Of a stretch of 64,000 nucleotides of DNA, positions 1 to 64,000 are shown piece after piece. Source of the DNA: Mesorhizobium sp. B4-1-3 (GTDB lineage Bacteria > Pseudomonadota > Alphaproteobacteria > Rhizobiales > Rhizobiaceae); assembly GCF_006439355.1 (NCBI RefSeq), contig NZ_VFTG01000014.1:62001-126000 (forward strand). The letters run 5' to 3'. The notes under the pieces were generated by a model that worked only from the letters and a program-made list of their open reading frames with translations, was not told the DNA's origin and ran no database searches. How positions within the stretch are numbered: position 1 is the stretch's first letter; each line of letters starts with the position of its first letter. The position numbers and the translations under genes are program-made.

Positions 1-198
1 CGCCATCAGGCGTGAGAGGCCGAGCCGCTGCAGCCAGTCGGCGACGGGGTCGAGAAAATAGGCGAGCACCATGCCGGCCACGAACGGCAGGAGGATACCC
101 GAGAAGACATAGAGGAACAGCGCAAGCAGGACGGCCGTCGCCAGCCAGAAGAAGACCTGGCGACGAAGCCCACCGGAGCTGTCGGCGGCGGCGATCAC
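1..198 (-). CDS. AI-2E family transporter (PerM-like), N-terminal part, cut by window edge
   Basis: Only the first 66 codons lie in the window. Reading the complementary strand from a GTG at 198 gives a short polar N-terminus, a hydrophobic helix (about residues 14-30), then a second hydrophobic segment with the FSGILLPFVAGMVLAYFLDP pattern typical of the first helices of AI-2E/PerM family permeases, followed by a DWLQRLG-type stretch. The family consists of multi-spanning inner-membrane proteins of mostly unsettled substrate. The start lies 13 bases after the stop of the CDP-alcohol phosphatidyltransferase gene in the same frame direction, so the two are probably cotranscribed. The start codon is inferred; no ATG fits between the upstream stop and the conserved region. 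Confidence 0.8.
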   Translation of the reverse strand, partial: MIAAADSSGGLRRQVFFWLATAVLLALFLYVFSGILLPFVAGMVLAYFLDPVADWLQRLGLSRLMA

Positions 199-211
199 CG
201 CGCCATCGCTC

Positions 212-844
212 TCAGGCGTCCGCGCTGGGGCCGCCCGACTTGCCGATGCCCGACTTGATGTCGCCGGAATTGGTGTTGTCGTTCTGGGAGTTGCTCGTCC
301 TGGAGCCTTCGCCATAGCCGCTCATATGCCTTAGCCAAGCCACGAGATAGGCCGCGGCCGAAGCCACGGTCAAGACCCCGGTCAGCAATATGAGCGCAGT
401 CCGCAGCGGGCCGAGATGCACGGAAAAGGCAAGTTCGCCCAGCACAAGCGCCGCCAGCACGATCTGCGCGGCGGTGTTGGCCTTCGACACCAAGAGAGGC
501 TTCACCTCGACCGGATGGTTCATCACGCTGGACAGGAGCACGGCGCAGACGATCAACCCATCGCGCGAGACCACGGTCACCACCAGCCAGAGCGGCAGCT
601 CGCCGGCAAAGCCCATGACGACGAAGACGGAGACCAGGAGGAGCTTGTCGGCGACCGGATCGAGGTAGGCGCCGAGGCGGGACGACTGGTTCCAGCGGCG
701 CGCGATAAAGCCGTCGACGCCGTCGGAAATGCCGGCGACGAGGAAACCGGCGAAGGCCCAACCCCAAAGCGACTGCAGCATGGCCAGCACGACGGCAGGC
801 ACGAGCAGCAGCCGCATGATCGTGATCATGTTGGGAAGGGTCAC
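212..844 (-). CDS. CDP-alcohol phosphatidyltransferase family protein
   Basis: Inner-membrane enzyme that swaps CMP on a CDP-alcohol lipid for a second alcohol. The CDP-OH-P motif is visible as DGVDGFIARRWNQSSRLGAYLDPVADKLL (core pattern DGxxAR-G-D-D), and three or four hydrophobic segments follow. The open frame continues upstream to 1069, but similarity begins at VTLPNMITIMRLL, and a GTG at 844 gives a 210-residue protein of normal family length, so I use that start. It is a second family member besides pgsA at 35272-35868, so its own head-group substrate is uncertain (phosphatidylglycerophosphate- or cardiolipin-like). It is divergent from purM and followed by the PerM-like gene. The C-terminus (after about residue 185) is polar, Asn/Ser/Gly-rich and low complexity. 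Confidence 0.85.
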   Translation of the reverse strand: MTLPNMITIMRLLLVPAVVLAMLQSLWGWAFAGFLVAGISDGVDGFIARRWNQSSRLGAYLDPVADKLLLVSVFVVMGFAGELPLWLVVTVVSRDGLIVCAVLLSSVMNHPVEVKPLLVSKANTAAQIVLAALVLGELAFSVHLGPLRTALILLTGVLTVASAAAYLVAWLRHMSGYGEGSRTSNSQNDNTNSGDIKSGIGKSGGPSADA

Positions 845-1028
845 GTGAGGTCCCGTCGTGTCTTTTGTTGAGAAAAGATGAGGGAGATGGGAGATTGGCG
901 CAAGTAGCGGGGCAGCTTCGGCGCCTCGCCCACTTTCCACGCTTTTATCGGCGGGAACGGCCGTCATCCTTGCCCCCCGAAACCATTCATGCGAAGAGCC
1001 CGCAATGACAAACAGGGACGAGCCGACG

Positions 1029-2108
1029 ATGAGCAAAGGCGATAAGGCCAAGCGCAGGAACGGGCTCACCTATGCCGAAGCGGGCGTCGATATCGATGCC
1101 GGCAATCTGATGGTCGAGAAGATCAAGCCGCTGGTGCGCGCGACGCGCCGGCCGGGCGCCGACGGCGAGATCGGCGGCTTCGGCGGGCTGTTCGACCTGA
1201 AGGCGGCCGGCTTCACCGATCCGGTGCTGGTCGCCGCCAATGACGGCGTCGGCACCAAGCTCAAGATCGCCATCGATTCCGGCAAGCACGACACGATCGG
1301 CATCGACCTCGTCGCCATGTGCGTCAACGACATCGTCGTGCAGGGCGCGGAGCCGCTCTTCTTCCTCGACTATTTCGCCACCGGCAAGCTCGACCCCGAG
1401 CAGGGCGCTGCGATCGTCGGCGGCATCGCGCAAGGCTGCCGACAGGCCGGCTGCGCGCTGATCGGCGGCGAGACGGCCGAGATGCCCGGCATGTATCACG
1501 ACAAGGACTATGACCTTGCCGGTTTCGCCGTGGGCGCGGCCGAGCGCGGGCAGTTGCTGCCGACCGACGACATCGTCGAGGGCGACGTGCTGCTCGGCCT
1601 TGCCTCGTCCGGGCTGCATTCCAACGGCTTTTCGCTGGTGCGCCGCATCGTTGCCGCGAGCGGCCTCGGCTGGAGCGATCCGGCGCCGTTCAACGAGGAA
1701 CTCAGCCTCGCCGAGGCGCTGCTCGAGCCGACGCGCATCTATGTGAAGTCGATCCTGAAGGCGATCCGCAATACGCATGGCATCAAGGCGCTCGCCCATA
1801 TCACCGGCGGCGGCTTCCCGGAAAACATTCCGCGCGTGCTGCCCAAGGATTTTTCGGCCGAGCTCGACCTCGAGGCGATCGACGTGCCGCCGGTGTTCTC
1901 GTGGCTGGCCAGGACCGGCGGCGTCGCGCCGCAAGAAATGATGCGCACCTTCAACTGCGGCATCGGCATGATCCTCGCCGTCGCCTCGGGCCAGGCGGCG
2001 CAGGTTGCGGCGGTGCTGCAGGAGGCCGGCGAAACTGTGACGCCGATCGGCCGCATCGTGCCGCGCCGCGACGCCGGCGTCATCTACAGGGGCTCGATCG
2101 GCCTATGA
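1029..2108 (+). CDS. purM: phosphoribosylformylglycinamidine cyclo-ligase
   Basis: AIR synthetase, fifth step of purine synthesis: ATP-dependent closure of FGAM to aminoimidazole ribonucleotide in the cytoplasm. Recognised by [12 protein letters not shown] near the N-terminus, the NDGVGTKL motif, [23 protein letters not shown] and [11 protein letters not shown]; all are family signatures. The start at 1029 ([12 protein letters not shown]) has an AGGGACGAG purine stretch about 8 bases upstream; an in-frame ATG at 1005 would add eight residues. The 359-residue length is close to the E. coli protein (345). Its stop overlaps the purN start (ATGA), indicating translational coupling. Confidence 0.97.
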
Positions 2109-2812
2109 GCAGGAAACGCACGGTCGTCCTGATCTCGGGACGTGGCTCCAACATGACGGCGCTGATCGCGGCGGCCAGCGACCCAACCTATCCGGCCGAG
2201 ATCGTCGGCGTCATCTCCGACCGCGCCAATGCTGCCGGCCTCGGCATCGCCCAGTCGCGCGGCGTCGCCACCAAGGTCATCCAGCGCGCCGATCATCCGA
2301 GCAAGGACGCCTATGATGCCGCGATCGACGCCGCGCTCAGCGGCTTCGGCGCCGACATCGTCGCGCTCGCCGGCTATATGCGCATCCTCGGCCGCGGCCT
2401 CGTCGAAAAATGGCAAGGGCGCATGGTCAACATCCACCCTGCCCTGCTGCCGGCCTTCAAGGGGCTGGACACGCACGCGCGCGCGATCCGCGCCGGTGTT
2501 CGCATCCATGGCTGCTCGGTGCATTTCGTCACGCCCGAAATGGATGACGGGCCGATCATCGCGCAGGCCGCGGTGCCGGTGATGGTCGGCGACAATGAGG
2601 ACACGCTTGCCGCGCGCGTGCTGAAGGTCGAGCACCGGCTCTATCCGTTGGCGCTGGGCCTCGTCGCCGAAGGCAAGGCGCGCGTGGAAAAGGGCCACAC
2701 CGTGCTCGCCCACTTCGCCGACGACGCCGACAACGCCACCTCGATGGTGATGGCGCCCGACCCGCTGCGCGAGGAGACGGACCTCGAACAGCTGGCGCGG
2801 ATCACGCCGTAG
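2105..2812 (+). CDS. purN: phosphoribosylglycinamide formyltransferase
   Basis: GAR transformylase, third step of purine synthesis, using 10-formyltetrahydrofolate. The ATG shares bases with the purM stop (ATGA), which fixes the start and implies a two-gene operon. Signatures seen: [14 protein letters not shown] at the N-terminus; [10 protein letters not shown]; then [25 protein letters not shown] with the catalytic Asn and His; and [15 protein letters not shown] with the catalytic Asp. The protein is 235 residues, about 20 longer than E. coli PurN; the surplus is a C-terminal tail after [10 protein letters not shown] that is polar and probably not catalytic. Confidence 0.97.
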
Positions 2813-2820
2813 AGGCGTCA

Positions 2821-3336
2821 ATGCCCCTGAAACAACTGCTTATCCTACGCCACGCCAAGTCGAGCTGGAGCGATCCCGCACTTGCCGATTTCGACCGCCC
2901 TCTCGCCCCACGCGGCTTGAAGACGGCGCCGCTGATGGGGCGGGAGCTTGCCCGGCGCAGCTGGCTGCCCGACCTCGCCTTGGTCTCGCCGGCGCTGCGC
3001 ACCCGCGACACCTGGCGGCTGGTCGCCCAGGAACTGCCGAAACATGTGCAGGCGGAATTCGCGGAAGAACTCTACGAGGCGGCCGCCGGTACCATCCTGG
3101 CGCGCGTGCGGCAGGTCAGGGCAAGGTGTGTGCTGGTGATCGGCCACAATCCCGGCCTGCAGCACTTTGCGCTGCGGCTGGCCGACGCCGGATCGGATGA
3201 GAGCGTCTTCAAGAAGATCGAAGCGAAGTTTCCGACGGCGGCGCTTGCTCGCTTCACGCTGGACGACGATTGGGCGGATCTCGACTTTCGCGGCGCCCGG
3301 CTAACGCATTGCGTGAGGCCGAAAGACTTAGCGTAG
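2821..3336 (+). CDS. SixA-like histidine phosphatase family protein
   Basis: 171-residue protein of the histidine phosphatase (phosphoglycerate-mutase fold) superfamily. The phosphate-binding RHG-type motif appears as LILRHAKSSWSD at the extreme N-terminus, the signature of the SixA branch, with a second conserved histidine in VIGHNPGLQHFAL. In E. coli SixA dephosphorylates phosphohistidine on the PTS protein NPr; whether this homologue does the same is inference. It starts 8 bases after the purN stop and may be the last gene of that transcript, ahead of a strong hairpin at 3387-3417. Confidence 0.85.
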   Translation: MPLKQLLILRHAKSSWSDPALADFDRPLAPRGLKTAPLMGRELARRSWLPDLALVSPALRTRDTWRLVAQELPKHVQAEFAEELYEAAAGTILARVRQVRARCVLVIGHNPGLQHFALRLADAGSDESVFKKIEAKFPTAALARFTLDDDWADLDFRGARLTHCVRPKDLA

Positions 3337-3386
3337 AGGGCACAGCCAACTCCCTGCAAGGCAGGCGCTTCTTTGCCGCTCAATAC

Positions 3387-3417
3387 AAAGGGCGGCGGAA
3401 CAAGTCCGCCGCCCTTT
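3387..3417. terminator. bidirectional hairpin terminator
   Basis: Perfect 13-bp stem AAAGGGCGGCGGA / TCCGCCGCCCTTT around an ACAAG loop, lying between the convergent SixA-like gene and the first DUF680 gene. The flanking A and T residues of the stem make it plausible in both directions. The stem core and loop recur at 3912 and 4453. Confidence 0.75.
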
Positions 3418-3437
3418 GACTTATCCGAGGCGTGAAA

Positions 3438-3680
3438 TCAGTTGCCCCAGATGCCCTGACCCGGGTCCGGCCAAGCCTTGGAGCCGGCAGGGCCAGTCGT
3501 CATCGAGGTGTCGACGTCGGCCGGCTTGGCAGCCTCATGCTTACGGATCGAAGCGGTGGGGCTGCTGTCTACAGAGACGGTCGGCCGGTTGGCGTCATTG
3601 GGGTCGTAGTGGTCGCTCGCGGCGAAGGCGGAGCCCATGGCGAGAAGCATTGCGGCGGTGGTGAGAGCGATCCTGGTCAT
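3438..3680 (-). CDS. DUF680 family secreted small protein, copy 1
   Basis: 80-residue protein with a Sec signal peptide (MTRIALTTAAMLLAMGSAFA, cleavage expected after AFA) and a mature part starting ASDHYDPNDANRPTVSVDSS. This SDHY-x-PN-x-ANR block, an internal TASI(R/K)K block and the C-terminal (Q)GIWGN match the three paralogues that follow, and the architecture fits DUF680, a Mesorhizobium family of unknown function. AGGAAA sits about 6 bases before the ATG. This copy is the most divergent in its middle section, with an added PADVDTSMTTGPAGSKAWPD stretch. It is probably periplasmic or extracellular; the function is unknown. Confidence 0.85.
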   Translation of the reverse strand: MTRIALTTAAMLLAMGSAFAASDHYDPNDANRPTVSVDSSPTASIRKHEAAKPADVDTSMTTGPAGSKAWPDPGQGIWGN

Positions 3681-3911
3681 TTCGGTTTCCTAGTTCGTTT
3701 GGTTCGTCGAGGCGGTGGCTTTGGGAGGATGGCCCCGCTGCCGACAAGACCGATGGCGTCCGGGATTTATTCCCGGCGCATCCGTTTTTTTCAACCAGCA
3801 CAGCAGGCTCGGCCTGGATTTCGCCTGGAAAAAAGGTGAACGATTACAACTGCTTGTGATGACAAATCCTCGTAATCGATTCAAACCGGCGATAGCCGAC
3901 TGTCAAAAGCA

Positions 3912-3936
3912 GAGCGGCGGGACAAGCCCGCCGCTC
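3912..3936 (-). terminator. terminator of DUF680 copy 2
   Basis: 10-bp stem GAGCGGCGGG / CCCGCCGCTC with loop ACAAG (plus-strand reading). On the minus strand it is followed by TGCTTTTGACA, so it resembles a rho-independent terminator about 37 bases beyond the stop of the second DUF680 gene. Confidence 0.8.
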
Positions 3937-3972
3937 AAGGTCTTGGAAGAGAGTCTTGGAAGACCGGGCGGT

Positions 3973-4179
3973 TCAGCGGTTGCCGAACAGATCCTGGGCC
4001 TCGGCCTGGGCGGCGGGCTTCTGGACATTCGCGTCCGACTTCTTGATCGACGCGGTGAAGGAGGTGTCGACCGAAGCAGCCTGCCGGTTGGCCTCATTGG
4101 GATTGTAGTGGTCCGACCCGGCGAAGGCGGCGCCAGTGGCGACAAGCAGGGCGGCAGCGGTAAGAGCGATCTTGGTCAT
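3973..4179 (-). CDS. DUF680 family secreted small protein, copy 2
   Basis: 68-residue precursor: signal peptide MTKIALTAAALLVATGAAFA, then GSDHYNPNEANRQAASVDTS, a TASIKKSDANVQKPAAQA linker and the C-terminal DLFGNR. It differs from copy 3 at only a few residues, so the two are a recent duplication. AGGAG lies 7 bases before the ATG. It has its own terminator (3912-3936) and a roughly 320-base upstream gap to copy 3, so it appears to be independently transcribed. A longer frame reaching 4383 exists but lacks family similarity upstream of this ATG. The function is unknown. Confidence 0.88.
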   Translation of the reverse strand: MTKIALTAAALLVATGAAFAGSDHYNPNEANRQAASVDTSFTASIKKSDANVQKPAAQAEAQDLFGNR

Positions 4180-4452
4180 TTCAATACTCCTGGTTTCGGG
4201 TTGAGCTGTTTGGTCGGGCGCGATTGGCGATCCGATGACCTGGTGGATCGGCATGGGACAGCCTCGGACAATCGCCCGGGTGCCGCCCGCTCGCTCCACT
4301 CGCTTGAATTTCCTGGCATCGGCCCCGTCTACCGGCCCTTGCTCCCACTTCGACGGCACCGGGGGCGTCGTTACAGGCATCACCGCTTCGTGATGAATGC
4401 TTGATCAACCCGGCAAAAGCGGCCTCAAAAGGCAGCCGCTGTAGAAAAACAG

Positions 4453-4475
4453 AGCGGCGGGACAAGCCCGCCGCT
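4453..4475 (-). terminator. terminator of DUF680 copy 3
   Basis: 9-bp stem AGCGGCGGG / CCCGCCGCT with loop ACAAG, followed on the minus strand by CTGTTTTTCTAC. It is nearly the same element as at 3912, located about 25 bases after the stop of copy 3. Confidence 0.8.
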
Positions 4476-4500
4476 TTGAAGTCTTGGGAAACTGGGCCGT

Positions 4501-4707
4501 TTAGCGGTTGCCGAACAAATCCTGGGCAGGAGCCTGAGCCGCCGGCTTCTGGACATTCGCGTCCGACTTCTTGATCGAAGCGGTGACCGAGGTGTCGACT
4601 GAAGCGGCCGGCCGGTTGGCTTCGTTCGGGTTGTAGTGGTCCGACCCGGCGAAAGCGGCGCCAGTGGCGACAAGCAGGGCGGCGGCGGTAAGAGCGATCT
4701 TGGTCAT
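4501..4707 (-). CDS. DUF680 family secreted small protein, copy 3
   Basis: 68-residue precursor almost identical to copy 2: signal peptide, GSDHYNPNEANRPAASVDTS, TASIKKSDANVQKPAAQA, and C-terminal DLFGNR. GGAG lies 8 bases before the ATG. Both protein and terminator are duplicated relative to copy 2, so the repeat unit includes the transcription stop. Role unknown; secretion to the periplasm is inferred from the signal peptide only. Confidence 0.88.
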   Translation of the reverse strand: MTKIALTAAALLVATGAAFAGSDHYNPNEANRPAASVDTSVTASIKKSDANVQKPAAQAPAQDLFGNR

Positions 4708-4776
4708 TTGAGTTACTCCAAATTCAAAGTCGATGATTGGGTTGATGGTCAGATATTGGTCGGGACTGGAACCAGC

Positions 4777-5010
4777 TTAGTGGTTGCCCCAGAGGCCCTG
4801 GCCGGATTCCTGCTGGTTCGAGCTGGGCGCATTCTTGATGAAGCGCTGTTCGAACTTGCGGATCGAACCGGTGACGGCGCGATCGACGTTGCCCGCCGGG
4901 GCCGTCACGGCCGACTGGTTGGCATCGTTGGGGTTGAAGTGGTCGCTGCCGGCGAAAGCGCTGCCCGTGGCAATGAGGAAGGCAGCGGCGGCAAAAGCAA
5001 TCTTGTTCAT
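4777..5010 (-). CDS. DUF680 family secreted small protein, copy 4
   Basis: 77-residue precursor: signal peptide MNKIAFAAAAFLIATGSAFA, then GSDHFNPNDANQSAVTAPAG, a basic RAVTGSIRKFEQRFIKNAP block and the C-terminal GQGLWGNH. The ATG at 5010 is preceded by GGAG at 8 bases; an in-frame ATG seven codons upstream is less likely. It is the first gene of the array and faces a 480-base regulatory gap containing two 19-bp palindromes. The C-terminal LWGN box links it to copy 1, whereas copies 2 and 3 share LFGNR. Confidence 0.87.
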   Translation of the reverse strand: MNKIAFAAAAFLIATGSAFAGSDHFNPNDANQSAVTAPAGNVDRAVTGSIRKFEQRFIKNAPSSNQQESGQGLWGNH

Positions 5011-5133
5011 TTTAGGTACTCCAGATTTCAAAAGTCGTGTCCGTCTAGTGGCGTGCCTTGATGGAAATTCGCGTCGCTCGGACCACCCTGAAATGGGTCG
5101 GCTCTGTTGCCATTTCCAATCACGAAAAGTTGT

Positions 5134-5152
5134 GAACCGAACCGTTCGGTTC
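5134..5152. promoter_or_regulatory. 19-bp palindromic operator candidate, copy A
   Basis: Perfect dyad GAACCGAAC-C-GTTCGGTTC, about 125 bases upstream of DUF680 copy 4. Size and symmetry suit a dimeric repressor, for instance TetR-type. No cognate regulator gene is adjacent. Confidence 0.55.
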
Positions 5153-5293
5153 GATCTTGAAATTACGTGAGCGACGCAGCGGTCACATTTTTACCTTTCA
5201 GTATCAAAGCCTTATATACATCGCCGCCAGATGCAGTACCCTGGCATGGGATGCCGGTGTTCACCTTCGCTACACGAACCGTCAACGTTAATT

Positions 5294-5312
5294 GAACCGA
5301 ACGGTTCGGTTT
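5294..5312. promoter_or_regulatory. 19-bp palindromic operator candidate, copy B
   Basis: GAACCGAAC-G-GTTCGGTTT: the same sequence as copy A except for the central base and one outer base. It lies 160 bp from copy A centre to centre and about 180 bases upstream of the response-regulator start. Confidence 0.55.
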
Positions 5313-5493
5313 CATTGGCTGCACGGCCTAACACGCAGCTCGGCAGACGCCATGATCGGGGTGGCGACCGCCGGGAAACCACGTTTGCCTTGCGGACTGA
5401 TCGATACTATCGGTTGCCTCAGGGACCAATTTGGACGCCGCCCGCCGCCTTTTGGCGAAGACCGGCGCCATTGGGAGGAAATTACGACATACG

Positions 5494-6171
5494 ATGCGGC
5501 TGCTGCTTGTCGAGGACAATCGCGAACTGGCCGATTGGCTGAGCAAGACGCTGCGCCAGGCAAGCTATGTCGTCGACGTCGTGCATGACGGCGAGGATGT
5601 CGAGCATGCTTTGGCCGCCGGCGACCACGCCTTGATCATCCTCGACCTTGCCCTGCCCCGCATGGGCGGCATGGAGGTGCTGAAAAAGCTGCGGGCGCGC
5701 GGCAACCCGGTGCCGGTGATCGTGCTTACCGCCAACGCCAGCCTCGACGGCCGGGTCAAGGGCCTTAACGAAGGCGCCGACGACTATTTGGCGAAACCCT
5801 TCCAGATCGAGGAGTTGGAAGCCCGCATCCGCGTGCAGCTGCGCCGCGCCAACGACCGCACCGCGCCCGTCATTGCCTGCGGCGATCTTGTCTTCGACAC
5901 CAACACCCGCCTGTTTTCGCTCGCCGGCGTGACGCTGTCGCTAACGCCGCGCGAACACGCCGTGCTGGAGCAGCTCGTCGTCAAGTCCGGGCGCACCGTG
6001 AGCAAGGCAGCGCTATCGACCGCGATCTACGACTTCGAGACCGACGCCGACCCCAGCGCCATCGAAATCTACGTGCACCGGCTGCGCAAGAAGCTCGAGG
6101 GATCGCGAGTCCAGATCGCCACCTTGCGCGGCCTCGGCTACCTCCTGCGCCACGACGATCCGGCGCCATGA
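5494..6171 (+). CDS. OmpR-family response regulator (TctD/QseB-like)
   Basis: 225-residue two-domain regulator. The receiver domain starts MRLLLVEDNRELADWL with acidic pair E7/D8, phosphoacceptor D51 in LIILDLALPRMGG, the conserved Thr in VIVLTANAS, and Lys in DYLAKPF. A winged-helix DNA-binding domain follows from about residue 125 (LTPREHAVLEQLV ... AIEIYVHRLRKKLEG ... TLRGLGYLL). GGGAGGAA about 13 bases upstream supports ATG 5494 over the longer frame from 5431. Its stop overlaps the kinase start (ATGA). In the TctD/QseB class it should bind paired direct repeats; candidates exist ahead of the adjacent transporter (10582-10600). Confidence 0.93.
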   Translation: MRLLLVEDNRELADWLSKTLRQASYVVDVVHDGEDVEHALAAGDHALIILDLALPRMGGMEVLKKLRARGNPVPVIVLTANASLDGRVKGLNEGADDYLAKPFQIEELEARIRVQLRRANDRTAPVIACGDLVFDTNTRLFSLAGVTLSLTPREHAVLEQLVVKSGRTVSKAALSTAIYDFETDADPSAIEIYVHRLRKKLEGSRVQIATLRGLGYLLRHDDPAP

Positions 6172-7556
6172 GGATCGGCAGGCTTCGGATCGGCAGCCTT
6201 CGCCTGCAATTGCTGGCCTGGGTGGTGCTGCCGCTGGCCGGACTCGCCGCCATCAATCTGTGGACCAGTCATCGCAATGCGATGGCGACAGCGGACCTCG
6301 TCACCGACCGCATGCTGGTCGGCTCGGCGCGCGCCATCGCCGAGCAGGTGGCGATGGCCGACGGCGCGCTCGACGCCACCGTGCCACCGGCAGCGATCGA
6401 GATGTTCGACACTGGCGACCGTGACAGCGTCTATTATCGCGTCGAGACTGCCGGCGGGCGCCTGCTGACCGGCTATCCCGACCTGCCCGTAGCGCCTGAG
6501 CGCGGCAGCATTGAAGCCTCCTATCGCGATCACCCGCTGCGCCTTGCAACGCTCGGCCATGCGGTGATCGGCGCCGGCACGGACTCACCGATCAAGGTCA
6601 CGGTCGGCGTCACACTCGCAGGCCATGACGCGATGGTGAAGCGCCTATGGCTCAGCGCCTTCGCCCAGCAGCTTGCGCTGGTGGCTATTGCGGGCGTGTT
6701 CGTGCTGCTCGGCCTGCGCCGCGGGCTGGCGCCGCTCATCCGGTTGCGCGACGCGGTGCGCTCGCGCAGCCGCAGCGACCTCGAACCGGTCGAGATTTCA
6801 GGCGCGCAAAGCGAGATCCGGCCGCTGATCGAGGCACTCAACGCCTATATGGAGCGCGTGCGGGCCCAGATGGCGGCGCAACGGCGCTTCATCGCCAACG
6901 CCGCGCATCAGCTGCGCACACCGCTGGCGCTCTTGTCGACGCAGGCGAGCTACGCCTTGCGGGAGACCAAGGCCGACCAGCGGCAGGAGGCACTTGTGGC
7001 GCTGCAGGCGAGCTCAGGCAAATTGGCGCGGTTGGCCGAACAGTTGCTCACCCTGTCCAGGGCTGAACCCGGCAGCCGGCGGCCGCGCGCCGACTTGATC
7101 GACCTCACCGAAGCCGCGCGCCACGTGCTGGAAGCGCAGGCGCCGGCGGCGATCAAGCGCGACATCGACCTCGGTCTCGACGAGAATGGACCAGTGCCGG
7201 TGATCGGCGACGGCACAATGCTGCGCGAGATGATCGTCAACCTGGTCGACAATGCGCTGCGCTATTCCAAACCGGGCGGCAGCGTTACCGTAAAACTCAC
7301 CGCCTCGGATGGCGAGGCCGAGCTCACAGTCAGCGATGCCGGACCGGGAATCCCGGTGGAAGAGCGGGAACATGTCTTCGAGCGCTTCTACCGTATTGCC
7401 GGCGCGACCGAGGAAGGCAGCGGGCTCGGCCTGGCGATCGTGCGCGAGGTGGTCGAGAATGCCGGCGGCAGCGTCACACTGGGTGACGCCGCCGCGGGCG
7501 GGCTCAAGGTCGAGGTGCGGCTGCCGCTGGCTGCGGCAAAAGACTCCGCTGCCTGA
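6168..7556 (+). CDS. sensor histidine kinase (TctE/QseC-like)
   Basis: 462-residue inner-membrane kinase partnered with the preceding regulator (4-base overlap). A first membrane helix at about residues 13-31 and a second at about 165-182 bracket a periplasmic sensor of roughly 130 residues. The HisKA box is FIANAAHQLRTPLALL with phosphoacceptor His247; ATP-binding boxes follow as NLVDNALRYSKPGG (N), DAGPGIP (G1) and GSGLGLAIV (G2). TctE-like kinases commonly sit beside carboxylate or other solute importers. Here the gene ends base-to-base with a convergent ABC importer operon, which makes that importer the likely target. The ligand is unknown. Confidence 0.93.
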   Translation: MRIGRLRIGSLRLQLLAWVVLPLAGLAAINLWTSHRNAMATADLVTDRMLVGSARAIAEQVAMADGALDATVPPAAIEMFDTGDRDSVYYRVETAGGRLLTGYPDLPVAPERGSIEASYRDHPLRLATLGHAVIGAGTDSPIKVTVGVTLAGHDAMVKRLWLSAFAQQLALVAIAGVFVLLGLRRGLAPLIRLRDAVRSRSRSDLEPVEISGAQSEIRPLIEALNAYMERVRAQMAAQRRFIANAAHQLRTPLALLSTQASYALRETKADQRQEALVALQASSGKLARLAEQLLTLSRAEPGSRRPRADLIDLTEAARHVLEAQAPAAIKRDIDLGLDENGPVPVIGDGTMLREMIVNLVDNALRYSKPGGSVTVKLTASDGEAELTVSDAGPGIPVEEREHVFERFYRIAGATEEGSGLGLAIVREVVENAGGSVTLGDAAAGGLKVEVRLPLAAAKDSAA

Positions 7557-8432
7557 TCACGTCCCCTGCTCGTTGAACGGCGCCGGGCGCCATTTCACCA
7601 CATAGTTCTCGAAGCGGGTGATCAGGAACTCCACGACCAGCGCCATCACCGCCAGGATGATCATGGCCGCGAAGACGCCATTGGCGTTGAAGGCGCCTTG
7701 TGCCGTCGAGATCAGGAGGCCCATGCCCTGCTTGGCGCCGAGGAACTCGCCAACCACGGCGCCGACAAGGGCGAAGCCAAACGAGACATGCAGGCTGGCG
7801 AGGATCCAGCTCATCGCCGAGGGAATGATCACCGATGTGGTGATCTGCATCGGCGAGGCGCCGAGGATCTGGGCGTTGGCGATCATCGCCCTGTCGGCCT
7901 CGCGCACGCCCTGGAAAGCGTTGGCGAAGACGACGAAGAACACCATCACCACGGCCAGCGCCACCTTGGATGCCATGCCTAGCCCGAGCGCGATGATGAA
8001 GACCGAGCCAAGCACCACGCGCGGCACCGAGTTCGCTATCTTGATGTAGATCGAAAAGACGTCCGCCAGCAGCTTGTTGCGGCCGAGGATGATGCCCGCC
8101 ACGATGCCGCCGACGGCGCCGATGGCGAAGCCGAGGAAGGTTTCCTCAAGCGTCACGTAGATCTGCTGCCAGAGCGGCCCCTGCGAGGTGCCCTCGGTGA
8201 CCCAGGACCAGATCTGCTCCCAGATGCCCGACGGGCTGGAGAAGAAGAACGGGTCGATGATGTTGTAATCGGCGCCGAGTTCCCAAAGACTGAGGAAAGC
8301 GATGAGGATCGCGAGGCGCAGGGCGATGACCAAGGCGTGGCGCTTGCGCAGCCGCGCCCTTGCCTGCGCTTCGGCGGCGACGATCGACGTCGCGCGGGAG
8401 GCAGCCTGTTCGGTCGGAGAGATGGCGGTCAT
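7557..8432 (-). CDS. ABC transporter permease (SsuC/TauC type)
   Basis: Inner-membrane subunit of the importer formed with the next two genes. A short hydrophilic N-terminus, first helix IALRLAILIAFLSLWELGA, and five further hydrophobic segments are visible. The EAA loop is present as FANAFQGVREADRAMIANAQILGASPMQI. The ATG at 8432 has AGGAG 7 bases upstream; the 12-residue longer frame is not needed. Length of 291 residues is a little above the usual for SsuC-like permeases. The stop abuts the stop of the histidine kinase. Confidence 0.93.
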   Translation of the reverse strand: MTAISPTEQAASRATSIVAAEAQARARLRKRHALVIALRLAILIAFLSLWELGADYNIIDPFFFSSPSGIWEQIWSWVTEGTSQGPLWQQIYVTLEETFLGFAIGAVGGIVAGIILGRNKLLADVFSIYIKIANSVPRVVLGSVFIIALGLGMASKVALAVVMVFFVVFANAFQGVREADRAMIANAQILGASPMQITTSVIIPSAMSWILASLHVSFGFALVGAVVGEFLGAKQGMGLLISTAQGAFNANGVFAAMIILAVMALVVEFLITRFENYVVKWRPAPFNEQGT

Positions 8433-8445
8433 GCGGTTTCTCCTT

Positions 8446-9300
8446 TCAATGGCCGGTCTGAAGGCCACGGCTCTGGCCGAGTTGCACTTCCTCGCGAAGA
8501 TCGTTCCAGATCACCTTGGCGATCTCGATGAATTTCGGGTCGTAGCGGATGTCGGCCATGACGCGCGGGCGCGGCAGGTCGATGCGGTAGACGCTCTTCA
8601 CCGTGCCTGGGCCGGCGGTGAGCACATAGACCTTGTCGGCCAGGGCCACCGCTTCCTCGAGATCATGCGTGACGAAGACGACGGAGGACTTCAGCCCCGA
8701 CCATAGGCCCAAGAGCTCGTCCTGCATGGCGGTGCGGGTCTGCATGTCGAGCGCGCTGAAGGGCTCGTCCATCAGCAGGATCTTGGGCTGGTTGATGAAG
8801 GTCTGTGCAAGCGCCACGCGCTTGCGCATGCCGCCCGAGAGTTGGTGCGGATAATGCTTTTCGAAACGCGAAAGGCCGACGCGCCCGATCCAGTCGCGCG
8901 CCTTGTCGTAGGCTTCCTGCTTCGGCGTGCCGCGGAAAAGCGGACCGGCGGCGACATTATCGATGACGCTGCGCCACGGAAACAGCGCGTCGGCCTGGAA
9001 GACGAAGCCGATGTCGCGGCTGATGTCGGTGACCGGATTGCCCATGACGCGGACATTGCCAGTGGTGGGCCTGAGTAGGCCGGTGACGAGGTTGAGCGTC
9101 GTCGACTTGCCGCAGCCGGTCGGGCCGACGACGCAGGCGAATTCGCCGCGCGCCACCGTCATGGTGAAATCGCGGATCGCCGTCATCATGTGGCCGTCCG
9201 GCGTGACGAAGCGCAGCGTCACATCGTCGATGGCTATGGCGGCATCGGCCGGCGGCGCGGCGGGAGACAGTTTCTCGGCCGCCATGGTCTGGGATTGCAT
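8446..9300 (-). CDS. ABC transporter ATP-binding protein (SsuB/TauB type)
   Basis: 284-residue ATPase of the nitrate/sulfonate/taurine importer family. Walker A GPTGCGKST, Q-loop in FVFQADALFPW, signature LSGGMRKRVALAQ, Walker B ILLMDEPFSALD and switch His in FVTHDLEEA are all present. AGGAG lies 7 bases before the ATG. The gene is 13 bases upstream of the permease. A C-terminal tail after VYRIDLPRPR (about 40 residues) is common in this subfamily. Probably energises uptake of a small, possibly sulfur- or nitrogen-containing solute; the substrate cannot be named from sequence. Confidence 0.93.
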   Translation of the reverse strand: MQSQTMAAEKLSPAAPPADAAIAIDDVTLRFVTPDGHMMTAIRDFTMTVARGEFACVVGPTGCGKSTTLNLVTGLLRPTTGNVRVMGNPVTDISRDIGFVFQADALFPWRSVIDNVAAGPLFRGTPKQEAYDKARDWIGRVGLSRFEKHYPHQLSGGMRKRVALAQTFINQPKILLMDEPFSALDMQTRTAMQDELLGLWSGLKSSVVFVTHDLEEAVALADKVYVLTAGPGTVKSVYRIDLPRPRVMADIRYDPKFIEIAKVIWNDLREEVQLGQSRGLQTGH

Positions 9301-9465
9301 GGCACACTCCTGTTGTGGTGGCGCGGGGATGCCGGCGGGTCAAGCTCATGGGCCTGACTCGGCTCGGCATCCGGAAAGGCGCCGCTGCCGAATTGATTCA
9401 GGCGGCCGGCGCAAGCTGTTGTTTTTCAAGGACGGACCGATCGGCCCGCCCTTGCCTGTCGGCGC

Positions 9466-10479
9466 TTACTTCGCCGCGTCGACGAACTCGGTCGTGTAGG
9501 TCTTCGACAGGTCGATCTGCTTGCCCTGCAGGCTCTTGGAGAAGGTCGACAGAACCTTCAGCACCGTCTCCGGTCCGTCGGCCGGCATGCGGCCGTCCGG
9601 CGTGAACATCGCCTTGCCGCCGGCAAGGCCCTGCACATAGAGGTCCTTGCTGCCGGCGTAATAGTCCTTCGGCATCTTGCCGGCGATCTCTTCGGCCGAG
9701 TGGCCGGCGATGAATTTCATCGTCTTGACGAAGGCATTGGCGAGCTTCTGCGCCTCGTCCTTATGACCTTCGAGCCAGCTCGACTGAACGTAGAAGGAGG
9801 CCGCCGGATAATCACCGCCCAGCGCTGCCTTGGTCTTCTCGGGCGTGCGCATGTCGACCAGCACTTTGGCCTCGCCGGTCTGGAGCAGCTTGGCGATGGT
9901 CGGCTCGGTGGTCATGCCGGCCTGGATCTGGTCCTGCTTGATGGCGGCGATGAAGGTGTTGCCGGCGCCGACCGGAAGCAGCGTGTAATCGCCGGGTTTC
10001 AGGCCGTTGCGGACGGCGAGATACTGGGTGAGGAAATCGGTCGAGGAGCCGAGACCGGTGACGCCGAGCGTCGCGCCTTTGAAGTCGGCCGGCGACTTGA
10101 TCTCCGGATGCTTGGCCGAGACCAGCTCGACCTCGCCCGGCGCCTGGCTGAACTGCACGATCGACTGGATGTATTTGCCCTTCGACTGCAGGTCGACGGT
10201 GTGATCGTAGAAGCCGACGACGCCCTGCACGGCGCCGGCCAGCAATTCATTCTCGGCCTCGACGCCCGCGCGGGAGTTCACCAGCTCCACGTCCAGCCCC
10301 TCATCCTTGAAATAGCCGAGCTGCTGGGTGAGCACGGCCGGGAGATAGATCTGCTTTTCCATGCCGCCGACGATGATGGTGATCTTGTCGGCAGCCGAGG
10401 CCGCCGATGCGCCAGCGCCAACGATGGCAAGCGTCAGCGCCACCGAGCGCAGGACGCGTCTAGAGATGAAACGGGTCAC
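9466..10479 (-). CDS. ABC transporter substrate-binding protein (NMT1/SsuA-like)
   Basis: 337-residue periplasmic binding protein. GTG start at 10479 is set by GGAGGAAG just upstream, followed by an Arg-rich signal peptide ending ASAASA. The mature part begins DKITIIVGGMEKQIYLPAVL and shows the NMT1/THI5/SsuA pattern: LGYFKDEGLDVELV, GAVQGVVGFYDHTVDL, FKGATLGVTGLGSSTDF. Homologues bind sulfonates, nitrate, pyrimidine precursors or aromatics, so the ligand is open. It is the first gene of the importer operon, 165 bases from the following ATPase, with its promoter region between 10480 and 10642. Confidence 0.9.
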   Translation of the reverse strand: MTRFISRRVLRSVALTLAIVGAGASAASAADKITIIVGGMEKQIYLPAVLTQQLGYFKDEGLDVELVNSRAGVEAENELLAGAVQGVVGFYDHTVDLQSKGKYIQSIVQFSQAPGEVELVSAKHPEIKSPADFKGATLGVTGLGSSTDFLTQYLAVRNGLKPGDYTLLPVGAGNTFIAAIKQDQIQAGMTTEPTIAKLLQTGEAKVLVDMRTPEKTKAALGGDYPAASFYVQSSWLEGHKDEAQKLANAFVKTMKFIAGHSAEEIAGKMPKDYYAGSKDLYVQGLAGGKAMFTPDGRMPADGPETVLKVLSTFSKSLQGKQIDLSKTYTTEFVDAAK

Positions 10480-10544
10480 GTAACTTCCTCCACTGGGCGG
10501 CGCGGCGCGCCGCATTCCTCCTTGCGGCCACTCCCAGCCGCTTA

Positions 10545-10559
10545 TGTGGCGACGCCACA
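10545..10559. promoter_or_regulatory. 15-bp palindrome ahead of ABC importer operon
   Basis: TGTGGCG-A-CGCCACA, a perfect 7+1+7 dyad about 65 bases upstream of the binding-protein start. It could be an operator or a small hairpin in the leader. Confidence 0.4.
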
Positions 10560-10581
10560 AAACCGTCATGGCATGGCCAAC

Positions 10582-10600
10582 CTTTCAGCTGGCTTTCAGC
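10582..10600. promoter_or_regulatory. direct repeat, candidate OmpR-family box
   Basis: CTTTCAGC occurs twice with an 11-bp period (10582-10589 and 10593-10600), upstream of the ABC importer. Eleven-bp direct repeats are the usual target layout for OmpR/PhoB-family regulators, one of which is encoded at 5494-6171. The link is inferred. Confidence 0.45.
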
Positions 10601-10642
10601 CGTTTTAGCGGCTGCGGAACAAAATCCGGCTCGGTTTTCCGG

Positions 10643-11428
10643 TCACGAAGCGGTGAAGCCCAGCACATCGCACATGTCATATTCGCCCGGCGATCGGCCG
10701 GCGATCCAGAGCGCCGCCGCGATGGCGCCGCGCGCGAACATCGAGCGGTCGCCGGCGGCATGCGAGAGCGTGAGCGTCTCGCCCAGACCTAGGAAGCTCA
10801 CGCTGTGCTCGCCGACGATGCCGCCGCCGCGCGCAACGGCAAAGCCGATCTCTCCGGTCGGGCGCGGACCGACGAGGCCGTCGCGGGCGCGCTTCGCCAC
10901 ATCGTCCAGCCTGACGCCATGGCCGCGCGCGGCCGCCTCGCCCAACATCAGCGCCGTGCCCGACGGCGCGTCGACCTTGAAGCGGTGATGCGCTTCGAAG
11001 ATCTCGATGTCGCAATCATCAGGGCCGAGGGCCCGCGCCGCCTGCTCGACCAGCCCAGTCAGCATGTTCAGCCCCAGCGAATAGCTGCCTGAGCGGACGA
11101 TGGCGATCTCTTTCGCCGCTTCCGCTACGGCCTCCAGCTCGGCGACGTCAAAACCGGTCGAGCCGATGACCAGCGCCGGACCGCCGCGCGCCGCGCACGC
11201 CTTGGCCAGTTCGGCCGATGCCGCGGGCGTGGTGAAGTCGACCACCACATCGGCAAGCGCCAGCGCTTCATCGCGCTCGACCAGCCCCTCGCCCTTGCTG
11301 CCCGGCCGATGGAATCGCGCGACGAGCCGCAGCCGCGGATCGGCAGCGACGGTCTCCGTCATCTCCCGGCCCATACGGCCTAGCGCACCGGCAATGGCGA
11401 TCTTGAGCGGCTGCGGCATAGCGATCAT
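10643..11428 (-). CDS. dapB: 4-hydroxy-tetrahydrodipicolinate reductase
   Basis: Lysine/diaminopimelate biosynthesis: NAD(P)H reduction of hydroxy-tetrahydrodipicolinate. N-terminal dinucleotide fold [27 protein letters not shown], then the substrate-binding and catalytic segment [19 protein letters not shown] with the His pair and Lys, all as in DapB. Start is uncertain between ATG 11428 and ATG 11419; the longer frame to 11476 lacks similarity. About 261 residues, normal for the family. The gene stands 163 bases upstream of the ABC importer on the same strand; CAGCCG-CTAAAA-CGGCTG just beyond its stop may be a weak terminator. Rhizobia sometimes carry more than one dapB-like gene, so this may not be the only copy. 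Confidence 0.9.
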
Positions 11429-11664
11429 TGTCGAAAGCTCGAGTCGGAACAATCCTCTAGCACGTCGCATTGGCAAAGTGATTCAAACGACTGCAGGGCG
11501 ATACGAAGGCCGAATTGCAGGCGAATGTGAAGCCTCACTCATCACCGCCGACGCGACATGCTAATTCAGCGTTCGTGTGTCCGGCTGCGCCCACGCCCAA
11601 ATCCGAGAGGGGCGCTCATGCTGCGGCCAGTGGATGCCCTGGTTCTTTCCTGCCTTGACGCCCC

Positions 11665-11892
11665 TTGCCGCAGTGGCCCTGGGGGCGCAGGCGTCTTCCG
11701 AAAAATCCGACGACGCTGCGCGAAGGCATCACCAACCGCATCGCGCTTTACAATGACGGCATCGTCAGGATGGGCGCCGGCGTGGTAGGCGATGCGCTCA
11801 GGATGGCTTACGTGGACCCTTGCGCCACTCTTGGTCGCCAATCGCAGATCATCCCGGACGATAATCTCGAAGGCCGAGACCCCACTTGGTGA
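11665..11892 (+). CDS. possible small hypothetical protein, perhaps 5'-truncated or frameshifted
   Basis: Frame from a TTG at 11665 encodes about 75 residues ending in LREGITNRIALYNDGIVRMG ... PDDNLEGRDPTW. Third positions are GC-rich and the composition is protein-like, unlike the complementary frame. No good ribosome-binding site precedes the TTG, and an in-frame stop lies just upstream (11656). A neighbouring frame from ATG 11634 reads as a short hydrophobic leader (MPWFFPALTPLAAVALGA), so a frameshift joining a signal peptide to this body is possible. No family recognised. Confidence 0.35.
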   Translation: MPQWPWGRRRLPKNPTTLREGITNRIALYNDGIVRMGAGVVGDALRMAYVDPCATLGRQSQIIPDDNLEGRDPTW

Positions 11893-11922
11893 GCCGCCGA
11901 GCAAAGCCCGACCGCGAAATGG

Positions 11923-14028
11923 TCAAAGTGCCCTGAGCCACACCTTGTTGTCGTGGACCGCAGCGCCGCCATAGGGCGCGGGCGCGTCGGCGCCCGTCAG
12001 CACGTTGATGCCCTCGCCGCGCTCATGCGCGCTGTTCGGCCAGATGCCTTCGGCGATCACCACGCCGCGCTTCACGCCGTCGAAGAACCTTGCGTGCAGC
12101 ACTACGTCGCCGCGCCGGTTGCCGACTTCGACGCGGCCGCCGTCTTCGATGCCGAGCGCCGCTGCGTCTTCGCGGTGGATGAGCAGCTCGGGCCTGCCTT
12201 CCTTGGCCTTTGACACCGGCGTCTCGGCAAAGCTCGAATTGAGGAAGTTGCGCGCCGGAGAGGTCGCCAGCCGGAACGGATGCTCCTCGTCCGCGACCTC
12301 GATCAGTTCGACATGATCGGGGAATTCAGGCAGCCGCTCCACCGGACCGAACAGGCCCATGCTTTTCGGCGGCCGGTTGGGCGCCGACTGCCCTGTCCAG
12401 TTGGGGCGGAAGTGGAATTTCTTGTCGGCATGGCCAAAGCCGTTGATGAAATGCGCGTCGTCGAAGTCGGGCTGCAGGTCCACCCACTTCTCGGCCTTCA
12501 AACTGTCGAAGCTGCCGAGCCCGCGCTTGCCGAGAATGATGTCGATATGCTCGCGCTCGGTCAGGCCGAAGCCCGGACGGTCGCCGACGCCCAGACGCTT
12601 GCCGAGTTCTTCATTGACGTAGTGGTTGGTGCGCGGCCCTTCCGGCGGTTCGATCAGCTTGGGGCCGAGCGTGATGTGCTGGTTGCCGCCGCCCTTGTAG
12701 ATGTCGTCATGCTCCAAAAACATCGTCGCCGGCAGCACGACGTCGGCGAGCTTGGCCGTATCGGTCATGAACTGCTCGTGCACGCAGGTGAACAGGTCCT
12801 CGCGCAGGAAACCCTTTTTCACCAGCCGCTGCTCGGGCGCGACATTGGCCGGATTGGTGTTCTGGATCAGCATCGCCGTCACCGGCGGGCCGCCATAGAG
12901 CGCGTCCTCGGCACCCGTCAGCACCGGGCCAATGCGCGAATGGTCGAGATAGCGGATGTTCGGGTCGCGCATCGCGGTGCCTTCGAGCACATCCTGGTTG
13001 AGCTTGAAGATGCCGGAATTGGAATGGAAGGCGCCGCCGCCCTCATATTGCCAGGCGCCGGTGACGGCGGCGATCGAGGCCGCGGCGTGCATGTTGACCG
13101 AGCCGTTGCGCTGGCGCGCGAAACCGTAGCCGAGGCGGAAGTAGGTTTTCTTCGTCGTGCCGACCAAATGTGCGAAAGCTTGAATTTCATCGACGCTCAA
13201 GCCCGTGATGGCGGCTGCCCATTCCGGAGTGCGGGTGCGCAAATGCTCTTCCAGCCCACGCGGATCGTCGGTGTATTTCTCGAGATAGGCGCGGTCGGCC
13301 ATGCCGTCCCGGAACAGCACATGCATCACCGCGCAGGCGAGCGCGCCGTCGGTGCCGGGCTTCAGCACAAGGCCAAGATCGGCCTGCTTCATGGTGGCGT
13401 TGTCATAGATGTCGATGACGACGATCTTGGCGCCACGCTCCTTGCGCGCTCTGGTGGCATGGGTCATGACGTTGACCTGTGTCACCACCGCATTGGTGCC
13501 CCAGATCACCACGCAATCGGACTTCGCCATCTCGCGCGGATCGGGGCCACGCAGCGCGCCCGCTCCCATCATCCAGCCGGTCCAGGCCAGATTGGTGCAG
13601 ATCGAGCCGAAGAAGCCGGAATATTTCTTGGCGTGCCGCAGCCTTTCGATACCGTCGCGCTGCACCAGCCCCATCGTGCCGGCGTAGAAATAGGGCCAGA
13701 CCGTCTCCGAGCCGTATTTCTCTTCCGCCGCGATGAACTTTTCCGCGACCAGGTCGAGCGCGGCTTCCCAAGAGGCTTCCTTCCAGGTGCCCTCGCCCTT
13801 GGCGCCTGCGCGCACCAGCGGCTTCAGCAGGCGGTCGGGATGATGCACCCGGTCCGCATAGCGCGCGACCTTGGCGCAGACGACGCCTGCCGTGTAGCTG
13901 TTCGCCTTGGCGCCATGCACGCGGCCGATACGATTGTTGTCGAGCAGCTCGACTTCGAGCGCGCAGGTGGAAGGGCAGTCATGCGGACAGGCCGAATGGC
14001 CGATCCGAAGCTTGGCGTGCTGGTTCAT
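11923..14028 (-). CDS. molybdopterin-dependent oxidoreductase
   Basis: 701-residue member of the DMSO-reductase superfamily. An N-terminal [4Fe-4S] site is formed by Cys14, 18, 22 and 51 (HSACPHDCPSTC ... VVCAK); the large molybdopterin-binding domain follows, and the C-terminal molydopterin-dinucleotide domain begins near LATSPARNFLNSSF. Cys144 in FFGSICTNLAW is placed where the molybdenum ligand is expected, but this is inference. No Tat signal is visible, so a cytoplasmic enzyme is likely. No electron-transfer or membrane subunit is encoded beside it, so it resembles the stand-alone FdhF/BisC-like enzymes whose substrates are often unknown. moaD and moaE elsewhere in the window belong to its cofactor pathway. 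Confidence 0.9.
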   Translation of the reverse strand: MNQHAKLRIGHSACPHDCPSTCALEVELLDNNRIGRVHGAKANSYTAGVVCAKVARYADRVHHPDRLLKPLVRAGAKGEGTWKEASWEAALDLVAEKFIAAEEKYGSETVWPYFYAGTMGLVQRDGIERLRHAKKYSGFFGSICTNLAWTGWMMGAGALRGPDPREMAKSDCVVIWGTNAVVTQVNVMTHATRARKERGAKIVVIDIYDNATMKQADLGLVLKPGTDGALACAVMHVLFRDGMADRAYLEKYTDDPRGLEEHLRTRTPEWAAAITGLSVDEIQAFAHLVGTTKKTYFRLGYGFARQRNGSVNMHAAASIAAVTGAWQYEGGGAFHSNSGIFKLNQDVLEGTAMRDPNIRYLDHSRIGPVLTGAEDALYGGPPVTAMLIQNTNPANVAPEQRLVKKGFLREDLFTCVHEQFMTDTAKLADVVLPATMFLEHDDIYKGGGNQHITLGPKLIEPPEGPRTNHYVNEELGKRLGVGDRPGFGLTEREHIDIILGKRGLGSFDSLKAEKWVDLQPDFDDAHFINGFGHADKKFHFRPNWTGQSAPNRPPKSMGLFGPVERLPEFPDHVELIEVADEEHPFRLATSPARNFLNSSFAETPVSKAKEGRPELLIHREDAAALGIEDGGRVEVGNRRGDVVLHARFFDGVKRGVVIAEGIWPNSAHERGEGINVLTGADAPAPYGGAAVHDNKVWLRAL

Positions 14029-14075
14029 GGCGCGTGTTTAGCGGGTTTTCGAAGAGAGGTGTAGAGCCAGAGACA

Positions 14076-14114
14076 ATTAGCCAATCTCCCCCCTTGTGGG
14101 GGAGATCAGCTAAT
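14076..14114. repeat. short palindromic repeat
   Basis: ATTAGC and ATCTCCCCC with inverted partners GGGGGAGAT and GCTAAT around a TTGT centre, between the molybdopterin oxidoreductase and the ABC-F gene. CTCCCCC-TTGTG-GGGGGAG cores are also found in the repeats at 19928-20090 and 43430-43640, so it belongs to the same rhizobial repeat type. It may serve as the ABC-F terminator. Confidence 0.6.
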
Positions 14115-15991
14115 CACTCCGCGATCCCTTCTTCATATTCCGCCGACATCGTCAGCCACTTGTCCTCGTTGAGCGCCAGCGTGTGCGCCAGTTGCGAGCG
14201 TTCCTTAGCAAGCCGTGTCGCGGTCGAGGGATCCTTTTCGTAGACCGCCGGATTGGCGAGCTCGTCCTCGATCAGGTCGATACGCTTGCGGATGCGGTCC
14301 ATCAGCGCCTCGGTGGCACGAATCTCCTTGGCCAAAGGCTCGAGCGCGGCGCGGCGCTGCGCCGCCTCGCGGCGACGGTCGGCCTTGGAGGCCTTGTCGG
14401 CTTCCTTCTGCTCGCGGCGGTTGGACGAGACGCCGGTGACCAGCGTCTTATAGTCCTCCAGGTCGCCGTCATACGGATTGACCGCGCCATCCTTGACCAG
14501 CCACAGCCGGTCGGCCGTCGCCTCCAGGAGGTGGCGGTCGTGCGAGATCAGGATGACGGCGCCCGGGAAATCGTTCAGCGCATGGATCAGCGATTCACGG
14601 CTGTCGATGTCGAGATGGTTGGTCGGCTCGTCCAGGATGAAGAGGTTCGGGCCTTCGAAGGCTGACAGGCCCATCAGGAGGCGCGCCTTCTCCCCGCCGG
14701 ACAGGTCCTTGGCCGCCGTGTTCATCTTCTCGGTCGAGAGGCCGAACTGGGCGACGCGGGCGCGCACCTTGGCTTCCGGCGCATCCGGCATCAGCCGGCG
14801 CACATGCTCGTAAGCGCTTTCCTCGGGGCGCAGATCGTCGAGCTGGTGCTGGGCGAAGATCGCCACCTTCAGCCCCGGCGCGATCGTCATCGAACCGGTC
14901 TCAGGCTTCAGCCGGCCGGCGAGCAATTTGGCGAAGGTCGACTTGCCGTTACCGTTGGCGCCGAGCAGCGCGATGCGGTCATCGGCATCGATGCGCAACG
15001 TCATCTTCTTCAAGACCGGATTGCCTTCGGTGTAGCCGACATTGACGCCGCTCAGCGCCACGATCGGCGAAGCGACCGTCTTCACCGGTTCGGGAAATGA
15101 GAATGGCCGCACCGTATCGTTCACCACCGCGGCGATCGGCTTCAGCTTCTCAAGCGCCTTCAGGCGCGACTGCGCCTGCCTTGCCTTGGACGCCTTGGCG
15201 CGGAAACGCTCGACGAAGGATTCCATATGCTTGCGCTGCGCTTCCTGCTTGGCGCGGCTCTTCTCCTGCAGCTCGCGCTGTTCGGTGAGCTGGCGCTCGA
15301 ACTGGTCGTAGCCGCCGCGCCAGAAGGTCAGCTTCTTCTGGTCGAGATGGACGATCGAATTGACGGCGCGGTTGAGCAGGTCGCGGTCGTGCGAGATCAG
15401 CAAGACCGTGTGCGGATATTTGGAGACATAATTCTCCAGCCAGAGCGTGCCTTCGAGGTCGAGATAGTTGGTCGGCTCGTCGAGCAGCAGAAGGTCGGGC
15501 TCGGAGAACAGCACGGCGGCGAGGGCCACGCGCATGCGCCAGCCGCCGGAGAAGGACGAGGCAGGCCGCTTCTGCGCGGCATCGTCGAAGCCGAGGCCGG
15601 CCAGGATGGTGGCGGCGCGGGATTCGGCGGAATGGGCGTCAATGTCGGCCAGCCGGGTATGGATCTCGGCGATGCGATGCGGGTCGGTCGCGGTCTTTTC
15701 CTCTTCGAGCAAGGCCTGGCGTTCGACATCGGCTTTCAGCACGATCTCGATCAGCGGCTCCTCGGTGCCCGGCGCTTCCTGCGCCACCTGGCCGATGCGC
15801 GTGTTCTTCGGTAGGCTGATCGAGCCGGTCTCCGAGGGGAAATCGCCGGTGATCGCCTTGAACAACGTGGTCTTGCCGGTGCCGTTGCGGCCGACGAGAC
15901 CGGCCTTGGTGCCGGCCGGCAGGGTCAATGAGGCATGATCGAGAAGCAGCCGCCCCGCCATGCGCAGCGTGAGGTCGTTGATGATAAGCAT
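14114..15991 (-). CDS. ABC-F family ATPase (YheS/Uup-like)
   Basis: Soluble protein with two ABC domains and no membrane part, 625 residues. First Walker A GLVGRNGTGKTTL with signature FSGGWRMRVALA and Walker B LLLLDEPTNYLD; second Walker A ALLGANGNGKSTF with signature LSGGEKARLLMG and LFILDEPTNHLD; a charged linker lies between, and a Lys/Arg/Glu-rich coiled-coil C-terminus follows from about residue 530. ABC-F proteins bind the ribosomal E site and act on stalled translation. The annotated start MLIINDLTLRMAGRLLLDHA at 15991 matches the family; the frame runs open to 16432 without similarity. Confidence 0.93.
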   Translation of the reverse strand: MLIINDLTLRMAGRLLLDHASLTLPAGTKAGLVGRNGTGKTTLFKAITGDFPSETGSISLPKNTRIGQVAQEAPGTEEPLIEIVLKADVERQALLEEEKTATDPHRIAEIHTRLADIDAHSAESRAATILAGLGFDDAAQKRPASSFSGGWRMRVALAAVLFSEPDLLLLDEPTNYLDLEGTLWLENYVSKYPHTVLLISHDRDLLNRAVNSIVHLDQKKLTFWRGGYDQFERQLTEQRELQEKSRAKQEAQRKHMESFVERFRAKASKARQAQSRLKALEKLKPIAAVVNDTVRPFSFPEPVKTVASPIVALSGVNVGYTEGNPVLKKMTLRIDADDRIALLGANGNGKSTFAKLLAGRLKPETGSMTIAPGLKVAIFAQHQLDDLRPEESAYEHVRRLMPDAPEAKVRARVAQFGLSTEKMNTAAKDLSGGEKARLLMGLSAFEGPNLFILDEPTNHLDIDSRESLIHALNDFPGAVILISHDRHLLEATADRLWLVKDGAVNPYDGDLEDYKTLVTGVSSNRREQKEADKASKADRRREAAQRRAALEPLAKEIRATEALMDRIRKRIDLIEDELANPAVYEKDPSTATRLAKERSQLAHTLALNEDKWLTMSAEYEEGIAE

Positions 15992-16129
15992 GAGCGGGCT
16001 TTTGCACGGGAGATCGGCGCTTCGCAAGAGCCAGCGCCTGGACGAGGCCTGCCGCGCGCGGTCTGCGGCCGTTCGGCAAAAAACGCGACGGGGCCGGAAC
16101 CAGTTGCCGACCGAAACGTTGGCAGGCCC

Positions 16130-16390
16130 GTGATCCGTTATCTCGCCCTCGCCTTCATCCTGTTCCAGGTCGCCACGACCACCGCGCTGGCGACGCAGGT
16201 GGTTCTGTTCGAAGACCAGGCCGCTCGAATTGCGGTCCTCGCTGAGCCCGCGCTTGGGCCGCAGGCCCAACCAAACTCTCCGCAAGCGGGAAAGCCAAAC
16301 TCTCCGCAAGCGGGAAAGATTGCGAACAGGCCAGAGACATGGGCGCCGGAACACCTGCTGATCCAGATCGATTCCGGGAAGGCGTTTTAG
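16130..16390 (+). CDS. possible small secreted protein with internal repeat
   Basis: GTG start would give 86 residues: a signal-peptide-like VIRYLALAFILFQVATTTALA, a mature part of about 65 residues, and a twice-repeated PNSPQAGK made by an exact 24-bp tandem duplication (16271-16294, 16295-16318). The frame is divergent from the ABC-F gene. No strong ribosome-binding site is seen (GGCAGGCCC precedes). No family recognised, so it may be a young or non-coding locus. Confidence 0.4.
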   Translation: MIRYLALAFILFQVATTTALATQVVLFEDQAARIAVLAEPALGPQAQPNSPQAGKPNSPQAGKIANRPETWAPEHLLIQIDSGKAF

Positions 16391-16587
16391 GCGTCGCCGC
16401 CCGGGACAGCACCCTGCCCTTCCATTCTCCATAGCAGGTCACCGTTCCGGGGCTGGGCGCGCCTTTGCCGGAGCCGGTAAGCGCGGGTCACACTTTGCTT
16501 GCCACGTCACCGGTTTGTCGTTGATCGCGCCTGTCGCCTCAACCTATGCTGGCGAACGACGGGGCGATTCAGACAGAGGGAGATCAG

Positions 16588-17313
16588 ATGTCGGGCAAGA
16601 CCACGCTCCTTTCGGCCTCGCTGGCGGTCGCTATTTTCGCAGTCACCGCCGGGTTGGCGATGCTTCTCACCACCCCCGCGGCCCGTGCGGCAGCCATCGA
16701 CTGCGTGGCAGCGAAGACACAGGCCGACCTTGCCACCTGCACGGCCGCGAATGCCGCTTCGGCGGATGCGGGGCTCAACGCGGTCTACAAGGCGCTGGCG
16801 GGACGTCTCGCGCCTGCCGACCTGAAGCGCTTGCGCGACGCGCAGCGCGCCTGGATCCCGTTCCGCGACAAGGAATGCGCCTTCCGCACCCAGCCCTATG
16901 CCGACGGCTCGGCGTATGCGACCCTGGTCGAGACCTGCAAGACGGAGTTGACCAAGGTGCGGCTGGCGCAGTTGCAGCACCAATTGCAATGCCCGGAAGG
17001 CGACCTCTCCTGCGTGCCGCAAGGCGGCGGCAATGCCGCGCCCACGAAGAACGCGCCTGCGACGGCCAAGGCCGCGCCTGCGAAACCCGCCGCAGCCCAG
17101 GCTAATCAGGACGACACAAAGCCATGCGTGCAATCCGCCGGCAAGGCTAAATCGGACCAGTATGTTTCGCAGTGCATCCAGGTGTCGCCGGCGACCAATC
17201 CGCCCTGCAACGGGCAGAATGCCTGCAGCATGATGATCGACGAGATCAAGCGCGGCTGCGCCATGATCGGCAAGGACAACCCGCCGGGATTCTGCTCTGC
17301 CTATAAAGGCTGA
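16588..17313 (+). CDS. LprI-like lysozyme-inhibitor-domain secreted protein
   Basis: 241-residue exported protein. Signal peptide with hydrophobic core ending PAARAAA; the LprI (formerly DUF1311) domain follows: IDCVAAKTQADLATCTAANA, DAGLNAVYKALAGRL, LRDAQRAWIPFRDKECAF, CKTELTKVRLAQL. A 40-residue Pro/Ala/Lys linker then leads to a cysteine-rich C-terminal region (CVQSAGKAKSDQYVSQCIQV, CNGQNACSMMIDEIKRGCAM) not part of LprI. GGGAGA before the ATG at 16588 supports this start over 16546. LprI-type proteins can inhibit lysozyme; that activity is not shown here. Confidence 0.8.
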   Translation: MSGKTTLLSASLAVAIFAVTAGLAMLLTTPAARAAAIDCVAAKTQADLATCTAANAASADAGLNAVYKALAGRLAPADLKRLRDAQRAWIPFRDKECAFRTQPYADGSAYATLVETCKTELTKVRLAQLQHQLQCPEGDLSCVPQGGGNAAPTKNAPATAKAAPAKPAAAQANQDDTKPCVQSAGKAKSDQYVSQCIQVSPATNPPCNGQNACSMMIDEIKRGCAMIGKDNPPGFCSAYKG

Positions 17314-17374
17314 GCGGCATCACCGCCACAGCCGGCCGGCTGTAGCGGCATCACCGCCACAGCCGGCCGGCTGC
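17313..17374. repeat. 31-bp tandem duplication
   Basis: A 31-bp unit beginning AGCGGCATCACCGCC and containing GCCGGCCGGC occurs twice head to tail (17313-17343, 17344-17374) with one terminal difference, starting at the last base of the LprI-like stop codon. Confidence 0.8.
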
Positions 17375-17638
17375 GATCAACATTCCGTTACGGAAAATCA
17401 ACCTGGCGTGGCAAGACAACTCCAAGTTCGGCGCTGGCTAATATTGGCGGGCAAGCGACGATGCCACCAAAAAAGGACGGCGAAAACTTGCGAGCCAAGC
17501 TTGATGCTTATCAAAAATCGATTTCAGTTTTATCGCAAACCTGCAAATCTGTAGACGCGCCGTGAGTCGGGAGTGGCGCCAACGATAACTTGGTCCCCGT
17601 AACTTGGCCCAATAACTTGGCCGTGTCAGGAGCTCACG
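17375..17638. other. intergenic stretch
   Basis: With the duplication before it, this makes 325 bases without a gene. It holds AT-richer sequence near 17505-17540 and ends with the AGGAG ribosome-binding site of the next gene. No hairpin or frame of note. Confidence 0.5.
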
Positions 17639-17839
17639 ATGGACGGAGCGCCCAGCGATTTACGAACGTTGAGATATGTCGCGGAGATCACGCGCAAACT
17701 GGCGAAAATGCTCTCGCGTACGCGCTATCAGATGCTTGTCTATCTTCTTGAAATGACAGCGGTGGAGGCGGAGAGCCTTGCCGGCGAGCAGGATCCCAAA
17801 CGCACCCGGCCGGTCAAGCCATCTCAGGCCAGCCGCTAG
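17639..17839 (+). CDS. small hypothetical protein (66 aa)
   Basis: Short basic protein, LRTLRYVAEITRKLAKMLSR then TRYQMLVYLLEMTAVEAESL, predicted mostly helical, with a polar Lys/Arg/Pro tail. AGGAG lies 6 bases before the ATG. Typical of small conserved rhizobial cytoplasmic proteins of unknown role; no domain recognised. It is convergent with the minus-strand MucR unit. Confidence 0.65.
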   Translation: MDGAPSDLRTLRYVAEITRKLAKMLSRTRYQMLVYLLEMTAVEAESLAGEQDPKRTRPVKPSQASR

Positions 17840-17921
17840 ATCCCAGGAAAGCGTGAGCGCTTAGGATCGGCGCCTTCGCGATAGCGTTCCGGCTGTAGTG
17901 TTTCACGCTCTCCTGAATTGC

Positions 17922-18230
17922 CTAACAGCTTGCGCGTGGCTGGCCGTTTGCCGCAAGGCGGTCCAGAACGGCCAGGCAGTTCAGCCTGCGCGCCTCGATA
18001 ACCGACGGATCGTCGCATTCGACGATCGCGCGCTCGAACCGGTCGAGCGCATCGAGCGCGGCAAGCAGGTCGGCGGGCGGCTCGCCCAAGGCAAACAGGA
18101 TGCGCCGCGCCCTGACGCCGTCGGCCGCATCTACCGAGGACTGGATGGCCACCCTGCGGCGCAAATCGCCGAGGGCAGCCTGACGGTCGCGCCATGGCGT
18201 TGGCGCGACGTCCCCCGTTGCAAGCACCAT
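17922..18230 (-). CDS. hypothetical protein downstream of MucR-type regulator
   Basis: 102-residue Ala/Leu/Arg-rich protein, predicted helical, with DLLAALDALDRFERAIVECD and EARRLNCLAVLDRL. Its ATG begins three bases after the MucR-like stop (18234), so it is probably translated from the same message. No domain recognised and no cysteine pair. The competing plus-strand frame is a shadow. Confidence 0.55.
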   Translation of the reverse strand: MVLATGDVAPTPWRDRQAALGDLRRRVAIQSSVDAADGVRARRILFALGEPPADLLAALDALDRFERAIVECDDPSVIEARRLNCLAVLDRLAANGQPRASC

Positions 18231-18233
18231 GCC

Positions 18234-18677
18234 TCAGGCCTTGGTCTTGCGCTTGCCCTTGCCTGCATCGCCGCCGGCCGGCTTGCGGCCGAGGCCGGAC
18301 GATTTGGCCAACGCCGAGCGGGTCGCCGAATAGCTCGGCGCCACCATCGGATAGTCGGCGGGCAGGCCCCATTTCGCGCGGTATTCATCCGGCGTCAGGC
18401 CATGATCCGTCGCAAGGTGGCGCTTCAACGACTTGAACTTCTTTCCGTCCTCGAGGCACACGATGTGGTCGGGGAAAACCGAGCGCTTCGGATTGACGGC
18501 GGGCGTCAGCGCCACCGCCTCCTTGACAACGCTGCTGCTGGCGAGCTTGCGCACCGAGGCGCTGACGCTGGCGATCAGGTCAGGCAGGCCAGAGGCAGGG
18601 AGCGGATTGTTGCCGACATAGGCCGAGACAATGTCGGCGGTCAGTTCGATTGCAGTCTTGTCGTCGATGTTGGACAA
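18234..18677 (-). CDS. MucR/Ros family transcriptional regulator
   Basis: About 147 residues. The Ros/MucR zinc-finger domain is plain: CLEDGKKFKSLKRHLATDHGLTPDEYRAKWGLPADYPMVAPSYS. The finger appears as C-x(10)-KRH-x(4)-H with only one cysteine visible, resembling Ros variants that lack the first zinc ligand (VCLEDG instead of CLxCG). Family members repress exopolysaccharide, motility and symbiosis genes and bind AT-rich DNA with T-A steps, often their own promoter. The start is ambiguous: TTG 18677 has AGAAGG at good spacing, GTG 18686 adds KKL. The C-terminus is Lys/Gly-rich (GKGKRKTKA). Confidence 0.9.
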   Translation of the reverse strand: MSNIDDKTAIELTADIVSAYVGNNPLPASGLPDLIASVSASVRKLASSSVVKEAVALTPAVNPKRSVFPDHIVCLEDGKKFKSLKRHLATDHGLTPDEYRAKWGLPADYPMVAPSYSATRSALAKSSGLGRKPAGGDAGKGKRKTKA

Positions 18678-18686
18678 TTTTTTCAC

Positions 18687-19031
18687 CTTCTGCTGGCCTC
18701 AAATCGCCAGCTCTTTTTCAAGACTTTCGTCGGTGTATCGAATTGGACCTGTCCCCCAACGGACCGTCCAGAGTCAGTAAAGCTACGAGACTCAATACCG
18801 GGCGATGTTTCTACACGGACTGGAAACGTGCAAGTTAGGAATTCTAATAGCTATAGCCAACGCTTTATAGCACCGGCTGCCCGCCTTGATGCGTAAAAAG
18901 GGCTATAGCACTTCGACTTGCGGTAGTAGTTGCTGAAAAATCGAAGTTCACGCCAAGTTCTGGCACGGCAGCGAAAATCCGCCGGCCGGACAGTCAACGA
19001 TGTGCGATTCGGCGGTCTCGTGGCAAATCAC
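18687..19031. other. intergenic region upstream of MucR-type gene
   Basis: 345 bases with no supported gene. The part at 18840-18915 is AT-rich and contains GCTATAGC-type motifs at several positions (near 18849, 18866 and 18902), candidate sites for MucR-like autoregulation. No clear promoter hexamers. Confidence 0.45.
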
Positions 19032-19253
19032 TCATCTGCCGGCGACATCGCGCCTGACATCCGCGGCCGGCTTGTCAGCGAGGATCTCCAGCACGCGCTT
19101 CCAGCGGGCGCAGCGGCCGAAATCCTTCTGCTCGATGGCCTTTTCCGCCTTCATGGCCGCATAGAGGGGCGCCTCCGCGCCAAACTCCCTGACCAGCCAA
19201 TGCGCCTCCTGCCTGGCGCGGCGTTCGTCCTCGTCAACGGCCATTTTGGACAT
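19032..19253 (-). CDS. small hypothetical protein (73 aa)
   Basis: Helical, charged protein MSKMAVDEDERRARQEAHWL ... EQKDFGRCARWKRVLEILAD. It overlaps the end of the exporter gene by 20 bases, so it is probably the last gene of that operon. The frame runs open to 19322, but upstream sequence lies inside the exporter. Such helical 65-75-residue proteins are frequent in rhizobia; no function known. Confidence 0.6.
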   Translation of the reverse strand: MSKMAVDEDERRARQEAHWLVREFGAEAPLYAAMKAEKAIEQKDFGRCARWKRVLEILADKPAADVRRDVAGR

Positions 19254-20325
19254 TGTGCCTGGTCTCCGTGCCCTCGATACCGACCGCGAGGCAGCTGCCA
19301 ATGACGAGGACGGCGCCGGCAATTGCTGTCATCGATAGGCTTTCGCCCGAGAGCGTCAGCAGAAACGTGGAAGCGATCGGCGTCAGATAGGCGACGACCG
19401 CTATCCTGCCGCCGTGGTCGAGCTTTGCCGCGCGCGACCAGAAATAGTAGCCGAGCCCCATCGGACCGGCGCCGAGATAGAGGCCGAGCAGAAGGTGCGC
19501 GCCACTCGGGCGCACGATGCCGTCATGCAGACACCAAGCGAAGGTGAGTGCGACGCCGATCAGCGCCGAGGGCAAAAGCAGACGCTCCGGCGACACGGCA
19601 AGGCGGCCGACGGTGAGCGAGTAGAAGGCCATGCAGAGCGCCGAGCCGAAAGCGGCGAGATAGCCGACAAGGCTACCATCGAACCAGCTCTGCGCGCGGC
19701 CGCCGGAAATCACCAGCACCACACCGACGAAGCCAAGCGCCGCAGCCAGCCCGAGCAGCAGCGGACGGCGCGGGCGGCCAAGCAGGATGACCGCCGCGGC
19801 GATCATCAGCGGCCAGGTGTAGGCGACGAGGTTCGCCTCGATAACCGACATCGAGGCGAAGCCGATATATTGCAGCACCATAGTGCCGACCAGGCCCAGG
19901 AAGCCGACGGTGTAGGCGAACGCGGCTTTTCCCTTCTCCCCTTGTGGGAGAAGGTGGATCGGCGCAAAGCGCCGAGACGGATGAGGGGTGCTGGAAGAAA
20001 CTCCAGCGTCGGCTACCCCTCCAGCGCCCCTCATTCGACCGAGCTTCGCTCGGCCACCTTCCCCCACAAAGGGGGAGGGAAAGAGCCGGATCAGCGCGAA
20101 GACCAGGGTCGCGCCGCAAAATTGCAGGAACTGCACTTGCGATACCGGGTAGAGGGCAAGCAGCGTCTTGCCGACCAGGGCGTTGGTCGCCCACAGCGCC
20201 ACGGCACCCAGAGCAAAGGCAAGCGCCGACCCCACGGCGCCGGAACGGCTTTGGCTTTCCGACACGACCGGACCGAGGCTCAGCGACACTGAGGGCGGCT
20301 GACACTCGATCGGATCGTCGGTCAT
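19234..20325 (-). CDS. EamA/DMT-family transporter with in-frame repeat insertion
   Basis: Drug/metabolite-type exporter with two EamA repeats and about ten membrane helices (VGSALAFALGAVALWATNAL, AYTVGFLGLVGTMVLQYIGF, LGLYLGAGPMGLGYYFWSRA). The ATG at 20325 overlaps the stop of the preceding dioxygenase-like gene (TAATG) with GGGAG at 8 bases. Unusual: about 52 residues between helices 2 and 3 (PSPFVGEGGRAKLGRMRGAG ... HLLPQGEKGK) are not DMT sequence but the translation of a rhizobial palindromic repeat (19928-20090) inserted in frame. The protein is therefore 363 instead of about 310 residues. Export of a (hydroxy) amino acid is a guess from neighbours. Confidence 0.85.
   Translation of the reverse strand: MTDDPIECQPPSVSLSLGPVVSESQSRSGAVGSALAFALGAVALWATNALVGKTLLALYPVSQVQFLQFCGATLVFALIRLFPSPFVGEGGRAKLGRMRGAGGVADAGVSSSTPHPSRRFAPIHLLPQGEKGKAAFAYTVGFLGLVGTMVLQYIGFASMSVIEANLVAYTWPLMIAAAVILLGRPRRPLLLGLAAALGFVGVVLVISGGRAQSWFDGSLVGYLAAFGSALCMAFYSLTVGRLAVSPERLLLPSALIGVALTFAWCLHDGIVRPSGAHLLLGLYLGAGPMGLGYYFWSRAAKLDHGGRIAVVAYLTPIASTFLLTLSGESLSMTAIAGAVLVIGSCLAVGIEGTETRHNVQNGR
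19928..20090. repeat. palindromic mosaic repeat inserted in a coding sequence
   Basis: About 160 bp bounded by inverted ends: left CCCTTCTCCCCTTGTGGGAG, right the complement of a CCCTCCCCCTTTGTGGGGGA version. Inner arms read AAGGTGG with CGGATGAGGGGTGCTGG and CCTCATTCGACCGAGC. It lies wholly within the EamA gene without breaking the frame. Similar CTCCCCC-TTGTGGGG cores occur at 14076-14114 and 43430-43640. Confidence 0.75.
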
Positions 20326-21158
20326 TACCAAGACTCCCTCGCCCCGCCAGGAACCGCTTCCGCCGTCGGCTGCGGCACGGGATGCTCATCGGCATGGCGG
20401 CGATAGGCGGGCAGCTGGTTGGTCCAGACATCCTCAGCCAGCTCGTTCACCCAGGCACGGTCATGGTCGTTATCGGCGGCGAGGTAGAACATGCGGTTGT
20501 CATCGACATAGGGTTTGGTCGCCGAACGCTGGTTGAGCACCAGCGTGACGCGTTCGCCGAGCTGGATCGGCGCCGTGCGGTGGAGCACGCCGAGGAACTG
20601 GCCGAGCGTGGCGTAGTTCATCTTGTGGTCAATGCGCATGATCTTGTTGCGCGGCAGGTCGCGGCCGGATTCCAGGATCGAGCGGCCGGTCTCGGAATCG
20701 TCGCAATAGATCTCGAGATGGCCGCCGATGAGCGGATCGCTGATCGACAGCGGAATGAGCTCCGTCACCGGAACGCCGTCGCAATGCCATTCGACCGCGC
20801 CGTCCTTCGGATTCATGAAGGTGACGGTCGAGCCGACGATCGACAGCGGATAGGGCTCAAGCTTGGTTCCCATCATGTCCGACAGTCTTTCCAGGCGCAG
20901 CTTGTCGTGCAAAAGTTCCTTGATCTCCGGAATATAGCGGTCGGCGCCGGTGATGAAGGTGAGGTCGAGATGCTTGTGCACAGCATGGCTGGCCTTCAAT
21001 TTCAGGGCGGCTTCCTCGATGGCGGCAAGCAGAGCGGGGTCGTAACCGTGGCGATACTGGGCGACACCGAACCCCGACACTTTCCAGGAGGTCTCGTGAC
21101 CAATGATGGCCTCGCGGCTCATTGCACAGCGCAGTTCGGGAATTGTATGGGCGTTCAT
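20325..21158 (-). CDS. 2-oxoglutarate/Fe(II) dioxygenase-like protein
   Basis: 277-residue cytoplasmic protein. I recognise no named family, but the residues expected of a jelly-roll Fe(II)/2OG oxygenase are in order: H125-x-D127 (EWHCDGVP), distal H193 (VLHRTAPI) and R203 ten residues later (ERVTLVLNQRS). The spacing of 66 residues between HxD and the distal His is in range. It is divergent from a LysR regulator and its stop overlaps the start of a DMT exporter, suggesting a modify-and-export unit. The substrate is unknown; a free amino acid is an inference from similar operons. Start ATG 21158; ATG 21122 is an alternative. Confidence 0.6.
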   Translation of the reverse strand: MNAHTIPELRCAMSREAIIGHETSWKVSGFGVAQYRHGYDPALLAAIEEAALKLKASHAVHKHLDLTFITGADRYIPEIKELLHDKLRLERLSDMMGTKLEPYPLSIVGSTVTFMNPKDGAVEWHCDGVPVTELIPLSISDPLIGGHLEIYCDDSETGRSILESGRDLPRNKIMRIDHKMNYATLGQFLGVLHRTAPIQLGERVTLVLNQRSATKPYVDDNRMFYLAADNDHDRAWVNELAEDVWTNQLPAYRRHADEHPVPQPTAEAVPGGARESW

Positions 21159-21240
21159 TCTACTTTCTCCAAGGTGGGGGCAACACTTGGTTAACAGTCA
21201 TTTAAACGCCTACCCCTGTAAATTTAGGAATGCTAGTGGT

Positions 21241-21259
21241 AGCTTAAGCCCAGCTTAAG
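21241..21259. promoter_or_regulatory. direct repeat in LysR divergent promoter
   Basis: AGCTTAAG occurs twice at an 11-bp period (21241-21248, 21252-21259) just ahead of the LysR start; each half is nearly self-complementary (CTTAAG). Likely a regulatory site controlling the divergent LysR and dioxygenase genes. Confidence 0.4.
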
Positions 21260-21270
21260 GTCGAAACGCC

Positions 21271-22239
21271 GTGCGCCAACTCAGTCAGGTCAACCTCAAC
21301 TCGCTGAAAATCGTGGAGAGCGCCGCGCGGCACAGGAATTTCACGCGCGCCGGCGAGGAGCAGTTCATCACCGCTTCCGCCGTGAGCCAGCGCGTGAAAA
21401 GCCTGGAGGACCAGCTGCGCTTCAAGATCTTCGAGCGCGGCGGCAATGCGGTGTCGCTGACGCCGGAAGGCGAGACCTATGTGGCGCGCGTGCGCGAGGC
21501 GCTGGAGCGCATCGTGGCGGCCAGCATGGAGGCCACCGGGCAATCGCAGGCGCATGTGCTCAGGATCTGCGTGCTGCCGACCTTCGCGGCGCGCTGGCTG
21601 TTTCCACGGCTTTCGGCGTTCCAGCAGCAATGTCCCGAGATCGAGATGCGGGTGTCGACCTCTTACGCCACGCATGAATTCTCGACCTCCGAATACGATC
21701 TCGAAATCCGTTATGGCGACGGCAATTTCCCCGGCCTCATCTCGGAGCTGCTGTTCAAGGAAGACTTGACCCCGGTGTGCAGCCGCAAGCTCTTCCATGA
21801 GGTGCTGGGCGACAAGCCGCTGTCGAAGGTGGTGCCGGAGGACCTGCGCCACTTCACGCTGCTGCACTCCGACACCTGCACGCAGAACTGGCAGTCGTGG
21901 CTGGGCTTCGCCGGCGCGAGCTTCGTGCTGGGCGAGACGAGAAGCGTCTATTTCGATAGCTGCATGATGTCCTACGAAGCGGCCAATGCCGGAATGGGCT
22001 TCGCCGTCGCCAACCGCGCCTATATGGCAAGCGACATCCGCGCCGAAAGGCTGGTGGCTCCCTTCGCGGTCCACCATCCCAACACCGCGGGCTGGTATTT
22101 CGTCAGCCCCATCAAGGCGCTCGGTGCCCGCAAGGTGGAGCTGTTCAAGCAGTGGATCATGGCCGAGGCGGCGCTGACGCAGCGCCAGCTGGACATCGAG
22201 ATCGCCGGCGGACAACAGGGCCGCGCGGCGCTGGCGTGA
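21271..22239 (+). CDS. LysR-family transcriptional regulator (GcvA-like)
   Basis: 322 residues with GTG start. N-terminal winged helix: LNSLKIVESAARHRNFTRAG then ASAVSQRVKSLEDQLRFKIF and GGNAVSLTPEG, followed by the periplasmic-binding-like effector domain with the GcvA-type ending of the first lobe (LRICVLPTFAARWLFPRLSA, FEIRYGDGN-like). A plausible local regulator of the divergent dioxygenase-exporter operon 112 bases away; such regulators generally sense a pathway metabolite. Confidence 0.92.
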   Translation: MRQLSQVNLNSLKIVESAARHRNFTRAGEEQFITASAVSQRVKSLEDQLRFKIFERGGNAVSLTPEGETYVARVREALERIVAASMEATGQSQAHVLRICVLPTFAARWLFPRLSAFQQQCPEIEMRVSTSYATHEFSTSEYDLEIRYGDGNFPGLISELLFKEDLTPVCSRKLFHEVLGDKPLSKVVPEDLRHFTLLHSDTCTQNWQSWLGFAGASFVLGETRSVYFDSCMMSYEAANAGMGFAVANRAYMASDIRAERLVAPFAVHHPNTAGWYFVSPIKALGARKVELFKQWIMAEAALTQRQLDIEIAGGQQGRAALA

Positions 22240-22255
22240 GGGGTCGGATTGCCGG

Positions 22256-22375
22256 CTACCAGCGTTCGCGTATGTCTTGCTCGATGCCCGGCCTCCAGTA
22301 TCCGGCCGTCGGCATCGATCGCCACTCGCGCAGATAGTATTTCGGCTTCGGCGTCCCTTCGATGAGGTAAGTCAT
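22256..22375 (-). CDS. possible 39-aa small protein
   Basis: Compact frame MTYLIEGTPKPKYYLREWRS ... IEQDIRERW, rich in aromatic and charged residues, ending 17 bases from the LysR stop on the opposite strand. GGGG precedes the ATG by 5 bases. It fills part of an otherwise empty 347-base gap. Third positions are mostly G/C. No homologue recalled. Confidence 0.35.
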   Translation of the reverse strand: MTYLIEGTPKPKYYLREWRSMPTAGYWRPGIEQDIRERW

Positions 22376-22586
22376 CTGGACCCCGGCAGAATTTCAGGAT
22401 TTTGGGCGATTTCTTCGGAGTTGCATAGCCGGCTACCGCGATCACGCCATGACGCAGGGTCGAGACTCAGCTATGTTGGATCGTGCGGCGGGCCTGATTT
22501 CCCGCTTGGCCGGCGCTACCCAGCTTCCTCCCAAGCAGCGCCGGCCTTCTTCGTTTTGGCCCGACGATCACTCGACCTACCTCGCC

Positions 22587-22769
22587 CTATTGCTTCGGCG
22601 GCGTGCCCGGCTGGTCTCCGCCGGTGGTCGATTTCGGCACCGGGTTCTTGTCGACCTGCGGGTTCTGGTTGACTTCATCGCCCGGCGCCTTGGTGGGCTG
22701 CACGTTGTTGTCGCAGGCGGCGAGGACGAGTCCTGCCGCAAGAGCCAGCAGCACAGGAAGCTTCTTCAT
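22587..22769 (-). CDS. small lipoprotein (60 aa)
   Basis: Signal peptide MKKLPVLLALAAGLVLAAC with a clear lipobox (L-A-A-C, lipidated Cys19), then a 41-residue unstructured, Asn/Pro/Gln-rich tail (DNNVQPTKAPGDEVNQNPQV). Expected to be anchored in the outer or inner membrane facing the periplasm. Unknown function. A GAGGAGG-like site lies ahead of the ATG. Confidence 0.75.
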   Translation of the reverse strand: MKKLPVLLALAAGLVLAACDNNVQPTKAPGDEVNQNPQVDKNPVPKSTTGGDQPGTPPKQ

Positions 22770-22903
22770 GACGACCTCCTCTCGTTCGCCCCTTTCATGA
22801 AAGGCAAACGAGGCGGTGGCGGTTTGGTTGCGTGGACAGCCGGAACCAACTGGCCCGCGTCCGGTTGAAATCCCGAGCCAATCGAACGCATGAGGAATTG
22901 ATC

Positions 22904-23071
22904 ATGGTCCGCCTTCTGCTTGCCGGCCTCTTTGCCTACACCGCCTATCGCGTCGCCGTGAGGATCATCGACGAGGTGCCCGGCGACGTCGCGCCACTGG
23001 ACATGCCGGGCGACGAAAGGCGCAGGCTGCGGCGACAGTCGGCCGCGATGGGAGTCGAGCCGAAGCGGTAG
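22904..23071 (+). CDS. small membrane-anchored protein (55 aa)
   Basis: MVRLLLAGLFAYTAYRVAVR forms one N-terminal transmembrane segment, followed by an acidic then Arg-rich tail (DERRRLRRQSAAMGVEPKR). GAGGAA seven bases ahead fixes the ATG at 22904, shortening the open frame from 22832. No family recognised. Lies between the divergent lipoprotein and the helicase. Confidence 0.6.
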   Translation: MVRLLLAGLFAYTAYRVAVRIIDEVPGDVAPLDMPGDERRRLRRQSAAMGVEPKR

Positions 23072-23206
23072 CGGCTCTTTTGGGGTGAAAATAACCCATT
23101 CCGGTGAAGCGAGAACGACAGCGCAGTCCTTTTCCGGCCACCTCTCCCTGCCGGCGCGGAGCGAGGAAATTATTGCGAACAAAGCGGAAACGATGCTTGA
23201 TGGGCG

Positions 23207-25288
23207 ATGAACATCGCCGCCCGTGATTCGTCCTTCGAGACACCTGCCTATCTTGCCCGGCTGAACGACGAGCAGCGGCTGGCGGTGGTGCATGGCGACG
23301 GCAAGGTGGCGACGCCGCTGCTGGTGATCGCCGGCGCAGGCTCCGGCAAGACCAACACGCTGGCGCATCGCGTCGCGCATCTCATCGTCAAGGGCGCCGA
23401 TCCGCGCCGCATCCTGCTGATGACCTTCTCGCGCCGCGCCGCCGCCGAGATGGCCAAGCGCGTCGAGCGCATCGCCGGCGAGGTGCTGGGCCGCGACGCG
23501 ACGATCATCGCCGACGCGCTCGCCTGGGCCGGCACGTTCCACGGCATCGGCGCAAGGCTCTTGCGCGACTATGCCGAGCAGATCGGCCTCGATCCCCCCT
23601 TCACCATCCATGATCGCGAGGATTCCGCCGACCTGATGAACCTTGCCCGGCACGAGCTGGGATTCTCGAAAACCGAAAGCCGTTTCCCGACCAAAGGCAC
23701 CTGCCTGCAGATCTATTCACGGGCGGTGAACGCGCAGGCGCCGCTCGGGGAGGTGCTGGGCTCCGCCTTCCCCTGGTGCGCGGCATGGGCGGACCAGTTG
23801 AAGGAACTGTTCGCGGCCTATGTCGAGGCCAAGCAGGCGCAGAACGTGCTCGATTACGACGACCTCCTGCTCTATTGGGCACAGATGGCGGCCGAGCCGG
23901 AGATCGCCGCGCATCTCGGCAACCGCTTCGACCACGTGCTGGTCGACGAGTATCAAGATACCAACCGGCTTCAGGCCTCGATCCTTTTGGCGCTGAAGCC
24001 GGACGGCGCGGGGCTCACCGTGGTGGGCGACGACGCGCAGTCGATCTACTCCTTCCGCGCCGCGGAAGTGCGCAACATCCTCGATTTCCCGAACCAATTC
24101 GCGCAAGGCGCCGAGATCGTCATGCTGGAGCGCAACTACCGCTCGACCGAGACGATCCTGGCCGCCGCCAACAAGGTGATCGGGGAAGCCAGCGAGCGCT
24201 TCACCAAGAATTTATGGACCGAGCGCCGCTCCTCGCACAAGCCGCAGCTGGTCAGCGTGCGCGACGAGCCCGAGCAGGCCAACTATGTCTGCCAGACGAT
24301 CCTGGCCGAACGCGAGGCCGGCACGGCGCTGAAGGCGCAGGCGGTGCTGTTCCGCACCTCGAGCCACAGTGGACCGCTGGAGGTGGAGCTGGCGCGCCGC
24401 AACATCCCCTTCGTCAAGTTCGGCGGCTTGAAGTTCCTCGACGCCGCGCATGTGAAGGACATGCTGGCGATGCTGCGCTTCGCCGAGAACCCGCGCGACC
24501 GCGTCGCCGGTTTCCGCGTGCTGCAGCTCATGCCGGGGATCGGCCCGTCCGCCGCATCGCAGATCGTTGACGCCATGACGACGTCGCTGGACGAGACCCT
24601 CGGCCTTGCCCGCTACCGGCCGCCGCAGCGTGCCGCGCAGGACTGGCCGGTGTTCCTCGACATCTATAACGGGCTGCGCGCTGGCGCCAAATGGCCGGCG
24701 GATCTGGAACGGATCAGGCTCTGGTACGAGCCGCATATGGAGCGCATCCACGAGGACGCGGTCACGCGCCGCGCCGATCTCATCCAGCTCGAGCAGATCG
24801 CATCGACCTATCCGTCACGCGAGCGCTTCCTGACCGAGCTCACCCTCGATCCGCCCAACACCACAAGCGACCAGGCCGGTCCGCCGCATCGCGACGAGGA
24901 TTATCTCATCCTGTCGACCATCCACTCGGCCAAGGGCCAGGAATGGAAGAACGTCTTCGTGCTCAACACGGTAGACGGCTGCATCCCCGCCGATCTCGGC
25001 GTCGGCACCAAGGAGGACATCGAGGAGGAGCGGCGCCTGCTCTATGTCGCGATGACCAGGGCCAAGGACAGCCTGCATCTGGTGGTGCCGCAGCGCTTTT
25101 ATCCGCACAACCAGGCGGCGCGCGGCGACCGCCATGTCTATGCCTCGCGCACCCGCTTCATCCCGGCCTCGATGCTTTCGGTTTTCGAGCAATCGTCCTG
25201 GGCAAGTGCTGCGCTCAAGGACGACCCGCGCCAGCGGCCGGGCGTCAAAGTCGATCTCGGCGCCCGCATGCGCGGCATGTGGAAATAG
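23207..25288 (+). CDS. UvrD/Rep-family ATP-dependent DNA helicase
   Basis: 693-residue SF1A helicase. Q-motif LNDEQRLAVVHGDG; Walker A AGAGSGKTNTLAHR; motif Ia MTFSRRAAAEM; motif II VLVDEYQDTN; motif III VVGDDAQSIYSFRAA; motif IV LERNYRSTETIL; motif V STIHSAKGQEWKNVFV; motif VI EEERRLLYVAMTRAKDSLHL. All ATPase/translocase motifs are intact. It is somewhat shorter than UvrD (about 720) and has no extra nuclease domain. Stand-alone gene, so a general DNA-repair or replication-restart role is likely but unassigned. Confidence 0.94.
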   Translation: MNIAARDSSFETPAYLARLNDEQRLAVVHGDGKVATPLLVIAGAGSGKTNTLAHRVAHLIVKGADPRRILLMTFSRRAAAEMAKRVERIAGEVLGRDATIIADALAWAGTFHGIGARLLRDYAEQIGLDPPFTIHDREDSADLMNLARHELGFSKTESRFPTKGTCLQIYSRAVNAQAPLGEVLGSAFPWCAAWADQLKELFAAYVEAKQAQNVLDYDDLLLYWAQMAAEPEIAAHLGNRFDHVLVDEYQDTNRLQASILLALKPDGAGLTVVGDDAQSIYSFRAAEVRNILDFPNQFAQGAEIVMLERNYRSTETILAAANKVIGEASERFTKNLWTERRSSHKPQLVSVRDEPEQANYVCQTILAEREAGTALKAQAVLFRTSSHSGPLEVELARRNIPFVKFGGLKFLDAAHVKDMLAMLRFAENPRDRVAGFRVLQLMPGIGPSAASQIVDAMTTSLDETLGLARYRPPQRAAQDWPVFLDIYNGLRAGAKWPADLERIRLWYEPHMERIHEDAVTRRADLIQLEQIASTYPSRERFLTELTLDPPNTTSDQAGPPHRDEDYLILSTIHSAKGQEWKNVFVLNTVDGCIPADLGVGTKEDIEEERRLLYVAMTRAKDSLHLVVPQRFYPHNQAARGDRHVYASRTRFIPASMLSVFEQSSWASAALKDDPRQRPGVKVDLGARMRGMWK

Positions 25289-25382
25289 CCGTCGGCGCGG
25301 CTGCAACCAAGACCCAGGATCGGCGTTTCGGAAACGGCGGGTTCGCCAGGCCGCTTAAAGGACGTTTCTGTGAGATCGCTTA

Positions 25383-25433
25383 ATGCATGTCGCCCAAAAG
25401 TGCGGAGCGGTTTTGGGAGAACGACATGCATCA
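25383..25433. repeat. ATGCATGTCG palindromic repeat, copy A
   Basis: ATGCATGTCGCCCAAAAGTG ... GGAGAACGACATGCAT: imperfect palindrome ending in ATGCATGTCG / CGACATGCAT. A second copy in inverse orientation lies at 34480-34528. Confidence 0.7.
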
Positions 25434-25499
25434 AAACAAAGACTTAAAGCGCGTCGCCCGAATCCCTTTCAGCGCGACGCACTTTAGACGGGCGTGAGG

Positions 25500-25781
25500 A
25501 TGGAACCAGCAACTGTGGCCATGATCCTGCTTACCTGCGGCGCGCAATTGCAGGCCTGCCATGTGGTGGACACGCGGCCAGCCATCTATGCCGGGATGGA
25601 CCAGTGCACGGCCGCCCTGCCCGCCCGCCTGCAAGGCACCATGTTCATCGGCAGATGCGAGCCTGTGACGGGCGTCGCTCCGGGTAATCGGGTCGCCTTG
25701 GTGCGAGTGATCAGGGGCAACGGATCCGGTGCAACCTCGACAGACTATCTCGTCGATCGCCTCGACGACGTCCCGAACTGA
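25500..25781 (+). CDS. small secreted hypothetical protein
   Basis: 93 residues. A hydrophobic N-terminus (PATVAMILLTCGAQLQA) resembles a signal peptide, followed by CHVVDTRPAIYAGMDQCTAA with two cysteines, LQGTMFIGRCEPV and a polar C-terminus. The four mature cysteines suggest a periplasmic disulfide-bonded protein. Start uncertain (GTG 25494 or ATG 25500; no convincing ribosome-binding site). No family assigned. Confidence 0.55.
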   Translation: MEPATVAMILLTCGAQLQACHVVDTRPAIYAGMDQCTAALPARLQGTMFIGRCEPVTGVAPGNRVALVRVIRGNGSGATSTDYLVDRLDDVPN

Positions 25782-25961
25782 TCACAATGATCATGCCGGA
25801 CACCTTCTCGTCGGCAACCCACGCATGTCTTGTTGCACGTTGACCAGCGGCCACCTGGCGACCGTCCTGGAACCTGTTGGCGCGAGCCGCGTTGTCGAGC
25901 GTCTTACCCCAACCGGAGCGGTGGCGGCCCTGCCACGATCCTTCCATCTCGAGAGGTCCGA

Positions 25962-26264
25962 ATGTACGACAGGACGTTCTTCACCCCGGTCGCCCTCAGC
26001 GTCGGCGCCGGCCACAAGCGCATGATCGCCTCGCTGTTCGACATGCATGACTTCCTGACCGAGTTTCCGCCGTCGCGCCGGCGCCTCAGCTACGGCGCCG
26101 CGGTGAAGGCCTGCGAGGCCGCGCGGAGCGGAGAAGTGTCGGTCGAGGCCGCGCGCGACGCGCTGATCACCTTCGCGGTGACGGCCGGCGTGCTCTGGCC
26201 CTCGGAGCAGCCGATCGTCTCGGCCAAGCCCGTGGCGCGCGGCCATGGCGGCTTCGCCGCCTGA
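25962..26264 (+). CDS. DUF982 domain-containing protein
   Basis: 100 residues. FTPVALSVGAGHKRMIASLF then DFLTEFPPSRRRLSYGAAVK ACEAA and VSVEAARDALITFAVTAGVL follow the DUF982 pattern (helix-rich, with AC-A and AR-AF/I blocks), a family abundant in Mesorhizobium and without known function. GAGAGG lies before the ATG at 25962; the longer frame from 25830 is unsupported. 25782-25961 and 26265-26556 hold no gene I can support. Confidence 0.75.
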   Translation: MYDRTFFTPVALSVGAGHKRMIASLFDMHDFLTEFPPSRRRLSYGAAVKACEAARSGEVSVEAARDALITFAVTAGVLWPSEQPIVSAKPVARGHGGFAA

Positions 26265-26556
26265 CAGCAAGACACTTCCTTTTCAGGAAGCCTGCCATCT
26301 ATGAACCGACCCGCAGGTCAGTTCGCCCGATGGCGGAATTTCCGTGCCGTCATCCGGCTTGGCGGCCGCCGGCGAAGCTTCGGTGATCGGCACGGCCGGC
26401 TCGGCCGCGTTGACGAAGGGATGATGAGCTGCCGGTGACAGAGCTGCGGCACCGGCTCGTCGACCCCGTATTTCTGCGGCATGAACAAGGTGCCGCCGAT
26501 TCAACAGCAGCCGCCGCTGAGAGCGGTTCAGCCAAGCTCCTGCCGCGAAGAGCCGT

Positions 26557-27342
26557 TCAGTGGATCGTGCCGGCGATGTCGCCCGACGGCACACCGCGCG
26601 GGCTTTCGAAGCTCACCTGGTCGCGTCCGTTCGATTTTGCCTTGTAGAGATGCTTGTCGGCGACCTGGAACATGTCGTGATAGGTGGTTGGACCGCTGAA
26701 GGCGATGCCGCCGATGCTGACCGAGAGCGGCCATGGCTGACCGCCGGGCGCGAACCTGGCCTCGCGGATGCGCAGACGGATCGATTCCGCGACCAGGAAG
26801 GAGCGCGTCGCGTCGGCGCCCGGCAGGAAGACCGCGAATTCCTCGCCGCCGATGCGGCCGACAATGTCGGCGCCGCGCAATTGCCCTTGAATCGTGCTGG
26901 CGATCAGCTTCAGGGCCTGGTCGCCGCAGTCATGGCCGAGACGGTCGTTGATCGATTTGAAATGGTCGGCGTCGACGATCAGCAGCGCGCCGGAATCGGC
27001 GACGTCATGGCTGCGCGCCTGCTCCAGATAAGCCTCCACCAGCATCGAGAAGGCGCCGCGATTGAAGACGGCCGTCAGGCTGTCGGTCGCGGCGACGATG
27101 CTGAGCTCCTTCTGGGCGATCGCCAGCTGGCGCATCTTCCACATCAAGAAGAACAGGAACGAGCCGCCGAGGACGAGCGGCAGGAAAAGGTCGGTGAGCT
27201 TGGCCCAGAGCAAAGCCTGCGGCGACAGCGACGGAAAATTGAAGGAATCGACGAAGAAGGCGGCCGCAATGAAAAAGGCGGTGCCGGCGACGGTGACCAC
27301 CACGATCCTGCCCCAACTCGTGGGGGACAAATCGATGCGCAT
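26557..27342 (-). CDS. membrane-bound diguanylate cyclase (GGDEF)
   Basis: 261 residues. Two N-terminal transmembrane helices (IVVVTVAGTAFFIAAAFFVD and about residues 50-66), a short linker, then a GGDEF domain: DSLTAVFNRGAF, VDADHFKSINDRLGHDCGD, and the active-site loop GGEEF in RIGGEEFAVFLPGAD. GGEEF is an active variant, so synthesis of cyclic-di-GMP from GTP is expected. No RxxD product-inhibition site is visible five residues ahead (RGADIVGRI has RGAD, which fits RxxD loosely). No EAL or sensor domain. GGGAG precedes the ATG. Confidence 0.9.
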   Translation of the reverse strand: MRIDLSPTSWGRIVVVTVAGTAFFIAAAFFVDSFNFPSLSPQALLWAKLTDLFLPLVLGGSFLFFLMWKMRQLAIAQKELSIVAATDSLTAVFNRGAFSMLVEAYLEQARSHDVADSGALLIVDADHFKSINDRLGHDCGDQALKLIASTIQGQLRGADIVGRIGGEEFAVFLPGADATRSFLVAESIRLRIREARFAPGGQPWPLSVSIGGIAFSGPTTYHDMFQVADKHLYKAKSNGRDQVSFESPRGVPSGDIAGTIH

Positions 27343-27717
27343 GTCATTGCTCCCACTGCAACTGGCTTATTGTGGAGCGCAGGCGCCAAGGAAGTCCTAA
27401 TATATTAGCTTCAATTCAAGTGTGGTTAATGGGCGGTCGGACCGCCTGTGGTGACGGGCAAGCAGGGAGCCCACACCAAAGACTCTTCGACTGCCCAGAG
27501 GTTTCTCGTCAGCGTGCCACTGCGGCCGGCGACGCGGTGGGCCGCAGAGCCTCACGGCTGGTCGACACTCCTGGTTGAACTCGTTGCGCCGGCACCGGGA
27601 ACGGTATGGCGCTGTGACTTGGCGCACGATCCTGCCGAACCTTCGGCTCAGATCGTGCGCCAATGTTGTCGATGCATGTGGGTCACCCAAAACCGCCGCG
27701 CTTTCGGGCGACATGTC
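27343..27717. other. intergenic region with large hairpin
   Basis: 375 bases without a gene between a divergent promoter for the cyclase and the 3' end of the glycine-rich gene. Contains the inverted repeat TTGGCGCACGATC / GATCGTGCGCCAA (27619-27631, 27651-27663) with inner CCGAA/TTCGG, a 45-nt hairpin about 55 bases beyond the glycine-rich stop codon, lacking a T-tract. Confidence 0.55.
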
Positions 27718-28353
27718 TCAGCGGCGCGCGATCATCAGGCAGAGAGCCTTGAGGTCGCTGTCATAAGACCCCTCGCTCGAAAGCACATCGACGCAGCGCT
27801 TCTTCATGCGCGCCAACTGATTGCCGGACATGCTGGCGGCGGCGCCAGGCAAGCCCGGTTTGGTGGAGGTGCTGGGATTGGACGGGTTACTGGGGTTGCC
27901 TGGATTGGATGGGTTGCTGCCAATACCGAGCCCCAGACCAACATTGACGCCGTTGCCGACGTTGGCGCCGACGCCGGCGTTGATGCCGCTTCCAACACTA
28001 GCGCCCAGACCGGCGTTGATGCCGTTTCCGACATTGGCGCCGACGCCGGCGTTGACGCCGTTTGCGCCGCCGACCGAGGCTGTGGCGCCGGCGTGGGTGC
28101 CGCCCGAGCCGCCCACAGATGCGCCGGCCCCGGCGTTGACGCCACCTGAGCCACCGACCGAGGCGCCAAGGCCGGCGTTGATGCCGCCACCACCACCGAC
28201 AGACGCGCCAACCCCAGCATTGGCACCGCCGGATCCACCGACAGATGCGCCTACCCCAACACCAAGACCCGCGGCGTTCGCAGGCATGGCCAAAATGGCC
28301 ACGATCGTGCCAAAGGTCAGGGTAACGGCGGCTTTTTCAATAATATCGCGCAT
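27718..28353 (-). CDS. glycine-rich repeat secreted protein, copy A
   Basis: 211 residues. Signal peptide MRDIIEKAAVTLTFGTIVAI ... MPANA, then about 100 residues of Gly/Ala/Val/Asn repeats of 13-20 residues (GVNAGVGANVGNG, GINAGLGASVGG type), an Asn/Pro/Ser linker, and a C-terminal non-repetitive part KKRCVDVLSSEGSYDSDLKA LCLMIARR with two cysteines. AGGAG six bases before the ATG sets the start at 28353. Together with the next gene it forms a paralogous pair with shared signal peptide style. Surface- or envelope-exposed structural role is inference only. Confidence 0.75.
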   Translation of the reverse strand: MRDIIEKAAVTLTFGTIVAILAMPANAAGLGVGVGASVGGSGGANAGVGASVGGGGGINAGLGASVGGSGGVNAGAGASVGGSGGTHAGATASVGGANGVNAGVGANVGNGINAGLGASVGSGINAGVGANVGNGVNVGLGLGIGSNPSNPGNPSNPSNPSTSTKPGLPGAAASMSGNQLARMKKRCVDVLSSEGSYDSDLKALCLMIARR

Positions 28354-28769
28354 GACATTCTCCTTTTTCACGACAGCACATTCAGCACTGGGTATGCAAG
28401 CATTGCCTGCACACCAACACTGAATACACGGATGAGTTACGCGCGAAGTTTCGCCCGGTTTCGCCAAGGCGCTCCCGCTGACACGTTGTGGTTTTCAAAA
28501 TCTATATTCGTCACTTAGGACTATATAATAATTTTCTTAAGTTTTTTATTTAGTACCATATGGGTAAATGAGATCGAGATTTGAGCCTGCTTAGCGAGTC
28601 GCGACGCGCTCGTTCGGCATCGCTGCGCGCATAGAGTTGCTCCACTATGACCGGCCCATGTGGAAGGGGAGCGTGTGATTGGCCTCGATGCAAGCTCGAA
28701 GGGCACGACGATGGCGCGAAGCGGAGGCAGCTTCCGCCCTGGCGGGGGCTGCCTCTTCCTGAGAGCGCT
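28354..28769. other. intergenic AT-rich promoter region and terminator
   Basis: 416 bases. 28500-28560 is strikingly AT-rich (ACTATATAATAATTTTCTTA) and probably contains the promoter of copy A. 28724-28755 is a GAGGCAGC / GCTGCCTC stem with inner CGCC/GGCG pairs just after the copy B stop, likely its terminator. No gene seen. Confidence 0.55.
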
Positions 28770-29600
28770 TCAGTGAGCCGTCATGCCGCCCGCGCCGCCG
28801 ATGCCACCCGCGCCGCCGATGCCGCCCGTCGTGCCGAACGAGGTGCCGGTGGTGGTCGTGCCGGTGACGCCCCCGATCGACCCGCTGGTGCCGGCGTTCA
28901 AGCCGCCAGCGCCGCCCACGGTGCCGGTGCCGCCGACGCTACCTGTTGCACCGAGCGAGGTGCCGCTGGTCGTGCCGGTGGTGCCGCCGATCGAGCCGCT
29001 GGTGCCGGCGTTCAAGCCGCCGGGGCCGCCCACGGTTCCGGTGCCGCCGATGCCGCCCGTCGCACCGAACGAAGTGCCGGTGGTGGTCGTGCTGGTGGCG
29101 CCGCCGATCGAGCCGCTGGCGCCGGCGTTCAAGCCGCCGGTGCCGCCCATGGTGCCGGTGCCGCCGATACCGCCCGTCGCACCGAACGAGGTGCCGGTCG
29201 CCGTCGTTCCGGTAGCCCCGATCGACCCGGTGGTGCCGGCGTTCAAGCCGCCGGTGCCGGCCACGGTGCCGGTGCCGCCGATGCCGCCCGTCGCACCGAA
29301 CGAAGTGCCGGTGGTCGTGCCGGTGGCGCCGATCGACCCGGTGCTGCCGGCGTTCAAGCCGCCGGTGCCGGTGCCGCCGACACCGACGCCACCGATATTG
29401 CTGCCAAAGCCCGTGCCGAGACCGGTTGAACCGCCGATCGAGGAGCCCGCTCCGGCCCCCGCGCCACTCGGGCTGCCCGCGGCGACGCCGGTGTTGTCGA
29501 TGCCAAAGCCGATGTCGAGACCGGCAGCATTGGCCGGCACGGCTAGAATGGCGATGCCGCCGACCAACGTGCCGGCGATTTTTTCTACGATACCATTCAT
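28770..29600 (-). CDS. glycine-rich repeat secreted protein, copy B
   Basis: 276 residues. Signal peptide MNGIVEKIAGTLVGGIAILA VPANA, then Gly/Thr-rich tandem repeats of 37-39 residues (111-117 bp), five copies of a unit containing GGLNAG.SGSIG, TGTSFGATGGIGG and TGT.GG. The DNA repeats are strongly conserved, so copy number can vary. GGAG seven bases before the ATG fixes the start; the frame continues upstream to 29789 without a signal. No Cys. The collagen-like/adhesin-like composition suggests an extended surface protein; the function is unknown. Confidence 0.75.
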   Translation of the reverse strand: MNGIVEKIAGTLVGGIAILAVPANAAGLDIGFGIDNTGVAAGSPSGAGAGAGSSIGGSTGLGTGFGSNIGGVGVGGTGTGGLNAGSTGSIGATGTTTGTSFGATGGIGGTGTVAGTGGLNAGTTGSIGATGTTATGTSFGATGGIGGTGTMGGTGGLNAGASGSIGGATSTTTTGTSFGATGGIGGTGTVGGPGGLNAGTSGSIGGTTGTTSGTSLGATGSVGGTGTVGGAGGLNAGTSGSIGGVTGTTTTGTSFGTTGGIGGAGGIGGAGGMTAH

Positions 29601-29823
29601 GGTATTTCTCCTTCGTTGCCACATTTTTCCGCAACGCATCGCCGGAGCGCCGTGTCCGGGCGGATGACTGTGCGAGAGGGAACAAGGGGAATACGAACGG
29701 GCCCGGTCAGGGTTCCACTTTTTCAGGGAAAAATTCGTTGTTTCAAAAGGATATACAAGTTTTCCCTGATGTTTGAGTGTGATCGACAATCGGCGATCGG
29801 AAAGCCGTAGGCGATCGCCGCGA

Positions 29824-30333
29824 TCAAGCGTAGGCGCGGCCTTCCTCCGAGCGCTGAAACAGCATCAGGTCGAGCGGCACCGATGGCCGGCCGAGGACGG
29901 TAAGACACATATGCGCCTGGCCGCGATGATGGGTCTGGTGGTTGAAAAGATGGCTGAGCGCCGGCGCCAGCCGCTGCGAGACGGTGCGCATGTCGGTCGT
30001 CATATAGGCAAAACGTCCGGTGAACGCTTTGTCGGTCATGCCGCCCACCCAGTCGGCGATCCTCCTATCCTCGGCCTCGCGTGCCAGGCGCAAGCCCGGG
30101 AAGGCGCGATAGAGGATCGTCGCAAGATTCGAGGGCGCGTCACCCTCGCCCGTAAAGCGCTTCATCCAGACGCGGTCGGTGACGAGCAGATGGTTGAGCG
30201 TTCCGAGCATCGAGCCGAAGAAGGCGCCGATGTCGCGGCCGAGTTCCTCTTCGTCGAGATCGGCGGCGGCATCATAGATGCGCGTGTTGGCCCATTGATT
30301 GTAGGCCGCAAACATCATGAAATGCTGTTTCAT
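29824..30333 (-). CDS. DinB-family protein
   Basis: 169-residue four-helix-bundle metalloenzyme-like protein: FAAYNQWANTRIYDAAADLD with conserved His-type positions LGTLNHLLVTDRVWMKRF, LSHLFNHQTHHRGQAHMCLT. His residues in NHLL and HxTHHR form the expected metal site. DinB/YfiT-like proteins are thiol-dependent transferases or detoxifying enzymes. Divergent from a GST gene 54 bases away, consistent with a shared stress or detoxification promoter. Start at 30333; a longer frame extends into the GST. Confidence 0.88.
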   Translation of the reverse strand: MKQHFMMFAAYNQWANTRIYDAAADLDEEELGRDIGAFFGSMLGTLNHLLVTDRVWMKRFTGEGDAPSNLATILYRAFPGLRLAREAEDRRIADWVGGMTDKAFTGRFAYMTTDMRTVSQRLAPALSHLFNHQTHHRGQAHMCLTVLGRPSVPLDLMLFQRSEEGRAYA

Positions 30334-30387
30334 TCTTCCATCCGGGTCACAATGAATCCCGGCTCTTCGTAACCCGCAGGAACCGTA

Positions 30388-31080
30388 ATGGCCATTCTGT
30401 TCTATGACCTCGTCGGCCACGACACCGAACGCCCGTTCAGCCCGCATTGCTGGAAGACGAAGATGGCGCTGGCCCACAAGGGGCTCACCGCGACCAAGGT
30501 GCCGACGCGCTTCCTCGAAGTGCCCAAGGTGGAAGGCGGCGTGTCGAAGACGGTGCCGGTGATCCGCGACGGGGAGCGCGTGTTGGCCGATTCCTTCGCT
30601 ATAGCGCTCTATCTCGACGAAGCCTATCCGGAGCGGCCGACGCTGTTCGGCGGCGAAGGCGGCAAGGCGATGGCGCGCTTCATCGAACGCTGGTCGCAGT
30701 TCACCATCCATCCTTACATCGCAACCGTGGCCCTTACCGACCTGCATGAGATGCAGGACGAGACGAATGGCCGCTACTTCCGCGAGGATCGTGAACGGCG
30801 CTATGGCAAGCGGCTGGAAGAGGTGGTGGCCGGACGCGATGCCGGGCTCGCCGGCTTCCGCGCCTCGCTGGAGCCGCTGCGCTCGATGCTCACCTACCAG
30901 CCCTTCATCGGCGGAGCCTCGCCGCTATTTGCCGACTACATCGTCTTCGGCGCGCTGCAATGGGGGCGCATCGCCTCGCCTTTCCAGCTGCTTGACGACA
31001 GCGACAACATCGTCCGCTGGTTCGAGCGCTGCCTCGACCTGCATGGCGGGATCGGCCGGCAGGTCGCGGCCGCGGCGTGA
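30388..31080 (+). CDS. glutathione S-transferase family protein
   Basis: 230 residues. N-terminal thioredoxin fold (FYDLVGHDTERPFSPHCWKT then KMALAHKGL), SKTVPVIRDGERVLADSFAI with the conserved Val-Pro and Glu/Asp-Ser motif, and a helical C-terminal domain. SPHCW resembles LigE/LigF beta-etherase-type GSTs. Detoxifying glutathione conjugation is a family role; substrate unknown. AGGAA-type site upstream of ATG 30388. Confidence 0.9.
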   Translation: MAILFYDLVGHDTERPFSPHCWKTKMALAHKGLTATKVPTRFLEVPKVEGGVSKTVPVIRDGERVLADSFAIALYLDEAYPERPTLFGGEGGKAMARFIERWSQFTIHPYIATVALTDLHEMQDETNGRYFREDRERRYGKRLEEVVAGRDAGLAGFRASLEPLRSMLTYQPFIGGASPLFADYIVFGALQWGRIASPFQLLDDSDNIVRWFERCLDLHGGIGRQVAAAA

Positions 31081-31102
31081 ACGCGGCGAGCACCGGACTG
31101 CC

Positions 31103-31399
31103 ATGTTGCGCTATGAGATGCGGGCCAAGATCTGGGTTTACCCCGGCAAGGGCGGCTGGCATTTCGTGACGCTGCCGGCGGACGTCGCGGCGCGGATCAA
31201 GGCGGCGATGGCGGGACTGGCGCGCCCTTGGGGCTCGCTCGGCGTCACGGCCAGCATCGGCGAGACCAGGTGGCAGACATCGCTCTTCCCCGACAAGACC
31301 TCCGGCAGCCTGCTGTTGCCGGTCAAGGCCCCGGTGCGCCAGCGCGAAGGTCTCAAGGCCGGCGATACGCCGACATTGACCATAGAGGTTGAGTTTTAG
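31103..31399 (+). CDS. DUF1905 domain-containing protein
   Basis: 98 residues: AKIWVYPGKGGWHFVTLPADVAARIKAAMA then GVTASIGETRWQTSLFPDKT and GSLLLPVKAPVRQREGLKAG DTPTLTIEVEF. This is the small beta-rich DUF1905 fold. It begins 23 bases after the GST stop, so the pair may be cotranscribed. Function unknown; such domains sometimes accompany YdeI-like proteins. Confidence 0.85.
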   Translation: MLRYEMRAKIWVYPGKGGWHFVTLPADVAARIKAAMAGLARPWGSLGVTASIGETRWQTSLFPDKTSGSLLLPVKAPVRQREGLKAGDTPTLTIEVEF

Positions 31400-31402
31400 C
31401 GG

Positions 31403-31621
31403 CTACTTCCCGCGCTCGTTGGCCGGCCCGTCCTTCTCCACCAGCTTGACGCAGATCGGGTCGCCCTTTTCCATCCGGATGCATTGCCACTCCGGACCAA
31501 AGCCGAAATTCTGCTGCCCGAGCCGTGGAAAGAGCAGCTCGCCGAAGACGATCGCGGCAAGAACCGCGGCCATGATGATGATACCGCGGATATCCCCCCG
31601 CCTGAGATAAGGCCAGTTCAT
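31403..31621 (-). CDS. small membrane protein (72 aa)
   Basis: MNWPYLRRGDIRGIIIMAAV LAAIVFGELLFP gives one transmembrane helix, followed by a periplasmic-type domain with two cysteines (WQCIRMEKGDPICVKLVEKD). GGAG lies 8 bases before ATG 31621. It ends 3 bases from the stop of the convergent DUF1905 gene. Hypothetical; no domain recognised. Confidence 0.6.
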   Translation of the reverse strand: MNWPYLRRGDIRGIIIMAAVLAAIVFGELLFPRLGQQNFGFGPEWQCIRMEKGDPICVKLVEKDGPANERGK

Positions 31622-31799
31622 CGCCTTCACTCCGCTGCCGCAACGTCCCGGATTTCCATGTGAAGGATTTTCGCAGCCGCCTATTTATCCCGCAAAGGGT
31701 TCTCCTTGACCAGAACCCCCGCCTCCCCTTGGCAAGCCGCCGGGCGGCTTGTATAGAGCCCGCCACCCTAATTTCCATTCCCAGAACAAGGACGACTCT

Positions 31800-32222
31800 A
31801 TGGCGATCGAACGCACCTTCTCCATGATCAAGCCCGACGCGACCAGGCGCAACCTGACGGGTGCCATCACCAAGATGCTCGAGGACGCCGGCCTGCGCGT
31901 CATCGCATCGCGCCGTGTGTGGATGAGCCGCCGCGAGGCCGAAGGTTTCTACGCCGTTCACAAGGATCGCCCGTTCTTCGGCGAGCTGGTGGAATTCATG
32001 TCGTCGGCGCCGACCATCGTGCAGGTGCTGGAAGGCGAGAACGCCATCGCCAGGAACCGCGAAGTGATGGGTGCCACCAACCCGGCCAACGCCGCCGAAG
32101 GCACCATCCGCAAGGTGCACGCGCTGTCGATCGGCGAGAACTCGGTGCATGGCTCGGACGCGCCGGAAACCGCCGCGCAGGAAATCAAGTACTGGTTCTC
32201 GGATACCGAGATCGTCGGCTGA
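31800..32222 (+). CDS. ndk: nucleoside diphosphate kinase
   Basis: 140 residues, standard length. [20 protein letters not shown], then the active-site segment [20 protein letters not shown] with the phosphohistidine His and the family signature N-x-x-H-G-S-D. ERTF and KPD N-terminal pieces and [16 protein letters not shown] are typical. Transfers gamma-phosphate between NTPs and NDPs. AGGACGACTCT precedes the ATG, and a strong terminator follows at 32245. Confidence 0.97.
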
Positions 32223-32244
32223 GGCTTAAGTTCAAGTTTTACGG

Positions 32245-32273
32245 AACGGCCCGACCAGGCGGGCCGTTTTTGT
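32245..32273 (+). terminator. rho-independent terminator of ndk
   Basis: Stem AACGGCCCG / CGGGCCGTT with loop ACCAGG, followed by TTTTGTTT, 22 bases after the ndk stop. Confidence 0.9.
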
Positions 32274-32382
32274 TTAAGACGGGTGGTCACGTCCGCCGCC
32301 TGCCCTAGGTTCAGCGAAATCGGCGACAAAATAGCGCTGGGCGGCTGTGGGCCGCGCTTCCGCCGAACCGAGGGAGCGAAGC

Positions 32383-32589
32383 ATGATCAAGCCTCATGTT
32401 TCTGAAAGTGGCCTTGCCTATCCGGACGACCTCGCCCTGTTGAAGCGTATCTATGACGAGGTCTGCGAGGAGCGCGGCATCGTCATAGGCAGTTCTGAGG
32501 CGTCGGACCTGGCGATAGAGGCCATGAAACTCTTTTCGGCCGGTATCTTCGACGAAACGACGATCGGCCGCAGGCTTCGTGGCGGGTGA
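32383..32589 (+). CDS. small hypothetical protein (68 aa)
   Basis: Helical acidic protein MIKPHVSESGLAYPDDLALL KRIYDEVCEERGIVIGSSEA with a C-terminal TIGRRLRGG. GGGAGC precedes ATG 32383; the extra 12 codons from 32347 are not needed. Conserved-looking rhizobial cytoplasmic protein of unknown role. Convergent with the DUF190 gene. Confidence 0.7.
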   Translation: MIKPHVSESGLAYPDDLALLKRIYDEVCEERGIVIGSSEASDLAIEAMKLFSAGIFDETTIGRRLRGG

Positions 32590-32604
32590 TGGGAGACGGC
32601 GGGT

Positions 32605-32949
32605 TCAATCCCCGTCGCCGTAGCGGATGACCTCCACCTTCTCCCTGGTAATCAGGCAGCTCTTTTCACTGGTCAGCGCCTTGATCGCCGGGATCAGCGC
32701 ATCGATCTTCTCCGGCGCGTCGACGATCTCGACGACGATCGGCAGGTCCTGCGACAGGCGCAGGATCTTGGCGGTGTGAAGCACGCTGGAACGGCCGAAG
32801 CCAAGCGGACCTCTCAGCACCGTGGCGCCGGCCATGCCCGCCTCGCGCGCCTTGATGACGATCGCCTCGTGCAGCGGCTTGCCGTCAGCGGCCCTGTCGT
32901 CCTCGCCGAAGAAGATCCTGAGCAGCGCGCATTGCGCGGGAAGTTCCAT
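32605..32949 (-). CDS. DUF190 family protein
   Basis: 114 residues: CALLRIFFGEDDRAADGKPLHEAIVIKAREAGMAGATVLRGPLGFG, RSSVLHTAKILRLSQDLPIVVEIVDAPEKI. This matches DUF190, a small PII-like alpha/beta protein often located beside crcB. AGGGAGAAG precedes ATG 32949. It is the third gene of the fluoride operon, 21 bases downstream of the second crcB. Role in fluoride tolerance is inferred from association. Confidence 0.9.
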   Translation of the reverse strand: MELPAQCALLRIFFGEDDRAADGKPLHEAIVIKAREAGMAGATVLRGPLGFGRSSVLHTAKILRLSQDLPIVVEIVDAPEKIDALIPAIKALTSEKSCLITREKVEVIRYGDGD

Positions 32950-32970
32950 GTTCTTCTCCCTGATCACGTT

Positions 32971-33399
32971 TTAGCCCGATCGCCTGCCGACCGGCAAACG
33001 GTTGAGCCTGGACGCCACGAGATAGCCCAGCCATGCGGCAGCCAGCGACAGAGCGACCACACTGACGAGATAGGCCGCGGCCAGCGGCCAGTCGTCCTCG
33101 AACAGCAGGAAGGTGTCGAGGCTCATCGCCGAAAACGTGGTGAGCCCGCCGCAGAAGCCGGCCATGACGAAATTGCGTCCGGACTGGCCGACCATCAGGC
33201 GGCCATCCGGCCCGGTCAGCGTGGCGAAGGTCATGATCACCCAGGAGCCGACGACATTGACGAAGGCGGTCGACCACAGCGCGTTCAGACCGAGCAGCGA
33301 GACGATGACGTAGCCCGACAGGAAGCGGGCCAGCGAGCCGATCGCCGCGCCGCAGCCGACCGCCAGATAAAGCCGCATTGCCATCTGTCTATCCACCAT
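32971..33399 (-). CDS. crcB: fluoride exporter CrcB, second subunit
   Basis: About 142 residues, four transmembrane helices. Fluc/CrcB motif [16 protein letters not shown] with the Phe and Ser/Thr of the fluoride path, plus [10 protein letters not shown] near the N-terminus. Starts four bases after the first crcB (TGAGCAATG; an internal ATG at 33378 would also fit the family). Two-gene crcB pairs form heterodimeric channels in other bacteria. Confidence 0.92.
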
Positions 33400-33402
33400 T
33401 GC

Positions 33403-33795
33403 TCAGCCCGCAGCCCATACTACCGCCCAGAAGCCGAGGGCGACGAACAGCACGCACAGCGCCGCCGAAGCGGCGACGTTGAAGGCGGCGAGCCGGGCCT
33501 CGCCGTCGAGCGCGAGGTTCAGCGTCTGCAGGCAGAAGGACGACACCGTGGTGTAGCCGCCGAACAGGCCGACCACGACCAGATCGCGCACGAGATCGCT
33601 GGCGAAGACCCCGCCGACCGAGCGCGCCGCGCCGGCGAAGGCACCAATGGCAAGGGCGCCGGAAACGTTGACCGCCAGCGTGCCCCAGGGAAAGGTCTCG
33701 CCGACGCCGCGGCCTACCACGCCGGACAGGAAAAAGCGGGAGACGCCGCCGAGGAAACCGCCGATCAGGACCAGGGCGCAAGCCGCAAGGGTCAT
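33403..33795 (-). CDS. crcB: fluoride exporter CrcB, first subunit
   Basis: 130 residues, four transmembrane helices. LIGGFLGGVSRFFLSGVVGR and VVGLFGGYTTVSSFCLQTLN contain the CrcB Arg, Asn-type and GG-TT-S-F motifs (here Val replaces the second Phe-Ser start, TTVSSF). Fluc channels act as dual-topology dimers; this and the following gene are probably a heterodimer. Preceded by a fluoride riboswitch. Confidence 0.92.
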   Translation of the reverse strand: MTLAACALVLIGGFLGGVSRFFLSGVVGRGVGETFPWGTLAVNVSGALAIGAFAGAARSVGGVFASDLVRDLVVVGLFGGYTTVSSFCLQTLNLALDGEARLAAFNVAASAALCVLFVALGFWAVVWAAG

Positions 33796-33865
33796 CGCTT
33801 CAATGCCTTTCCAACGCGATTCCGCACCGGAATCACTTCACGAGATCAGGCATGATGCGAGCGGG

Positions 33866-33901
33866 AAAACAAACCTGCCGCGCAACAGCACGCCTGGCAG
33901 G
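33866..33901 (-). terminator. riboswitch-controlled terminator of crcB operon
   Basis: On the minus strand CCTGCC...GGCAGG with inner GCG/CGC pairs, then TTTGTTTT. The 5' arm CCTGCC overlaps the 3' end of the fluoride aptamer, so ligand binding should block this hairpin and allow read-through. Confidence 0.75.
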
Positions 33902-33946
33902 AGTCATCAGCCACAAGGGCGGTTTCGGGGGAACCCCATCCCCATT
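33892..33946 (-). ncRNA. fluoride riboswitch (crcB motif) aptamer
   Basis: Minus-strand RNA reads GGGGATGGGGTTCCCCCG, then AAACCGCCC, TTGT, GGCTGATGACTCCTGCC. This matches the crcB motif: P1 (GGGG/CCCC), the loop GGGGU pairing with ACUCC as the pseudoknot, a short P2 (GCC/GGC), and the conserved CUGAUGAC-CCU 3' part. It lies about 100 bases upstream of the first crcB, followed by a terminator overlapping its 3' strand. Function: senses F- and derepresses the exporters. Confidence 0.88.
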
Positions 33947-33979
33947 TTCAAGCGAGGCTAGGCGGTTGCAGCGGCGCGG

Positions 33980-34393
33980 TCAACCAGCCCGTTTCAACAC
34001 GATGCCTTGACGACCACCGGCCAGCGGATCGAGCTGGTGGCTTGTATCGGTGATGAACATCAGCCGTTCGCCGACCGTGATACGCGCCTGCAGAGCGTAG
34101 GTCCGGCCCTTCCGGATCGCCTTGGGGTCGAAACCGATCTCGAATTTGATCGGCACCTGGCCGGCGGGCGCTATCCTGCGCTTGGCGATCACGGTCGCCG
34201 GCGCATCGGCCAGCGAGACGTCGGCGAGCTCGACCATGAGAACGGCATCGGGCGGCAGGGCGATGCGCTCGCGATAGGTCAGCTCGCCCGCGATTGCCCT
34301 CTCGCCGGCCTTGGTCACTTCCGGCACGGCAAGCACGCCGACGACCAGCGGCACCAGCCCGAAGATGAAGAACTCCGCGATCCGGTCCAGCAT
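33980..34393 (-). CDS. YbaY/YscW-like family protein
   Basis: 137 residues: a hydrophobic N-terminal helix (FFIFGLVPLVVGVLA) then ELTYRERIALPPDAVLMVEL ADVSLADAPATVIAKRRIAP and QVPIKFEIGFDPKAI, the YbaY/YscW beta-sandwich. No lipobox cysteine; instead a transmembrane or signal anchor. Periplasmic. Named after a type III secretion lipoprotein, but the family is mostly unrelated to secretion. Confidence 0.8.
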   Translation of the reverse strand: MLDRIAEFFIFGLVPLVVGVLAVPEVTKAGERAIAGELTYRERIALPPDAVLMVELADVSLADAPATVIAKRRIAPAGQVPIKFEIGFDPKAIRKGRTYALQARITVGERLMFITDTSHQLDPLAGGRQGIVLKRAG

Positions 34394-34479
34394 GAGATTG
34401 CTCCGCCAAGCAAATCAAACCAACCGGCAGGCTTAGGAAGGATTGCGGTCGTTCGATGGCCGAACGGCAGTTTTTTCTG

Positions 34480-34528
34480 ATGAATGTCGTTGCCCCAGAA
34501 CCGCTGCACACTTCTGGGCGACATGCAT
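34480..34528. repeat. ATGCATGTCG palindromic repeat, copy B
   Basis: ATGAATGTCG ... CCAGAACCGC ... TTCTGGGCGACATGCAT, inverse orientation relative to copy A at 25383-25433. It ends directly at the moaE stop codon and may act as its terminator. Confidence 0.65.
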
Positions 34529-35007
34529 TATTCGCGCTGTTTCTTCCAGCGGTCCGCGGCGCGATCGTCGGCTTCCTTGGCCTCGACCCAGCCGCCCTCG
34601 GAGCCGTCGGCGCGGTGCTCCTTCTTCCAGAAGGGTGCGCGCGACTTCAGATAATCCATCAGGAAATTCGCCGCCTCGAAGGCCGCCTGGCGGTGCGACG
34701 AGGCCGCGACCACCAGCACGATGTTCTCGCCCGGCGCGATCTTGCCGTGGCGATGGATGACGGTAAGCCCCTGCAGCGGCCAGCGCTCGAGGGCTTGCGC
34801 GGCGATGCGGCCGATCTCGGCCTCCGCCATGCCGGGATAGTGCTCGAGTTCGAGCGCCGACAGCGCGCCCTGTTCGTCGCGGCAAAGGCCGGAAAATGTG
34901 ACCACGGCGCCGATATCGGCGCGCCCCGCGGTCAGGCCGGCGATCTCGGCGGCGACGTCGAAGTCCTCGCGCTGGATGCGGATGGCGGGCACGATCGCGC
35001 CGGCCAT
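34528..35007 (-). CDS. moaE: molybdopterin synthase catalytic subunit
   Basis: 159 residues. IGAVVTFSGLCRDEQG, LELEHYPGMAEAEIGRIAAQ, VIHRHGKIAPGENIVLVVAA SSHRQAAFEA and DYLKSRAPFWKKE(H) are MoaE signatures; the Lys in KSRAPFWKKE is catalytic. With MoaD it puts the dithiolene sulfur on cyclic pyranopterin monophosphate. Starts one base after the moaD stop. Its product feeds enzymes such as the oxidoreductase at 11923. Confidence 0.96.
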   Translation of the reverse strand: MAGAIVPAIRIQREDFDVAAEIAGLTAGRADIGAVVTFSGLCRDEQGALSALELEHYPGMAEAEIGRIAAQALERWPLQGLTVIHRHGKIAPGENIVLVVAASSHRQAAFEAANFLMDYLKSRAPFWKKEHRADGSEGGWVEAKEADDRAADRWKKQRE

Positions 35008-35008
35008 C

Positions 35009-35266
35009 TCAGCCCCCGGTCATCGGTGGAAACAGCGCTATCTCGCGCGCGCCGGCAATCTTCTCGCGATGGCCGACATGTTCCTGGTTGATGGCGACGC
35101 GTATGACGTCCGGATACTGCAGCGCGTTCTCATACTCCTCGCCGCGCGACTTCAGCCAGCGCAGCAGGTCGGCGACCGTCTCGATGCCGGCAGGCAATTC
35201 GACATGCTCTTCCGGCTTGCCGATCCGCTCGCGTACCCAGGCGAAATAGATGAGCTTCGTGGACAT
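35009..35266 (-). CDS. moaD: molybdopterin synthase sulfur-carrier subunit
   Basis: 85-residue ubiquitin-like protein ending in the functional Gly-Gly (FPPMTGG), which carries the thiocarboxylate. KLIYFAWVRERIGKPEEHVE LPAG is typical. ATG 35266 overlaps the pgsA 3' end by a few bases; the ORF starting with GTG 35275 is within pgsA. Confidence 0.95.
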   Translation of the reverse strand: MSTKLIYFAWVRERIGKPEEHVELPAGIETVADLLRWLKSRGEEYENALQYPDVIRVAINQEHVGHREKIAGAREIALFPPMTGG

Positions 35267-35271
35267 TGTCT

Positions 35272-35868
35272 TCACTCGTCCATGATGTGCTTGAGGCCGG
35301 CGCGGAAATAATCATAGCCGGTGTAGAGCGTGACGAGGGCCGCAACCCACAAAAGCACGAGGCCGATCTGGGTGGTCAGCGGAAATATCTTGTCGCCGGC
35401 CGGACCGACCAGCAGGAAGGCGATGGCGACCATCTGGATGGTGGTCTTCCATTTGGCGAGTTGGGTCACCGGCACCGAGACTTTCAAGGCGGCCAGATAT
35501 TCACGCAAGCCCGACACCAGGATCTCGCGGCACAGGATGATGATTGCCGCCCAGAGCGACCAGCCGGCGATGCCGCCATGGCGGTCGGTGTCGGCGGCAA
35601 GCAGAAGCAGGCAGGTGGCGACCAGCAATTTGTCGGCGATTGGGTCGAGCATCTTGCCGATGTTGGAGGTCTGCTGCCAGGCGCGTGCGAAATAGCCGTC
35701 GAAGTAATCGGTGATGGAGGCGAGCAGGAAAATGACCAGCGCCGACCAGCGGGCGAAGTCGGACGACTTCAGATGACCTTCGAGAAAAAAGCACAGCACG
35801 ACCAGCGGCACCGCCACGATGCGGGCATAGGTGAGGATGTTCGGCAGGTTGAACGCGCGTTGTGCCAT
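35272..35868 (-). CDS. pgsA: CDP-diacylglycerol-glycerol-3-phosphate 3-phosphatidyltransferase
   Basis: 198 residues, several membrane helices. The CDP-OH-P motif is SITDYFDGYFARAWQQTSNIGKMLDPIADKLL (DGxxAR...G...D...D intact). Makes phosphatidylglycerophosphate, the phosphatidylglycerol/cardiolipin precursor. It overlaps moaD by about a few bases and shares the pgsA-moaD-moaE order known in many alphaproteobacteria. This is the more canonical of the two CDP-alcohol transferases in the window. Confidence 0.95.
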   Translation of the reverse strand: MAQRAFNLPNILTYARIVAVPLVVLCFFLEGHLKSSDFARWSALVIFLLASITDYFDGYFARAWQQTSNIGKMLDPIADKLLVATCLLLLAADTDRHGGIAGWSLWAAIIILCREILVSGLREYLAALKVSVPVTQLAKWKTTIQMVAIAFLLVGPAGDKIFPLTTQIGLVLLWVAALVTLYTGYDYFRAGLKHIMDE

Positions 35869-36015
35869 GTCGTCTCGGGAAATCTCCTCCGCCAGTCGTA
35901 CTCAAATCAGAAGCCAATGTAGGGGGTCAACTGTCGAGATTCGATTGGACAGGGAAAAATGGCGTGAAGGTCGGAGTAAGGTACACCCTTTGGGACGTCC
36001 CTGCGCGCGAGCGCG

Positions 36016-38112
36016 TCAGCTCTCATGAAAATGATTGTAGACCAGCTTCGCCACGTGTTCGGAAATACCGTCGACCTTGACCAGATCTTCGACCGCGGCG
36101 CGGCTGACCGCCTTGGCGGTGCCGAAGGCGTGAAGCAGGGCCCGCTTGCGGCCGGGGCCGATGCCGGCGATCTCGTCGAGCGGGCTTTTCACCATCTCCT
36201 TCTTGCGCCGCGCCCGATGCGAGCCGATGGCGAAGCGGTGCACCTCGTCGCGCAGGCGCTGGACGAAATAGAGCACGGGGTCGCGCACCGGCAGCATGAA
36301 GGAGTCCCGGCCCTTGACGAAGAAGCGCTCGCGGCCGGCATCGCGATCCGGGCCCTTGGCGATGCCGATAGCGACGACCCTGTCCTCGACGCCGAGATCG
36401 GCCAGGATCTGGCGCACCGCCGTCATCTGGCCCTGACCGCCGTCGATCAGGATGACGTCGGGCCAGGCTGGGAAGCTGCCATTACCGGTGACCAGATCCT
36501 CCTCGCCGGCGTCCTGGGCTTCCGCGTCTTCCGAGGCCGGTGATTTCTGCTCGTCGCCATGTTCGCGCAGAAGCCGCGAGAAACGCCGCTGCATCACCTC
36601 GCGCATCATGCCGAAATCGTCGCCGGGCGTGATCTCGGTCGAGCGGATGTTGAATTTCCGGTACTGGTTCTTCACGAAACCTTCGGGGCCGGCGACGACC
36701 ATGGCGCCGACCGCGTTGGTGCCCATGATGTGCGAGTTGTCATAGACCTCGATGCGCACCGGCGGCTTTTCCAGGCCGAAGGTGTCCGCAAAACCCTTGA
36801 GCAGCCGGGCCTGGGTCGAGGTCTCGGCCAGCCTGCGGCCGAGCGCCTCGCGCGCATTCTGCAGCGCGTGATCGGTCAGGTCCTTCTTCTCGCCGCGCTG
36901 CGGCACCGAGATCGTGATCTTGCGGCCGGCATGGGTGGAGAGCGCCTCGGCGAGTAGTTCCTGCTCCTGCGCGGTCTGCGAGAGCAGCAGCGTACGCGCC
37001 GGCAGCTTGTCGTCATAGAATTGCGCCAGGAACGAGCCCAGCACCTCGGCCGGCTCCAGCGCCGGATCGGCCTTGGGGAAATAGGCGCGGTTGCCCCAGT
37101 TCTGGCCGGTGCGGAAGAAGAACACCTGAATGCAGGTCTGGCCGCCTTCCTGGTGGATGGCGAAGACGTCCGCCTCCTCCACCGTCTGCGGATTGATGCC
37201 CTGATGCGCCTGCACATGCGAGAGGGCCGCAAGGCGGTCTCGATAGATCGCGGCGCGCTCGAAATCGAGTTCTTCCGCAGCCTGCTGCATGGCGGCGGAA
37301 ATCTCGGTCTTCACCTTCTGGCTGCGGCCGGAGAGGAAATCCTTGGCCTCGGCGACGAGCTCGGCATAGCCCTGATGCGATATCTCGCCGGTGCAGGGAC
37401 CGGCGCAGCGCTTGATCTGGTAGAGCAGGCAGGGCCGCGTGCGGTTTTCGTAGAAAGAATCCGTGCAGCTCCGCAGCAGGAAAGCTCGCTGTAGCGAATT
37501 GATGGTGCGGCCGACCGCGCCGGCCGAGGCGAAGGGACCGAAATAGTCCCCTTTTCGCGAGCGCGCGCCGCGATGCTTATAGATCCCGGGCGAGACATGG
37601 TCGCCGGTGAGCAAGATATAGGGGAACGATTTGTCGTCCCGCATCAAGACGTTGAAGCGCGGCCTCAGCCGCTTGATGAGGTTGGCCTCGAGCAGCAGCG
37701 CCTCGATCTCGGTGCGGGTGACGACGAATTCCATCGTCGCCGTCTCGCGCACCATGCGGCCGATGCGGGCAGTGTGGAAACGTCCCTGCGCATAGTTGGT
37801 GACGCGCTTCTTCAGGCTGCGCGCCTTGCCGACATAGAGCACGTCGCCGGCCGCGTTCATCATGCGATAGACGCCGGGCTGGTTGGGCAGCCGCTTGACG
37901 AAGGTCTGGATCACCTCAGCGCCGATCATGCCGTCGGCGTCGCCGGCGTGCGGCGTCCAGTCTATGGCCGTGAAGGCGACATCGGGGCCGGTCGGGACTG
38001 ACTCCGGCTCGACAATCTCCTCCGCCGCCTCGTCCTCGATGTCGAGATCGACATCGGGCGGCACATCATCGGCGGTTCCGTTGCTTTTATGTCTTTGGGC
38101 TGCGGGACTCAT
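36016..38112 (-). CDS. uvrC: excinuclease ABC subunit C
   Basis: 698 residues. GIY-YIG nuclease domain: [33 protein letters not shown] motif around [25 protein letters not shown]; RNase H-like C-terminal nuclease ([32 protein letters not shown]) and helix-hairpin-helix near [20 protein letters not shown]. Performs dual incision in nucleotide-excision repair. ATG 38112 overlaps the SDR stop (ATGA). The first ~55 residues are acidic and non-conserved. Confidence 0.96.
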
Positions 38113-38873
38113 TCCACCATGCCTGTCACATCGGGCGTCTGCCACGCAAGATGCTGGCCGCCGTCCAGCGCGATCATCTGGCCCGTCACCGAGCGCGCCT
38201 GCCAGAGATAGCGGATCGTGGCGCCGAATTCGGGCAATTGCGGGCCGCGCTTCAGGATCAGGCCCTTGACCTGTTTGCCGAAATCATCGTCATCCTGACG
38301 CTTGTTCTTCAAGGTCGGCCCGGGGCCTATGGCATTGACACGGATGCGCGGCCCGAGCGCCTGCGCCAGCATCTGCGTTTGCGTCCAGAGCGCCGATTTC
38401 GACAGCGCGTAGGAGAAATAGCGCGGCGTCGGGCGCCAGACGCGCTGGTCGACGATGTTGACGATCAGCCCCTCCTCGCCTTCGGGCAAAGCACGGGCAA
38501 AATTCTGCGCCAGCAGCGCCGGCGCCTTCACATGGATCGCGAAGTGGCGGTCCCAGGCCCGCCAGTCGAAATCCTCCACGCGGTCGTCGACGAACAAGGA
38601 CGCGTTGTTGACCAGCAGCGTGACGGGGCCGAGTTCGGCTTGCGCCCTGCCGACAAGATCGCCGACGGCATCCATGTCGGTGAGGTCGGCGGGGACCACG
38701 GCGGCGTGGCCGCCCTCGCCCGTAATCTTATCCGCCAGCACCTCGGCCTTGCCGCTCGACCGGTTGGCATGGATGGCGACGGCGAAGCCATTGGCGGCCA
38801 GATCCTCGACGATCGCCTTGCCGATCCGCCTTGCTCCACCCGTCACCAGCGCGACGGCTGTGGCTTGTCTCAT
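38109..38873 (-). CDS. SDR family oxidoreductase (pteridine reductase-like)
   Basis: 254 residues. Rossmann motif [20 protein letters not shown] with ARRIG in place of the usual GIG (as in pteridine reductases), NNASLF, and the catalytic Tyr-x3-Lys in [12 protein letters not shown]. Ends overlapping the uvrC start. Pteridine reductase/FolM-like proteins reduce dihydro(bio)pterins; not proven here. M6 of the frame (38873) is preferred over 38888. Confidence 0.85.
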
Positions 38874-39287
38874 GGTGTCAATCCTCAATCGGCTTCACGA
38901 TTCCGGGAAGCCGGCACAATGTGACGGGCCAAGCGTTAAATGCCATTTCCACCTGGGGCAGGAATGTGGCGAAGCGGCCCGGATGCATTTGCGCCCCGCT
39001 GGATATGGGGCACCGTCCATGGCAATATATGTCGCTGGACCCCTTGAACCAAGCGGCGTGCAGCGCAACATGATTAGCCTGCTGACATTCGCTGTTGCGA
39101 AGATGCAACGTCACCTTTCGGCCTTATTCGTGCCTGGGAATGACCCAAGTTCAGGTTCGCTTCAGCCGCATTTCAGCACGACATTTGGAACCGTTGAGCG
39201 CCGAGCCCGTTTATCCCCCCGGGCGGGCCGGGGCGTTTCATAAACAAAAAAAGCCTAAGTGTCTTGTGGCTTAAGGAGAGTAGAACA
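38874..39287. other. intergenic region with 5' leader of outer-membrane protein
   Basis: 414 bases, no gene. GTTGC-GAAGAT-GCAAC (39094-39109) is a small hairpin; a G/C block CCCCCCGGGCGGGCCGGGGCG follows at 39217, then A7 and GGAGAG just before the ATG. The leader of about 100 bases is long enough to be regulated. Confidence 0.5.
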
Positions 39288-39935
39288 ATGAAGACCAATC
39301 TCAAATTCGCGCCGCTTGCCGCTGCGCTCGGGCTGTTCGCCTTTGGTGGTACCGCCTTTGCAGCCGACGTCGTTTCCGAAGAGCCGCCGGCTCCCGCTCC
39401 GGTTGCCGAGCTTCCGGTCGCTTCCTGGGCTGGCCCCTATGCCGGTATCAGCCTCGGCTACGGCTTCGGCGGCCATGCAGATGCTCGTGACGTCGGCGTC
39501 AATGTGAAGACCAAGGGCTTCATCGGCGGCGTGTTCGGCGGCTACAACTGGCAGCAGGAGAACTTCGTCTACGGCGCTGAAGCCGATCTCGGCTACAACG
39601 GCGTCAAAGGCGACAGCGCTGGCATCAATGCCAAGGGCGGCCTCGAAGGGTCGCTGCGCGCTCGCCTCGGCTATGCCGTGACCCCGGAAATCCTGCTTTA
39701 TGGTACCGGCGGTCTCGCCGCCAAGGATCAGAAGATCTCGACTCCGATCGGTAGCGACAGCAAGGGCATGTGGGGCTGGACGGCCGGTGTCGGCACCGAC
39801 ATCAAGATCACCGACAATGTGTTCGGTCGTGTCGAGTACCGCTATACCGATTACGGCCGCAAGGACTTCGACAACATCGGCAGCGTCAAGTCGAAAGACA
39901 ACCGCGTCACGTTCGGCGTCGGTATGAAGTTCTAA
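39288..39935 (+). CDS. outer-membrane beta-barrel protein (Omp25/31-like)
   Basis: 215 residues. Signal peptide ending GGTAFAADVV, a Pro-rich linker (EEPPAPAPVAELPVASWAGP), then alternating amphipathic strands (YAGISLGYGFGG, FIGGVFGGYNWQQENFVYGA, GSLRARLGYAVTPEILLYGT, NVFGRVEYRYTDYG) ending in VTFGVGMKF with the C-terminal Phe required for BAM. Matches the Omp25/Omp31 type of eight-stranded porin-like proteins of Rhizobiales. GGAGAG is placed before ATG 39288. Terminator at 39959. Confidence 0.93.
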   Translation: MKTNLKFAPLAAALGLFAFGGTAFAADVVSEEPPAPAPVAELPVASWAGPYAGISLGYGFGGHADARDVGVNVKTKGFIGGVFGGYNWQQENFVYGAEADLGYNGVKGDSAGINAKGGLEGSLRARLGYAVTPEILLYGTGGLAAKDQKISTPIGSDSKGMWGWTAGVGTDIKITDNVFGRVEYRYTDYGRKDFDNIGSVKSKDNRVTFGVGMKF

Positions 39936-39958
39936 GTCGTAGAAGCCACGACACGGAA

Positions 39959-39987
39959 AAGCCGGGCCTTGCGCCCGGCTTTTTTTG
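39959..39987 (+). terminator. rho-independent terminator
   Basis: AAGCCGGGC-CTTGC-GCCCGGCTT followed by TTTTTTG, 24 bases after the outer-membrane protein stop. Confidence 0.93.
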
Positions 39988-40027
39988 TGCCCGCAAAACC
40001 GACAAAGGTGCGCCCCTCAGTCAGCCA

Positions 40028-40402
40028 TCATGTCGACCCGTTCGGCGGCTTGGCCTTCACCTTCGCCGGCAGCGTGTCGACGAAGGCCAAAGCGCGATCG
40101 AGCCACCCGGCAAGATCGGCATCCGTCGTCGTGCCTTCCGGCGCGACGCGGATATAGCCTTCCATCGGGCGCCCACCCATCTCCATCGTGCTCGCATGAG
40201 GAAGTGCTGCGGCAGCCGCATGCGCGTCCTTGCCGACACGAACCAGAAGCCCGCGCTTCGAGGTGCCGATCAGCATGTTGCCGTTGATCATGAAACAGGT
40301 GCCGCCGAACATTTTTTGTTCGGTGAAGGCGCGTTGCCCGAGGGCGGCGCGCAGGCGTGCGACCATCGGGTCCGGCGCGACATTGGTTGAGGGCTTTGCC
40401 AT
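40028..40402 (-). CDS. TfoX/Sxy family protein
   Basis: 124 residues: MVARLRAALGQRAFTEQKMF GGTCFMINGNMLIGTSKRGL LVRVGKD is the TfoX N-terminal domain (KMFGG and LRVG blocks). The C-terminus is short. TfoX activates competence in Haemophilus, but rhizobial single-domain homologues have no established role. GGAG lies 8 bases before ATG 40402. Convergent with the outer-membrane protein gene. Confidence 0.9.
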   Translation of the reverse strand: MAKPSTNVAPDPMVARLRAALGQRAFTEQKMFGGTCFMINGNMLIGTSKRGLLVRVGKDAHAAAAALPHASTMEMGGRPMEGYIRVAPEGTTTDADLAGWLDRALAFVDTLPAKVKAKPPNGST

Positions 40403-40484
40403 GCTCAGCACTCCGACTTGGGTGATGTCAGGCAAGCATGGAAGCGCACGGGGTTCAAGGTTGGTGCGCGAGGCCGAAGCTGCC

Positions 40485-40508
40485 AATCTCCGCCACGTGG
40501 CGGAGATT
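40485..40508. repeat. perfect 24-bp palindrome
   Basis: AATCTCCGCCAC / GTGGCGGAGATT, no loop, between the TfoX-like and GST genes. Could be a terminator for the GST (stop 40517) or the mirror of the palindromic repeat at 14076. Confidence 0.65.
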
Positions 40509-40516
40509 AGCTGTAT

Positions 40517-41113
40517 CTACCCCGGCACGCTTGCTTTCAACTCGGGAAACTTCTCATCGAACCTAGCGGCCCAGCGCACGAGCCGGCCGCGGCCCTTTTC
40601 CCATTGGCCGGAAAAGCGCAGTGCGAGATAGCCAAGCGTTGCGCGCAGCGCCATGTGGCCGGCGGTGATCTTCTTCGGCAGCTTCGGCGGGTTGGCGTTG
40701 ATCAGGTCGAGCGCGGTGGCGATCTTCGTCCATTGCCGGTCGAGCCAAGGCTGATAGACCATCGCCTCCGGCCGCGTGCGCCGCTCATAGACCATCGACA
40801 GCGCACAGTCGCAGATGCCGTCGGCAAGCGCCTCCAGAACCTCCGCGTCGAGCCGCTTGTCGGGATTGCGCGGAAACAGCGCGTTCTTCGACAGGCGGTT
40901 GAGATGCTGGGTGATGGCGCGGCTGTCATAAATCGAGCGGCCGTCCTCCAGCACCAGCACCGGGATCTTGCCGAGCGGATTGGCCGAGATCAGGTCGGCG
41001 GGCCTGTCGTCCGTCTTGACCGGCACGAGGTCGATGGCGATGCCGGAATAGACGGCCGCCATGCGGACCTTCGAACTGTAGGGGGACGTGGAAGCATAGA
41101 GCAGTTTCGGCAT
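40517..41113 (-). CDS. glutathione S-transferase family protein
   Basis: 198 residues. N-terminal thioredoxin fold LLYASTSPYSSKVRMAAVYS with Ser in the active site position, NPLGKIPVLVLEDGRSIYDS RAITQHL with cis-Pro and Glu-/Asp-Ser motif, then a helical domain. Second GST in the window (the other at 30388). The frame runs to 41347, but the family start is MPKLLYAS. Substrate unknown. Confidence 0.9.
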   Translation of the reverse strand: MPKLLYASTSPYSSKVRMAAVYSGIAIDLVPVKTDDRPADLISANPLGKIPVLVLEDGRSIYDSRAITQHLNRLSKNALFPRNPDKRLDAEVLEALADGICDCALSMVYERRTRPEAMVYQPWLDRQWTKIATALDLINANPPKLPKKITAGHMALRATLGYLALRFSGQWEKGRGRLVRWAARFDEKFPELKASVPG

Positions 41114-41227
41114 GATTGGGTTCCCGGTTGTTTGCGGCACTGTTGACCGATCAGCGTCCGAAGGGCAACGGCCAGCAGGCCGATCCGGATTAGCCAATGT
41201 TCTTTGCCGGCGCCGGAGCGCAACAAA

Positions 41228-41272
41228 AAAGCTCCCGGAAGTTTTGCTGGCAGCAAAATTTCCGAGAGCTTT
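41228..41272. terminator. 45-bp near-perfect inverted repeat
   Basis: Arms AAAGCTCCCGGAAGTTTTGC (41228-) and its partner ending GGAAATTTTGCTG complement, 22 bp with about two mismatches around a single central base (41250). Lies between the divergent GST start and the convergent-facing H1-like gene end, so probably a terminator of the H1-like gene; it may also extrude as a cruciform. Confidence 0.6.
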
Positions 41273-41378
41273 AGGAGGAGCGTCCGCTCCGACTTCGCTC
41301 TGACACCGAATTGGCGAGAGGGGTGCCTGGGTGGCACCCACCGTCACCCGTTTGCGCCGGCCAAGCGAAGCTACGCGA

Positions 41379-41756
41379 TTACTTCTTGGCGGCCGGCTTC
41401 TTCGCCGGAGCTGCCTTCTTCACGGCTGCCGGCGCCTTGGCGGCGGCGGCCTTCAGCGGAGCCTTGGCGGCGGGCTTGGCCGCGGCCTTCGCTGCCGGCT
41501 TCTTGGCGGCGGCGGGCTTGGCTGCTGCCTTTGCAGCCGGCTTGGCCGCTGCCTTGGCGGCGGGCTTGGTCGCGGCCTTGGCGGCGGGCTTGGCCGCGGC
41601 CTTGGCTGCCGGCTTGGCTGCTGCCTTGGCCGGAGCCTTGGCGGCTGCCTTCGGCGCCGCTGCCTTCTTCACTGCTGCAGGTTTCGCGGCAGCCTTAGCT
41701 GCCGGCTTCTTTGCCGGCGCTTTCGCCGCCGGCGCCTTGGTTGTCGTCTTTGCCAT
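41379..41756 (-). CDS. histone H1-like Lys/Ala-rich protein
   Basis: 125 residues, almost entirely Lys, Ala, Pro: KAPAKAAAKPAAKAAAKPAA style repeats, like the C-terminal tail of eukaryotic H1 and bacterial HU/H1-like DNA-binding proteins. ATG 41756 is used; the frame allows 41780. Binds nucleic acid by charge (inference). Its GC-rich repeats make it prone to length variation. Confidence 0.8.
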   Translation of the reverse strand: MAKTTTKAPAAKAPAKKPAAKAAAKPAAVKKAAAPKAAAKAPAKAAAKPAAKAAAKPAAKAATKPAAKAAAKPAAKAAAKPAAAKKPAAKAAAKPAAKAPLKAAAAKAPAAVKKAAPAKKPAAKK

Positions 41757-42152
41757 GCGATGCCCCTTGCGTTTTGCCAATGGTCGTGAGTGACCCGGCG
41801 TGTCTATGCATATCTGACTCGCGACTGTCTAGCCAGCGAAGCAACACAATGATTTTCAGTTATTGAATTTTGGTTACACGAAGATGCACCTCATGCAAAT
41901 TGTGAGCGAATCTCTCACTTTCGAAGTGACGGCCCAGCCCACAGATTTTCGCCCCGCTTCTATCGCCCGATAATCCATCCGTCCGCGCCATAACCTTATA
42001 TCACAATGCGAGCAAAGTGCTCACAATAGAGAACACGCCGCCGAACGCCGGCTTCATCTTGTCCAGCCGAAACATCTACAGATGAGCCGGCCAGGCGAGA
42101 CGATCAAAGCTTACTCATTTGAAAGTGAGTTAAAAGCTCATATTCGGTGCCA
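41757..42152. other. intergenic promoter region with multiple inverted motifs
   Basis: 396 bases. Contains GTGAGCGAATCTCTCAC (about 41899), TCACTT-TCG-AAGTGA (about 41914), GAGCAAAGTGCTC (about 42008) and TTACTCATTTGAAAGTGAGTTAA (42111-42133, likely the dinB terminator). The first three lie upstream of the H1-like gene and share TCAC/GTGA half-sites. No gene seen. Confidence 0.5.
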
Positions 42153-42687
42153 TCAATCTCCGCCGGCTTTGCGTTCGCTCTGCAGGCGGCGCGCCGGTTC
42201 GGAGCGATGCAGATGGACGGCATAGGTATCCAAGGGCGGCGAGACCGCGATCCCGGCCAGTATGCGGCCGATCTCACCCCGATGGTAGCTGCCGTGCAGG
42301 ACGACATGGGTCAGCATCTCCTGCCTCGCCATGCAGCCCTTGTCGCCATCGGTGAAGACGAAGGCGACCCGGTCGGCAAGCCCTTGCTCCGAAACGGTTT
42401 CCAGGTAGTCGAGGTACCAGCGATCGACCTCGGCCAAGGCGCCGCGCAGCTCGCGCGGCTCGGGCGTGCCTGGCGTATTGTCGCTCGCATAGCCATGGGT
42501 GGGTGACGCCCTTCAGGTGCGCGGCAAAGATCCGCGACACGACATGGATATGGTTCATCAGGCGGAGCGCGGCGTGGCGTAGTGCGGCGTCACTCGCCGG
42601 ATCCGTCCCGGCAAGCTTCTCTATCAGCTCATCGTTCGCCCAGGCCTGGTAGGCGAGCATGCCCTTCAGCAAGGTCTTGGCACTCAT
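42153..42687 (-). pseudogene. DinB-family protein, interrupted by frameshift
   Basis: The N-terminal half MSAKTLLKGMLAYQAWANDE ... HLKGVTH reads in one frame, and the C-terminal half GYASDNTPGTPEPRELRGAL ... HVVLHGSYHRGEIG in another, both with DinB-like histidines. The switch lies in CACCCACCCATGG (minus strand, about 42494-42506): removing one C joins GVTH to HGYASD. So the gene is either a pseudogene or holds a sequencing error. The reconstructed protein would have about 177 residues. Divergent from a TetR gene, which may regulate it. Confidence 0.75.
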
Positions 42688-42757
42688 CGTTGCGACCCAT
42701 TTGCGTTGGTGAAATGAATGTGAGTATCCTGTTTATATTCTCGGGAGACGGGCCAGC

Positions 42758-43381
42758 ATGTCTACTCGCATTGCAAAGCCGGCCGCACGCATGCGCAAGC
42801 TGCCGCGCCAGGCGCGTTCGATCGCTACCGTCGAGGCGATCATCGAAGCCGGGGCTCACGTGCTGAGCGAGCTCGGCTGGGCGGGGTTCTCCACCAACAA
42901 GGTGGCGGAGGCCGCGGGCGTCAGCATCGGCTCGCTCTATCAATATTTCCCCGACAAGCTGGCCCTGGTCGAAGCGATCCGGCGCCGTCACTTCGATCAT
43001 GTGCTGTCGGTGATTCGCGAAGCGTCGGCGGAGGAGAAGCCGCTCAAGCAATTCGCGCGCGAGCTGGTGCGCGGCATGATCGGCGCGCACTCGATCCATC
43101 CGACGCTGCACCAGGTGCTGCTCGACGAGGTGCCCGGCGATCGCGGCTCACGCGCCGCGCACGCCTCGTTCCAGGCGCGCTATCTCGAACATTACGCCGC
43201 GGCCGTCGCGCAGTACCGCAAGCGCCGCAAGGATACCGAGACGATGGCGCGCGTGCTCTCCTCGGCGGTCGAGGGCGTGATCCACAACGCGGCACGGCGC
43301 AACATGCTCGACGCGCCGGAACTGCAGAAGCAGCTCGGCGAGCTGATCCAAGCTTACATATCGGGCGGCAAGGCCGCGTGA
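42758..43381 (+). CDS. TetR/AcrR family transcriptional regulator
   Basis: 207 residues. HTH: RSIATVEAIIEAGAHVLSEL GWAGFSTNKVAEAAGVSIGS LYQYFPDKLALVEAIRRRHF, classic TetR. The C-terminal ligand domain has no recognised ligand. The 70-base gap to the divergent dinB is a candidate operator region (GAATGTGAG-N7-TATATTC-like). Followed by a repeat-filled intergenic region. Confidence 0.92.
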   Translation: MSTRIAKPAARMRKLPRQARSIATVEAIIEAGAHVLSELGWAGFSTNKVAEAAGVSIGSLYQYFPDKLALVEAIRRRHFDHVLSVIREASAEEKPLKQFARELVRGMIGAHSIHPTLHQVLLDEVPGDRGSRAAHASFQARYLEHYAAAVAQYRKRRKDTETMARVLSSAVEGVIHNAARRNMLDAPELQKQLGELIQAYISGGKAA

Positions 43382-43429
43382 GTCAGCGGAAGCGGAGCAG
43401 GCATGAGCGAGGCCTGTTTGCGCGGGCCG

Positions 43430-43645
43430 CCGGCGGAGCCTCCTGGAGGCCAGCAGCCCAGCGTAGGATAGGGAGGGACAGCGCCCTCCTCTGTCCTGCC
43501 GGACATCTCCCCCACAAAGGGAGGAGATCGGATGCCATGCAGGCTTTCGCCAATCGCCAGCGCTGAGAATGAGCTGGACGTCGAAGCCGACATCTCCCCC
43601 CAAGTGGAAGAGATGTCCGGCAGGATAGAGGGGGCGCCGTAGAGC
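43430..43645. repeat. rhizobial palindromic mosaic repeat
   Basis: About 215 bp between the TetR gene and the secreted-protein gene: GGACATCTCCCCCACAAAGG then AGGCTTTCGCCAATCGCCAGCG and a second ACATCTCCCCCCAAGTGG, with GAGATGTCCGGCAGGATAGAGG at the end mirroring AGGATAGGGAGGG at the start. Noncoding mobile-like repeat. Confidence 0.7.
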
Positions 43646-43677
43646 GCCAACCTCAACGGTCTATGGGGCCGACGAAC

Positions 43678-44139
43678 TTACCGCAGCACCCGGCAGCGGC
43701 CGTTATAGACCAGCCAGCGATCGAAGCCCGAGACGCAGAACTCGACATTGTCGCCGATCGAGGCAAAGCCTTGGCCTTCCTCGATAAGGTAGAAGATCGA
43801 GCGGTCGCGGCCGTCCGACAGGTTGACGGTGGCGCGGCAATAATGGCGGCCGATCGGCCATTCGTCGCTCGCCGGCTCGTAGCGATGCTGACGGATGTTG
43901 CGGAAATCGGTGATCGCCACGTCCGGCAGATGCGGCACGTGATGCACCTGGTAGGAGAAGCGGTCGGTGATCTTGTTCAGCACCCAGGCCTCGCCGCAGA
44001 CGCTGCCGTCATCCTCGGTGTAGATGGACAGGTCGGCGGCATGCGCCGCCTGGCTGAAGCCCAGCGGAGCGGCAAAGGGAGTGGATAGCGCAACGAGCGC
44101 GGCAAGGGCGGCAAGGGCGGAATGGGCGAAGCGAGTCAT
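43678..44139 (-). CDS. secreted hypothetical protein (153 aa)
   Basis: Signal peptide MTRFAHSALAALAALVALST ... AAHAADL, mature part with an N-terminal SIYTEDDGSVCGEAWVLNKI and HHVPHLPDVAITDFRNIRQHRYEPASDEWPIGRHYCRATVNLSDGR, and C-terminal CVSGFDRWLVYNGRCRVLR. Four cysteines (two near each other), likely disulfides. Conserved-looking periplasmic protein, no domain name recalled. Confidence 0.75.
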   Translation of the reverse strand: MTRFAHSALAALAALVALSTPFAAPLGFSQAAHAADLSIYTEDDGSVCGEAWVLNKITDRFSYQVHHVPHLPDVAITDFRNIRQHRYEPASDEWPIGRHYCRATVNLSDGRDRSIFYLIEEGQGFASIGDNVEFCVSGFDRWLVYNGRCRVLR

Positions 44140-44249
44140 GACAGCCTCTCAAGGTCGGTTCCGCGCACTGTGCGGATTCGCTTGGCGGCGGTCAAGCGGT
44201 TGCGAAAACAATGGTTTCCGCAAAACTTCGTTCCCTCATCGCCAGCTCA

Positions 44250-44612
44250 TCAAAACGTGCCGGCAAGCAGCAGCCCGCCGATGACGGCAACGTTGATCAG
44301 GAACGCATTGCGCAGCACCTGGCGCTCCGGTTCCTCGCTCGCCCAAAAACGCAGCAGCATGAGGTTCGTCGCCAGCGTGAAGAGGATCAGCGCGCCGGCG
44401 GCGAAGGGCTTAGCCACGCCAACGGCAAGCAGGAAACCGGCAACGACCTCGACCGCCGAACCGGCGGCCAGCATCAAGGCCGGAGCCGGGAATTTCCGGG
44501 CGGCCAGATAGTCGCGCATCGCCGCGAATTTCACGAAATGCTCGATGCCGGCGAAGACGAACACGCCGCCGATGAGGAGAGCGCCAAGCGCTTGAACGGT
44601 TTGAACAGGCAT
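44250..44612 (-). CDS. DoxX family protein
   Basis: 120 residues, four hydrophobic helices: ALGALLIGGVFVFAGIEHFV, ALMLAAGSAVEVVAGFLLAV, AAGALILFTLATNLMLLRFW and a last helix. GIEHFVKF is typical of the DoxX type. Inner membrane; may belong to a thioredoxin/DoxX-like redox membrane unit. Upstream of it (same direction) is the VOC protein gene 36 bases away. Confidence 0.88.
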   Translation of the reverse strand: MPVQTVQALGALLIGGVFVFAGIEHFVKFAAMRDYLAARKFPAPALMLAAGSAVEVVAGFLLAVGVAKPFAAGALILFTLATNLMLLRFWASEEPERQVLRNAFLINVAVIGGLLLAGTF

Positions 44613-44647
44613 GGCGGCCTCCTCGCGATGATCTACTTCGCCTCAAC

Positions 44648-45070
44648 TCAGTCCTCGGGGACGAAGGCCGGGTTGTAGACGACCTCCCACAGGTGATCGT
44701 CGGGATCCTGGAAGTAGCCGGCATATCCGCCCCAGAAGGTCTTTTGCGCCGGCTTGACCACACGCGCGCCGGCCTTGACGGCCTCGGCCATCACGGCGTC
44801 CACCTCGGCCTCGCTGCCGACATTATGGCCGATGGTCAATTCGGTCGGGCTGCGGCCGCTTTGCGGCACCGTCGCATCGTGGGCGATGCTGGAACGTTCG
44901 AAGATTGCGAATTTCAAGCCGCCGGCAAGCTCGAAGAAGGCGACCGCGCCGTGCTCGAATTCGCGGCCGATGATGCCTTCGGTCGGCAGGCCGAGCCCGT
45001 CGCGATAGAATTTGAGGGAGGCCTCCAGATCGTCGACGCCGAGCGTCAATACAGTGATGCGAGCTTTCAT
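44648..45070 (-). CDS. VOC family protein (glyoxalase/bleomycin-resistance fold)
   Basis: 140 residues: MKARITVLTLGVDDLEASLK FYRDGLGLPTEGI, HGAVAFFELAGGLKFAIFER and FWGGYAGYFQDPDDHLWEVV YNPAF. Two beta-alpha-beta-beta-beta modules with the terminal Glu of the metal site (WEV). GGAGTGAGAG is placed before ATG 45070. Enzymatic role unknown. Likely cotranscribed with doxX and divergent from an AraC gene. Confidence 0.9.
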   Translation of the reverse strand: MKARITVLTLGVDDLEASLKFYRDGLGLPTEGIIGREFEHGAVAFFELAGGLKFAIFERSSIAHDATVPQSGRSPTELTIGHNVGSEAEVDAVMAEAVKAGARVVKPAQKTFWGGYAGYFQDPDDHLWEVVYNPAFVPED

Positions 45071-45249
45071 TTCTCTCACTCCTTTCTATATTCGTGCCAC
45101 AGTCGCAAACGGATGCGGTCCGATGCGAGCGCGTGGAGCGCCGTGAAGTTCGTCCGTTTTGCCATGGATGACGTGGCCGGCATTGAATATTTCGGCCAAA
45201 ATAACCAGCGCCCGATGCGGCGACTCTGCTGAAGCAGATCGGAGACGGA

Positions 45250-46005
45250 ATGGAACCGGTCCTGGCGCAGACCACCGGCTTTTTTCGCGAGCGGCCCGTC
45301 GCCGACGGCCTGGCCGGTGCCTTCTCTGCGGTCTGGGTCCACCACATGGACGAGCGCGCCGTTCCGCCCATCGTCATCACGCCTGACGCCACCATCGACC
45401 TGCAATGGATCGACGGCCGCTTCCGCGTGGCCGGCCCGGACAAGGAGCCGCAGATCGAGACGCCGCCGGGCGGCGCGGTGATCGTCGGCTTCCGCTTCCG
45501 GCCGGGCGCCGCCGCCGGATGGCTCGGCGTGCCGGCCGGCGAGATCGTCGGCGGACGGCTCGACCTCAGCGAATTGTGGGGCACGCGTTGCCGGGAGCTT
45601 TCCGACCGCATCGGTCCGACGCCCAGCCTTGCCGACCTGGTTCGTCGCCTGGAAGAGACGATCGGAGCGCGCACGCAAGGACGCGACGCGCTCGACCCGC
45701 AGATGGATATGGCCTTCGACGTCATCGACAAAGGTTTACCGCTGGAGACGCCGCTGGTTCCGTTCCTGCAACGCCAATTGCATATGAGCGAGCGGACGCT
45801 GCGACGCCGCTTCGAGGACGCCTTCGGCTATGGCCCGAAGACGCTCGACCGCATCCTGCGCTTCCACCGGTACCGGCGCCTGCAGCGGCAGCAAAGCGAC
45901 GCCTCGACCGCGTTGCTCGCCATCGAGGCCGGCTATGCCGACCAGGCGCATCTGATCCGCGAAAGCCGGCGGCTGACTGGCGTGACGCCCTCGGCGCTGG
46001 CTTGA
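45250..46005 (+). CDS. AraC-family transcriptional regulator
   Basis: 251 residues. N-terminal DUF6597-like sensing domain (VWVHHMDERAVPPIVITPDA TIDLQW...), then AraC HTH: LQRQLHMSERTLRRRFEDAF GYGPKTLDRILRFHRYRRLQ and ALLAIEAGYADQAHLIRESRRLTGVTPSAL. Divergent from the VOC/DoxX genes by about 170 bases, hence a probable regulator of those genes. Confidence 0.9.
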   Translation: MEPVLAQTTGFFRERPVADGLAGAFSAVWVHHMDERAVPPIVITPDATIDLQWIDGRFRVAGPDKEPQIETPPGGAVIVGFRFRPGAAAGWLGVPAGEIVGGRLDLSELWGTRCRELSDRIGPTPSLADLVRRLEETIGARTQGRDALDPQMDMAFDVIDKGLPLETPLVPFLQRQLHMSERTLRRRFEDAFGYGPKTLDRILRFHRYRRLQRQQSDASTALLAIEAGYADQAHLIRESRRLTGVTPSALA

Positions 46006-46020
46006 GCGAATGCGGGCGCC

Positions 46021-46869
46021 CTACTCGCCGGCCAACCACTCCAAGGTCCAGCGTGACGGCTGCCGGACAACCAGCGCCTTGTGCAGGACCGGCAGCAGCA
46101 GCCGCAATTCGCTCTCCAGTGTATAGGGCGGATTGACCACCACCAGGCCGCTGCCGTCGAGGCTGGGTTCGTCCGAGGCGGGCCGGATCTCGAAGGCGAT
46201 GTCGAGCAGCTTCGGAATGCCAGCCTCCTTCAGCGCCGCGCGGAAGGCCGTCACCGCCTTGCGTTCCTTGATTGGGTACCAGAGCGCGTAGATGCCGCCC
46301 GGCCAGCGCCGGTGCGCCCTGCGAAGCCCTTCGACGAGTCGGGAGAATTCGCCATCCTCCTCGAAGGGCGGATCGATGAGGACGAGGCCGCGCTTTTCCT
46401 TCGGCGGAAGTTGCGCGCCGAGCGCCAGCCAGCCGTCGAGCTCGATCACCCGCGTCTGGAAATCGCCGGCGAAAACGGATTTCAGCCGCGAGACATCCTC
46501 GGGGTGCAGCTCCACCGCCGTCAGCCGGTCCTGGTTGCGCAGGAGATGGCGCACGATCAGCGGTGAGCCGGGATAGTGCTTGAGCCCGCCGTCGGGATTT
46601 AGCGCGCGCACCGCTTCCAGATAGGGCTGAAGCAGGACCGCCGCTTGCGGCTCGAGACTCGCCTCGGTGAGCCGACCGATGCCGGTTTGCCACTCGCCGG
46701 TCTTGCCTGCCTCGACCGAGGCAAGATCGTAGCGGCCGATGCCGGCATGGGTGTCGATGACGCGAAAAGCCTTGTCCTTCTGCTTGAGATAATCGACGAG
46801 GCGCGCGAGCACGGCATGCTTGACGACATCGGCGAAATTGCCGGCGTGATAGGCGTGGCGATAGTTCAT
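46021..46869 (-). CDS. rlmJ: 23S rRNA (adenine(2030)-N6)-methyltransferase
   Basis: 282 residues: MNYRHAYHAGNFADVVKHAV LARLVDYLKQKDKAFRVIDT HAGIGRYDLAS, YPGSPLIVRHLLRNQDRLTA VELHPEDVSRL, and the catalytic DPPFE motif in LVLIDPPFEEDGEF. Matches RlmJ in sequence and length (E. coli 280). Methylates A2030 in 23S rRNA with AdoMet. Convergent with the AraC gene. Confidence 0.96.
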   Translation of the reverse strand: MNYRHAYHAGNFADVVKHAVLARLVDYLKQKDKAFRVIDTHAGIGRYDLASVEAGKTGEWQTGIGRLTEASLEPQAAVLLQPYLEAVRALNPDGGLKHYPGSPLIVRHLLRNQDRLTAVELHPEDVSRLKSVFAGDFQTRVIELDGWLALGAQLPPKEKRGLVLIDPPFEEDGEFSRLVEGLRRAHRRWPGGIYALWYPIKERKAVTAFRAALKEAGIPKLLDIAFEIRPASDEPSLDGSGLVVVNPPYTLESELRLLLPVLHKALVVRQPSRWTLEWLAGE

Positions 46870-46887
46870 GCGCGGCTCACTCCACAG

Positions 46888-46934
46888 AGCATGATGTCAA
46901 CCGAAAACCGTTTCACACTTTTCGGCATCATGCT
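46888..46934. repeat. AGCATGAT palindromic repeat, copy A
   Basis: AGCATGATGTCAACCGAAAA ... CTTTTCGGCATCATGCT, flanked by AGCATGAT and ATCATGCT arms. Overlaps the 3' end of the following gene (stop 46928). A relative lies at 54394-54443. Confidence 0.75.
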
Positions 46935-47557
46935 CGTGGCGAACCGTTGCGGCCCCAGCGTGGCGGTGGTGGTTGCGAATTGGGGTTTTGCGGATGGCCT
47001 TCGCCGCGACGCCCGAAGACCAGCGACAGCACCAGTCCGGCAAGGCCGACGCCCATCAGCGTATAGCCGACCGGCTCAGCGCGTTCGTCGATCGAGCCGG
47101 TGTCGGCGCGCAGGATGAGATCGACCGCGCGCATGTCGATGCCGTCGGCATCACCGGGGCCAACGGTGAAGACATAAGGGCCGGGCGTGACGGTTTTGAT
47201 GACGCCGGCCTCGTCGCGAAAGATCTTGTCGGGCAGTTGCGGGCTAGCCTGGCGCGGATTGTCGGTGTGGTTGAAGGAGAGCGCCGAGGCCAGCGCCGTG
47301 CGGCCGCCGCTCGCCGCTGTCAGGGTCAGCACAGTGCGCTGCTGGCCGGCGACCCGTTCGGCCCGCGCGGTCAGGTCGACCAGCACCCGCACCGGCGCAT
47401 CGCTTGCGGCGAGCTGCACAGTGGCGGGCCGGAAGCGGCCACCCTCATAGATGCGGTAAGTGCCGATCGCATGGCCGGAAAAATTGCCCATCGTCCAGGG
47501 ATAGAAGATGCCGATGGCGGCACCGGCGATGAGGAGAAGAACGAAGAGGAAGCGCAT
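46928..47557 (-). CDS. membrane-associated hypothetical protein (209 aa)
   Basis: N-terminal helix MRFLFVLLLIAGAAIGIFYP W, a beta-rich periplasmic domain (HAIGTYRIYEGGRFRPATVQ, VRVLVDLTARAERVAG, YVFTVGPGDADGIDMRAVDL), a C-terminal helix (YTLMGVGLAGLVLSLVFG) and a Pro/Arg-rich end formed partly by a repeat. No family name recalled. Confidence 0.7.
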   Translation of the reverse strand: MRFLFVLLLIAGAAIGIFYPWTMGNFSGHAIGTYRIYEGGRFRPATVQLAASDAPVRVLVDLTARAERVAGQQRTVLTLTAASGGRTALASALSFNHTDNPRQASPQLPDKIFRDEAGVIKTVTPGPYVFTVGPGDADGIDMRAVDLILRADTGSIDERAEPVGYTLMGVGLAGLVLSLVFGRRGEGHPQNPNSQPPPPRWGRNGSPRA

Positions 47558-47595
47558 TCAAACCCTTGGCTGTTTTGTTCGGCTGTCCGCCCTTC

Positions 47596-48264
47596 TCAAG
47601 AGCGGTTTTCATCTCGGGCAGCTTCGCGGACCCGCTCCATCTCGTCCAGGAACATTTCCAGGCCAAGCTCGAAAGTCTTGTCGAAGCCGGCGGCGCCGAA
47701 ATAGGCGCCGGCCTTCACGACGCTCGGATAGTCGCGCGCCAGTTCCTCGTCGCTGACGGTGGTGACGGCCGACGGCCCCTTGGCGTAGCCGGCCGTCTCG
47801 TCGAGGATCGCGCCCATCAGATAATAGCCGGCGGCGCGGAACAGGCGCGCGCTTAGCTCGGGGCCGAAGCCGCCGTCCTCGAACAGGCCGATAATGGCGT
47901 TGAGCTTGGCGAGGCAGGGCGGCGAGTTCATGCGGTAGACGACGATGAAGGGCGCGAAGGCCGGGTGCTCGGTCGCGATACGGCGGAACTCCTGCATGCC
48001 GATGCGCGCCCGCTCGCGCCAGGGCAGGCTGTCGTCGGGAATGACGAGCCCGCTCATCTGGCGATCGACCAGCGCTTCGTAGAGATGCGCCTGCGAGGGG
48101 AAGTGGTGGTAGATGCTCATCGCCTCGCAGCCAAGCCTGGCGGCGAGCTTGCGCATCGAAAAGCCGGACAGCCCTTCCCGCTCGATCACCTCGAAGGCGG
48201 CATCCTCGATCATCTCGCGGGAGAGTTTTCCGCGGGTTCGCTTTTTTTTGCTCGATGCATCCAT
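47596..48264 (-). CDS. TetR/AcrR family transcriptional regulator
   Basis: 222 residues. HTH: RGKLSREMIEDAAFEVIERE GLSGFSMRKLAARLGCEAMS IYHHFPSQAHLYEALVDRQM, with a TetR_C-like ligand domain (RARIGMQEFRRIATEHPAFA PFIVVYRM). ATG 48264 over 48279. Divergent from the exported AhpD-like gene with operators 48280-48292 and 48309-48323 in between, so the probable repressor of both. Confidence 0.93.
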   Translation of the reverse strand: MDASSKKKRTRGKLSREMIEDAAFEVIEREGLSGFSMRKLAARLGCEAMSIYHHFPSQAHLYEALVDRQMSGLVIPDDSLPWRERARIGMQEFRRIATEHPAFAPFIVVYRMNSPPCLAKLNAIIGLFEDGGFGPELSARLFRAAGYYLMGAILDETAGYAKGPSAVTTVSDEELARDYPSVVKAGAYFGAAGFDKTFELGLEMFLDEMERVREAARDENRS

Positions 48265-48272
48265 GGCGGCGC

Positions 48273-48300
48273 TTGACAACTTACACTGTAAGGCTTATCT
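48273..48300 (+). promoter_or_regulatory. promoter of exported AhpD-like gene
   Basis: TTGACA (48273-48278) and TTATCT (48295-48300) spaced 16 bases, with a TetR operator in the spacer. Confidence 0.55.
48280..48292. promoter_or_regulatory. TetR-type operator O1
   Basis: CTTAC-ACT-GTAAG dyad overlapping the promoter spacer, adjacent to the divergent tetR start. Confidence 0.75.
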
Positions 48301-48308
48301 TCCACACA

Positions 48309-48323
48309 CCTTACATCGTAAGG
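48309..48323. promoter_or_regulatory. TetR-type operator O2
   Basis: CCTTAC-ATC-GTAAGG, a 6+3+6 dyad downstream of the -10 element. Same CTTAC/GTAAG half-sites as O1, with centres 30 bp apart. Confidence 0.75.
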
Positions 48324-48348
48324 CTAACAAAAACCAGAGGAGAACATC

Positions 48349-48822
48349 ATGTCGGTCATTCGCATCGTTTCAACCGTGCATTCCTGTCTTCGTTCCGCCT
48401 CGCTCATCGCCGCCGCGGGCGTGTTTGCCGCCGCGCTGGCGTCCGCCCCTGCCCGGGCCGACGATTACGACGCGGCGCTGAAGGACATCCGGTCGACGAT
48501 GGGCGGCGTGCCGGGCTTCGTCAAACAGTTCCCGAAAGCCGGTCTGCCCGGCGCGTGGGCCGAGGTCAAGGCTATCGAACTCAGCGACAAGACGGCGCTG
48601 ACGCCGAAGGAGAAGTCTCTGATCTCGCTGGCGGTCGCGGCGCAAATCCCCTGCAGCTACTGCATCTGGTCGGACACTCAGAACGCCAAGCACGCCGGCG
48701 CCACTGACGAGGAGATCCAGGAAGCCGTCGCGATGGCGGCTCTGACGCGCCACTGGAGCACCATCTTCAACGGCATGCAGGTCGATTTCGACCAGTTCAA
48801 GAAAGAGATGGGCGGAGAATAA
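48349..48822 (+). CDS. exported AhpD/CMD family protein
   Basis: 157 residues. An N-terminal signal peptide (ASLIAAAGVFAAALASAPARADD) precedes an AhpD-like alpha bundle: TMGGVPGFVKQFPKAGLPGA WAEVKAIELSDKTALTPKEK SLISLAVAAQIPCSYCIWSD TQNAKHAGATDEEIQEAVAM AALTRHWSTIFNGMQVDF. The CxxC (CSYC) and following His (TQNAKHAG) match the AhpD active site. Unusual in that AhpD family proteins are normally cytoplasmic; here Sec export to the periplasm is expected. Under TetR control. Confidence 0.9.
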   Translation: MSVIRIVSTVHSCLRSASLIAAAGVFAAALASAPARADDYDAALKDIRSTMGGVPGFVKQFPKAGLPGAWAEVKAIELSDKTALTPKEKSLISLAVAAQIPCSYCIWSDTQNAKHAGATDEEIQEAVAMAALTRHWSTIFNGMQVDFDQFKKEMGGE

Positions 48823-48839
48823 GGCCTGTCCCCGCAAAG

Positions 48840-48867
48840 CGGGCGGGCGCGACGCCCGCCCGTTTTT
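48840..48867 (+). terminator. rho-independent terminator
   Basis: CGGGCGGGCG-CGA-CGCCCGCCCG followed by TTTTT, 18 bases after the AhpD-like stop. Confidence 0.93.
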
Positions 48868-48922
48868 CGCCGTCCCGATCGAAGCTCCAACAAGCTTGTG
48901 GATTCGCCGCCGCCGCTGCGCC

Positions 48923-49023
48923 AGAGCGGTTCACCGTTCAGGGAAACGGCGAACCGCTCCATCTCTTTGTTTTGACGCAATTCCGCACGGAAAACCGCTC
49001 ACACTTTTCGTGGAATTGCTCTA
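48923..49023. repeat. composite palindromic repeat
   Basis: First hairpin AGAGCGGTTC...GAACCGCTC, linker TCTCTTTGTTTTGACG, second hairpin CAATTCCGCACGGAAAACCG ... GTGGAATTGCTC. Same two-hairpin layout with CTCTTTGTT linker as at 54342-54443. It fills most of the 48823-49158 intergenic region (336 bases), which holds no gene. Confidence 0.7.
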
Positions 49024-49158
49024 TAGGAACAGCGCCTTGAATGAGCCAGCGCGGATCCGATGTCGGACCGGCGCCGGCCGGGCCGACATTCGAAAGTTGC
49101 CCTCTGCCGGCCTTCGGATGGCGCTTCCGCCCAACCGGGCGGCCCGTTGGAGACCTGT

Positions 49159-50076
49159 TTGAAGCGAGCGATATCGATAATCGTCACTCTGGCGTTGTTG
49201 GCATGGCTAGCCAGCGACCAACGCTGGAAGATGGTCGGCGGTGCCTTCGCCAGCATCACGCCCGGCGCGTTTGTGGCGGTCGCGGCGGCGCTGTTCGTCA
49301 CCTATGTGCTCCGGGCGCTGCGCGTCTGCGACGAATTCCGCGACGATGTGAACGGCCGCTTCGGCGCCACACTGCGCGTCATCCTGATCCACAACGCGAT
49401 GATCAACGTCGTGCCGTTCCGTGGCGGCGAGACGGCCTTCCCGATCCTGTTGCGCCAGGTGTTCGGCGTCTCGATCGTGCGCGCCAGCGCTTCGCTTCTG
49501 TGGTTCAGGCTGCAGGACGCTTTCGTCGTCGGCGTGCTGGCCTGCCTGGTCTGGCCGGGTTTGTATCCGGCGCTGAGAGCCGCCGGCATCGCGGCGCTGA
49601 TCGCGGCCGCATGGTACTTGCCGCGCTGGGCCCGCGCGCCGCACAACTGGACGACCGGCGGCAGGATCGTCTCGAAATTCGGCAAATTGCGTGACATCTT
49701 CACCGAAGCGACAGGGCGCTCGCGCTATGGCTGGTGGTGGACGATCGCCAATTGGACGCTGAAGCTCGGCGTGCAGGGCTGGCTGCTCGCCATGCTGCTC
49801 AACACCTCTTTCCAGACCGCCTTTCCGGGCGCCGTCGGCGCGGAGGCCGCCGCCATCCTGCCGGTACAGGGTGTCGCCGGCTTCGGCACCTATGAGGCGG
49901 GCGCGGCCGCCGCGCTGCTCTATTCCGGCATCGCGATGAAGGACGGCCTGCAGGCGGCGCTTGCGCTGCATCTCTTCATCCTGTGCTCGGCGGTCGCAAC
50001 CGGTGCGATCGCTTGGCTGTTCCCTTCGAAATCGACGCTGCCGAAAACTCCGGCGGCGGGACCGGCAAGGAAATGA
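49159..50076 (+). CDS. lysylphosphatidylglycerol synthase-like flippase domain protein
   Basis: 305 residues, about eight hydrophobic segments (SIIVTLALLAWLASDQ, GAFVAVAAALFVTYVLRALR, ...). The TTG start at 49159 is preceded by GGAG at 6 bases. Includes the MINVVPFRGGETAFPILLRQ segment and GVAGFGTYEAGAAAALLY like UPF0104/MprF N-terminal membrane domains. Could flip a lipid-linked sugar. Overlaps the GT2 start (ATGA), so it is translationally coupled. Confidence 0.8.
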   Translation: MKRAISIIVTLALLAWLASDQRWKMVGGAFASITPGAFVAVAAALFVTYVLRALRVCDEFRDDVNGRFGATLRVILIHNAMINVVPFRGGETAFPILLRQVFGVSIVRASASLLWFRLQDAFVVGVLACLVWPGLYPALRAAGIAALIAAAWYLPRWARAPHNWTTGGRIVSKFGKLRDIFTEATGRSRYGWWWTIANWTLKLGVQGWLLAMLLNTSFQTAFPGAVGAEAAAILPVQGVAGFGTYEAGAAAALLYSGIAMKDGLQAALALHLFILCSAVATGAIAWLFPSKSTLPKTPAAGPARK

Positions 50077-51158
50077 CCGTCATGAACGTGCTTCCCATCC
50101 CCGCATCGGGACTGCCCGAGGGCGCCGTCATGCCCGAGCACAAGCTCTCCATCGTCATTCCGATGTACAATGAGGCCGACAATGTCGAGCCGCTGCTGGT
50201 CCGCATCCATCAGGCGATGGAAAATTACAGCCAACCCTGGGAAGTGGTGCTGGTGGACGACGGCAGCACCGATGCCACGCCCGCCGAGATCCGCCGGCTG
50301 GCGGCTCAATACGGGCCGCATGTGCATGGCGTGGAGCTGGTGCGCAACTACAAGCAGACCGCCGCGATGCAGGCCGGCCTCGACGCCGCGCGCGGCAACG
50401 TCATCGCGACGCTGGACGGCGACCTGCAGAACGACCCGTTCGACATTCCGCGCATGGTCTATCGCCTGCTGACCGAGGATCTCGACCTCGTTGCCGGCTG
50501 GCGCAAGGACCGCAAGGAAGGGTTCTGGCTGCGCCGCCTGCCGTCCCGCATCGCCAATAGGCTGATCGCCCGCGTCACCGGCGTGCAGCTCAAGGATTAT
50601 GGCTGCAGCCTGAAAGTGTTCCGCGGCAGCGTCATCCGCAGCGTGCGGCTCTATGGCGAGATGCACCGCTTCATCCCGGCCTGGCTCGCGACGGTGACGA
50701 CGCCGCGCCGCATCGCCCAAGAGGTGGTGACGCATCACGCGCGTATCCATGGCCAGTCGAAATACGGCATCTCGCGCACCTTTCGCGTGGTGCTGGACCT
50801 CGTCTTCATGTTCTTCTTCCTGCGCTATCGCACGCGGCCCGGCCATTTCTTCGGCGGCATCGGCATCGTGCTCGGCGTGCTCGGCTCGCTGATCCTGGCC
50901 TATCTGTTCGCGATCAAGGTTTTCTGGGGGCAGGATATCGGCACGAGGCCGATGCTGATCACCGGCTTCTTCTTGGTGATCGCCGGACTGCAGGCGGTGA
51001 CGTCGGGCGTGCTCGCCGAGATGCTGTCGCGCGTCTATCTGGAGGCCAATGGCGCGCTCGCCTATGTGGCGCGGCCGCAGCCCGCGCATGGCGAGGGCGA
51101 TGGCTGGCACTGGCCGAGGAAGCCGGCTACCGAGAAGGCGAAGCCGCGGCGGAAATGA
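50073..51158 (+). CDS. glycosyltransferase family 2 (ArnC/DPM-like)
   Basis: 361 residues. Catalytic domain KLSIVIPMYNEADNVEPLLV ... VVLVDDGSTDATPAEI ... LDGDLQNDPFDIPRMVYRLL (DxD-like DGD) ... RKDRKEGFWLRRLPSRIANR, and two C-terminal transmembrane helices (GGIGIVLGVLGSLILAYLFA, MLITGFFLVIAGLQAVTSGV). Like ArnC/GtrB: transfers a sugar from an NDP-sugar onto undecaprenyl phosphate at the inner membrane. Coupled to the upstream flippase-like gene. Confidence 0.93.
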   Translation: MTVMNVLPIPASGLPEGAVMPEHKLSIVIPMYNEADNVEPLLVRIHQAMENYSQPWEVVLVDDGSTDATPAEIRRLAAQYGPHVHGVELVRNYKQTAAMQAGLDAARGNVIATLDGDLQNDPFDIPRMVYRLLTEDLDLVAGWRKDRKEGFWLRRLPSRIANRLIARVTGVQLKDYGCSLKVFRGSVIRSVRLYGEMHRFIPAWLATVTTPRRIAQEVVTHHARIHGQSKYGISRTFRVVLDLVFMFFFLRYRTRPGHFFGGIGIVLGVLGSLILAYLFAIKVFWGQDIGTRPMLITGFFLVIAGLQAVTSGVLAEMLSRVYLEANGALAYVARPQPAHGEGDGWHWPRKPATEKAKPRRK

Positions 51159-51251
51159 TCCTGCCGCTCCGCGTCGATAGCCACCCGCGTTGCCAACGGC
51201 ACCGCGATTTCGCGCAACGGTTTTCGCGACGGGAACGACCGCGAACCACCG

Positions 51252-52148
51252 ATGCCGAGGGCTGACGCATCCATCCTGATCATAGGGGCGCGCGCGCCGG
51301 TGGCGCTGCATCTGGCGCGCCTTTTCCATGGCGCCAGGCATAGGGTGATCATGGCCGACACGCCGGCGTGACCGATCGCGGCGGCGAGCAAGGCTGCGGC
51401 GCGCTATCACAGGCTGCCGCCGCCGCGTTTCGAACCGCAGGCCTATGCCGAGGCGGTGGAGGCGCTGGTGCGAGCTGAAGGCGTGAACCTCGTCATCCCG
51501 ACCTGCGAGGAAGTCTTTCACCTTGCGCTCGCCTGGCGCGGCAGGACCATGCCGGCGCGATTGTTCGCCCCCGATATTGAGTTGTTGACGCAGGTCCACA
51601 ACAAGCACAGCTTCATCCGGCTGGCTGAACGGCTTGGCTTGGCGGTGCCGGAAACCATGCTTCTCAATTCCCGCGATGATCTGGAGGCAGTGCGTGCCCG
51701 CTCGCGCGACCTGGTGTTCAAGCCGGTCTGGTCGCGCTTCGCCAGTCATGTGCTGCTGCGGCCGACCGGATTTCCTCGATGCGATCACCCCCTCGCCCGC
51801 CATGCCCTGGGTGGCGCAGCGCTTTGCCGAGGGCGAGGAGATCAGCGCCTATGCGGCGGCGCGCGACGGCAGGCTCAGGGCGCTCTCGCTCTACCGCTCG
51901 CTCTATCGCGCCGGCAAGAGCGCCGGCATCTTCTTCGAGCGTGTCGAGGACAATGCGGCGCGCGCTGGTCGAGCGCATCGTCAGGCACGACCTGGACCGG
52001 CCAGATCTCCTTCGATCTGATGTGCGAGCCGGGCGGCCGGGTGCTGCCGCTCGAATGCAATCCGCGCGCCGTGAGCGGCCTGCATTTCTTCCGCGATCCC
52101 GCGCGCTTCGTGGATGCCGTGCTCGGCGACGGTCCGGAGGCCGATTGA
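51252..52148 (+). pseudogene. ATP-grasp domain protein, degraded
   Basis: A single-gene remnant. From ATG 51252 the frame reads MPRADASILIIGARAPVALHLARLF..., with an in-frame TGA at 51369, then PIAAASKAAARYHRLPPPRFEP to about 51770 (RFASHVLLRPT), where a one-base shift joins DFLDAITPSPAMPWVAQRFA, shifts again near 51957 (ALVERIVRHD) and again near 51995 (TGQISFDLMCEPGGRVLPLE CNPRAVSGLHFF). ATP-grasp ligand motifs are recognisable (FKPVWSRFASHV, CEPGGRVLPLECNPR). Several lesions make it a pseudogene. It follows the flippase-GT2 pair and may once have worked with it. Confidence 0.8.
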
Positions 52149-52478
52149 CCCAGGTATCGGAAACGTGGCCGGCGCTTGCAGCCCAGTTCGCCGATCCTGA
52201 TCGTCGCGGCGAACTGTTGCTGGCCGGATTAGCGCGGCACGAAAGAAGGGATTGGTCTTGGCGGACGGCGAATGTTACGACTTTCGAAACGCCACCTGTA
52301 CTCGGCGGCGAAATGTCCGTTCAGCAAATCGAAGACTTTCTTCGTGGTCAAAGTGCACATGGCCGGCCAGATTCACTGGCAAGTAAAAGACCTCCCGCAC
52401 GGTACGAAGGTCAACAAGGTGACGATCGGCGATCGCTAATCGTCACCCTGTGGTCCCGGCACGATCGCGCCTACGGCA
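52149..52478. other. intergenic sequence with a possible 55-aa frame
   Basis: 330 bases between the pseudogene and the hydrolase. An ATG at 52272 opens a 55-residue frame to 52439 (LRLSKRHLYSAAKCPFSKSK, FFVVKVHMAGQIHWQVKDLP, GTKVNKVTIGDR). It is basic and protein-like but has no clear ribosome-binding site; listed here and not as a gene. Confidence 0.35.
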
Positions 52479-53333
52479 TCAGCCGATCGCTTGCAGGGCG
52501 CCAGTAAAGTGATTGGACACAGCTGCCTCGCTATTGCGAGTTGCGTCCAGGAAACCCAGCACCGCTTCCATGAACTCTACTGGCCGCTCGACATTGAGCA
52601 GGTGGACGCCGGGCAGAAGCAAAAGCTCGGCGCCGGGGATTGCGCCCGCGATCGCCTCGCTGTGGCTCGCCAGCGTCACCTTGTCGTCCTCGCCGCCGAT
52701 GACCAGCGTCGGCGAGGTGATCAGTGAAATCGGGCGGCGCAGATCGGCGTCGCGGACCGCGGCGAAACATCCGGCGAGGCCTTGCGGCGACATGGCAAGG
52801 ATCGCGGCGCGGAATGGCGCGACCGTCTTGTTGTGGCCATCAAGCATCGAAGCCGGGAACCAGTTGCGCATGAACATGTCCGCCGTGGCCGACAGGTCGC
52901 TTGCCGAAAGCACGTTGCGTATCTGCTCGTCGAAATAGGATGCCGGGCCGAGATGCGGCGAGGTGTTGGAGAGGATCAGGCGCTCGATGCGTTCCGGCGC
53001 GTGGATGCCCAGCCACTGGCCGACGAAACCGCCGAGCGACAGGCCGAGGAAATGCACGCGGGCGAGCCCAAGGAAATCGAGCAGTTCCAGCACGTCGCGG
53101 CCGAGACGGTCGAGCGAATAAGCGCCGGCCGGCGCGTCGGAGCCGCCATGGCCACGGAAATCATAGCGCAGCACGCGGAAGGATTGGGCGAGTTTGGGAA
53201 CCTGGCCGTCCCACATGTGGAACGTCGTGGCGATGGAGTTGGAAAGCATCAGCACCGGACGGTCTTCCGAGCCGTCCAGCCTGTAGGCGATGCGGGCGCC
53301 ATCGCCCGCCGTGAAGTGAAGTGTTTCGGCCAT
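52479..53333 (-). CDS. alpha/beta hydrolase (3-oxoadipate enol-lactonase-like)
   Basis: 284 residues: SNSIATTFHMWDGQVPKLAQ SFRVLRYDFRGHGGSDAP, nucleophile elbow GLSLGGF (Ser), Asp in GGEDDKVT, catalytic His in GVHLLNVERP. Matches PcaD in layout, which hydrolyses 3-oxoadipate enol-lactone in the beta-ketoadipate route, but no other pca gene is nearby. Divergent from a LysR gene with a shared promoter at 53334-53447. Confidence 0.88.
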   Translation of the reverse strand: MAETLHFTAGDGARIAYRLDGSEDRPVLMLSNSIATTFHMWDGQVPKLAQSFRVLRYDFRGHGGSDAPAGAYSLDRLGRDVLELLDFLGLARVHFLGLSLGGFVGQWLGIHAPERIERLILSNTSPHLGPASYFDEQIRNVLSASDLSATADMFMRNWFPASMLDGHNKTVAPFRAAILAMSPQGLAGCFAAVRDADLRRPISLITSPTLVIGGEDDKVTLASHSEAIAGAIPGAELLLLPGVHLLNVERPVEFMEAVLGFLDATRNSEAAVSNHFTGALQAIG

Positions 53334-53447
53334 CTGGCCCCTCATCTGTTCGGCGCGTTCGCGCAGGTTGCGATGAGGCCAAGTTAGGCGTGGCTACTAT
53401 CGAATAAAATTACTATGATTTGACAATCTCTGTAGGATTCTTCGACT

Positions 53448-54344
53448 ATGGATAACGTGAAACTTCACGACCTCAGATGTTTCGACGCGGTCGCCACTCA
53501 GGGCAGCTTTCAGGCCGCGGCCCAGGCCCTTCACCGGACGCACCCTTCCGTCTTTGCCGCGGTGGCGCGGCTGGAGGAACAGCTTGGCCTGACGCTGCTC
53601 GACCGCGGCGGATATCGGGTCAACCTGACCGAAGAAGGTCGCCTGTTCCACCGCCGCGCACAGCTGGCCCTGCGCGAGGTCGAGCATCTGCAAGACTATG
53701 CCGGCCAGCTCGCGAGCGGCGAGGAAACCATGCTGCGCGTCGTCATGGGCGACGTCTGCCCGCGGCCCGAAATACTCGGCCTGCTCAGCCGCTTCTTCGC
53801 CGGGCGGCCGCGCACGCGGCTGCACCTCGACTATGAAACGATCGGCGGGCCGGTCGAGCGGCTGATGGACGGCGAAGCGGACCTCGTCTTCCATCGTGCC
53901 AATCCTTCCGACCCGCATCTCGAGCGGATCGATCTGTGCGACGTCGCCTTCGTGCCGGTGGTGGCGCACGGCTTCCTGCCGTTCGACATTCGCCATGACG
54001 TCACCCCGGAAGCGATGCGCCCCTTCACCCAATGCGTGATCCGCGACACAGCGCGGCGCCCCTCATCGGAAAACTTCTTCGTCCTGGACGGCGCACATTC
54101 CTGCTCGGTGCCCGACCATATGATGAAGAAGGAGCTGATCCTGCATGGGCTTGCCTGGGGGCATCTGCCCGCGTGGCTGATCGAGGATGAGTTGCGCGAC
54201 GGACGGCTGATCTCGATCGCCGGCCGGCATATCCCAGGCCGCACCGAAACCGTGGCCGCGGTGCGGCGACGCGGCAAGCCGCACGGACCTGTGGCCGAGG
54301 CCCTGTGGCGACACCTTGAGGACAGTCCCAAGCTTTCGCGCTAG
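53448..54344 (+). CDS. LysR family transcriptional regulator
   Basis: 298 residues. HTH: HDLRCFDAVATQGSFQAAAQ ALHRTHPSVFAAVARLEEQL GLTLLDRGGYRVNLTEEG; substrate-binding domain follows with typical LysR periplasmic-like fold. Divergent from the hydrolase, so likely its regulator. The TACTAT motif occurs twice 17 bp apart in the intergenic region (about 53395 and 53412). Confidence 0.92.
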   Translation: MDNVKLHDLRCFDAVATQGSFQAAAQALHRTHPSVFAAVARLEEQLGLTLLDRGGYRVNLTEEGRLFHRRAQLALREVEHLQDYAGQLASGEETMLRVVMGDVCPRPEILGLLSRFFAGRPRTRLHLDYETIGGPVERLMDGEADLVFHRANPSDPHLERIDLCDVAFVPVVAHGFLPFDIRHDVTPEAMRPFTQCVIRDTARRPSSENFFVLDGAHSCSVPDHMMKKELILHGLAWGHLPAWLIEDELRDGRLISIAGRHIPGRTETVAAVRRRGKPHGPVAEALWRHLEDSPKLSR

Positions 54345-54443
54345 ATCGTGATGGCGTTTCGTTGAATCGCCCTCACGATCTACCTCTTTGTTGGAGCATG
54401 ATCTTTTTCCGAAAAGCGGTTCCCACTTTTCGGGATCATGCTC
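54342..54443. repeat. composite palindromic repeat with AGCATGATC arms
   Basis: First hairpin TAGATCGTGA...TCACGATCTA (54342-54382) overlapping the LysR stop codon, linker CTCTTTGTT, second hairpin GGAGCATGATC ... GATCATGCTC (54394-54443). Same architecture as 48923-49023; the second hairpin is a variant of 46888-46934. Confidence 0.75.
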
Positions 54444-54892
54444 TAAGCCTTGCGCTCCCAGCGGCGATCCGGCGTCTGTTGCCAGTAGGTCACGGCGTGG
54501 CCGGCTTCCTTCATCGTCTTCCAATGGCCGCGCGCGGCTTCGAGCTGTGCCGCGTCATGGCCGTCGAACAGGAAGACGGCGCGCTCGTAGCCCGAAAGCT
54601 CGGGCGGGCTTGCGCCGTCGACCAGGAAGCGGATCTGCGCGGCGTTCTGGTTGGCCTCGCCCGTGGTCAGCAGGACCGGCTGCTCGGCCGGATGGGCTTC
54701 GCGGTCGGTGGCGTGCGCCAGGAAGGAATCGTCGCGGAACGTCCACAGGTGCTGGTCGAGCGCGTCGCGGCGCTCTTCAGTGCCTGTCTGCACCACCGCG
54801 CGCCAGCCGCGCTCGACGCTGCGCTCGAGCAGGCCGGGCAGCGCCTCCTCCAGCGTCGATTCAGTCAAATGGTAGAACAGTATGTCGGCCAT
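54443..54892 (-). CDS. holC: DNA polymerase III subunit chi
   Basis: 149 residues: MADILFYHLTESTLEEALPG LLERSVERGWRAVVQTGTEE RRDALDQHLWTFRDDSFLAH and FLVDGASPPELSGYERAVFL FDGHDAAQLEAARGHWKTMK matches HolC, which links the clamp loader to SSB. It is directly 3' of pepA (3 bases), as in many alphaproteobacteria. Confidence 0.95.
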   Translation of the reverse strand: MADILFYHLTESTLEEALPGLLERSVERGWRAVVQTGTEERRDALDQHLWTFRDDSFLAHATDREAHPAEQPVLLTTGEANQNAAQIRFLVDGASPPELSGYERAVFLFDGHDAAQLEAARGHWKTMKEAGHAVTYWQQTPDRRWERKA

Positions 54893-54895
54893 CCC

Positions 54896-56437
54896 CTACC
54901 CTTCGTAGTGGTCGCGCACCAACCGGTCGAGCAGCCGCACGCCGAAACCCGAACCCCAGGACTGGTTGATCTCGCTCGACGGCGCACCCATCGCGGTGCC
55001 GGCAATGTCGAGATGCGCCCAGGGCGTGTCCTTGACGAAGCGCTGCAGGAACTGCGCGGCGATGATGGCGCCGCCATAGCGGCCGCCGATGTTCTTCATG
55101 TCGGCGTTCTTGGAATCGATCAGCTTGTCGTATTCGGGGCCGAGCGGCATCCGCCAGACCCGCTCCTGGCTGGCCTGGCCCGCGCCGAAAAGCCGGCCGG
55201 CGAGCTCGTCATTGTTGGAGAAAAGGCCGGCATAGTGCTGGCCAAGCGCCACCATGATGGCGCCGGTCAGCGTCGCCAGGTTGATCATGAATTTCGGCTT
55301 GAAGCGGTCGTTGGCGTACCAGAGCGCGTCGGCGAGCACGAGACGGCCTTCGGCGTCGGTGTTCAACACTTCGATCGTCTGGCCCGACATCGATGTGACG
55401 ATGTCACCGGGGCGCTGGGCATGGCCGTCAACGGCATTCTCGACCAGGCCGATGACGCCGACCACATTGGCCTTGGCCTTGCGCGCGGCCAACGCGTGCA
55501 TCAACCCGGTGACGGCGGCCGCTCCGCCCATGTCACCCTTCATGTCCTCCATGCCCGAAGCCGGCTTCATCGAGTTGCCGCCGGTGTCGAAGGTGACGCC
55601 CTTGCCGATGAAGGCAAGCGGCGCGTCCTTGGCCTTGCCACCGTTCCAGCGCATCACCGCCAGGCGGGCGCCGCGCGGCGATCCTTGGGCGACGCCAAGC
55701 AGCGAGCCCATGCCGAGCTTCTTCATCTCTTTCTCGGTCAGTATCTCGACCTCGACGCCGAGCGATTCCAGTTGCTTGACGCGATCTGCGAATTCGACCG
55801 GGCCCAGCGCATTGGCCGGCTCGTTGACGAGGTCGCGGGCAAGCAGAACGCCATTCACCACCGCTTCCTCGCCGGCGAAGGCCTTCTTCGCGGCCGCGGG
55901 GTCGGCGCAATGGATGGTTATCCTGGCGGGTTTTGCCGTTTCGGCCTTCTTGGCGTCGGCCCCCTTTGCATCGGCCCCCTTCGAATCGGATTGCCCGTCT
56001 TCCTTGTCCTTCCTGGTCTTGTATTTGTCGAAGGAATAAGTGCGCAGCAGGATGCCGGCGGCAAGGCTGGCCGCCTGGCGTCCATCGGGCTGTAAATCCG
56101 GCAGATCGAGGATGACGGCCACCTCCCTCGCCTTGCGCAGCGAAGCGGCAACGGCGCCGCCGAGCTTCAGCCAGGCGTTGTCGTCGAGGCTCGAGACCTT
56201 GCTGGCGCCGATCGCCACGAGCCGGTCGACAGACGTTCCTTCCGGCGCCAGCACCTCGGCCGAGCTTGCAAGCTTGCCGGAAAAGTCCGCGACCGGAAAG
56301 GCACGCGCAAGCGCGCCGGCTGGATCGCAGGCCTTCGCCGCCTCGCCGAGCCCGCCGCCATCGGCCGCTAACACGAAGACGCTGCCCTTTTTCGGCGCGG
56401 CGAACTTGGCGAAGGAAATGGAAGGTCTCGACGTCAT
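54896..56437 (-). CDS. pepA: leucyl aminopeptidase
   Basis: 513 residues. M17 peptidase: [34 protein letters not shown] with metal ligands and catalytic Lys/Arg, then [19 protein letters not shown]. An insertion ([31 protein letters not shown]) of Lys/Asp/Ala low complexity in the N-terminal domain is unusual. ATG 56437 preferred (AGGA 4 bases ahead). Cytosolic exopeptidase; also may bind DNA in E. coli. Confidence 0.95.
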
Positions 56438-56793
56438 TAGGTCCTGCTTTCGGGGATGGAGGCGGGGTGTCGGCAAAGGTTCGGCAAGCGTGCGCGACAT
56501 TTGGTCGTTTTGAGCCATTTGGCAAGACTTTGGCCGAAATCGCGGTCTATATCAGCACCACAATAGACAAAGGATTCGCCTCGGCACGGCGTTAGCTCTC
56601 TGCCTTAACCCGCTGTTAACCATCGATGTTTCGCATTTCTTATCCATTGGCGCGGACACTCCGCCGCGCCGGGGCACGCGGCGTGGGGCGACAATCCGGA
56701 GCGAGCCGCTTATGACCCAGTTGTGCACGCGTCGCCGGATCACTACTTTGTCGGCGGGCATGATGCCGTTCGGCAAAATCGAGAAAAGCCTTC
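56438..56793. other. intergenic promoter region with possible leader peptide
   Basis: 356 bases between divergent pepA and lptF. Contains GCGCGGACACTCCGCCGCGC near 56650 (possible hairpin) and a short frame MTQLCTRRRITTLSAGMMPF ... EGR (56712-56807, 31 residues) that overlaps the lptF start by 14 bases, with GGAG before its ATG. The latter could be a translationally coupled leader, or noise. Confidence 0.4.
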
Positions 56794-57990
56794 ATGAAGG
56801 TCGTTGAACGCTACATCATGCGCCGGGCGCTGACGATGTTCCTCGCCGCGCTGGCCTGGACGCTGGCGATCGTGTGGACGACGCAGGTGCTGGCCAAGAT
56901 CGACCTCGTCACCGACAACGGCCAATCGGCGCTGACCTTCTTCGAGGTCGCAGCACTCATCATTCCTTCCATTATCCCGATCGTTGTGCCGTTCGCCCTA
57001 GTGGTGGCGGTGGCGCAGACACTGAGCGCGATGAACACCGATTCGGAGCTGGCCGTGCTCAGCGCCGCCGGCGCCTCGCGCTGGACGATCGCGCGACCGA
57101 TCCTGCTGCTGGCTGCTTTTGCCTGCGCCTTTTCCTTCATCGTCGACAACGCGATAGACCCCTATGCCAGGCAGAAGAACCGCCAGTTGGTGGCGGCCTC
57201 TCGCGCCGATCTCGTATCGCTGATCATCCAGGAAGGCACGTTCCGCAAGATCGACGAGGGCCTCTATTTGCAGGTCGGCGAACGGCTTCCCGGCAACCGG
57301 CTGGGCGGCATCTTCGTCGCCGATTCGCGCGAGGAAGGCGCCAGCCTCACCTACTACGCCAAGACAGGCAGCATCGTCGAAAAAGGCGACGAGAAGGTGC
57401 TGATGATGAATGACGGCGTCATCAACCGCAAATCGGTGACCGGCGACCTCTCCGTCATCCGCTTTACCTCTTACGCGTTCGACATGTCGGCTTTCCTGTC
57501 GGCGGCGAACGACATCACGCTTTTGCCCAAGGACCGCACGACGGCGTACCTGCTCAACCCGGATCCCAACGACAAGATGTTCCAGCGCGAACCGGGCAGC
57601 TACCGCGCGGAGCTCAACCAGCGCTTCGCCGAATGGTCCTACTCGCTGGTGTTCGCGCTGATCGCGCTTGCGGTGGCGGCCGATGCGCGCTCGCATCGCG
57701 AAGCGCGCATCAATCCGCTGATCACGGCGATCGCGATCGCGCTTTTCGTGCGGTGGCTGGGTTTCTTCGCCGCCGGTAAAGCCGACAAGGTCTGGTATTA
57801 TGTCTACCTGCTCTACGGCATACCGCTCATCGCCTCCGCGGTTTCGATCTGGTTCATCGTCTCGTCCCGCACCATGGAACTACCGGTCAGCTGGGCCGAC
57901 TGGCTGACGGGCCTTGCCAAGCGCGCCGGCGAAAACTGGACGACGTTCAAGCTCTGGCTCGCCCGGCGCACCTCGGGCCAGGGAGCCTGA
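56794..57990 (+). CDS. lptF: LPS export ABC transporter permease LptF
   Basis: 398 residues. N-terminal helices (RYIMRRALTMFLAALAWTLA IVWTTQVLAKIDLVTD), large periplasmic beta-jellyroll domain, and C-terminal helices (YSLVFALIALAVAADARS). YjgP/YjgQ family; LptBFG extracts LPS from the inner membrane. Two bases separate it from lptG. Confidence 0.94.
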   Translation: MKVVERYIMRRALTMFLAALAWTLAIVWTTQVLAKIDLVTDNGQSALTFFEVAALIIPSIIPIVVPFALVVAVAQTLSAMNTDSELAVLSAAGASRWTIARPILLLAAFACAFSFIVDNAIDPYARQKNRQLVAASRADLVSLIIQEGTFRKIDEGLYLQVGERLPGNRLGGIFVADSREEGASLTYYAKTGSIVEKGDEKVLMMNDGVINRKSVTGDLSVIRFTSYAFDMSAFLSAANDITLLPKDRTTAYLLNPDPNDKMFQREPGSYRAELNQRFAEWSYSLVFALIALAVAADARSHREARINPLITAIAIALFVRWLGFFAAGKADKVWYYVYLLYGIPLIASAVSIWFIVSSRTMELPVSWADWLTGLAKRAGENWTTFKLWLARRTSGQGA

Positions 57991-57992
57991 CC

Positions 57993-59075
57993 ATGGGCTG
58001 GACGCTGGGCCGCTATTTCTTCTTCCGCTACGTCTCGATCACCTTCTGGTTCTTCCTGGGCCTGCTGGCGCTGGTGTTCCTGATCGACTTTACCGAGCTT
58101 TCCGGCCGCACGACCGGGCTGCCCGGCTTCACCTACGGCATAGCCTTCGCCATTTCGGCCCTGAGGATGCCGATGATCATGCTGCAAACGGTGCCGTTCG
58201 TCGGGCTGTTCTCGGCGATGGCGACGCTGGTGTCGCTCAACCGCCGCTATGAGTTGGTCATCGCGCGTTCGGCAGGCGTGTCGGCCTGGCAGTTCCTGTT
58301 CCCTTGCTGCGTCGGCGCGCTGATGTTCGGCGTGCTGTCGGTCGCCATCATCAACCCGATCGCCGCGCATGGCTTTTCCTGGTCCGAGCAGATGGAGAAC
58401 GACCTCAGGGCCGGCAAGTCGAATGCCGTCACCACCAACGTTACGCCGTGGCTCAGGCAAAAGACCGAATCGGGCGACACCATCATCGGCGCCCGCGCCA
58501 TCCTCAACCAGGGGCTGGAGATGGCGGACGCGGTGTTTTTCATCCTCGACCCGCAGGGCAACATCGCCGAGCGCAAGGATGCCGCCAAGGCTTTCCTGCG
58601 CGACGGCTACTGGGAATTGCAGGACGTCAAGGTCTTCAAGGGCGGCAATATCCAGACGCTGGCCTCCGACAAGGTGCCGACCAATCTCAAGCCGGAATTC
58701 GTCCAGGAGCGCCTAGCGCGCCCGGAAACGATCCCTTTCTACGAACTGCCGCGCAAGATCGAGGTCGCCCGCTCCTTCGGGTTGAAGGCCAATGCCTTCG
58801 CCATGCAATTTGATTCGCTGGTGGCGTTGCCGTTCCTTCTCGTGGCCATGACGCTAATTGCCGCAACAGTTTCAATGCGATTTGCGCGAATGGGACAGTC
58901 GGCAACGATGATTCTGGGTGGCGTCGTGGCCGGCTTTCTGCTTTATGTCGTTTCGGTACTGGTCAAGGCATTCGGTGTAGCCGGATTCGTGCCTACGGTG
59001 GTGGCTGCATGGGTTCCGGTTGTCGTGGCTATGTTCTTTGGGGTGACGTTTCTGCTATACAAGGAAGACGGCTAG
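57993..59075 (+). CDS. lptG: LPS export ABC transporter permease LptG
   Basis: 360 residues. Begins GWTLGRYFFFRYVSITFWFF LGLLALVFLIDFTE, followed by the beta-jellyroll domain and final helices (VVAMFFGVTFLLY). Partner of LptF. Overlaps the lptD GTG start (TAGTG). Confidence 0.94.
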   Translation: MGWTLGRYFFFRYVSITFWFFLGLLALVFLIDFTELSGRTTGLPGFTYGIAFAISALRMPMIMLQTVPFVGLFSAMATLVSLNRRYELVIARSAGVSAWQFLFPCCVGALMFGVLSVAIINPIAAHGFSWSEQMENDLRAGKSNAVTTNVTPWLRQKTESGDTIIGARAILNQGLEMADAVFFILDPQGNIAERKDAAKAFLRDGYWELQDVKVFKGGNIQTLASDKVPTNLKPEFVQERLARPETIPFYELPRKIEVARSFGLKANAFAMQFDSLVALPFLLVAMTLIAATVSMRFARMGQSATMILGGVVAGFLLYVVSVLVKAFGVAGFVPTVVAAWVPVVVAMFFGVTFLLYKEDG

Positions 59076-61483
59076 TGAGGGAGGCGGTTTTGCGCAGCCA
59101 TAGGCAGGCCGGTTTGGCACGCCTCTATGGGGCGACCGCTTTGGCATGTCTGTTCGCTTGTGCGGTGCCGATGGCACCCGCGCTGGCGCAGCAGATTACT
59201 GCCAAGCCCGTCCCGTCCGGTTCGCAGATGCTGCTGGCCGCCGATACGCTTGTCTATGACAATGACAAGCATACGGTGACGGCCGTCGGCGGCGTGCAGA
59301 TCGACTATGGCGGCAACAAGCTGGTCGCCCAGCGCGTGGTTTACAACCGCGACACCAAACGGCTCGTCGCCAGCGGCGCCGTCGAGCTGATCAACAGCGA
59401 CGGCACCAAGGTCAACTCCGACCATATCGACATCACCGACGATTTCGCCGACGGTTTTCTCAACGCGCTGCGCGTCGAGACGATCGACAAGGCTTATTTC
59501 GCCGCCGAGAGCGCCGAGCGCATGGGCGGCGTTCTCACCACCTTCCACAACGGCGTCTACACCGCCTGCGAACCTTGCGAGGACAAGCCGGACAAAGCCC
59601 CGACCTGGCGCGTCAAGGCGCGGAAGATCATCTGGAACGGCGAGAAAAAGACGGTCCGCTTCGAGAACTCGAATTTCGAATTCTTCGGCTTCCCGCTCGC
59701 CTACCTGCCGGCCTTCGAGATCGCCGACCCGACGGTGAAGCGCAAGAGCGGCTTCCTGATCCCCGGCATCGTCTACAACAACCATCTCGGCGTCGGCGTC
59801 AAAGTTCCCTATTATTTCGCCCTGTCCCCGACCTATGACCTGACCGTCACCGGCAGCGGCTATACCAAGCAGGGTTTCCTCGGCGAGGCCGAGTGGCGCC
59901 AGCGTTTCAACAACGGCCAGTACACGCTGAAGATCGCCGGCATCAATCAGCAGGATCCCGACGCGTTTATCGATGCCGCTGGCCATAATGTGAATTCCGG
60001 CCCTGCCAACGATCCGAACAAGTTCCGCGGCATGATGGGCACCAGGGGCCAGTTCGCTATCAACGAGCGCTGGGATTTCGGCTGGGACGTGCTGCTGCAG
60101 ACCGACAAGAATTTCTCGCGCACCTATAACATCGACGGCTACAGCGACCTCGTCCACCAGTCGTCGATCTATCTGACAGGCTTGAGCGACCGCAACTATT
60201 TCGACGTCCGGGCCATGCGCTTCGAAGTGCAGGAGGACACGCTTTCCAGCGATCCGACGGCGCGCGGTGCCAAGCAGCCCTGGGTGCTGCCGTCCTTCGA
60301 CTACGCCTATATCCCCGACACGCCGGTGGCCGGCGGCCAGCTGTCGTTCAACGTCAACGCGCGCGTGATCAGCCGCAATCGGCTGGACGAAACTCTCGAC
60401 GGAGGCTCGGTTCTGCGCGTCCCGGGCGTAGAGGGCCAATCAAGCCGGCTGAGCGCGGAAGCCGAATGGAAGCGTACCTTCACCACGGATGACGGCCTGC
60501 AGTTGACGCCATTGCTGGCGTTCCGCGGCGACGCCGGCTACGTCAACGCGAATTCGGCTTCGCTTGACGCAATTACGTCTATGGCTAACAATCCCGTGGT
60601 AGGCACACCCGGCGAGGACATGCGTTCCTCGCTCGCTCGCTACATGGCCACGCTCGGCCTCGAGGCGCGGTGGCCGCTCCTGTTCTCGATGCCCAGTTCC
60701 AGCCATATCCTTGAGCCGACAGCGCAGGTCTTCGTGCGTCCGAACGAGCAATATGTCGGCGGACTGGCCGTCCCCAACGAAGACGCGCAGAGCTTCGTCT
60801 TCGACGCCACGACGCTGTTCGAGCGGGATAAATTCTCCGGCTATGACCGGATCGAAGGCGGCACGCGCGCCAATGTCGGCTTCCGCTACTCGGGCGCCTA
60901 TGACAATGGCTGGGCCACGAACGCCATCTTCGGCCAGTCCTACCAGCTCGCCGGCGAAAATTCCTTTGCCGCGCCCGATCTCGTCAATGTCGGGGCCGAG
61001 TCCGGCCTGGACAAGCGGACCTCGGACTATGTCGGCCTTGTCGGCTTCAACAGCCCGAGCGGTTTCTCCGGGTCGCTGAGCGGTCGTTTCGACGAGCAGA
61101 CCTGGGAGGTCAGGCGCGCCGAAGTGAAGGCTGCCTATTCCAGCCTGCCGATTTCGCTCAGCGCCAAATATGCCTTCATCGAGGCGCAGCCGCTCTATGG
61201 CTTCACCACCGACCGTCACGAGGTCACGCTCGGCGCCTCGACACATCTGGCGCAGAACTGGCGGCTGTTCGGCACCGGCACCTACGACATCGAGAACAAT
61301 GTGCTGGTCAGGGATGGTGTCGGCTTCGCCTATAACGATTCCTGCTTCACCTACATCATGACGTATTCGCAGACGCGTGACACCGTCACCAAGGAAGTGT
61401 CGCAGAACATCGGCTTCAACCTGTCGTTCCGCACGCTCGGCGATTTCGGTTCGTCAACAAGCGCTGTCGATACCATCCAGTGA
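59075..61483 (+). CDS. lptD: LPS-assembly outer-membrane protein LptD
   Basis: 802 residues. Signal peptide ending PALAQQI, OstA/LptA-like N-terminal domain (DTLVYDNDKHTVTAVGGVQI DYGGNKLVAQRVVYNRDTKR), then a large C-terminal barrel with paired strands (DLTVTGSGYTKQGFLGEAEW, LSGRFDEQTWEVRRAEVKAA). Cysteines are few (CEPCED and CFTY), fitting a disulfide-poor alphaproteobacterial LptD. GTG 59075 overlaps the lptG stop; TTG 59090 is an alternative with better spacing (GAGGGAGG). Confidence 0.94.
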   Translation: MREAVLRSHRQAGLARLYGATALACLFACAVPMAPALAQQITAKPVPSGSQMLLAADTLVYDNDKHTVTAVGGVQIDYGGNKLVAQRVVYNRDTKRLVASGAVELINSDGTKVNSDHIDITDDFADGFLNALRVETIDKAYFAAESAERMGGVLTTFHNGVYTACEPCEDKPDKAPTWRVKARKIIWNGEKKTVRFENSNFEFFGFPLAYLPAFEIADPTVKRKSGFLIPGIVYNNHLGVGVKVPYYFALSPTYDLTVTGSGYTKQGFLGEAEWRQRFNNGQYTLKIAGINQQDPDAFIDAAGHNVNSGPANDPNKFRGMMGTRGQFAINERWDFGWDVLLQTDKNFSRTYNIDGYSDLVHQSSIYLTGLSDRNYFDVRAMRFEVQEDTLSSDPTARGAKQPWVLPSFDYAYIPDTPVAGGQLSFNVNARVISRNRLDETLDGGSVLRVPGVEGQSSRLSAEAEWKRTFTTDDGLQLTPLLAFRGDAGYVNANSASLDAITSMANNPVVGTPGEDMRSSLARYMATLGLEARWPLLFSMPSSSHILEPTAQVFVRPNEQYVGGLAVPNEDAQSFVFDATTLFERDKFSGYDRIEGGTRANVGFRYSGAYDNGWATNAIFGQSYQLAGENSFAAPDLVNVGAESGLDKRTSDYVGLVGFNSPSGFSGSLSGRFDEQTWEVRRAEVKAAYSSLPISLSAKYAFIEAQPLYGFTTDRHEVTLGASTHLAQNWRLFGTGTYDIENNVLVRDGVGFAYNDSCFTYIMTYSQTRDTVTKEVSQNIGFNLSFRTLGDFGSSTSAVDTIQ

Positions 61484-61707
61484 CCAGGCGGCAGACGCTC
61501 GGCCTGCGAGCCGCGCGTCGGCTGGGGCGCTGATGTGGGGCTTTGGTCTTGATTTGGAGCGGGTTCCTTCGAAAATGGGCTTGATTGTCAGGGCCATGCG
61601 CCGGCGACATCGTTTCGCCGCATAAGACGGGCATGGGGTCGACTGCATCGCGCAGGCGTTCGGAGGACGCGCGGCGCCGTCGTGGTGGGGAAAATTGGGA
61701 AGGCAAG

Positions 61708-62631
61708 ATGAGGAAATACCTGTTTTCAGCGGGCTTCGCGCTTCTGGTGGCGGCGATCACGGTTCCGGTCACGGCTGTTGTGCAGCCCGCTTTTGCTGCT
61801 GAGATCAAGTACATCGTCAATGGCATACCGATCACCACCGGCGACATCGCGCACCGCGCCGCCTTCTTCAAGCTGCAGCACAAGAAAGGCGATGCGAAGG
61901 AGGAGATGATCGACCAGACGCTGCGGCTGGCCGAAGCCAAGCGGCTCGGCATCCGCATCACCGACCAGCAGGTCGACGCCGCCTATCAGCGCTTCGCGTC
62001 GGGCAACAAGATGCCGCTGGCGAGGCTCGACGCGATCATGGCGCAATCGGGCGTCACCAAGGAGCATTTCAAGGAATTCATCCGCGCCCAGATGGCGTGG
62101 AACCAGGCGCTCGGCGCGCGCTACCGCTCCGGCGAAGGCGGCTCGGTGACCGAGCAGGACGCCGTGCGGCGCATGCTCGACAAGGGCGGCGCCAAGCCGA
62201 CAGCGACGGAATACATGCTGCAGCAGGTGATCTTCGTCGTGCCGGCATCGGAGCGCGCCGCCACGCTCGCCAAACGCAAGCGCGAAGCCGACGCCATGCG
62301 CGCCCGCTTCAATGGCTGCAACACCACGCGCGAGTTCGCCAAGGGCCTGCTCGACGTCACCGTGCGCGACCTCGGCCGCTTTCTGGCGCCGCAATTGCCG
62401 TCCGACTGGGCCGAGCAGATCAAGGCGACCAAGACCGGTGGCGCTACGCCGACCCGCGAGACCGAGCGTGGCGTCGAGTTCATCGGCGTCTGTTCCTCGC
62501 GCGAGGTCTCCGACGACAAGGCCGCGCAGATGGTGTTCCAGGCCGAGGGCAGCAACGACAAGGACGCTGAAGAGCTCAGCAAGAAATACGTCGCCGAACT
62601 GCGCCAGAAGGCCAAGATCGTCGAACGCTAG
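61708..62631 (+). CDS. SurA-like peptidylprolyl isomerase/chaperone
   Basis: 307 residues. Signal peptide MRKYLFSAGFALLVAAITVP VTAVVQPAFA; SurA N-domain IKYIVNGIPITTGDIAHRAA FFKLQHKKGDAKEEMIDQTL RLAEAKRLGI; only one parvulin-like region (TATEYMLQQVIFVVPASERA ... GVEFIGVCSSREVSDDKAAQ). Periplasmic OMP chaperone. GGGAAGG lies before ATG 61708. 224 bases downstream of lptD. Confidence 0.9.
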   Translation: MRKYLFSAGFALLVAAITVPVTAVVQPAFAAEIKYIVNGIPITTGDIAHRAAFFKLQHKKGDAKEEMIDQTLRLAEAKRLGIRITDQQVDAAYQRFASGNKMPLARLDAIMAQSGVTKEHFKEFIRAQMAWNQALGARYRSGEGGSVTEQDAVRRMLDKGGAKPTATEYMLQQVIFVVPASERAATLAKRKREADAMRARFNGCNTTREFAKGLLDVTVRDLGRFLAPQLPSDWAEQIKATKTGGATPTRETERGVEFIGVCSSREVSDDKAAQMVFQAEGSNDKDAEELSKKYVAELRQKAKIVER

Positions 62632-62706
62632 AGCGACAAGCGTGCCGCGACACCGCAACAAGTTCTCCTTCCGCCGTTGCGTCAGCGGCCCAGTCCGCGA
62701 ATTCGC

Positions 62707-63741
62707 ATGAGCGGACAGAAAGCCGATGCCCCGCTTGCGCTCAGCGTCGGCGACCCCTCGGGCATCGGACCCGAGATCGCTATCGCCGCCTGGCAGGCGG
62801 GCGACAGCGCCGGCGTGCCGCCCTTCTATCTCATCGCCGACCCCGCTTTGATCGAAGCCCGCGCGCGCCTAGTCGGCGCAAACGTCGCGATCGTCGAGAC
62901 GCTGCCGGGACAGGCAGCGCACCACTTTGCCCGGGCCCTGCCCGTCGTGCCGCTCGATGCACGCCATGTCGACAGCCCGGGAGAACCGGACCCGGCCAAC
63001 GCCGCCGGCACCATCGAAGCGATCGACCGGGCCGTCGCGGACTGCCTCGCCGGCCGCGCCGCCGCGATAGTTACCTGCCCGATCGCCAAGAAGCCGCTTT
63101 ATGATGCCGGTTTCGGCTTTCCCGGCCACACCGAATATCTGGCGCATCTGGCCTCGCGCCACACCGGCAGGGACGTGATGCCGGTGATGCTGCTGGCGGG
63201 CCCTGATCTGCGCACCATTCCGGTCACCATCCATATCGCGCTGGCCGACGTGCCAAAGATGCTGACGACGGAGCTGATCGCCGCGACCGCGCGCATCACC
63301 GCCGCCGATCTCAAGAGCCGGTTCGGCATCGCCCGGCCGAGACTTGCGATCGCCGGGCTCAACCCGCATGCCGGCGAAGGCGGCGCCATGGGCTCCGAGG
63401 ATGCTGCGATCGTCGCCCCGGCAGTCGAGATGCTGAAGGCTGAAGGCATCGACGCGACCGGGCCGCTGCCGGCGGACACGATGTTTCATCCGCGTGCGCG
63501 CGCCTCCTATGACGCGGCGCTCTGCATGTATCACGACCAGGCGCTGATCCCGGCCAAGACCTTGGCCTTCGACGAGGCGGTGAACGTGACGCTGGGTCTG
63601 CCCTTCATCCGAACCTCGCCTGATCACGGCACCGCTTTCGACATCGCCGGCAAGGGCATGGCGCGCGCCGACAGCCTGATCGCCGCGCTGAGGCTGGCGC
63701 GCCGGCTGGCCGACAGCGGGCGGCGGGCCGCCGGCGCATGA
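62707..63741 (+). CDS. pdxA: 4-hydroxythreonine-4-phosphate dehydrogenase
   Basis: 344 residues: [115 protein letters not shown], all PdxA motifs (metal-binding His residues retained). PLP biosynthesis. Start ATG 62707. Confidence 0.97.
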
Positions 63742-63748
63742 GGCTCCA

Positions 63749-64000
63749 TTGAACGGGCGCACCACGATCGACGGATTGCCGCCGCTGCGCGAGGTGATCG
63801 AGCGGCATGGGCTGCAAGCCAAGAAGGCGCTCGGGCAGAATTTTCTGCTCGACCTCAACCTGACAAGCAAGATCGCCCGCGCCGCCGGCGATCTCGGCGA
63901 GGCGACCGTGATCGAGGTCGGTCCGGGCCCAGGCGGACTGACGCGGGCGCTGCTGTTCAACGGCGCGCGGCGGGTGATCGCCATCGAGCGCGACGAGCGC
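63749..64000 (+). CDS. rsmA: 16S rRNA dimethyladenosine transferase, N-terminal part
   Basis: 84 codons up to the window edge. TTG start eight bases after the pdxA stop, with GAGG upstream. [20 protein letters not shown] and AdoMet motif [17 protein letters not shown] identify RsmA/KsgA, which dimethylates A1518/A1519 of 16S rRNA. The pdxA-rsmA order is conserved. Confidence 0.95.

Follow-up and report, generated by a model that had tools for sequence, protein, structure and literature searches.

Palindromic repeats that lie in frame inside bacterial proteins are already a known kind of sequence. The closest described case is that of the Rickettsia palindromic elements, which two reports present as long stem-loops of ∼100–150 bp lying in frame inside conserved protein genes (PMC2229807, PMC10969869) and which one of them describes as occupying many unrelated genes (19 reading frames; PMC2229807). 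The REP/BIME sequences of the GTAG and CGTC families are described as mostly intergenic with some copies inside ORFs, as in recB, where two Xanthomonas species carry a REP at nearly the same point (PMC3733652). For the rhizobia, one account lists RIME as dispersed intergenic repeats and names them beside the AB and C palindromes and the Sm-repeats (PMC2573895).

The insert that we analyzed, in an exporter gene within a 64,000-nucleotide stretch of Mesorhizobium DNA (the window), resembles the Rickettsia elements by description: it is a strong stem-loop of 149 bp, it occurs in at least 29 places, and it stands in frame where relatives lack it. It differs from them in that a single gene is hit here, all other examined copies lying outside genes, and in that the insert switches both type and orientation among species at one locus. 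REPs are much shorter (20–40 bp, against ∼149 bp here), and those of the GTAG family are often found near RAYT transposase genes, whereas this genome gives no match to PF01797. RIME and the other rhizobial palindromes are likewise dispersed and intergenic, a likeness by description alone. The intragenic small mobile sequences of the ERIC/RU kind belong to different bacteria (enterobacteria), and we found no account of one such locus across dozens of species.

The debate on whether repeats that enter genes are purged or become lasting protein sequence has, to our knowledge, been argued mostly from Rickettsia. The present comparison suggests that repeat DNA became lasting coding sequence in one clade of Mesorhizobium, a free-living genus in which one insertion is traceable through 42 carrier sequences together with flanks, sister species and empty relatives. 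In this case selection has long acted on the frame and little on the peptide, inserts have become shorter without loss of frame, and their type and orientation have been exchanged repeatedly. The question of repeats as protein sequence thereby becomes directly testable in a bacterium amenable to culture and genetic engineering. New here are two insert types of opposite orientation that alternate between sister species, both of them in frame. Among the openly licensed papers listed by our searches, which included text searches for pieces of the repeat, we found no report of this insert, and no description of a single insertion that was traced across dozens of species and kept its frame while shrinking and repeatedly changing type and orientation.

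The exporter gene and its palindromic insert

The host gene (Table 1) starts at an ATG that overlaps the TGA of the upstream gene (ATGA), and its product carries an EamA domain (Pfam PF00892, 8.2e-19; 68.7 bits, above the Pfam cut-off of 28.2). A profile of 39 relatives matches PDB 5i20, which we take to be a YddG-type DMT transporter, over most of the length (1.8e-14). The insert coincides with a gapped stretch of this alignment; we interpret that stretch as the helix 2–3 loop, which is presumably cytoplasmic in 5i20. The first-pass annotation of the window had placed the element at this point of the EamA reading frame, and we find it there. The gene belongs to the same protein family as the YddG-type aromatic amino acid exporters, but it differs from them in carrying the insert between helices 2 and 3 and in its score with the NCBIfam YddG model (4e-20, 72.4 bits), which is under the equivalog cut-off of 300 bits. 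A structure prediction (AlphaFold, 39 close relatives) gives a coil over residues 82–127 in a low-confidence model whose mean pLDDT of 47.7 is too poor to support the loop assignment. The closest named orthologues are those of Mesorhizobium sp. B2-4-3 and WSM4313, in a search from which records of the genome itself may be left out. The upstream gene (20325–21158, minus strand; 277 aa) has no match in Pfam or NCBIfam, and a LysR regulator (21271–22239, plus strand) is divergent from it; the 277-aa gene, the exporter and the LysR gene look like a small regulated metabolite-export unit.

The element had been placed at 19928–20090, and both of its ends prove right to within ∼11 bases. It folds at −109 kcal/mol, with z-scores of −9.9 (plus strand) and −9.0 (minus strand), and none of 200 shuffled sequences folds as well. 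Its outer arms are terminal inverted repeats, a MITE-like trait, and because its two side hairpins differ, its orientation can be recognized. Matches to Rfam microRNA families were set aside; they fall under the gathering scores and reflect the long hairpin only. Alignment with orthologues that lack the insert gives the extent of the added stretch as 54 codons, slightly longer than the ∼52 residues first proposed, and agrees with the earlier statement that the frame is open throughout. No target-site duplication was seen at the junctions, the loop being too variable between species to define the exact empty site.

Table 1. Coordinates in the window of the exporter gene, the palindromic element and its parts.
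Feature	Position	Strand	Evidence
EamA/DMT-superfamily exporter gene, 363 codons	19234..20325	−	ORF, Pfam PF00892 and PDB 5i20 profile match
Stretch missing from empty orthologues: 54 in-frame codons, residues 83–136, PSPFVGEGG...LLPQGEKGKAAF	19918..20079	−	Comparison of 102 orthologues, junctions
Palindromic repeat element, 149 bp, type A orientation as read by the gene	19931..20079		Fold, other copies in the genome
Outer inverted arm, left on the plus strand; minus strand encodes LLPQGEKG	19931..19955		Sequence, fold
Side hairpin TCGGCGCAAAGCGCCGA	19959..19975		Fold
Central long stem with variable loop; the loop separates type A from type B inserts	19978..20037		Fold, comparison of inserts
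Side hairpin CCGAGCTTCGCTCGG, unlike that of the other side	20039..20053		Fold
Outer inverted arm, right on the plus strand; minus strand encodes PSPFVGEGG	20055..20079		Sequence, fold

Distribution among orthologues and retention of the frame

An orthologue of the exporter (E≤1e-40) is present in 102 of 146 Mesorhizobium genomes, the other 44 being without one; all 102 loci were fetched and the distance between anchored flanks was measured in each. In 60 of them the loop is 42–78 nt long and bears no trace of the element, while 35 have a long insert (159–237 nt) and 7 have what we called by eye a short remnant (45–69 nt), L048 and L051 being the weakest of these calls. The segment is thus not carried by all orthologues, and the element is not confined to the exporter (see below); neither of the two outcomes that the first-pass annotation had named as telling against its claim is therefore observed. 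By peptide and orientation the long inserts were sorted by eye into 12 of type A (as in the window), 12 of type B and 11 others, mostly variants in the B orientation. The longest insert (L047, 237 nt) has a different composition and similar arms.

The carriers form a single group. A maximum-likelihood tree of the flanks was built from 55 rows, namely all 42 carriers together with L055 and 12 of the remaining 59 empty orthologues. It unites every carrier in a single clade of 43 rows (support 96/94), and a FastTree of all 102 rows agrees with a single carrier clade. The carriers share similar junctions, the left one having two versions with a difference of 9 nt. The remaining member of the clade, L055, shows no trace of the element, so that two changes are needed, the additional one being either a loss or a second insertion. 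Two empty orthologues (L060 and L061) have a tandem duplication in the same loop (IRLMSRAIRLMSRERV and a variant of it); the helix 2–3 loop therefore accepts extra sequence of other origin too.

The reading frame is conserved through the insert. L041 has a run of N in its insert and was set aside, which leaves 41 evaluable carriers and 34 long inserts without N. The length of the insert is divisible by three in 40 of the 41, and 18 distinct in-frame lengths occur, which implies a minimum of 17 frame-preserving changes in length. If indels arose free of frame and the events were independent, the chance of 17 such changes all keeping it would be ∼(1/3)^17; the 17 changes are not necessarily independent, since frame-keeping lengths may have spread by recombination. 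Carriers with a broken frame were not missed by design, because matches to the C-terminal half alone were accepted. The frame of the gene is open in 33 of the 34 long inserts, against 72 of 170 (42%) for the other five frames of the same inserts and 39 of 90 (43%) when all six frames are read in 15 longer copies from other places in this genome. One carrier, L045 (G075:C1:912742-916560), is the exception in each count. It is the only carrier of complete sequence with a frameshift, and it lies on a single-contig chromosome. Its insert is 164 nt long, with a C run one base shorter than in its relatives and a short deletion near the right arm; the frame may truly be broken there, or the assembly may be wrong.

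The rates of substitution add a second measure. Purifying selection acts on the flanks of carriers about as it does on those of empty orthologues: dN/dS for the two sides is 0.17 and 0.19 in carriers (33 sequences), and 0.14 and 0.17 in empty orthologues (a sample of 30 of the 60). Within the insert, dN/dS is 0.58 for type A (11 of the 12 sequences, L033 being left out) and 0.56 for type B (all 12), compared with flanks at 0.14–0.18. Divergence over the three codon positions of the insert is rather even (0.083, 0.110 and 0.167 for A; 0.085, 0.106 and 0.130 for B), unlike the flanks, where the third position shows a strong excess. From the open frame, the lengths and dN/dS together, it follows that selection keeps the frame and acts weakly on the peptide. 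The evidence from the frame suggests that this stretch is coding sequence now, and on evolutionary grounds the insert peptide is probably translated. At the same time, pS is 0.15–0.17 in the insert and ∼0.30 in the flanks, that is, half, which simple descent does not explain.

Two insert types and the history of the insertion

Both insert types are read in frame by the exporter gene, in opposite orientations. When type B is reverse-complemented, its arms resemble those of type A (mean likeness 90.8%, 144 pairs), whereas the central loops of A and reversed B are on average 50% alike, against 88.6% within A and 87.7% within B. On the flank tree the types alternate with at least 8 switches, and opposite types occupy the sister pairs L011/L016 (100/100), L022/L035 (100/99) and L014/L021 (99/95). 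Likeness of the arms does not follow relatedness of the species among type B inserts (rank correlation −0.28, permutation 0.94), follows it weakly among type A (0.38, permutation 0.003) and hardly does so between A and reversed B (0.15, permutation 0.08). In some distant pairs the inserts are much closer to each other than the flanks (L016/L035, inserts 95.9% and flanks 83–86% alike), and in some close pairs the flanks are the closer (L027/L031, inserts 88.9% and flanks 96% alike).

For the type A insert of L022, the inserts of the exporters in G067 (93%) and G084 (95% over 127 nt) are closer than the best copy outside the exporter in seven genomes (88%), which makes type A look like an allele of the exporter locus. 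With the type B insert of L016 as query, non-exporter copies were found at identities of up to 93% (own genome), 94% (G100 and G067) and 97% (G036); in G005, one of the ten genomes searched, the insert has no match at 1e-24. The copy in G036 (L238; G036:C194:165839-165990) is intergenic, in a species whose exporter is empty, and it is nearer to the L016 insert than any non-exporter copy listed from L016's own genome. On these comparisons, the simplest reading of the type exchange is that alleles of the exporter locus have been swapped between species; for type B, conversion from other genomic copies is possible. A further variant is an extra piece of 36 bp within one outer arm (L013, L014, L018–L021, L023, L025 and L030), present in type A and type B alike and at equivalent sides of the element; this piece encodes SEGRGETRGSPPG or, reversed, PGASHGSRPVLRT, and has no stop in either direction.

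We consider it highly probable that a single insertion in the ancestor of one clade was followed by long retention as in-frame coding sequence, with exchange of types by recombination. According to this reading, a normally intergenic palindromic repeat of Mesorhizobium entered the helix 2–3 loop of a YddG-like EamA exporter, most likely once, in the ancestor of that clade of the genus. On arrival the insert would have been open in frame and of a length that could be tolerated, and the loop, which probably faces the cytoplasm, would have had room for ∼50 extra residues; with an open frame and a tolerant loop, we propose, the exporter stayed functional. The stretch would have been part of the coding sequence ever since, frame-breaking changes being removed by selection, amino-acid changes being mostly tolerated and partial deletions occurring in multiples of three. 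Recombination would then have swapped the insert between lineages, so that two types of opposite orientation alternate among sister species. Most likely the peptide has no role beyond being tolerated, as a flexible segment, in a permissive loop. The first-pass annotation had seen here a mobile sequence that seems able to create protein sequence: the in-frame gain of ∼54 residues, with the frame kept in dozens of species, bears this out, but ongoing mobility in the strain does not emerge, and the case is better read as one old inherited insertion. A more far-reaching version, which we regard as doubtful, is that the loop serves as a docking place, where incoming elements pair through their arms in either direction and replace the resident in frame, and that it may be useful for partner binding or for tuning the exporter; if so, repeat DNA is being turned into a protein loop again and again within one genus.

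The main rival would have the insert kept for the structure of its DNA or RNA (a cruciform, a strong hairpin in the mRNA, or an RNase III site through which the exporter message is controlled), with coding as a side condition. The palindrome is indeed intact in carriers: standard pairs fill 725 of 754 base-pair cells in type A and 741 of 755 in type B (96–98%), compared with 45–54% when the cells are slid by 1–2 columns, although these alignments also served to derive the structure and so favour it. The halved pS of the insert is also what constrained DNA would give, but low divergence can stem from recombination as well. Only two pairs per type have changed on both sides, which amounts to little covariation, the 7 species with short remnants lack the full hairpin, and 60 of the 102 orthologues do without any trace of it; we think this explanation unlikely. 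It is scarcely credible that the carriers are inactivated or decaying genes whose open frame is due to chance in GC-rich DNA. One frameshifted carrier (L045) exists and the GC-rich repeat is often open elsewhere, at the rate seen in the 15 other copies, but this reading is already contradicted by the frame counts, the gene's own frame being open so much more often than the other five and the lengths being divisible by three with a single exception, and the flanks are at dN/dS of 0.14–0.19.

The occurrence of both orientations and of several loop families at a single site, intermixed across the tree, could also stem from repeated independent insertions at a hot spot, each species having received its own copy in either orientation. 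The close non-exporter copies of the L016 insert, in its own genome and in G100, G067 and G036, would fit such a history. Against it, the junctions of carriers are alike, the L022 insert is nearer to inserts of other exporters than to its best copy elsewhere, and no other gene was seen to be hit, either at the 28 other places in this genome or at the 53 loci of the genus; on balance we hold it to be improbable. Even less probable, and in our estimate very unlikely, is that each change of type was an in-place inversion between the inverted arms, in the manner of a DNA switch. The resemblance of A to reversed B would follow directly, as would the matching side of the 36-bp piece, and the arms reach 96% likeness in the close pairs L013/L030 and L014/L021. 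A fresh inversion would, however, carry its own loop along, and it is on this ground that inversion is disfavoured: the loops of A and reversed B are 41–62% alike in eight related pairs, within-type loops are ∼88% alike with no positive relation to species distance, and the likeness of A to reversed B hardly follows relatedness. We therefore rejected in-place inversion as a general mechanism, the central loops not following, and keep the reading of one ancestral insertion with later exchange of types.

Copies elsewhere in the genome and genus

In the 6.13-Mb assembly of the genome itself (58 contigs), a DNA search at E≤1e-3, after merging of its rows, places the element at 29 or more distinct sites including the exporter, a minimum given that scoring covered 40 of 60 candidates. 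A gene finder of our own, trained on the codon use of the window, served to judge the sequence around each of the 29 places and around one weaker candidate. A coding signal on both sides in one frame was found only at the exporter copy, and none of the 28 other copies in this genome was judged internal to a gene, in keeping with the earlier statement that such repeats are normally intergenic. Four of the other copies (L002, L004, L123 and L128 = L217) overlap the 5′ end of a predicted gene; it is likelier that the start codon was called too far upstream and that the element lies before the likely start. Not counted as internal were a copy at the last 3 codons of a gene (L210) and one in a 51-codon frame (L211), and two copies near a contig end (L208 and L126 = L218) have one side partly known.

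The picture is the same across the genus. The type B peptide has matches at 1e-14 in 94 of 144 Mesorhizobium genomes; when the best match of each of 30 genomes was fetched, 25 of these loci were intergenic and 5 internal, all 5 being this exporter. Since a long frame might betray internal copies, a further 28 of the more numerous matches in long open frames (≥250 aa) were chosen from those listed; none proved internal, 25 being intergenic and 3 extending over a 5′ gene end (L270, L275 and L276, all in other genomes). Thus none of the 53 examined Mesorhizobium loci outside the exporter (25 and 28) is internal to a gene. The likeness to Rickettsia drawn in the first-pass annotation consequently applies to the outcome, an in-frame palindrome in a protein gene, but not to a habit of invading genes, given 0 of 28 copies here and 0 of 53 in the genus.

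Beyond the genus the element is rarer, with a match at 1e-12 in 11 of 60 other genomes of the family, taken one per genus. PF01797 (RAYT/Y1_Tnp) has no match in this genome, while 5 of 14 control genomes are positive; its absence here is compatible with an element mobilizer in an ancestor, which is possible. The type B insert of L016 has no match at 1e-10 among PLSDB plasmids. The intergenic copies (L223–L225, L228–L269 and L271–L277) often lie 10–20 nt from a predicted gene end, a position consistent with insertion next to terminators or with a function at message ends. In three species a copy (L002, L275 and L276) stands just before the start of the same permease gene, sugar-transporter-like by eye, and some intergenic sites are therefore old and shared too.
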